Translations under genes and position numbers: made by a program
In this document: positions 1 through 20,231 of the stretch, piece by piece
How positions within the stretch are numbered: the first letter of the stretch is position 1
Layout: each line of letters starts with the position of its first letter
Notes under the pieces: generated by a model
Told to the model about the DNA's origin: nothing
The model's database searches: none
What the model saw: only the letters and a program-made list of their open reading frames with translations
IMG/VR virus record: IMGVR_UViG_3300042485_000700
Location: 1-20,231 of that record
Direction: 5' to 3' (one strand)
Length of the DNA stretch: 20,231 nt
From: a virus

Positions 1-111
1 GCCGACGTGGTATTCCAGCGGTTCCATCAGCTTGACGACTTGACGGCCCCCTCGCATCTTGCGGGGAACCTCGCGCACAGCGAAGGATTCAGTGATGCGA
101 GCCGGAGTCAC
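1..111 (-). CDS. DUF1353-like phage protein, 5' part only (runs off left edge)
   Basis: The minus-strand frame opens with GTG at 111-109 and stays open for 37 codons to the window edge. The GTG overlaps the endolysin TGA (GTGA), and GGAG lies five bases upstream (117-120), a good ribosome site. The fragment begins MTPARITESFAVREV and ends VVKLMEPLEYHVG. The LMEPLEYHVG stretch resembles the N-terminal part of DUF1353 (PF07087) proteins, where a LLEPF/LxY segment precedes a VPAGFxTDFAS motif. That diagnostic motif would lie outside the window, so the family call is inference from pattern memory. DUF1353 proteins are common near phage lysis genes and have no well-established function. Confidence 0.5.
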   Translation of the reverse strand, partial: MTPARITESFAVREVPRKMRGGRQVVKLMEPLEYHVG

Positions 112-752
112 GCCCACTCCAATGCCTGCTTTGTCACTTCATCCAGACGCCGCATCCAGCCCCTGCCAAACGTGGCAAAAGTTGAGAGCGAACGATAAAA
201 CTCCTCGCGCCTGTCGTCCATCTTGGCGATGATTTCCGTGGCGCTGGTAGCCTTGACCCGTTCTAGTGTCTTTGGGCCTATCACCCCATCCGCATCGGCC
301 CCCACGGCCCCCTGAAGGAACTTGGCGGCCCTTGACGGCCCACTGTTCACGGCAAGGTCAAACACCATCAAATCAACGCCAGCCGGAAGATCATCCCCGC
401 GAACCTTGTCCCAATAGCCGACGCGGTAGATGGCCTCCAGATCATCATCGGAGATGTTCCGCAGCTCGTCCTTCGTGACCGCGCGGCCTTTGTATTCACG
501 AAAGACGGCAATGGTGACGCCCTTCATGGTTGCCCCACCAGGGTCTTTCGGATGATCGGCCCAGCCGCCTTCATGCTTCAGGACTTCCGCAAGGCAGCGC
601 TTGAACCGGGCGTCTGTCGTAAGCGGTGATGCAGAGACCTCGCTAGGCGCTACAGACACGCCTAGTGCCTTGTTGATCAGGGCCACATCATCGCCGGTCA
701 GGGGAGCGCCCTTGACCTCTCTGATCGCATCAAAAAGCGCCTTGTGGGTCAC
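108..752 (-). CDS. GH108-family endolysin (N-acetylmuramidase)
   Basis: This is the phage lysozyme that cuts the glycan strands of peptidoglycan after the holin opens the inner membrane. I choose GTG at 752 because it overlaps the holin stop as GTGA and has GGGGAG (761-766) eight bases upstream. That gives 214 residues; a longer frame reaching 839 would start inside the holin with a Cys/His-rich unrelated stretch. Residues 50-80 carry the GH108 signature, with LKHEGGWADHPKDPGG at 58-73 and the expected catalytic Glu at 61. The C-terminal half (VFDLAVNSGP, then GVIGPKTL) matches the PG_binding_3 domain that usually follows GH108. A roughly 40-residue N-terminal extension precedes the catalytic domain. 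No signal peptide is visible, so release should depend on a holin. Confidence 0.9.
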   Translation of the reverse strand: MTHKALFDAIREVKGAPLTGDDVALINKALGVSVAPSEVSASPLTTDARFKRCLAEVLKHEGGWADHPKDPGGATMKGVTIAVFREYKGRAVTKDELRNISDDDLEAIYRVGYWDKVRGDDLPAGVDLMVFDLAVNSGPSRAAKFLQGAVGADADGVIGPKTLERVKATSATEIIAKMDDRREEFYRSLSTFATFGRGWMRRLDEVTKQALEWA

Positions 753-979
753 TTCATCAACTCCCCGATCACATTCATGATCTGCGGCATGAACATGCCA
801 ATCACAGCACCGCCGCCAGCAGCAGCGCCCGTTAGCCAAAGGATTTTTTTCTGGTTGGAAAGCGTAATCGCCCTCACTTCAAGAAACTCCTCACGGGTGA
901 CGTGATCGAGTTCCAAATCTCGCACGTCATCTTTGAGGTTTCTTACGTCGGCGGCGACGGCGGGAAGACTCTCCGACAT
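749..979 (-). CDS. XhlA-like small membrane protein, holin candidate
   Basis: This 76-residue protein has a charged helical N-terminus (about 5-40, likely coiled coil, with an alternating VRNLKDDVRDLELDHVTREEF pattern broken by charged residues). One hydrophobic segment follows at about 46-72. This is the layout of the hemolysin XhlA family (PF10779), which acts as a holin or holin partner. The gene overlaps the upstream membrane-protein gene as TGATG and the endolysin as GTGA, so translation is probably coupled. Position directly before the endolysin supports a role in membrane permeabilisation. A run of seven A residues occurs in its coding strand just before the membrane segment. Family assignment is by layout and motif feel rather than alignment. 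Confidence 0.65.
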   Translation of the reverse strand: MSESLPAVAADVRNLKDDVRDLELDHVTREEFLEVRAITLSNQKKILWLTGAAAGGGAVIGMFMPQIMNVIGELMK

Positions 980-1467
980 CAGCCATGCCCGACACGATAA
1001 AGCCGCCAGCGATCAAGCAGGCCACTGAAAGCAACAGCCAGTGCATGACTGATTCCCACACTACCCATCGTGACAAGCTGAAGACCGAAAGCGACATTCA
1101 TCATTACCGCATAGACATAGATGGAATGTTGCGTGGCCTCTCCGACCTGCAAAACGTGGAAGAACGCGACGTGTGAAATAAGCTGGAAAACCAGAAGCGC
1201 GCTGATAACAGGCTTCCACCAACTGCGCTCTTTATACCATGACCTCGCGACCATTCCCAAAAGAACAAGGTCGATCACGGGCCAAAGCATCACGCCTGCC
1301 GGGAACCCATAGACCTCGACCAGCGTATTACTCAGCGCATAGGCCATGCAGAACATGACCGACACACCAACCGCATCCGCAAACCGTGGCTTTGCGTGAG
1401 CCGCAGCCCATGCGTTTACCGCATAGGTCGCCAGACACCAGAGGCCGAAGATTTCGCGCAAGTCCAT
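979..1467 (-). CDS. Multi-pass integral membrane protein of the lysis block
   Basis: The 162-residue product is strongly hydrophobic, with four to five likely membrane spans at roughly 5-23, 30-50, 55-76, 84-106 and 115-140. Short charged loops separate them (for example RSWYKERSWW at about 75-84). I do not recognise a family. The gene starts with ATG at 1467, overlapping the previous stop by one base (TAATG), and its own stop overlaps the holin candidate start (TGATG). Sitting between a coiled-coil protein and the XhlA-like protein suggests a role in the inner membrane during lysis or superinfection control, for example a second holin or antiholin. That role is inference from position only. 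Confidence 0.75.
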   Translation of the reverse strand: MDLREIFGLWCLATYAVNAWAAAHAKPRFADAVGVSVMFCMAYALSNTLVEVYGFPAGVMLWPVIDLVLLGMVARSWYKERSWWKPVISALLVFQLISHVAFFHVLQVGEATQHSIYVYAVMMNVAFGLQLVTMGSVGISHALAVAFSGLLDRWRLYRVGHG

Positions 1468-1712
1468 TACGGCACCGGGTCAACAGGCTTGTCAGGAGCA
1501 TCTACCGGAGGCTTGTTCGTGCCACCAGAGAACGCAACGACGTTATCGGAGGGATGTGCCTCGCAATAGGCCGCTTGGGCTTCCTCTAGCAGCTTATGCA
1601 GCTTGCGGGTCGCGCGGACGACACGCTTTGAGGCGCGCTTCACGTCCTCCGACGCCTCCTCTAGCTCGGTTACAGCGTCGCCAATGGCGTTGATGTAATG
1701 TTGCGCGGTCAT
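1467..1712 (-). CDS. Small coiled-coil protein of unknown function
   Basis: This 81-residue protein has a long charged helix (about 8-50, rich in E, K, R and A, pattern AVTELEEASEDVKRASKRVV) predicted by eye as coiled coil. A proline-rich, flexible C-terminus follows (PPVDAPDKPVDPVP). No signal peptide or membrane segment is visible. The start ATG at 1712 has only a weak ribosome site (AAAGG about 13 bases upstream). The stop overlaps the downstream membrane-protein gene as TAATG, which supports expression as part of the lysis block. It could be a partner of a membrane lysis protein, but nothing in the sequence shows that directly. Confidence 0.65.
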   Translation of the reverse strand: MTAQHYINAIGDAVTELEEASEDVKRASKRVVRATRKLHKLLEEAQAAYCEAHPSDNVVAFSGGTNKPPVDAPDKPVDPVP

Positions 1713-1744
1713 GGTCTGATAGTGCCTTTCGTTGCCTGATTTGC

Positions 1745-2140
1745 CTAGTGTTCGTGGCTAAATGACCATCCCAGAACGTGTCCGCCTTCATGGGCCTTGA
1801 TGGACCCGCAATAGCTTGTGTCGTTGCGGACCAAATCGGCGACGTTGATCGTTTCGCGCTGCGCCATCGGGCGACCCGTGGGGCTGCACTGGACGGGCAT
1901 GAATATGATTCTGAGGCGAGTGTGATAGCAGGCCACCGATTGCCGTCCGCACCATTCCTGAAGCAACGGGCGCTCCGCATAGGAAACATTCACCGTCACC
2001 GTTCCCTGATAGCGACCGGGAGGCATATCACGCCACGTTCCACGGTCAGACGCTTTCGCAGGAACGGCAATGCAGATCATACCCCACACGGCGAGCGTGG
2101 CGACGATCAGGACGGATGCGAGTTTCAGGGCGTTTTTCAT
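1745..2140 (-). CDS. Secreted protein with HExxHxxGWxxxH zinc-metallopeptidase-like motif
   Basis: The 131-residue product begins with a typical signal peptide: MKNALK, a hydrophobic core at about 8-26, and a likely cleavage site after VPAKA at 30. Near the C-terminus is KAHEGGHVLGWSFSHEH (residues 115-131). This contains HExxH (H117, E118, H121), then G124, W125 and H129. HExxHxxG is the zinc-binding core of metzincin-type peptidases, and I recall an HExxHxNGWxxxH variant in small secreted proteobacterial and phage proteins. Cysteines at 64, 71, 85 and 111 could form disulfides outside the cytoplasm. The location upstream of the lysis genes suggests an envelope role. At about 100 mature residues it is short for a protease, so activity is uncertain. 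Confidence 0.75.
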   Translation of the reverse strand: MKNALKLASVLIVATLAVWGMICIAVPAKASDRGTWRDMPPGRYQGTVTVNVSYAERPLLQEWCGRQSVACYHTRLRIIFMPVQCSPTGRPMAQRETINVADLVRNDTSYCGSIKAHEGGHVLGWSFSHEH

Positions 2141-2150
2141 GTCATGACAT
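2139..2150. promoter_or_regulatory. 12-bp perfect palindrome ATGTCATGACAT at the start of the secreted-protein gene
   Basis: ATGTCATGACAT is self-complementary and covers the ATG of the secreted-protein gene. A further copy of TGTCAT lies at 2165-2170, so on the minus strand CATGACA and TGTCATG could also pair with a 15-base loop. There is no clear Shine-Dalgarno in this 32-base gap. It may be an operator-like site or a weak hairpin affecting translation, or chance. Confidence 0.3.
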
Positions 2151-2172
2151 TATTTTGGACTGGCTGTCATGT

Positions 2173-2931
2173 CTAGCGAGGCGGCGCGTTCTTGTAGGGA
2201 TGGCTTGCGGGAAGATTGCCTTGCAAGCCCCACTTCCACGCCAGGTATCCGGTGATCCGGTCGCGGGTGTCGGCTGACGGCGACCGCACGATCAGCATTT
2301 CCCCGAGGCGCAGGGCGGCGAAACGCCCTGTGGCCGTTGCTCCCAGCATGACGTTGAACGCTCCGGCCGGAATGCCAACAGTGCCCGCATCGCCCGTCAG
2401 CGCGGCGGCTCCGCCGTCACGGCGCAAGGCGGAACTTGCGCCGTTGTAGAAGTCCTCGCGAATGGCGGCTCCAGCGGTGTAGGGACCAGCGCCCGACAGG
2501 ACCGCACCGGCGAACATTGACCACACAGTGCCACCGCTCGCCCGATAGCCGACAGGCCCGGCGGGGTCCGTCGCGCCGCGATACAGGTTCGCGTCGGTCA
2601 CGCCGCCTGTATAGTTCGACAGGACCATGAACACGGCCATCGGCTGCGCCACGGCGGCGAGGGTTCCTTGCAGGAAATCCGTCGTGCCGTCCGACGTGAT
2701 CGCCGGGCGCTGGCCATCAAAGCCTGTTGCCGAGTAGGCGGGCTGGGCAGGCCCAGGGAATTGATCCCAACTGCTGCCGTCCACGCCCTTGTTGCGCCAT
2801 GCAGACACCGCGCCGCTCGAATGCGTGATCGTCGCAGCGTCGGCGGCGTCCAGCCAAAGAGCCGTAGACGCAACAATCCGGTTGGGCGTCCAGAGGCCGT
2901 TTAGCGTCACATATTGAACCGACCGTCTCAC
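2173..2931 (-). CDS. Concanavalin/LamG-like lectin-domain tail protein, receptor-binding candidate
   Basis: The 252-residue protein starts at a GTG (2931-2929) that overlaps the upstream stop (GTGA). Near the N-terminus is ALWLDAADAATIT (24-36), followed by SAWRNKG and later FDGQRPAI with DGTTDFL. This series is typical of phage and bacterial proteins with a concanavalin-like jelly-roll domain. The C-terminus reads DRITGYLAWKWGLQ, ending in HPYKNAPPR, a hallmark ending of these lectin-like proteins. Such domains bind sugars on the host surface in tail fibres or appendages. It sits after the ejection genes and next to another beta-rich structural gene, so a receptor-binding or adhesion role is likely but inferred. 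Confidence 0.75.
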   Translation of the reverse strand: MRRSVQYVTLNGLWTPNRIVASTALWLDAADAATITHSSGAVSAWRNKGVDGSSWDQFPGPAQPAYSATGFDGQRPAITSDGTTDFLQGTLAAVAQPMAVFMVLSNYTGGVTDANLYRGATDPAGPVGYRASGGTVWSMFAGAVLSGAGPYTAGAAIREDFYNGASSALRRDGGAAALTGDAGTVGIPAGAFNVMLGATATGRFAALRLGEMLIVRSPSADTRDRITGYLAWKWGLQGNLPASHPYKNAPPR

Positions 2932-3470
2932 GCGGAAAGAGCCGTCAGGGTAACAACGCGAGCCGCAGCCGTAGCCGTGAAGGCCCCATTGGTTACGAGA
3001 TAGCCGAAGAGAGAGCCGCCGGATGGAACAGTGATCTGTTTCGTAAGGCCGGTCTGTTCAACCCAAAGCGTATCGCCAACGTCAACCACAGTCCCAAGCT
3101 GGATTGCGCCGACGTAGCTTGCGCGGTCGCCCGAGGGAAGATTCCAGGCGGCATTGTCAACCAAGGCGGACGGCGGCGTGACGGTGTAGAGTTGCAGGGT
3201 GTAGCTTGTCTCACCGGATTGAACGGCGTTCACATCAACACGCAGACCGGTATTCGTGATCAGGATAGCCCCGCCACCCGAAGGCCCGATGTTAGAGAAC
3301 TGGACCGCGCCCTGCATAATGTCGCCAGCCGCATAAGCAGCCGCCGCAGGCGTGAAGGTGCCAGACGACAGGAAGCCGCCGCTAGAGACAAGCGTGCCGT
3401 CTGCATTGATTTGCTGGACGGTGAAGTCCACCTCTCTCTGAGGTGAGTTTAGGGGAAGCGAACGGGCCAT
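2928..3470 (-). CDS. Beta-rich structural protein, probable tail/fibre component
   Basis: The 180-residue product is rich in Ser, Thr, Gly, Ala and Val and poor in Lys and Cys, with repeated short strand-like stretches (AILITNTGLRVDV, SYTLQLYTVTP, TLWVEQTG). This resembles phage virion proteins of beta-sandwich type, but I do not recognise a named family. The ATG at 3470 has AAGGA seven bases upstream, the best ribosome site in this part of the operon. The stop overlaps the GTG of the lectin-like gene, so the two are probably coupled and may form one appendage. Confidence 0.75.
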   Translation of the reverse strand: MARSLPLNSPQREVDFTVQQINADGTLVSSGGFLSSGTFTPAAAAYAAGDIMQGAVQFSNIGPSGGGAILITNTGLRVDVNAVQSGETSYTLQLYTVTPPSALVDNAAWNLPSGDRASYVGAIQLGTVVDVGDTLWVEQTGLTKQITVPSGGSLFGYLVTNGAFTATAAARVVTLTALSA

Positions 3471-3586
3471 GTCAGGTTCCTTTCAGGCCGATGATAGCAG
3501 AAGACGAGGCGGAACGCATTACTAGGTTCTCTCGGGGTTATGGAGTAGAATGGGCGTTATGATCAGACTTGTGATGATTGCCGCCA
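3471..3586. other. 116-bp gap between ejection protein and structural gene
   Basis: This is one of the longest minus-strand gaps in the operon. It holds the Shine-Dalgarno of the structural gene that starts at 3470 and the first 37 bases of a plus-strand ORF (3550 onward). I see no convincing -35/-10 pair or terminator hairpin on either strand. Confidence 0.5.
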
Positions 3587-3840
3587 TTATCGCTGTCCCG
3601 TTCGGAGGTCAGTGGGCGCAAGCGGGACTGGTAGCCCTTGCGGCCTTACTGGTATTTGCGGAGATGCGAGAGAAGGAACGGGCTGAGGCGCGGGAGAAGA
3701 TTGCTCTTGATCGCGCAGAACAGTCTGAATGGCTTCTTCGTAGTATGGCCGAAGCGCTGGGTTACGCCCGGCAAGCCTCGAAAGCTCTCCCAGCGCCGCC
3801 CAACGCTGACGAACGTCCGTATTCCGATAAATGGCATTGA
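3550..3840 (+). CDS. Possible plus-strand small membrane protein antisense to the ejection protein 3' end
   Basis: The 96-residue ORF would encode hydrophobic spans at about 4-17 and 24-37, then a charged helix (EMREKERAEAREKIALDRAE, about 38-57) and a flexible proline-rich tail. This is a sensible small membrane-protein layout. GGAG lies four bases before the ATG, slightly close; an alternative ATG is at 3559. From the minus-strand stop at 3587 through about 3750, I counted GC at plus-frame codon positions 1, 2 and 3 as roughly 76, 45 and 56%. That is a coding-like pattern, whereas the overlapping minus frame would have its lowest GC at its third position, unlike its upstream part. The overlap of about 250 bases with a gene on the other strand is unusual, so it may still be a shadow. 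I recognise no family. Confidence 0.45.
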   Translation: MGVMIRLVMIAAIIAVPFGGQWAQAGLVALAALLVFAEMREKERAEAREKIALDRAEQSEWLLRSMAEALGYARQASKALPAPPNADERPYSDKWH

Positions 3841-5836
3841 TCGCAATCTGCGCGGGCTTGGAATAAAGCAGCGTTGCGGCCACTGTCGGAATGGCAATTA
3901 CCGGATTGACGACGCTACCGCCTAGCAAGCCCGCGCCGATAATCGCGCGCTGACCTGAGCCGGTGTTGCCAATGGTCGGGGCGAGAACGTCAACGGCAAG
4001 GTCCGTCGTTTCCTGAAGGCGACCTTCGCCAGTCTCATAGGCTCGCCCGTTCTGCCTTGCCAAAACGCTGTTAAGCTGGCTTGGCGTAAACATTTGTTCT
4101 TGAACCGCCGTCTGCGGGTTTCGGGCCGCAGAGCGAATGCGCTCAAAGTTCGCATATGCCGCATCAGCAGCGCGCTTCTGTTTAAGCGAGCCGGGTTGCG
4201 CGCGTTCCAGTGCATCCTCAAACGCCCCTCGCACCTGACGAAGCGGCGTCTGAAGCTCTGTCGGAGCCTCGTTAATCATGCGAGACAGGTCGGAGTCGAT
4301 CCGCTTCCATTCCAGCCCATTGATCGGGCCGGAAAAGCGCTTACGAAGGTCGGCGGTCAAGTCAGACAGGCGCTCACGCGATGCGCGCGACAAGGTGCGC
4401 GGCGAGATAAGGCTTCCAATCTGCTGTTGCCACGTCGCGTCAGGCGCGACCGTAATCGGCAAAAGCAAGTTGTTATAGAAAGCCGAAATCATGTTAGCCC
4501 CGGCCTTAATGGCCTCTCGCCCCCTGACGTTCTCGGGGAGTTGCTGGCCGATGGGAGCTAGGGCCTCATTGCTTATCGCACGATCAAAGCCCTCAATGCC
4601 GCGATTGCGAGCGCCTTGAACAAAGGGAAGCATTCCCGCCGCGACATCCTCCACGGCGCGAGCGCTTGACCCGACACCAGGAATGTCCGCCACCATTTGC
4701 CCCGGCGTCAGGGGAACGCCCATGCGGGAAAGCTGACGCGGACGAGAGGCTTGACCGGTCCCTGCGCGGGAAGCCGCACCAAACGCGCGTTGTGCCGCAC
4801 TATCCAGAACGCCCATCGTTCCGGCTCCAACGACGCCAGACGTAAATACATCGGCGGCGCGTTCTCCGAAGTCGCCCTCAGAGTTAAGAAGGCCAGACGC
4901 CATGCCGGTTCCAGCCCCAACGCCCGCCGCACGTCCAAGGCGTTCCGCGCCCTGCGCCCCGGCGACGTAATCACCCGCACCCTTCATGCCGGGCGTGAAC
5001 AAGCCGCCAAGCATTTGATAGCCGAAGTTCTGGACAGGGTTTTCTCGCGCGTAGCGGTCCATGGTGTCGCGCATGGCGTCTCGGCCCGCTTGGCTTGCAA
5101 GGCCAGCGTCGCCCCCTCGCGCCAGCGCATCGACATAAGAAACCGCGCCAGTTACCCACGGAACGGCACCGCGCCCACCCAAGGTCTGCCCAGCCAGCAC
5201 CGCCGCAAGCTCGTTAGGGACCGCCTGCGCTCCCCCGAGGGCGCGGGCATATTCCGCCTGATACGCGGGATCGGCGCGGCGCTGAATAAGGCGCTCGCGT
5301 TCCCTTTGAGACTTACGCTGATCGGTTTCCCATTGCTCACGGGTTCCCAAGTCGCGGCCCGAGGAATCAAAGATACGCCCGCCGCGCTCTACGACGCCCT
5401 CGTCAATCGTGACCTCGATTGGCTCAGACTCTCCGGTCGGCCACCATTGCCCGCCGTCAAAGACCATGCGCTCGCCGGTCTGCGGATTTGTCGCCGTCTG
5501 AAGCTGCGCGTCCTCTACAGTGCCGGAATCATACCCAGCCAACGGGCTAACCTGCCCGCCCTCATAAGCGATCTGCTCGTCAGCAAGGCTAATGGCTCGA
5601 TCCATATCCCCATACTGGGAATACAGCGCCTCAATGCGCTCCTCACGGCTTAGTGCGCCGCTGTCTGATACCATAGGGGCGGCGGGGGCCACAGGCGCGG
5701 CTTGCTGGCGCGGGGCGGTCGCTGCCCTTTGCTGAGTCTGGGGGGCGGCTTGGCGAACGGGAGCAATAGGCACCCACGTTTCGCCATTCCACTGAACGCG
5801 CTCGCCGGTTTGGGGGTTGGTTGCTGTCTGGGGCAT
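3587..5836 (-). CDS. Large internal virion / DNA-ejection protein candidate
   Basis: This 749-residue protein is the last and largest of three adjacent genes in the place where podoviruses encode ejected internal proteins (compare P22 gp7, gp20, gp16). The N-terminus carries two copies of a QTATNPQTGER...W.P motif (about 2-24 and 112-134), separated by a Gln/Ala/Pro-rich linker. A Gly/Ala-rich middle (about 290-350) could be amphipathic or membrane-active. Helical segments follow, then a hydrophobic stretch near 635-665 (AIIGAGLLGGSVVNPVIAIP), and the protein ends in a proline-rich tail. The ATG at 5836 directly follows the stop of the previous gene. The function is inferred from order and composition. 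The last 250 bases overlap a plus-strand ORF, and the tail may be weakly constrained. Confidence 0.75.
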   Translation of the reverse strand: MPQTATNPQTGERVQWNGETWVPIAPVRQAAPQTQQRAATAPRQQAAPVAPAAPMVSDSGALSREERIEALYSQYGDMDRAISLADEQIAYEGGQVSPLAGYDSGTVEDAQLQTATNPQTGERMVFDGGQWWPTGESEPIEVTIDEGVVERGGRIFDSSGRDLGTREQWETDQRKSQRERERLIQRRADPAYQAEYARALGGAQAVPNELAAVLAGQTLGGRGAVPWVTGAVSYVDALARGGDAGLASQAGRDAMRDTMDRYARENPVQNFGYQMLGGLFTPGMKGAGDYVAGAQGAERLGRAAGVGAGTGMASGLLNSEGDFGERAADVFTSGVVGAGTMGVLDSAAQRAFGAASRAGTGQASRPRQLSRMGVPLTPGQMVADIPGVGSSARAVEDVAAGMLPFVQGARNRGIEGFDRAISNEALAPIGQQLPENVRGREAIKAGANMISAFYNNLLLPITVAPDATWQQQIGSLISPRTLSRASRERLSDLTADLRKRFSGPINGLEWKRIDSDLSRMINEAPTELQTPLRQVRGAFEDALERAQPGSLKQKRAADAAYANFERIRSAARNPQTAVQEQMFTPSQLNSVLARQNGRAYETGEGRLQETTDLAVDVLAPTIGNTGSGQRAIIGAGLLGGSVVNPVIAIPTVAATLLYSKPAQIAINAIYRNTDVRQRWAALGELSRLAGRNPALRPYYEEAIQTVLRDQEQSSPAPQPVPSLASPQIPVRPQGLPVPLAPTDLRTGQR
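5468..5830. repeat. Two diverged copies of a ~33-bp segment encoding the QTATNPQTGER motif
   Basis: Plus-strand positions 5468-5500 and 5798-5830 share gcgctcgccggt, then a similar stretch ending gtctg. They encode the same peptide motif twice in the N-terminal part of the 749-residue ejection protein. The copies differ at several bases, mostly in ways that keep the protein motif, so this is a protein-level repeat under selection rather than a recent DNA duplication. Confidence 0.7.
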
Positions 5837-7186
5837 CTAGTCCAACACAAATCCGGGTGGCGGCGGGGGGGCATTACGGCTAGACGGTGCGACCTGACCG
5901 CCCTCGCGGCGAGCGATGTCTCGCTCAAACACCGAGCGCGTGGACGTGCGCGAATCCTGGAAGCGTCGTAGAGCGCCCAAAACAACGCCCTCGTCACGAG
6001 TGCCGGACAGAATGGTGTTAAGTTCGCGAATGGCGTCCTGATCGGTCTGAACGCCAGTGTTCGCCTGAAGAATGGCGTTGCGAGCTTCCATCGCCCAATT
6101 TCGCAGCGCGTCGTAGTTAAGCGAGTTCTGATTGGAGAACCCGGCGGCGTTGCGGGCCGCAGACACAGTGTTTGCGATGGGGTTGAGGTTAAGCTCGCCC
6201 TGCATGATTTGACGCTCAATCTCTGCGGCGCGAGAAAGCGACGTATCAAGGGCCGCAATGCGGCCTTCGGCCTCCGCAATAGCCTTTTGGTCAGAATCGG
6301 ACATCGGGCGGGGAGCGGTATTCTGCGCGTAAAGCTGCCCATCACGATAGACCTGACCGCCGGGCGCGACATTGACCGTGTTCGCATTCAAAAGCGCGGC
6401 TTGCTCCGAAGGCGTCGGGCCACGCGAAGCAATGACCTCAACACCGTTTTCAGTGTCGCGAACGAGATCAGTCCCGAACTCTCGCGTTCTCGGGTTGCGG
6501 AAGACCTGACCGGTCCCGGCCACGCGCTGCGCGCCGCCCTCGGCAATCACCTGCGGGGAGTATTGTTGTGAAACCGCCTGCGTGAAAGCGTCAGGGTTCG
6601 TGGACGCCAGCCATGCCATACGCGGATCGGCGCGAATGTCTTCTGGCAAGGAAGCCATAGCCGCCTGTTGCTGGCGATACTGACCCAGCATGGTGGTGGC
6701 GGCCTCGATGTTACCCTGGCCGATCAAAAGCTCTATTTGCGAGCGGATGGGCGCGGGGATGTCGCTCACCGGAGACTGAGCCTGCATAGGCATAGGCGCG
6801 GCTGCGGGCGCAGCCTGACGCAATGCCGGAACGGCGGCGTTCATTCCGCCTTGCGCCATAGCGGATTGACCGCTTGCCGCTTGCGTGGGACTCATGCCGC
6901 GAAGGGCAGCGTTTAGGGCCTCTCGGGCTTGCGCCTGCTGTTGAGCGGCTTGGCGTGCCTCTTCTTGCGCCTGACGATCCGCCTGAATCTGACGCGCACG
7001 GCCTCCACCGTCGCTAATGTCCTGAAGCTGCGCGCCGAAGACGCCTAGGCGATCCACAAAGTTACCCTGACCGCGATTTTGGGCGAGGAAGTTTTGCACA
7101 CCACCCAGCAAGCCCTGTCGCGGGGCCTGCGGAGACACGCGGGGCAGGGCGTTCAGTTGGCTTTGGAACTGATCGAAGATACCCAT
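5837..7186 (-). CDS. Internal virion / DNA-ejection protein candidate
   Basis: The 449-residue protein begins MGIFDQFQSQLNALPR and is rich in Gln and Ala. It has a strongly helical, coiled-coil-like Q/A/R segment at about 83-115 and a second helical region at about 300-345. A proline-rich end (SSRNAPPPPPGFVLD) closes it. There is no signal peptide or evident enzyme motif. This composition and the position between two other such proteins fit an ejected internal virion protein (P22 gp20-like role), which is inference. The ATG overlaps the upstream stop by one base (TAATG) and its stop directly abuts the next ATG, so the three ejection genes are translationally linked. Confidence 0.7.
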   Translation of the reverse strand: MGIFDQFQSQLNALPRVSPQAPRQGLLGGVQNFLAQNRGQGNFVDRLGVFGAQLQDISDGGGRARQIQADRQAQEEARQAAQQQAQAREALNAALRGMSPTQAASGQSAMAQGGMNAAVPALRQAAPAAAPMPMQAQSPVSDIPAPIRSQIELLIGQGNIEAATTMLGQYRQQQAAMASLPEDIRADPRMAWLASTNPDAFTQAVSQQYSPQVIAEGGAQRVAGTGQVFRNPRTREFGTDLVRDTENGVEVIASRGPTPSEQAALLNANTVNVAPGGQVYRDGQLYAQNTAPRPMSDSDQKAIAEAEGRIAALDTSLSRAAEIERQIMQGELNLNPIANTVSAARNAAGFSNQNSLNYDALRNWAMEARNAILQANTGVQTDQDAIRELNTILSGTRDEGVVLGALRRFQDSRTSTRSVFERDIARREGGQVAPSSRNAPPPPPGFVLD

Positions 7187-8508
7187 TAGAGCCTCGCGTA
7201 ATCGACCATGAGGAAGCCGCCGGGGCCTTCCGAGACCGCATCGGGTTTGATCGCTTGAACCTCTTGCGCCATGACGCCGACTTCCGGGCGATCCGACCAG
7301 ATGTAGTTATAGGAGTATGCCCGATAACCGTTTACTTCGCCAATGAACTTGACGTTTTCCTTTAAGCGATAGTCAGAGAACAGAGCGGCAAGCGAGGCAG
7401 CGGTTTGCGCCCCCTGACCAATCGTTCCAAGCAAGCCGGGATTAGACGAGGTGGTCGTCGTTCCCGTTCCCGTCGTGGTCCCTTGAACCGTTTGACCGAT
7501 AAGACCCTGAGTCGGGATGCCGCCATACAGTTGTGCGAGGGCCTGAAGCTGCGACAGGCTCGCCGTCCGCTGATTGGCATCGATCTGCTGCTGTTGCGCG
7601 CCAAGGTCGGACAGAAGGCCGATGTCGGCACGGTTGTTACCGGCTATCGAGGAGCCTAGATCACCCAGCAAGCCCGCGCCCTGAAGGCCAAGCGAGGCCA
7701 TGAACTGACCTTGCTGGTTCATTGCCCCCGCATTGGCGAGTTGCACGGCCTGAGCATTCGCAGCGGACTGGATAGCCGCCTGTTGCGCCCTAGCCGCATC
7801 GCTATCAGCAAGGCCTGTCGCGCGATCAAAGCCGCCCTGTAGAATAGAGGCCAAGCCCGCCGCACGGGCGCGAGAAATGCCCTCTTCGGTCTGCGCCTCC
7901 CTTACGCCAAAGCGCGAGCCGCCGAATGCCCCCGCCTTTGCGGCCTGAGCCGCCTGTTGCGCCCTGATCTGACCGGCTTGGGACTCAGCGTCGGCCTTGT
8001 AGGCATCCGTAACCTGTCCCGTGTAGGGGTTTAGGTATTTTTCCAGACCGCCATCAAGAAGGCCAACGGCCCCGACGCCCACGGCTTCAGCCATCGCGGG
8101 ATCGTAACCCTGCATGGATTGATTAACGAGATTGGCCGCGTTGCCGTAGAGCGAGCGATAGTCGCCCATCCCGCCCATACCGCCCTGTGTCGGCTGACCG
8201 GGCGCGACATAGCCATCCCCGCCGCCGCCGTTGATTTGCGGGCCGGTGAAGTCCTCGCCGCCCTTCATCGCCGGACGCGGTTGCGGATTGGTCATCGGGC
8301 CTAGCAGACCGGATGCGGCACCGAAGGCCTGTTGCTGAAGCGGAGAAGCGGGCGCGACGTATTGCAGGGGATCGGACCGACCGAACTCTGCGATCTGCGA
8401 CCCCAGATCACCGAGGCCAGACGTATACCACGACGGCGCGTTCGGCGTCGAAGTCTGGTTCGTGACCTGATTGGTCGTCTGCTTCGTGGTTTCTTTTCTG
8501 TTTCCCAT
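7186..8508 (-). CDS. Internal virion / ejection protein candidate with a C-terminal S74-type mini-domain
   Basis: The 440-residue protein starts with a Thr/Asn-rich segment, then a Gly/Ala/Gln-rich body with helical stretches (for example GQIRAQQAAQAAKAGAFGG at about 178-196). The last 64 residues (377-440) read FSDYRLKENVKFIGEV, then YSYNYIW, GVMAQEVQAIKPDAV and VDYARL. This SDxRLKxN...Y.W...GVMAQEV pattern is that of the Peptidase_S74 intramolecular chaperone domain of tail fibres. Here it is short and sits on an ejection-type protein, a combination I recall from other podoviruses. Automatic annotation would probably say tail fibre; gene order favours an internal or tail-tube-associated role. 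The ATG lies two bases after the previous stop. Confidence 0.7.
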   Translation of the reverse strand: MGNRKETTKQTTNQVTNQTSTPNAPSWYTSGLGDLGSQIAEFGRSDPLQYVAPASPLQQQAFGAASGLLGPMTNPQPRPAMKGGEDFTGPQINGGGGDGYVAPGQPTQGGMGGMGDYRSLYGNAANLVNQSMQGYDPAMAEAVGVGAVGLLDGGLEKYLNPYTGQVTDAYKADAESQAGQIRAQQAAQAAKAGAFGGSRFGVREAQTEEGISRARAAGLASILQGGFDRATGLADSDAARAQQAAIQSAANAQAVQLANAGAMNQQGQFMASLGLQGAGLLGDLGSSIAGNNRADIGLLSDLGAQQQQIDANQRTASLSQLQALAQLYGGIPTQGLIGQTVQGTTTGTGTTTTSSNPGLLGTIGQGAQTAASLAALFSDYRLKENVKFIGEVNGYRAYSYNYIWSDRPEVGVMAQEVQAIKPDAVSEGPGGFLMVDYARL

Positions 8509-8510
8509 AA

Positions 8511-8951
8511 CTACAGAACCTTCTTGCAGCTAACGGAAAACGGCGCGTAACCCTTTTCCTTGAGGATTTTCGACCAGCCTTGACGGCCCTCGACGATGAC
8601 CGCCGTGCAACCGTTCAGGCGCGCCCAAGCTTCGATACCAGGGGCCATCAAAAGAAGTTCTTCCATATCCCCCGCGCCTAGCCACACTTGCAGGACCGTT
8701 TCGGACGGATAGGTATGAATCTCGGTCACCATCGCGGCATTCTTGCCGGGCCAGAACTGCGCCCGACCCTCCGCGATAGCCTTCAGCACGTCATCCATGC
8801 TGTAGAAGCCACCTTCAAGAGCTTCAGCCAGACGCTCCCGATGCGCCTCAAAATGCGGAGGCACAGGCAGGGGAACAGCCGGGGGCGGAACCAGCGTCAG
8901 TTTCGGCTTGGCGGACGCCAGCGCATCTTCGAGTTCGGCTTCAAAGCTCAT
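8511..8951 (-). CDS. GNAT-fold-like small virion protein (T7 gp13-type role possible)
   Basis: The 146-residue protein has a proline-rich N-terminal linker (about 15-35). A domain resembling a degenerate acetyltransferase fold follows: a strand segment (TYPSETVLQVWLGAG), a helix (MEELLLMAPGIEAWARLNG), then a strand TAVIVEGRQGWSKILKEKGY near 117-136. The EGRxGWxxxLxxxGY stretch is the feature I recognise from small phage proteins such as T7 gp13 relatives that sit before the internal virion genes. No complete acetyl-CoA loop is evident, so catalysis is doubtful. Its ATG overlaps the upstream stop (ATGA). A role in assembling the ejection proteins is inferred from position. Confidence 0.6.
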   Translation of the reverse strand: MSFEAELEDALASAKPKLTLVPPPAVPLPVPPHFEAHRERLAEALEGGFYSMDDVLKAIAEGRAQFWPGKNAAMVTEIHTYPSETVLQVWLGAGDMEELLLMAPGIEAWARLNGCTAVIVEGRQGWSKILKEKGYAPFSVSCKKVL

Positions 8952-10783
8952 CGCGCACCCGTTCCAACAACGTCAAACTCCAGCTTGCCCAGACGCGCAA
9001 ACGTCGGGGAGCTATTTCCGGCAATCTTCACGCGGGCCAAACGACCCTGCAACAGCATATCCTTGCGCTTCTTTCCGGGAAGCAGGGAATACGGACCCTT
9101 CACCCTTAGATCAGATTGAGGGTAAAGGCGCGTGGAAACAGTCAGGGAGATCGGCCCCTGCTGATCCTTGAAGTCTGGCCAGATACCCCTGAGCATCAAA
9201 AGCTGTTCGCCTTCGCCAATGTATTGATCCGCGCTTTCCGCATACCACGAAATCGCGTCGCCGTCCGCACTTGTCCCGCGTTCGTGGTAATAGACTTGAC
9301 CCTCGTAAGTCACTCCAATCGGCGAAACCGGCGGCCCAGCATCTACGAATGCGGTCCTAGCCAAAGTCCCCTTGGACCACTGGCCCTGAAGATTGGCGCT
9401 GAAGTAACGGCTGTTCTCATTCCCATCCCGCGCGTCTGGATAGAACCACCAGACCTCGTTGAACTCGCTGATCGTCGCAGCGACAATCTTGTCACCCTGT
9501 GCATCCGCAAGGTTATTGGCGAAGTCCGTCTGAATGGGCGAGACCATCAGTTGAGGCTCGCCGCCCATAGCGCAAACATAGAATTGTCTATTAGGCGCAC
9601 ACCAGAAGGATTTTTGACCCAGAACCACCGCTGCATTGGGGCCAATCAACCCGCAATGTTCTGCAATGCGGTCAAATCTCCACGGCTGAGTGACGTCTCC
9701 GGTGAACTGTCCAAGATACAGCGCATTGTCAGTCCAGACGTTGATATACTCGCCGATCTGTTTTGCCCCGACGAGCCGTCCACCGCCCTCTAGGATCACC
9801 TCGCCAGCGAGGTTGTCGGGGCGCGTTTCCCAGTCTTCCGGGTCTTCCGTATTGGAAAACCGGATGCACAAGGCGTTGAAGTTGCCGGATAGCTCCTCAT
9901 TGCACCCAAACGCCATGACCTGACGGGTATTGGTGACAAGGGTATAGGTGACCTCTTCCGGCGAGTTAGGCAGCTTCACCGCCCTTTGAGCCGTATCATT
10001 GGACCACCGATAGATCGTCTGGCCTCTGGGATTGGCGATCAGGCTTTGACCATAGGCCGCCATGCTCCACGTCAGCGGAAAGAAGTCCGCCGTGGACGCC
10101 TCGCTATACTCCCCCGTGGAATAGGTGCCGGTTCCCCAGCCTTGGCCTCCGGTGCCATTGATCTCACCGGGGACAAATGCGTCCGAACCGCCGGTCAGCG
10201 TTCCACCGGCAGAGACCACAATCCCCGTGGCGGCTTCAGTCAGAATGATTGAGTTACCCGCCGTGCCAACCGGAACCGCCGTTACAGTCACAACAGCAGA
10301 CACAGCCGCCGCTGTGGCAATGGTCGGAATATCCGCGGTGATAGCAGAGACGATATTCGTTGCTTGCGTCGCGGGAGTGGCTGAGATCGTAACCTCACCA
10401 GCCCCACCGCGAGACGCCTTGAATGTGAAGGTCTGAGACCCGATCACGAACGTCTCGTTAGCAACCGGCGTGCCGTTGACCGTGATGGTTCCCGTGGCTT
10501 GCACATTAACGGGCGTAATCTCAAACAGCCCACCGCCGTAAGACACCTGCAAATCGGTATGGGTGCCAAACGCCGTATTGAGAACCGCGCTATTGTCCGT
10601 CCACGCGAAAACAGTCCGACACACTCCCGAGAGCATATCGGACTGAAAGGACTCCCAGCCGCCGATGGTCTGCACCATGTCGCGCCAGAACCGCACCTTG
10701 TCCACATCGGACCATGCGTTGCGCGTCAGGAAGGCAGAATCATCCAGTTGGAGACCCGGCGCGATGACGAACGGCTGGTTCAT
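8948..10783 (-). CDS. P22 gp10-type tail hub / packaged-DNA stabilisation protein with inserted domain
   Basis: The 611-residue protein opens with FVIAPGLQLDDSAFLTRNAW and later has features of the podovirus tail hub family: GGGLFEITPVN at about 83-93, RGQTIYRW near 253-260, then FGCNEELSGNF, AEHCGLIGPNA and a long beta-rich C-terminal half with WWFYPDARDG. These match proteins related to P22 gp10, which plug the portal and hold packaged DNA. Between about 94 and 202 lies an extra Val/Thr/Ala-rich module (GTITVNGTPVANETFVIG ... AGNSIILTEAATG ... LTGGSD) of a type seen in many unrelated phage structural proteins. The flanking parts read as one family, suggesting the module was inserted. ATGA overlaps at both ends. 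Confidence 0.75.
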   Translation of the reverse strand: MNQPFVIAPGLQLDDSAFLTRNAWSDVDKVRFWRDMVQTIGGWESFQSDMLSGVCRTVFAWTDNSAVLNTAFGTHTDLQVSYGGGLFEITPVNVQATGTITVNGTPVANETFVIGSQTFTFKASRGGAGEVTISATPATQATNIVSAITADIPTIATAAAVSAVVTVTAVPVGTAGNSIILTEAATGIVVSAGGTLTGGSDAFVPGEINGTGGQGWGTGTYSTGEYSEASTADFFPLTWSMAAYGQSLIANPRGQTIYRWSNDTAQRAVKLPNSPEEVTYTLVTNTRQVMAFGCNEELSGNFNALCIRFSNTEDPEDWETRPDNLAGEVILEGGGRLVGAKQIGEYINVWTDNALYLGQFTGDVTQPWRFDRIAEHCGLIGPNAAVVLGQKSFWCAPNRQFYVCAMGGEPQLMVSPIQTDFANNLADAQGDKIVAATISEFNEVWWFYPDARDGNENSRYFSANLQGQWSKGTLARTAFVDAGPPVSPIGVTYEGQVYYHERGTSADGDAISWYAESADQYIGEGEQLLMLRGIWPDFKDQQGPISLTVSTRLYPQSDLRVKGPYSLLPGKKRKDMLLQGRLARVKIAGNSSPTFARLGKLEFDVVGTGAR

Positions 10784-10953
10784 TCGGGAGGCGGCTCCGG
10801 TGCGATGAAGCCGTCCTCGTTGTTCCAGCGCCAGCCGGGTCCAGCCTCGTCGCTGTCGATCAGCGTGACGTTTTCCGGCAGGCTCAGGTCCGTCTCACCG
10901 TCCCAGACAATGACATTCACGACCTGACCGTTTTCAATCCAGGCGTATCTCAT
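10780..10953 (-). CDS. 57-residue tail-region protein
   Basis: This short gene fills the gap between the glycine-rich tail gene and the tail hub gene exactly. Its ATG (10953-10951) overlaps the upstream TGA as ATGA, and its TGA (10782-10780) overlaps the downstream ATG as ATGA. The product begins MRYAWIENGQVVNVIVWDGE and ends GFIAPEPPPE, an acidic, Trp-rich small protein. The start, with WIENGQVVNVIVWD, resembles small proteins found next to phage tail-fibre genes, sometimes as assembly or tip proteins. That resemblance is by memory only. Exact packing on both sides makes a real gene very likely despite the length. Confidence 0.8.
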   Translation of the reverse strand: MRYAWIENGQVVNVIVWDGETDLSLPENVTLIDSDEAGPGWRWNNEDGFIAPEPPPE

Positions 10954-11789
10954 CCCCAGACCTCCACGATGACCTGACCAGCGCCGCCAGCGCCGCCAAC
11001 GCCGCCGGTTCCCGAGGAAGCGGAGCCGCCACCGCCGCCGCCAGCACCGCGCCCCCCAGCACCCCCGGCTGCGCCCGCGCCAGATGAAGTGTTGCGACCG
11101 CCACCCCCGCCCGATCCACCGGGGCCTCTAGCGGGGGAGGAACCTGCGCCGCCAGCCGTGGGGGTAGATGCATCGTCAACGCCCGCTGCGCCGCCTGCGC
11201 CGTAGCCCAGCACGCCACCGGAATCGCGACCGGCCTTGCCGATTGTGAACGAAGCAGACGTGCCGCCGCCGCCGCCCGCCGGAGCAGCGTGATGCGGAAG
11301 CGGAAGGTTCTGGCCGCTCAAAACGATGTTGTCGCCGCCGGGGAACGTGCCAAATCCACCGGGATTGCGAAGTGAGCCGCCGGAGTTTGAGGTAATCCCG
11401 CCATAGCCGCCGCCCGCCGCCGCAATGGCACCCAGCCGCGACACGCCACCGTCACCACCGACGCCAAGGTTTGCCGCGCCAGCCGTGCCGCCCGCCCCGA
11501 CCACAACGGTTTCGGTCGCGCCAAGGTCGGCAATGGCCACAGTGACCACAGACAGGCCGCCACCCGACCCGCCAGAGCCACCCGACCCCGAACTTGACCC
11601 GCCGCCCTGACCTCCGCCACCTGCGCCTAGGGCATAGATGCGAACGCTCTTGCCGACACCCACGGCAATGTTGCCCGCAAAGTCCGCAGGCTTTGTCCAC
11701 GTTCCCGACGAGTTGAACACCTGACGATCAAGAATCTGACCGCCTGCGCCGCCACCCAAGGGTAGATAAGCCGTTAGATCAACCGCCAA
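10950..11789 (-). CDS. Glycine-rich tail-tip protein
   Basis: The 279-residue product has a short N-terminal part (AYLPLGGGAGGQILDRQVF, then NSSGTWTKPADFAG at about 27-40), followed by a long glycine-rich region to the C-terminus with GGGG and GAGG runs. The GTWTKP segment followed by Gly-rich sequence is typical of phage tail-fibre tips that form polyglycine-type adhesins binding the host surface. The only workable start is TTG at 11789: GGAGAG lies six bases upstream, and no in-frame ATG or GTG is nearby. It overlaps the upstream gene by 11 bases. The plus strand here reads as runs of ccgccg and ccacc, so assembly errors are more likely than elsewhere. Confidence 0.8.
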   Translation of the reverse strand: MAVDLTAYLPLGGGAGGQILDRQVFNSSGTWTKPADFAGNIAVGVGKSVRIYALGAGGGGQGGGSSSGSGGSGGSGGGLSVVTVAIADLGATETVVVGAGGTAGAANLGVGGDGGVSRLGAIAAAGGGYGGITSNSGGSLRNPGGFGTFPGGDNIVLSGQNLPLPHHAAPAGGGGGTSASFTIGKAGRDSGGVLGYGAGGAAGVDDASTPTAGGAGSSPARGPGGSGGGGGRNTSSGAGAAGGAGGRGAGGGGGGSASSGTGGVGGAGGAGQVIVEVWG

Positions 11790-12660
11790 GGGACACTCTC
11801 CATGTCGTTCCGTCGTATGCCAGCGAGAAGGTCGCGCCTTTCGTCCTGACGATGATGTCGTCAGCCACGCCGTTGATCGTGGAGCCGTTGCGCGCCACCG
11901 TCAGGGGATTGGCTTGAAAGCCGAAAGCCGTGGCGGTTGAGTTGCCATCAAAGATCGTCACACGGTCGCCTTCTTCCGGCGTGGGGGGCAGAGTGATGGT
12001 GAAAGACCCGCCTCCGGTGTTTGCCGCGATGCGGTCACCGTTCGATGCCGTATAGGTCGTGGCAATGTTCGTGATCGGCGCGAGATAGGCGTATTCCCAC
12101 TCAGGGGCCGTTTCCGCGTCGTTGACGGTCAGGGCCTTGCGCTTGTTGCCGCCTAGTCCCGGATAATCCCCCGCCTGTGTGGCAAAGGCTGTCGCATCTA
12201 CATAGGCCTTGGTCGAAATGTCCTGCGGGTTGACCGGATCAGCCGCATTCGTCCCGCGCTGATTGTTGAAGTCCGTCGCCAGGATTCGGAGGCAGTCCGT
12301 CCCATTGCAATAGACCCATGCAGTAGTTCCAGCGGGAACAGAAGCCGTCACGCCGCCAGCCGTCAGGATCACGACGCCAGAAGCGCCGTTTGACACAAGA
12401 TAAATCTTGCTCCGCGCGGGGATCGTGACCGTCCCACCCGTTCCCGACGTAATGCGCAGAACAGCATAGCGGGCTTCGTTCTGGACATAGTTGGTCGAGG
12501 TCAGGGTCTTGGAACCCGACAGCGTAAAGGAAAGCGTCCCCGCGATAGCCTCGCCGAGGTTGGAAATAACGGTGTTGAGCTTGGGTGCCCCCCACACGTT
12601 TAGGTTCTCCCCAGCAGCTTGTAACTCGTTTAGCAGAAGCGGGTCCGGCGTGCTGGGCAT
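11779..12660 (-). CDS. Tail-fibre-like structural protein
   Basis: The start is ATG at 12660, with GGGGAG eight bases upstream, giving 293 residues; an upstream TTG in frame (12681) lacks such support. The protein has beta-rich segments (SFTLSGSKTLTSTNYV, GGTVTIPARSKIYLVSNG) and a DISTKAYVDA motif at about 147-156, common in tail-fibre and appendage proteins. A second beta domain at the C-terminus contains SFTITLPPTPEEGDRVTIFD. It probably attaches to the neck or tail and leads to the glycine-rich tip encoded next. Upstream on this strand is the inserted HNH gene region, so on the late transcript this gene follows roughly 500 bases of untranslated antisense sequence. Confidence 0.75.
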   Translation of the reverse strand: MPSTPDPLLLNELQAAGENLNVWGAPKLNTVISNLGEAIAGTLSFTLSGSKTLTSTNYVQNEARYAVLRITSGTGGTVTIPARSKIYLVSNGASGVVILTAGGVTASVPAGTTAWVYCNGTDCLRILATDFNNQRGTNAADPVNPQDISTKAYVDATAFATQAGDYPGLGGNKRKALTVNDAETAPEWEYAYLAPITNIATTYTASNGDRIAANTGGGSFTITLPPTPEEGDRVTIFDGNSTATAFGFQANPLTVARNGSTINGVADDIIVRTKGATFSLAYDGTTWRVSLGG

Positions 12661-12674
12661 GGCTAGGCCTCCCC

Positions 12675-12702
12675 TTGACAAACTGCATATTGGGGATATG
12701 CA
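12675..12702 (+). promoter_or_regulatory. Promoter-like site for the HNH gene: TTGACA, 16-bp spacer, TATGCA
   Basis: TTGACA at 12675-12680 is a perfect sigma-70 -35 box. Sixteen bases later TATGCA (12697-12702) is a weak -10 (three of six). A -10 ending at 12702 puts the transcription start close to 12709, the A of the HNH start codon, and no Shine-Dalgarno lies at a workable distance before that ATG. This fits a leaderless message. The -35 overlaps the Shine-Dalgarno region of the oppositely directed tail-fibre gene. Confidence 0.45.
12684..12702. promoter_or_regulatory. Inverted repeat TGCATAT-tgggg-ATATGCA over the HNH -10 box
   Basis: Perfect 7-bp arms (12684-12690 and 12696-12702) flank a 5-base loop. 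The right arm coincides with the proposed -10 hexamer, so a bound protein would block HNH transcription. In minus-strand RNA the same bases could fold as a hairpin just upstream of the tail-fibre ribosome site. There is no U-run, so a classic terminator is unlikely. Confidence 0.45.
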
Positions 12703-12708
12703 TAGATC

Positions 12709-13179
12709 ATGGATTTACGCCCCGACGACATTGAGCGGTTCTGGTCCAAAGTGGACAAGAACGGAGAAAACGGATGCTGGAACTGGACCGGGTGGGGCTT
12801 GCCGACCGGATATGGTCGGTTTGACCTAAGAAAGCACAAGCCCTTATGCACCCATGTTGCACTGACGCTTGCCGGGCGGCCTCGCCCCGAGCATCCGCGC
12901 GACAACGCGCTCCATGGCGACTTTTGCACGCCACGCTGCGTCAATCCCGACCACTTGCGGTGGGGAACCAAAGCCGAAAACACCGAAGACCGCGACCGGC
13001 TGGGGCGACGCATCGCAAAAAAGGGCACTGAGCACTGGGCTGCACGCTTTACTGAAGACCAGATAAGGGCGATCCGCGCGGATACGCGCTCGCAACGAAA
13101 AATCGCAGCAGCATACGGGACCGAGCAAGGAACCATATCCGCCATTAAGCGCCGGAAGATTTGGAAGCACGTCATTTAG
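12709..13179 (+). CDS. HNH homing-type endonuclease with C-terminal helix-turn-helix
   Basis: The 156-residue protein is the clearest plus-strand gene. It starts MDLRPDDIERFWSKVDKNG, then CWNWTGW and GYGRF, the standard opening of this phage HNH group. The nuclease core is ALHGDFCTPRCVNPDHLRWG (67-86), with H69, N79 and H82 as the HNH residues and C73/C77 as possible structural zinc ligands. Residues 114-154 (FTEDQIRAIRADTRSQRKIA, then GTISAIKRRKIWKHV) form a helix-turn-helix DNA-binding tail. It sits alone, opposite to all neighbours, and its stop overlaps the convergent stop of the next gene by a few bases. This fits a free-standing homing endonuclease inserted between two tail genes. Confidence 0.9.
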   Translation: MDLRPDDIERFWSKVDKNGENGCWNWTGWGLPTGYGRFDLRKHKPLCTHVALTLAGRPRPEHPRDNALHGDFCTPRCVNPDHLRWGTKAENTEDRDRLGRRIAKKGTEHWAARFTEDQIRAIRADTRSQRKIAAAYGTEQGTISAIKRRKIWKHVI

Positions 13180-13391
13180 TTCCACGCGCTCCCGTCGCTA
13201 TACACGATTTGACCCAGCGTCGTGTCAATCGCAATGGTGTTAGGGTATTTGGATGCTGGCGGAAGGTCTGCCGTTGCATAGGCAGGAAGCGGAACAGGCG
13301 AGCGCGGCACACGCGGCGCATACAGCCCATCAAGCCTTAGAAGGAGACGCTGCGCCCATTCGGGGATGCCGGGTTCTCTAAGGGCTACCAT
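13176..13391 (-). CDS. Small tail-associated protein
   Basis: This 71-residue protein overlaps the end of the adaptor gene by seven bases and ends convergently with the HNH gene. The C-terminal half reads ADLPPASKYPNTIAIDTTLG, then QIVYSDGSAWN. This resembles the short LPxAS.Y...(V/I)...GxxxYSDGxxW motif that recurs in phage tail and fibre-attachment proteins. It probably contributes a small fold to the tail or fibre attachment. No enzyme motif is visible. Confidence 0.7.
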   Translation of the reverse strand: MVALREPGIPEWAQRLLLRLDGLYAPRVPRSPVPLPAYATADLPPASKYPNTIAIDTTLGQIVYSDGSAWN

Positions 13392-14038
13392 GACGCCCTC
13401 ACGCTGCCCGTTCCGATGCGGCGAGCCGTGAAGCCCCGCAGGTTATCGAGAGCCTCTTTCTCAGCGAGGCCAGCAAGCGTTGCGCCTTCAGGATCGCGGA
13501 AGTTATCGCGCATCAGGAGCATCCTTGCCCGCGCTGCGATCAAATCCTCGCCATAGGTCGTCCATGCGTTGGACGAGGCGTCGCTTGTGTAATCCAGTGC
13601 AGGCGTCACATCGAACACGCCCAGCCACGTCAGGGTGTAGGCAATGTTCGGGGCCGGATAGAGACGCACTTGCGTCCCAGAAATAGAAAAATCAGTCGGT
13701 TGGCCATTCGTCGGACCATAGCCGAGCATCTGTTCGGTCCATGCATAGTCTCGCATGGTCAGGGGATAGCGATTGGACCCCACCGTGACAGACAGAAGGT
13801 CAAGGAACCTCAGACCAGTCGGGAGGGTAACGTATTCGCTCCCTCCCGTGGTCGAGTTCGTCACGCGGCTTTCGTTAAAGAAGAACCGCTTGTCGGCAAA
13901 ATACTCAATGGCTCGTGCGATAGCCTGATTAAGCGTGTCCGTGGACACGGCTGTAGGATCGCTGGAAGGTGCGTCCGTGAGGTCATCACGAACGCACTCC
14001 AGGACGATCCGGCTACGAAGTTCGCCGAGCGTCGCCAC
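13385..14038 (-). CDS. Head-tail adaptor (P22 gp4-like tail accessory factor)
   Basis: The 217-residue protein has a helical N-terminus (TLGELRSRIVLECVRDD, then TDTLNQAIARAIEYFADKRF). A beta-rich middle (EYVTLPTGLRFLDLLSVTVG) follows, with LYPAPNIAYTLTWLGVF at about 132-148 and a helical C-terminus. This arrangement is typical of gp4-type adaptors that close the portal ring and connect it to the tail hub. The start is a GTG at 14038 immediately after the previous in-frame TAA, with no Shine-Dalgarno, so initiation probably depends on coupling with the gene before it. Position after the capsid genes supports the call. Confidence 0.7.
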   Translation of the reverse strand: MATLGELRSRIVLECVRDDLTDAPSSDPTAVSTDTLNQAIARAIEYFADKRFFFNESRVTNSTTGGSEYVTLPTGLRFLDLLSVTVGSNRYPLTMRDYAWTEQMLGYGPTNGQPTDFSISGTQVRLYPAPNIAYTLTWLGVFDVTPALDYTSDASSNAWTTYGEDLIAARARMLLMRDNFRDPEGATLAGLAEKEALDNLRGFTARRIGTGSVRASW

Positions 14039-14434
14039 TTAGATGTTCGGCACGTAAGCCACGACAACGGTCGCCGCGCCCGCAGTGGGAGTGGTGCCGG
14101 TGAAGTTGTAGCGGACGAACAGTTCAGTGTCAGCCGAGGCCGAAAGCTGGCCTTGCAGGGTCGCCGGTTGGTTCAACGAAATGGCAGCCGAACCCAGGGC
14201 GGCGGCAGAGATCAAGGCCGTAGGGGCCGCTGCCGTGCCGACATCAAGGGTGTTGGTAGTGCCAGCGTTGAACGCGGTCGGGATGGCAATGGTGATGCCG
14301 ACGATCTGCGCACCCGCAGGAACAGCCGCGCCCATCGACTGCTGGATGGCCGTAGCCCCGACAGTGTTGAAGGCGAAATTGTAGCGGATGTAGTGGACCT
14401 GTTGGGTCGCGTTTTGACGGGCAGTAACGGGCAT
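14039..14434 (-). CDS. Beta-rich capsid decoration candidate
   Basis: The 131-residue product is Ala/Thr/Val-rich with strand-like segments (HYIRYNFAFNTVGATAI, IVGITIAIPTAF, TELFVRYNFTGTTPTAG, AATVVVAYVPN) and no Cys or Trp. It has AAGGAG eight bases before its ATG, overlapping the capsid stop, so strong coupled expression is expected, as for a decoration or head-fibre base protein. I do not recognise a named family; the role is inferred from place and composition. Confidence 0.7.
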   Translation of the reverse strand: MPVTARQNATQQVHYIRYNFAFNTVGATAIQQSMGAAVPAGAQIVGITIAIPTAFNAGTTNTLDVGTAAAPTALISAAALGSAAISLNQPATLQGQLSASADTELFVRYNFTGTTPTAGAATVVVAYVPNI

Positions 14435-14446
14435 AAGACTCGCTCC

Positions 14447-15496
14447 TTACGAGGTGAAGGTGTGAACGCCGATCTTGGCGAAGTCGGCAGAGTTGAAGCG
14501 AGAGGCCTTCAGACCGAAGATGCAGCCCGCTTCGACACCAAGCTGGTTGCCGTAGTCGAACAGTTCTTCGTTCCAGTCCCAGCCGCCATACGACATGCCG
14601 CCACCAAAGCCGATGACAGCCGCCTGAGCGCCGCAGAGAACCGCGCGACGCACGTCCGTATCCGCCGCACCCGTGGACGAGTTCACGCCGTTGGTGATGC
14701 GGGTCGATTCATGCAGGATCACGCCGTTGTATTCACCCAGCGCACCCGTAAAGATCGGGTTGTCGCGCGAACCGTCGCCGGTCGTCGCTGCCTTCTGGAT
14801 GTCCAGCCACTGACCAGACGCCGTGTTCGTGCGAAGCTGCGTCACCTGATTGGTGTGCAGGAACATCACGTACTTGTCCTTGCCGCCGATCTTCAGCGGA
14901 CGCAGGACCGGAGTGGCCAGCTTGGCGCGGGCAACAGCCGTGTCGATCAGTTGCAGGGTGAACTCATCGCCGGTGGTCAGCGATTCATCGTTGGCACGCG
15001 CATTCGGGCGGACGACGTTGGTCGGGGCCAGAACAGCGTTATTGCCGGTGAAGCGCAGATCGGTCGCCGGGGTGTAACCGCACAGTTGATTGAAGAAGGC
15101 GGTGTCCATGCGGCCAGCCCACCAATCAACCAGACCATCCTTGGCTTCCTCGCGAATCGACCAGGGAATGCGCTGCTCGGTCATCTTGCCAGCCGAACGA
15201 ACGGCGTGGCGAAGCTGATCGATCAGCAGATTGTCGGTGTAGGTGGTCAGACGCTCTTCGTTGCCCTCAAGGGTGCCGTCGCCGAGGACACCATCGCCTG
15301 CAAGCTGCATACGCAGCGTCATGGTCAGGCGGTCACCGGCAGACTTCTTGAAGTCGGTCTTTTCTTGCACCAGCGAGCTTGCGCTTTCGCCGATGAAATA
15401 CTGGATTTGAGTCGCCTTCAGAGCTTCGCGGGCGAGGGTTTTCGACCACAGCTTTTGAGTTTCGGGCGCGTTAACGCCATAGGAAGTAAGGGCCAT
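14447..15496 (-). CDS. Major capsid protein, N4-gp56 family
   Basis: The 349-residue protein matches the N4-gp56 major capsid family (TIGR04387) as I know it. It opens with ETQKLWSKTLAREALKATQI, then the typical FKKSAGDRLTMTLRMQL and GDGTLEGNEERLTTYTDNLL around 50-85. Near the middle come WWAGRMDTAFFNQLCG and KYVMFLHTNQVTQLR, and near the end GWDWNEELFDYGNQLGVEAG, all consistent with an HK97-type fold of about this length. GGAG stands eight bases before the ATG, and a 110-base leader separates it from the scaffold gene, fitting high expression. It follows a portal and scaffold gene, the expected head-gene order. Confidence 0.9.
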   Translation of the reverse strand: MALTSYGVNAPETQKLWSKTLAREALKATQIQYFIGESASSLVQEKTDFKKSAGDRLTMTLRMQLAGDGVLGDGTLEGNEERLTTYTDNLLIDQLRHAVRSAGKMTEQRIPWSIREEAKDGLVDWWAGRMDTAFFNQLCGYTPATDLRFTGNNAVLAPTNVVRPNARANDESLTTGDEFTLQLIDTAVARAKLATPVLRPLKIGGKDKYVMFLHTNQVTQLRTNTASGQWLDIQKAATTGDGSRDNPIFTGALGEYNGVILHESTRITNGVNSSTGAADTDVRRAVLCGAQAAVIGFGGGMSYGGWDWNEELFDYGNQLGVEAGCIFGLKASRFNSADFAKIGVHTFTS

Positions 15497-15606
15497 TCGG
15501 GGCTCTCCATAGGATATGGGGAAATGCTGTTGCGCATCCCGTCCCGTGGGAGCCTCCGAACGGCTTCAAACCCGCCGTGGGTCCGATCCTTACCGGGGAT
15601 CAGGCG
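15497..15606. other. 110-bp leader before the major capsid gene
   Basis: This gap holds the capsid Shine-Dalgarno (GGAG, eight bases before the ATG). Two related CCCACGGnnGGG-like stretches also occur. Short hairpins such as GATCC...GGATC are possible just after the scaffold stop. I see no convincing promoter. It may set the high level of capsid translation or hold an RNA processing site, but that is speculation. Confidence 0.4.
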
Positions 15607-16500
15607 TTAGTGCCTCCAGCCAGCCGATCCGCCCATCGCTTGACGCTTGAGCTTCTCTCTCGCCTGATCAAAGGCCGCGCCTTCCAGCTTCATCACCGCT
15701 TCGACCGACAGTTCCCCGTCACCCGACTTGGAACCGACAGCCGAAAGCGACTTGGCAGCTTTCTGGCCTCGTTCGATAGCTTGCAGCGGATTGGGCTTGT
15801 TGTCAACCGGCTTCGGCTGTTCCTTGGAAGTTTCGCCCCCGAAACCCCGCTTCTTTGCAAGATTATACACCACCTCTGCCGGGTCTTTGCCTGCCTTCAT
15901 GGTGCGAAGGGCGAGGCCAACGAGGTCATTCGTCAGCGTGGTCATAAGCTCATCACCGGAATAACCCATCTCCTCCAGTTCCTGTTGGCGAGACTGGCGG
16001 AAGTGAGCGGCGGCGGCGTCATAGTCCGGGTTGTCCGCGCGGAAATCGGCTTCATAGGACTGGAGCTGCGTATTCAGCGTCTGGAACTGGCGCTGCTGCT
16101 CCGTCTGCTGCTGGCCCTCTTGCTGCTGTTTGGCCATGCGTTCGGCCAGCTTCCGCATTGCCTCGATATTGGCTAGTGGGTCTTGATCCACGGCAGGAAG
16201 CGACGCAAAGTCGATATCATCCGAAGGCGTGTTCTTGCTTTCAAGCGCCGCCAGACGGGTCTCCAAAGCCGCAGCACGGGCCTCAGCGTCCCGACGCTTC
16301 TGACGTTCCGCTCTCGCCATCCCATCCTTGTCGCGGGCGAGTTTCTCCAGCCGTTCGCGCTCTGGATCAGATTGGGAAGGCTCCCCGACCTGCTCAACCT
16401 CGTCCTCGATAGGCGCGGATTGCTCAATGCGGGCGGCTTCGCGTTCGGCTTCAAACGCAGCGTCGTCGCTTTCGGCAGTCTCGATTTGCACGTCAGACAT
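15607..16500 (-). CDS. Scaffolding protein candidate
   Basis: The 297-residue protein is highly charged and helical: a Glu/Asp/Ala-rich N-terminus (EREAARIEQSAPIEDEVEQV), then a coiled-coil-like region (about 50-90, and a Gln-rich stretch AERMAKQQQEGQQQTEQQ near 120-140). A short basic C-terminus (DQAREKLKRQAMGGSAGWRH) is typical of the coat-binding end of scaffolds. It lies between portal and capsid genes and overlaps the portal stop by eight bases. Together these point to the internal assembly scaffold removed before packaging. No protease domain is visible. The call rests on composition and position rather than a sequence family. Confidence 0.75.
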   Translation of the reverse strand: MSDVQIETAESDDAAFEAEREAARIEQSAPIEDEVEQVGEPSQSDPERERLEKLARDKDGMARAERQKRRDAEARAAALETRLAALESKNTPSDDIDFASLPAVDQDPLANIEAMRKLAERMAKQQQEGQQQTEQQRQFQTLNTQLQSYEADFRADNPDYDAAAAHFRQSRQQELEEMGYSGDELMTTLTNDLVGLALRTMKAGKDPAEVVYNLAKKRGFGGETSKEQPKPVDNKPNPLQAIERGQKAAKSLSAVGSKSGDGELSVEAVMKLEGAAFDQAREKLKRQAMGGSAGWRH

Positions 16501-18388
16501 TCACGGCTCCGGTATTGACGAGCGCCTGTTGCGCCGCCTGATTGAACATGGTCTCGGTCAAGTCTCGCGCGGCTTCCATTTCAGTCTTCTGTGCATCGGC
16601 CCGCGCGCGTTGGGCCTCTGCCGTGGTCTTTTCAACCTCAGCCACCGCGCCAGCCTGCTCAAGCTGCATGGCTTGTTGGGCGATCTGCTGCTGCGCCGGA
16701 TCAGGCGGGGCAACCAGCATCCCGGCGATTTTCTCCGCGACATTGGCAGGCAAGGGCGAGTAACGAACCAACTCAGCCAGCATTTCAGGCGAGGCATCCT
16801 TAAGCAGCCCCTGGAACTGAGTGAGGATAGCGAAGGTGCGCTCCTTCTGGTTCGGAGACGACGGGCTTTCGTCCACGATCACGTCGTATTTCATGACGTC
16901 ATCATTATAGGCCATCGGGACATATCTCGCTTCCCCGTCATCCCCGACGATACGAACCAGCGTGCCTTCGGGAAGGTAGAGCTTCATCAGCGTCAGAAGG
17001 AGCCGCCCTTGCATTTTGCGATAGCGGCGGACTGAGTTGAAGAAGGACGACAGAATCCCGTAAGCCGCCTGCTTGCGTTGATGCTCCAGCACCCCCGCTT
17101 GCTGACGATCCGCCATGCCAAGGATTTCCTTGTTGATCCCCGTGGCGTCCTGAATGCCATTGATTGCCGTTTCCAGAATGAGCGGCAGGGCAGGCGGGAC
17201 ATTGCTCGTTGGCTTGGCGGTGAAGCGAGGGCCGTTCGGACCAGAAAGCGTCCCGTCCTCAACCCATGTGAGCTTGTCGGCCTGCGCCCATGAATCCTCG
17301 AAGTCGCGCACGTCCTCAACCGCGCCCTTTTCCATCATGATGCCGCCCTTGGACGTATCGCGATAGTGGTTGATAGCCGCTGAATAGGCCGTATTGGCGA
17401 AGCGTTGCGGGTCCATCATCGGACGGACCAGACCATACCAGGTATTCTTGTTCCTATCCCGCTTGCCGGTGATAGCCTTGTAGGTGAAGTCCTCGCATTC
17501 CAGCTTTTCAACGTCATACATGCGCCCGCCAGCCTTGAAGGCACGGTAATAGACGCGGCGCTTCTGACGAACGACCGTCACGCCAAACTGGATTAGTTCC
17601 TCATAGGCTTCTTCCGGAACCTCAATCGTCTGACCCTCAATGGAGGCGCGCAGGATCGGCTCCTCATCGAACCATTGATATTCCCTGACGATAACCTCGT
17701 CTTCCGCCTCCTCAACCTCGCCGTTCTTGTATCGAACTTGCGGGTCAACGATGGTCGGTTGGCGAGCATCGGCACCATCCACGCCGTCGAAGTCCTCAAT
17801 GTTCGGGAAGGCGTGTTCCGCCTCCTCCCGGCTCATCTTGATCTCGCGGCGCAGATAACGTGCATCGGCGAAGTTTGACTTGCGAGACGACGGGTCAACC
17901 GTCATTTCCATTGGGTCAACGCGGTCAATGACGATCTTGCCGTCCAGTTCTTCGGAATAGTCCGGCCTCGATTCCGTCCAGCCGACTCCGCAGATCAGGC
18001 AATCGCGGAATGCGTCGCTTTCCTCGTCCTCCGCATCGCAGGATTGACGGACATACTGCGCGCCCTGGGATAGAACATCGGTCGCTCCGGTATCATCCAC
18101 CGTGCGAGGCAGATAGGTGACTTCCTGCCTGCCCATGATCTCCGCGCCGGTCACCGCGTCAATCGTGGTCTCGATGCGGTTGACGGTCGCCATGATGCGT
18201 CCGTCTTCCTCAAATTGCGCTTTCTCATCCACCGACCACTGACGACCGGCCACGAAATCATAGCAGACGCGGGCTTCCGTCCGCCACGTTGACCAATGTC
18301 CGTCTAGCAGCTTGTCCCAATGATCTGTCTTGGACAGAAGCTCATCATCGGGCGTATCGAAGCGAGGGCCGTCAGGCTTGGTGTCCAT
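16493..18388 (-). CDS. Portal protein, P22 gp1-like
   Basis: The 631-residue protein forms the dodecameric ring through which DNA is packaged and ejected. Recognisable features are EARVCYDFVAGRQWS (about 37-51), TVNRIETTIDAVTGAEIMGR (68-87), CGVGWTESRPDYSEELDG, DRVDPMEMTVDPSSRKSNFA and the NKNTWYGLVRPMMDPQRFAN segment. All are typical of P22-type portals (PF16510). The C-terminus (about 560-631) is a Gln/Ala/Glu-rich helix (AEVEKTTAEAQRARADAQK), likely the barrel or coiled-coil end. The length is somewhat shorter than P22 gp1 (725 residues). The ATG overlaps the previous stop by one base (TAATG). Confidence 0.88.
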   Translation of the reverse strand: MDTKPDGPRFDTPDDELLSKTDHWDKLLDGHWSTWRTEARVCYDFVAGRQWSVDEKAQFEEDGRIMATVNRIETTIDAVTGAEIMGRQEVTYLPRTVDDTGATDVLSQGAQYVRQSCDAEDEESDAFRDCLICGVGWTESRPDYSEELDGKIVIDRVDPMEMTVDPSSRKSNFADARYLRREIKMSREEAEHAFPNIEDFDGVDGADARQPTIVDPQVRYKNGEVEEAEDEVIVREYQWFDEEPILRASIEGQTIEVPEEAYEELIQFGVTVVRQKRRVYYRAFKAGGRMYDVEKLECEDFTYKAITGKRDRNKNTWYGLVRPMMDPQRFANTAYSAAINHYRDTSKGGIMMEKGAVEDVRDFEDSWAQADKLTWVEDGTLSGPNGPRFTAKPTSNVPPALPLILETAINGIQDATGINKEILGMADRQQAGVLEHQRKQAAYGILSSFFNSVRRYRKMQGRLLLTLMKLYLPEGTLVRIVGDDGEARYVPMAYNDDVMKYDVIVDESPSSPNQKERTFAILTQFQGLLKDASPEMLAELVRYSPLPANVAEKIAGMLVAPPDPAQQQIAQQAMQLEQAGAVAEVEKTTAEAQRARADAQKTEMEAARDLTETMFNQAAQQALVNTGAVNV

Positions 18389-18630
18389 TATGCGTCTTGC
18401 TCCGGCGTCACAATAATCGTTTCGTCGGCATCAACCCACGAAAAAACATCGGTCAGGCCCTCGTCGAAAAGGTAGTCCCGGATTTCGTTTAGGGGGGTCT
18501 TTGTCTCGTCAATGGACCACGTGACTTGATTTCTGTCGCCCCAAGGCGTTTCAAGGCGATTGCATCGGCGCAAGCCGTCCACAAGAGAGGCAAACTCTTG
18601 CGACGGCGAAAAGCACACCAAGATAGCCAT
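18388..18630 (-). CDS. Small hypothetical protein upstream of the portal
   Basis: The 80-residue product begins MAILVCFSPSQEFASLVDGL and ends FSWVDADETIIVTPEQDA. It is acidic, with no signal peptide, membrane segment or known motif. TAATG overlaps join it to the genes on both sides, which supports translation. I do not recognise it; it may be a host-takeover or packaging accessory protein carried in the late operon. Confidence 0.65.
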   Translation of the reverse strand: MAILVCFSPSQEFASLVDGLRRCNRLETPWGDRNQVTWSIDETKTPLNEIRDYLFDEGLTDVFSWVDADETIIVTPEQDA

Positions 18631-18872
18631 TAGGCAGGCTCCCAGCCGGGCAGAACGGTAGAAACGCCGTCGCTGTCAACGGCGCTAGGCAGAGGGAAAC
18701 GACCAGCGCGGTGAGGTCCATTAGACCCGGCAAGATCAATACGCACCCCAATGGAGTGGCCCGCGTCAAGCTCTACACACATGGCGCTCAAACCAATGTC
18801 TCTTAGCGCGCGCTCAACCGCAGCCGCGATGTATTGCGCTTTGCGAAAGTTTTCAGCGGACATCGAACCCAT
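18630..18872 (-). CDS. Small hypothetical protein
   Basis: I choose ATG at 18872, which overlaps the upstream stop as TGATG and has GGGAGG seven bases before it; a TTG one codon upstream is less likely. The product has 80 residues, with a helical start (SAENFRKAQYIAAAVERALR) followed by a likely beta stretch (CVELDAGHSIGVRIDLAG) and a flexible end. No family is recognised. Tight coupling on both sides makes it a real gene of unknown role. Confidence 0.65.
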   Translation of the reverse strand: MGSMSAENFRKAQYIAAAVERALRDIGLSAMCVELDAGHSIGVRIDLAGSNGPHRAGRFPLPSAVDSDGVSTVLPGWEPA

Positions 18873-19348
18873 CAAACCGCCTCCCGATCCACGGCTTCAA
18901 TCGCCTCAATGGCGCGTTCCTTGGTGAACTGCGACGTAAGGATCAGGCGGCTGGCCTCCACGATTCCCCGCTTGGCATGAACCAGCATATGCGTATGACC
19001 CTTCACGATCTCATAGCGCAGGGTCCAGAGGCGACCAAACGGATCAGAGCGCTTGATCTCGTCCTGTGACTGGTAAGCCGACACAAGGTCAGCAAGCCAT
19101 GCTTCTTTCTGGACTTCGGTTAGGGCGGGAACGGGACGAAACTCTTCAGCCGTCGCCTTGTCCTCAAAAGCAGACGCAATCTCGGCCTCTACGTCCTCCA
19201 CTTTGATGACAAGCGGCGGATCATTCGGGATGATGACCGGATCGTCCTCATAATCCGCCGAGACGTGGACATGCTCGTCCGACACGGGGCGAATGGGCGA
19301 ATCCACCTTGATCTTCGGCGGGCGGCCACGGCGCTTAGGTTCGGTCAT
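18872..19348 (-). CDS. AT-hook-containing hypothetical protein
   Basis: ATG at 19348 gives 158 residues beginning MTEPKRRGRPPKIKVDSPIR; a TTG two codons earlier is possible but less likely. The RRGRPPK stretch (6-12) is an AT-hook-like DNA minor-groove motif. An acidic middle and a helical C-terminal half follow (LTEVQKEAWLADLVSAYQSQ, then ERAIEAIEAVDREAV). Coming directly after the large terminase, it could assist packaging or bind DNA, but it is not a recognised small terminase, and the true small terminase would lie upstream outside the window. Its stop overlaps the next start as TGATG. Confidence 0.7.
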   Translation of the reverse strand: MTEPKRRGRPPKIKVDSPIRPVSDEHVHVSADYEDDPVIIPNDPPLVIKVEDVEAEIASAFEDKATAEEFRPVPALTEVQKEAWLADLVSAYQSQDEIKRSDPFGRLWTLRYEIVKGHTHMLVHAKRGIVEASRLILTSQFTKERAIEAIEAVDREAV

Positions 19349-19472
19349 TTGCAATCTCGCTCAGATTCTTCATGAGGGCGGGCAGAACCAAGCCATGCCA
19401 CCAGCCGATGGCAATAAGATCGTTGACGCTACGCGGCCCAGGCACTGCGCTTGACGGGCTTACGCTTTCCAT
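19335..19472 (-). CDS. Possible 45-residue membrane peptide overlapping the terminase end
   Basis: An ATG at 19472, in a different frame from the terminase, has AAGGA seven bases upstream, one of the best ribosome sites in the window. The frame runs 45 codons to TAA at 19337-19335, overlapping the terminase end by 44 bases and the next gene start by 14. It would fill the otherwise unexplained gap of about 80 bases. The peptide has a hydrophobic core, DLIAIGWWHGLVLPALMKNL (18-37), which could span or lie on a membrane. I know no homologue. It may be a real small gene or a lucky open frame; the ribosome site is the main support. Confidence 0.4.
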   Translation of the reverse strand: MESVSPSSAVPGPRSVNDLIAIGWWHGLVLPALMKNLSEIANDRT

Positions 19473-20231
19473 ATCGTCTTCCTTCATCATCCTTCGCGTC
19501 CTTTACTGGCGCAGCAAATGTTAGCGCCACAGCATCCCAGCCATCGGGCGAACGAAAGCCCCTTCGTCTGATAGCATCTTTTTCCTCGATAAGTAACCGC
19601 TGCTGCATATCGTGGCGGTAACCGGGCGCACAAGCATCCGCATGAAGCGCGTCATCGTCTGGAATGTCAGCGCCGCCCTCTTCCTCTAGCCAAGCCTTGG
19701 AGCGCGCCCACATCTCGGCTCGCCTGTTCTTTGGCCCAGGTATCGTGGTCCCGTCTTTAGCAATCTCAGGCGGATCAGTCGGAGAGCCGCCAAAGTTTAC
19801 AGCCTCGACAGCCTTGGCGAAGACGCCGCCAAAGTCTCGCACAATGTCATAAACACCAGCGCCAAGCCCACCGACATCAATGAACGCCTTGACCGGCTCG
19901 TCCTTTTCTATGACCGACCGGACCCAGTTCGCACCCTGCACAACGTCTAGCTTGTGGCGCCGCTCGACCTTCAGAACCTTTCGACCCCGACGCCATGCAA
20001 TCGCAAAGCTGTCGTCTCCGTATCGCGCCGGATCAACACCAATCACAAGCGGCCCGGCAGGCTCGATCTCTGACTTCCTCGCCGCTAGGACTGAAGCCGT
20101 GTTGATGAACGAGTCGTGACCCGTCATCTGGAACGCCTCTTGCGCCGTCGCAGGGTATTCCTGCTTGAACAGCGAGGCGTCCTTTAGCTCGGCAATCTTC
20201 GCACGACGCCAGACCATCTGTTCAAGGTCCA
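19429..20231 (-). CDS. Terminase large subunit, C-terminal part (5' end outside window)
   Basis: The frame is open to the right edge, so this is the C-terminal portion of the DNA-packaging motor, mainly the nuclease domain. From the edge it reads through QMVWRRAKIAELKDASLFKQ and EYPATAQEAFQ, a segment common between the ATPase and nuclease domains of large terminases. The RNase H-like nuclease residues then follow: VIGVDPARYGDDS with the first Asp, AFIDVGGLGAG with the second, and SPDGWDAVALTFA with the last. These cut concatemeric DNA while the missing N-terminal ATPase drives packaging into the capsid through the portal. The gene ends in a basic tail (RRYGKRKPVKRSAWAA). Confidence 0.92.
   Translation of the reverse strand, partial: DLEQMVWRRAKIAELKDASLFKQEYPATAQEAFQMTGHDSFINTASVLAARKSEIEPAGPLVIGVDPARYGDDSFAIAWRRGRKVLKVERRHKLDVVQGANWVRSVIEKDEPVKAFIDVGGLGAGVYDIVRDFGGVFAKAVEAVNFGGSPTDPPEIAKDGTTIPGPKNRRAEMWARSKAWLEEEGGADIPDDDALHADACAPGYRHDMQQRLLIEEKDAIRRRGFRSPDGWDAVALTFAAPVKDAKDDEGRRYGKRKPVKRSAWAA

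Follow-up and report, generated by a model that had tools for sequence, protein, structure and literature searches.

A family of exported zincin-like proteins linked to phage lysis genes

We found that the gene at positions 1745-2140 (minus strand) of the window, by which we mean the whole stretch of DNA analysed (a complete IMG/VR record, linear, 20231 bp and probably a fragment), belongs by sequence to a family without a name, whose members are small, mostly exported and present in viral contigs and in some alphaproteobacterial genomes. Across the family there is a strong association with lysis genes. From its sequence and predicted model, the window protein is probably an exported, disulfide-braced minimal zincin. 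That it works in the periplasm and aids lysis by cleaving proteins of the envelope, perhaps the tethers between outer membrane and peptidoglycan, we hold to be about an even bet.

The window gene and its neighbours

The ORF encodes 131 amino acids between an ATG start and a TAG stop. Its hydrophobic N-terminus (best 12-residue Kyte-Doolittle mean 2.7, from residue 7) gives a signal-peptide-like stretch at residues 1-30 (2051-2140, minus strand), followed by VPAKA/S, which by eye is a plausible Sec cleavage site of the AKA type. The roughly 100 mature residues contain a PPGRYQ motif, four cysteines (64, 71, 85 and 111) and, at residues 117-131 (1748-1792, minus strand), a predicted zinc site, HEGGHVLGWSFSHEH, with HEGGH at 117-121 and motif residues H117, E118, H121, G124, W125 and H129. 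This stretch is also the C-terminus, and just two residues stand after H129. The original prediction had placed a secreted HExxHxxGWxxxH protein here, and the ORF, its hydrophobic N-terminus and the motif residues were all confirmed.

The ORF is a real gene, beyond chance, since it shares 48% identity with its closest relative, L039, across 131 aligned columns (E 1.7e-37), an identical copy occurs on a second contig, and dN/dS among relatives is low (0.02-0.29 in 36 of 36 pairs among nine close relatives, the L064 group). The protein had no Pfam or PHROG match at E 1 and no tblastn match in the phage collection at E 1, and its peptide seeds found nothing in genome contigs. A plasmid search returned one 40-residue match in three records, at E 0.8 and under a transposase annotation.

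Downstream on the same strand lie genes for an 81-aa protein (1467-1712), a 162-aa putative membrane protein with several hydrophobic segments (979-1467), a 76-aa protein that is holin-like only by eye and has no PHROG match (749-979), and a GH108 endolysin of uncertain start (108-839; PF05838 E 3.9e-29, phrog_315 endolysin E 2.3e-53). Just upstream, also on the minus strand, is a 252-aa fibre- or decoration-like gene (2173-2931); its match is to phrog_11772, of unknown function (E 2.7e-4), and its LamG-like label was given by eye only, Pfam returning no match. It is preceded by a 180-aa gene (2928-3470, minus strand) with no Pfam or PHROG match. Other ORFs of the window have PHROG matches to portal and virion structural families. 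We saw no spanin, in agreement with the original prediction, though the record ends about 107 bp beyond the endolysin stop.

A sister contig, L233, is 99% identical to the window over 749-10140 and 97% over 1-108, and its HExxH gene is identical. The endolysin has been exchanged: the window carries GH108 at 108-839, whereas L233 carries PG_binding_1 plus M15_4 at 9302-9889.

Two further ORFs of the window lie on the plus strand. The first (12709-13179, 156 aa) runs opposite the structural genes and has an HNH_3 match at E 0.0047, below our cut-off; it is perhaps a homing endonuclease. The second (3550-3840, 96 aa) has a hydrophobic N-terminus, overlaps the end of a 749-aa gene in antisense and has a sub-threshold DUF6596 match.

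Recovery and conservation of the family

Whole-protein searches returned only the identical copy. Scanning with the pattern HExGHxxGWxxxH gave 114 viral and 116 genome stretches, many of them chance hits, and these were filtered, together with two further loci, for a PP-type motif upstream and a short tail. The filter passed 109 loci, three of them copies of the window sequence, representing 93 distinct proteins. One of these is a chance hit (L187) and one a long form (L055); the other 91 form a single BLAST-connected group, a connection that the shared motif helps.

Invariance of the motif in alignments A1 (the window protein and 79 others) and A2 was discarded as evidence, because members had been selected by motif. 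C64 and C71, which had played no part in selection, are kept in at least 90% of the 80 A1 sequences. After dropping L187, L055, L054, L111 and L036, we counted a hydrophobic segment ahead of the PP motif in 79 of 88 members and four mature cysteines in 72 of 88, which fits exported proteins. By eye, the second cysteine pair differs by clade in A1 and A2, being NPC...CHExGH in one arrangement and a C before a strand plus HExGHC in the other.

To keep the count of the motif from being circular we turned to 12 relatives that had not been found through it, leaving out repeats (L262, L271), known family loci and a fragment (L276); one of the six seed peptides behind this set contained HELGH. HExxH, Glu included, is kept in 11 of the 12, and a third His stands at +12 in nine and at +10 in two (L273 and RW gp80; +10 is Phe in the window protein). 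The original prediction had looked to loss of H117/E118/H121 in homologues as evidence against it, and such loss occurs in one relative, L250, a degenerate copy without the second His.

Pfam, NCBIfam and PHROG scans of the 80 members gave generic metallopeptidase matches, each in one or two members, as well as two unnamed PHROGs and an eCIS core domain. Tblastn searches of the phage collection with L182, L064, L062 and L044 gave no match, and with L039 only four RW-type phages at E 0.4. In a genome search confined to one order, at least four of 297 genomes matched, with at most 17 candidates scored per genome; one of the four was the centre genome itself.

A member in a cultured phage

Caulobacter phage RW carries a family member, gp80, which matched by HMM at E 1.4e-12 with 28% identity over 100 columns (among 13 proteins) and at only E 0.4 in the whole phage collection. 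Its motif reads HELGHARGGMH. The next genes, gp79 and gp78, resemble the window's 81-aa protein (weakly; shuffle Z 5.7, no BLAST match) and 162-aa protein (BLAST E 1.1e-7 among the 13 proteins); tblastn with the 162-aa protein against the whole phage collection gave no match at E 0.1, and the likeness of the 76-aa protein to gp77 is not significant. The gene for an M15 endolysin, gp73 (PHROG endolysin E 5.1e-42; Pfam M15_3), is found some 3 kb downstream of gp80, and gp71 is lipoprotein-like by eye. For RW-group phages, a table in PMC11053796 gives a SAR endolysin, no spanin and no protease. Phages of the laboratory strain Caulobacter vibrioides CB15 carry a family member (RW gp80), so that the role of the family is testable in culture.

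Linkage to endolysins and spanin-like pairs

The endolysin search covered 50 of the 69 virus records with an HExxH gene. GH24 was found in 18 and GH108 in eight, together in 25 of the 50, and in 23 of these 25 the HExxH gene lies within 2.5 kb of the endolysin. Among records of at least 15 kb, 22 of 24 were linked against 3.7 expected (P ~1e-16, relatedness ignored), which rejects the idea that the position beside lysis genes is an accident of the window alone. This P overstates independence, because the 29 records with any endolysin, which form 16 clusters at 50% identity (13 of them linked), collapse to three clusters at 40% and to one at 35%. M15 and a weak GH19 match (below cut-off) added three linked records (G008, G050, G017) and an unlinked one (G026); the other unlinked records are G041 and G056. 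None of the five endolysin families was found in 21 of the 50 records.

Within one clade, the HExxH gene of nine out of 13 records shares the endolysin strand and lies no more than 2.5 kb downstream. In G035 and G013 the HExxH start codon and the endolysin stop overlap, by 4 nt and 1 nt respectively, and in G042 they are 15 nt apart. In six loci (L070, L076, L018, L024, L028, L013) we read by eye the order endolysin, HExxH gene, Rz/Rz1-like pair, in some with small ORFs between; in L082 the HExxH gene follows the pair, and in L062 a pair lies about 1.2 kb further on, again by eye. Four putative i-spanins were scanned and all four weakly matched Rz-like spanin PHROGs (E 3.3e-5 to 0.0089), one of them also matching an unknown family. 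A crude detector, run on 39 of 40 loci (L314 left out), found overlapping spanin-like pairs within 3 kb of the HExxH gene in ten of the 39 (229 kb), against one pair in the 443 kb further away; it missed the pairs seen by eye in L070, L013 and L062, and L293 is doubtful among the ten.

Since these six loci hold an Rz/Rz1-like pair as well, the HExxH gene accompanies spanins rather than replacing them, and we rejected replacement; the window protein is unlikely to be simply a substitute for a missing spanin. The family resembles Rz/Rz1 in neighbourhood, in being exported and in likely acting on the envelope at lysis. In contrast to spanins, the window protein by eye has neither a single-TM coiled coil nor a lipobox, and there was no PHROG spanin match for it at E 1 or for the 80 members at E 0.01. 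Small proline-rich lipoprotein-like genes lie beside the HExxH gene on the same strand in L019 (6084-6308, minus) and L072 (1786-2055, plus), and by eye these could be o-spanin-like.

Closeness to endolysins would also suit an accessory peptidoglycan peptidase that helps the endolysin, and M15 zinc peptidases, though of another fold, are themselves the endolysins of some of these phages. We consider such a role very unlikely. The HExxH gene accompanies glycosidase and peptidase endolysins alike (GH24, GH108, M15 and one GH19 match below cut-off), and neither M15, M23 nor any other wall-peptidase family appeared among the Pfam and NCBIfam matches of the 80 members at E 0.01. The exchange of the endolysin in L233 beside an identical HExxH gene likewise argues against a second peptidoglycan cutter, and the cutting of peptidoglycan crosslinks, one of the options raised by the original prediction, lost ground accordingly.

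Contexts less easily fitted to a lysis role

In a second clade, which holds the Mesorhizobium-type copies, HExxH gene and endolysin run on opposite strands in all 14 records, ten of which have an integrase over cut-off. Opposite strands and integrases suit a separately expressed gene, as would be expected under lysogenic conversion: the exported protease would be made from its own prophage promoter and alter the lysogen envelope, and the site among lysis genes would be a tolerated insertion for such a moron. Copies on chromosomes outside recognisable prophages (by eye) point the same way. Against this, the gene lies just downstream of the endolysin and on its strand in nine of the other clade's 13 records, two of them with overlapping codons, the window gene lies on the strand of the window's late genes, and 15 of 29 records searched (many being fragments) have no integrase match. 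We regard lysogenic conversion as unlikely.

Some chromosomal copies adjoin metabolic genes by eye. Those in L166, L179 and L156 (Mesorhizobium) and in L224 lie beside an aminotransferase-like gene, outside recognisable prophages (also by eye). In two large phages (L242, L244) the HExxH gene sits, by eye, among early-type genes.

The window's own subfamily (20 contigs) shows a different arrangement. The HExxH gene follows the 180-aa gene in 12 of the 20, with the fibre-like gene between them, and the window's nearest relatives have it mostly in the head module behind this gene pair; in several contigs it lies between genes that, judged by position, are putative portal and scaffold genes. An endolysin-like match was found downstream in three of 20 stretches, or four of 20 with L233, and many of the contigs end early. 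Strict lysis linkage was therefore rejected for this subfamily. The original prediction had put the gene in a lysis block, which fits the GH108 endolysin downstream on the same strand and the family-wide linkage, but within the subfamily the gene was mostly not observed near lysis genes. Because the gene moves with the fibre-like pair here, a lysis role is less sure in the window than in the family.

Tblastn comparisons also showed the 180-aa gene (67-79% identical), the variable fibre-like gene and the HExxH gene (window 2173-3470 for the first two) travelling together between unrelated-looking phages.

Such contexts could point to receptor destruction or superinfection exclusion. The exported zincin would remove or alter the outer-membrane protein to which the phage's fibres attach, keeping progeny off debris or making infected cells resist a second phage, and the gene would be inherited with the fibre genes because it must match them. 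It does follow the 180-aa and fibre-like genes in unrelated phages of the window subfamily, and in several loci of the opposite-strand clade it converges on, and abuts, fibre-like genes (by eye). However, the same-strand clade has it between endolysin and spanin-like genes, and no family match of the 180-aa gene or the fibre-like gene shows a receptor role. We think this explanation rather unlikely.

Predicted fold and comparison with known peptidases

AlphaFold2 modelled the window protein from alignment A1 with a pLDDT of 85 (94-98 at residues 41-130) and a pTM of 0.72, and placed HExxH on the last helix (110-122). L182, modelled from A2, gave a pLDDT of 92 and a pTM of 0.85, with a predicted order of strand, helix, two strands and helix. 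Foldseek returned nothing at E 0.001 for either model. In VIA, the top row for the window model was projannalysin (4jix; Z 3.8, 64 residues, rmsd 3.8), followed by selecase (4qhf; Z 3.7, 62 residues, rmsd 3.6); a transcriptional regulator and YbeY both scored Z 3.1, and unrelated rows came within 1 Z of the top. For the L182 model, 1oz9 (Z 5.0, 77 residues, rmsd 3.1) and YbeY 7y7o (Z 4.3, 77 residues, rmsd 3.2) preceded a collagenase (Z 4.0, 74 residues, rmsd 3.5) and many unrelated rows, with a SPRTN-type protein (2.9), ADAM33 (2.5) and Wss1 (2.5) lower down. Zincins thus occur among the VIA rows at Z 2.5-5.0, interleaved with other folds, and a Z below 8 may reflect a common arrangement only. 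We take these weak matches of predicted models as suggestive only.

Both family profiles ranked two small Streptomyces zinc proteases, 1c7k and 4hx3, first among solved sequences, at E values (0.12 and 0.6) that are not significant. These proteins, which we take to be snapalysin (MEROPS M7), are likewise small and secreted (132-134 residues) and align up to the HExxHxxG region, but the third zinc ligand of snapalysin is an Asp at +10, whereas the window protein has a His at +12. Projannalysin and selecase are minimal zincins of about 105 residues and in this resemble the window protein; as minimal gluzincins they have a fold with a later Glu ligand, which lacks a counterpart in the window protein because its chain ends after H129. 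YbeY-type proteins (7y7o, titled a ribonuclease, and 1oz9, presumably a YbeY-type metalloenzyme) share a three-His site with the family and top the VIA rows for L182, but YbeY is a cytoplasmic ribonuclease without the Glu of HExxH. Metzincins have their third ligand at +10 (HExxHxxGxxH/D) and a Met-turn after the motif; in the window protein +10 is Phe, the third His stands at +12 and neither residue after H129 is Met. The metzincin and M15-type relationships that the original prediction proposed for comparison were thus not recovered, there being no M15 match among the 80 members at E 0.01. Judged on its motifs, the family is zincin-like, and we could assign it to no named family.

The zinc peptidase reading of the original prediction survives in a qualified form: the protein is best read as an exported domain resembling a minimal zincin, and the structural matches are weak. 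A zinc-binding or inactive exported protein without catalysis, serving as scaffold or inhibitor, would be in keeping with the very small size of the window protein, the lack of a Met-turn or C-terminal subdomain, the two residues after the third His and the loss of the second His in L250. Against this, 11 of the 12 relatives recovered without the motif keep HExxH with its Glu, and we rate it the least probable of the explanations considered.

Proposed role in lysis

The standard Gram-negative lysis functions are holin, endolysin and spanin. In the reading we prefer, the HExxH protein would be made in the late phase and exported to the periplasm by the Sec route, so that no holin would be needed. 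From families we infer that H117, H121 and H129 would hold the zinc and that E118 would serve as base. The protein would help lysis by cleaving some protein of the envelope, alongside holin and endolysin and, in relatives, Rz/Rz1 as well. A periplasmic task seems likeliest, since virions are assembled in the cytoplasm and are unlikely to take up a protein that is exported. Indifference to endolysin chemistry and coexistence with spanin-like genes favour a protein substrate over peptidoglycan.

The likeliest substrate class would be an envelope tether, which has to be cut or taken along when the cell opens. We favour this class because Rhizobiales, as described in PMC10787603, are without Lpp and have outer-membrane barrel proteins linked covalently to peptidoglycan; by analogy, these barrel-peptidoglycan tethers would make an attractive target. 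Tether cutting is known chemistry, in that E. coli DpaA, according to PMC8263019, detaches Lpp from peptidoglycan. A bolder reading, which we consider doubtful, would add a fourth kind of lysis protein in many tailed phages, apparently of Alphaproteobacteria: minimal zincins exported to cut the proteins that join the outer membrane to peptidoglycan, which would let the outer membrane be shed in hosts where barrels replace Lpp as tether.

A functional precedent is offered by Listeria Mtz/Tim, given in PMC8235301 as a secreted metzincin and a TIMP-like lipoprotein of phage origin; there, a secreted metalloprotease raises sensitivity to phage-mediated lysis and virion release. Compared by description, that system differs from the window gene in its Gram-positive host and its CI/Cro-type locus with no lysis cassette (PMC8235301). 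Listeria MpaR, a phage metalloprotease anti-repressor (PMC6872733), was set aside as a parallel: it is a DUF955-type protein whose targets are repressors, while the window protein looks exported.

Searches of open-licence papers on lysis genes, metallopeptidases, envelope links and Caulobacter phages yielded no account of an HExxH protein within a lysis cassette, which is weak evidence of absence. A survey (PMC6139136) records no spanin in 91 of 677 phages and asks about another route of outer-membrane disruption. Since it recurs in lysis cassettes, the exported zincin-like protein is a concrete candidate for a further lysis function, and a lysis role, if true, would name genes now annotated only as hypothetical.
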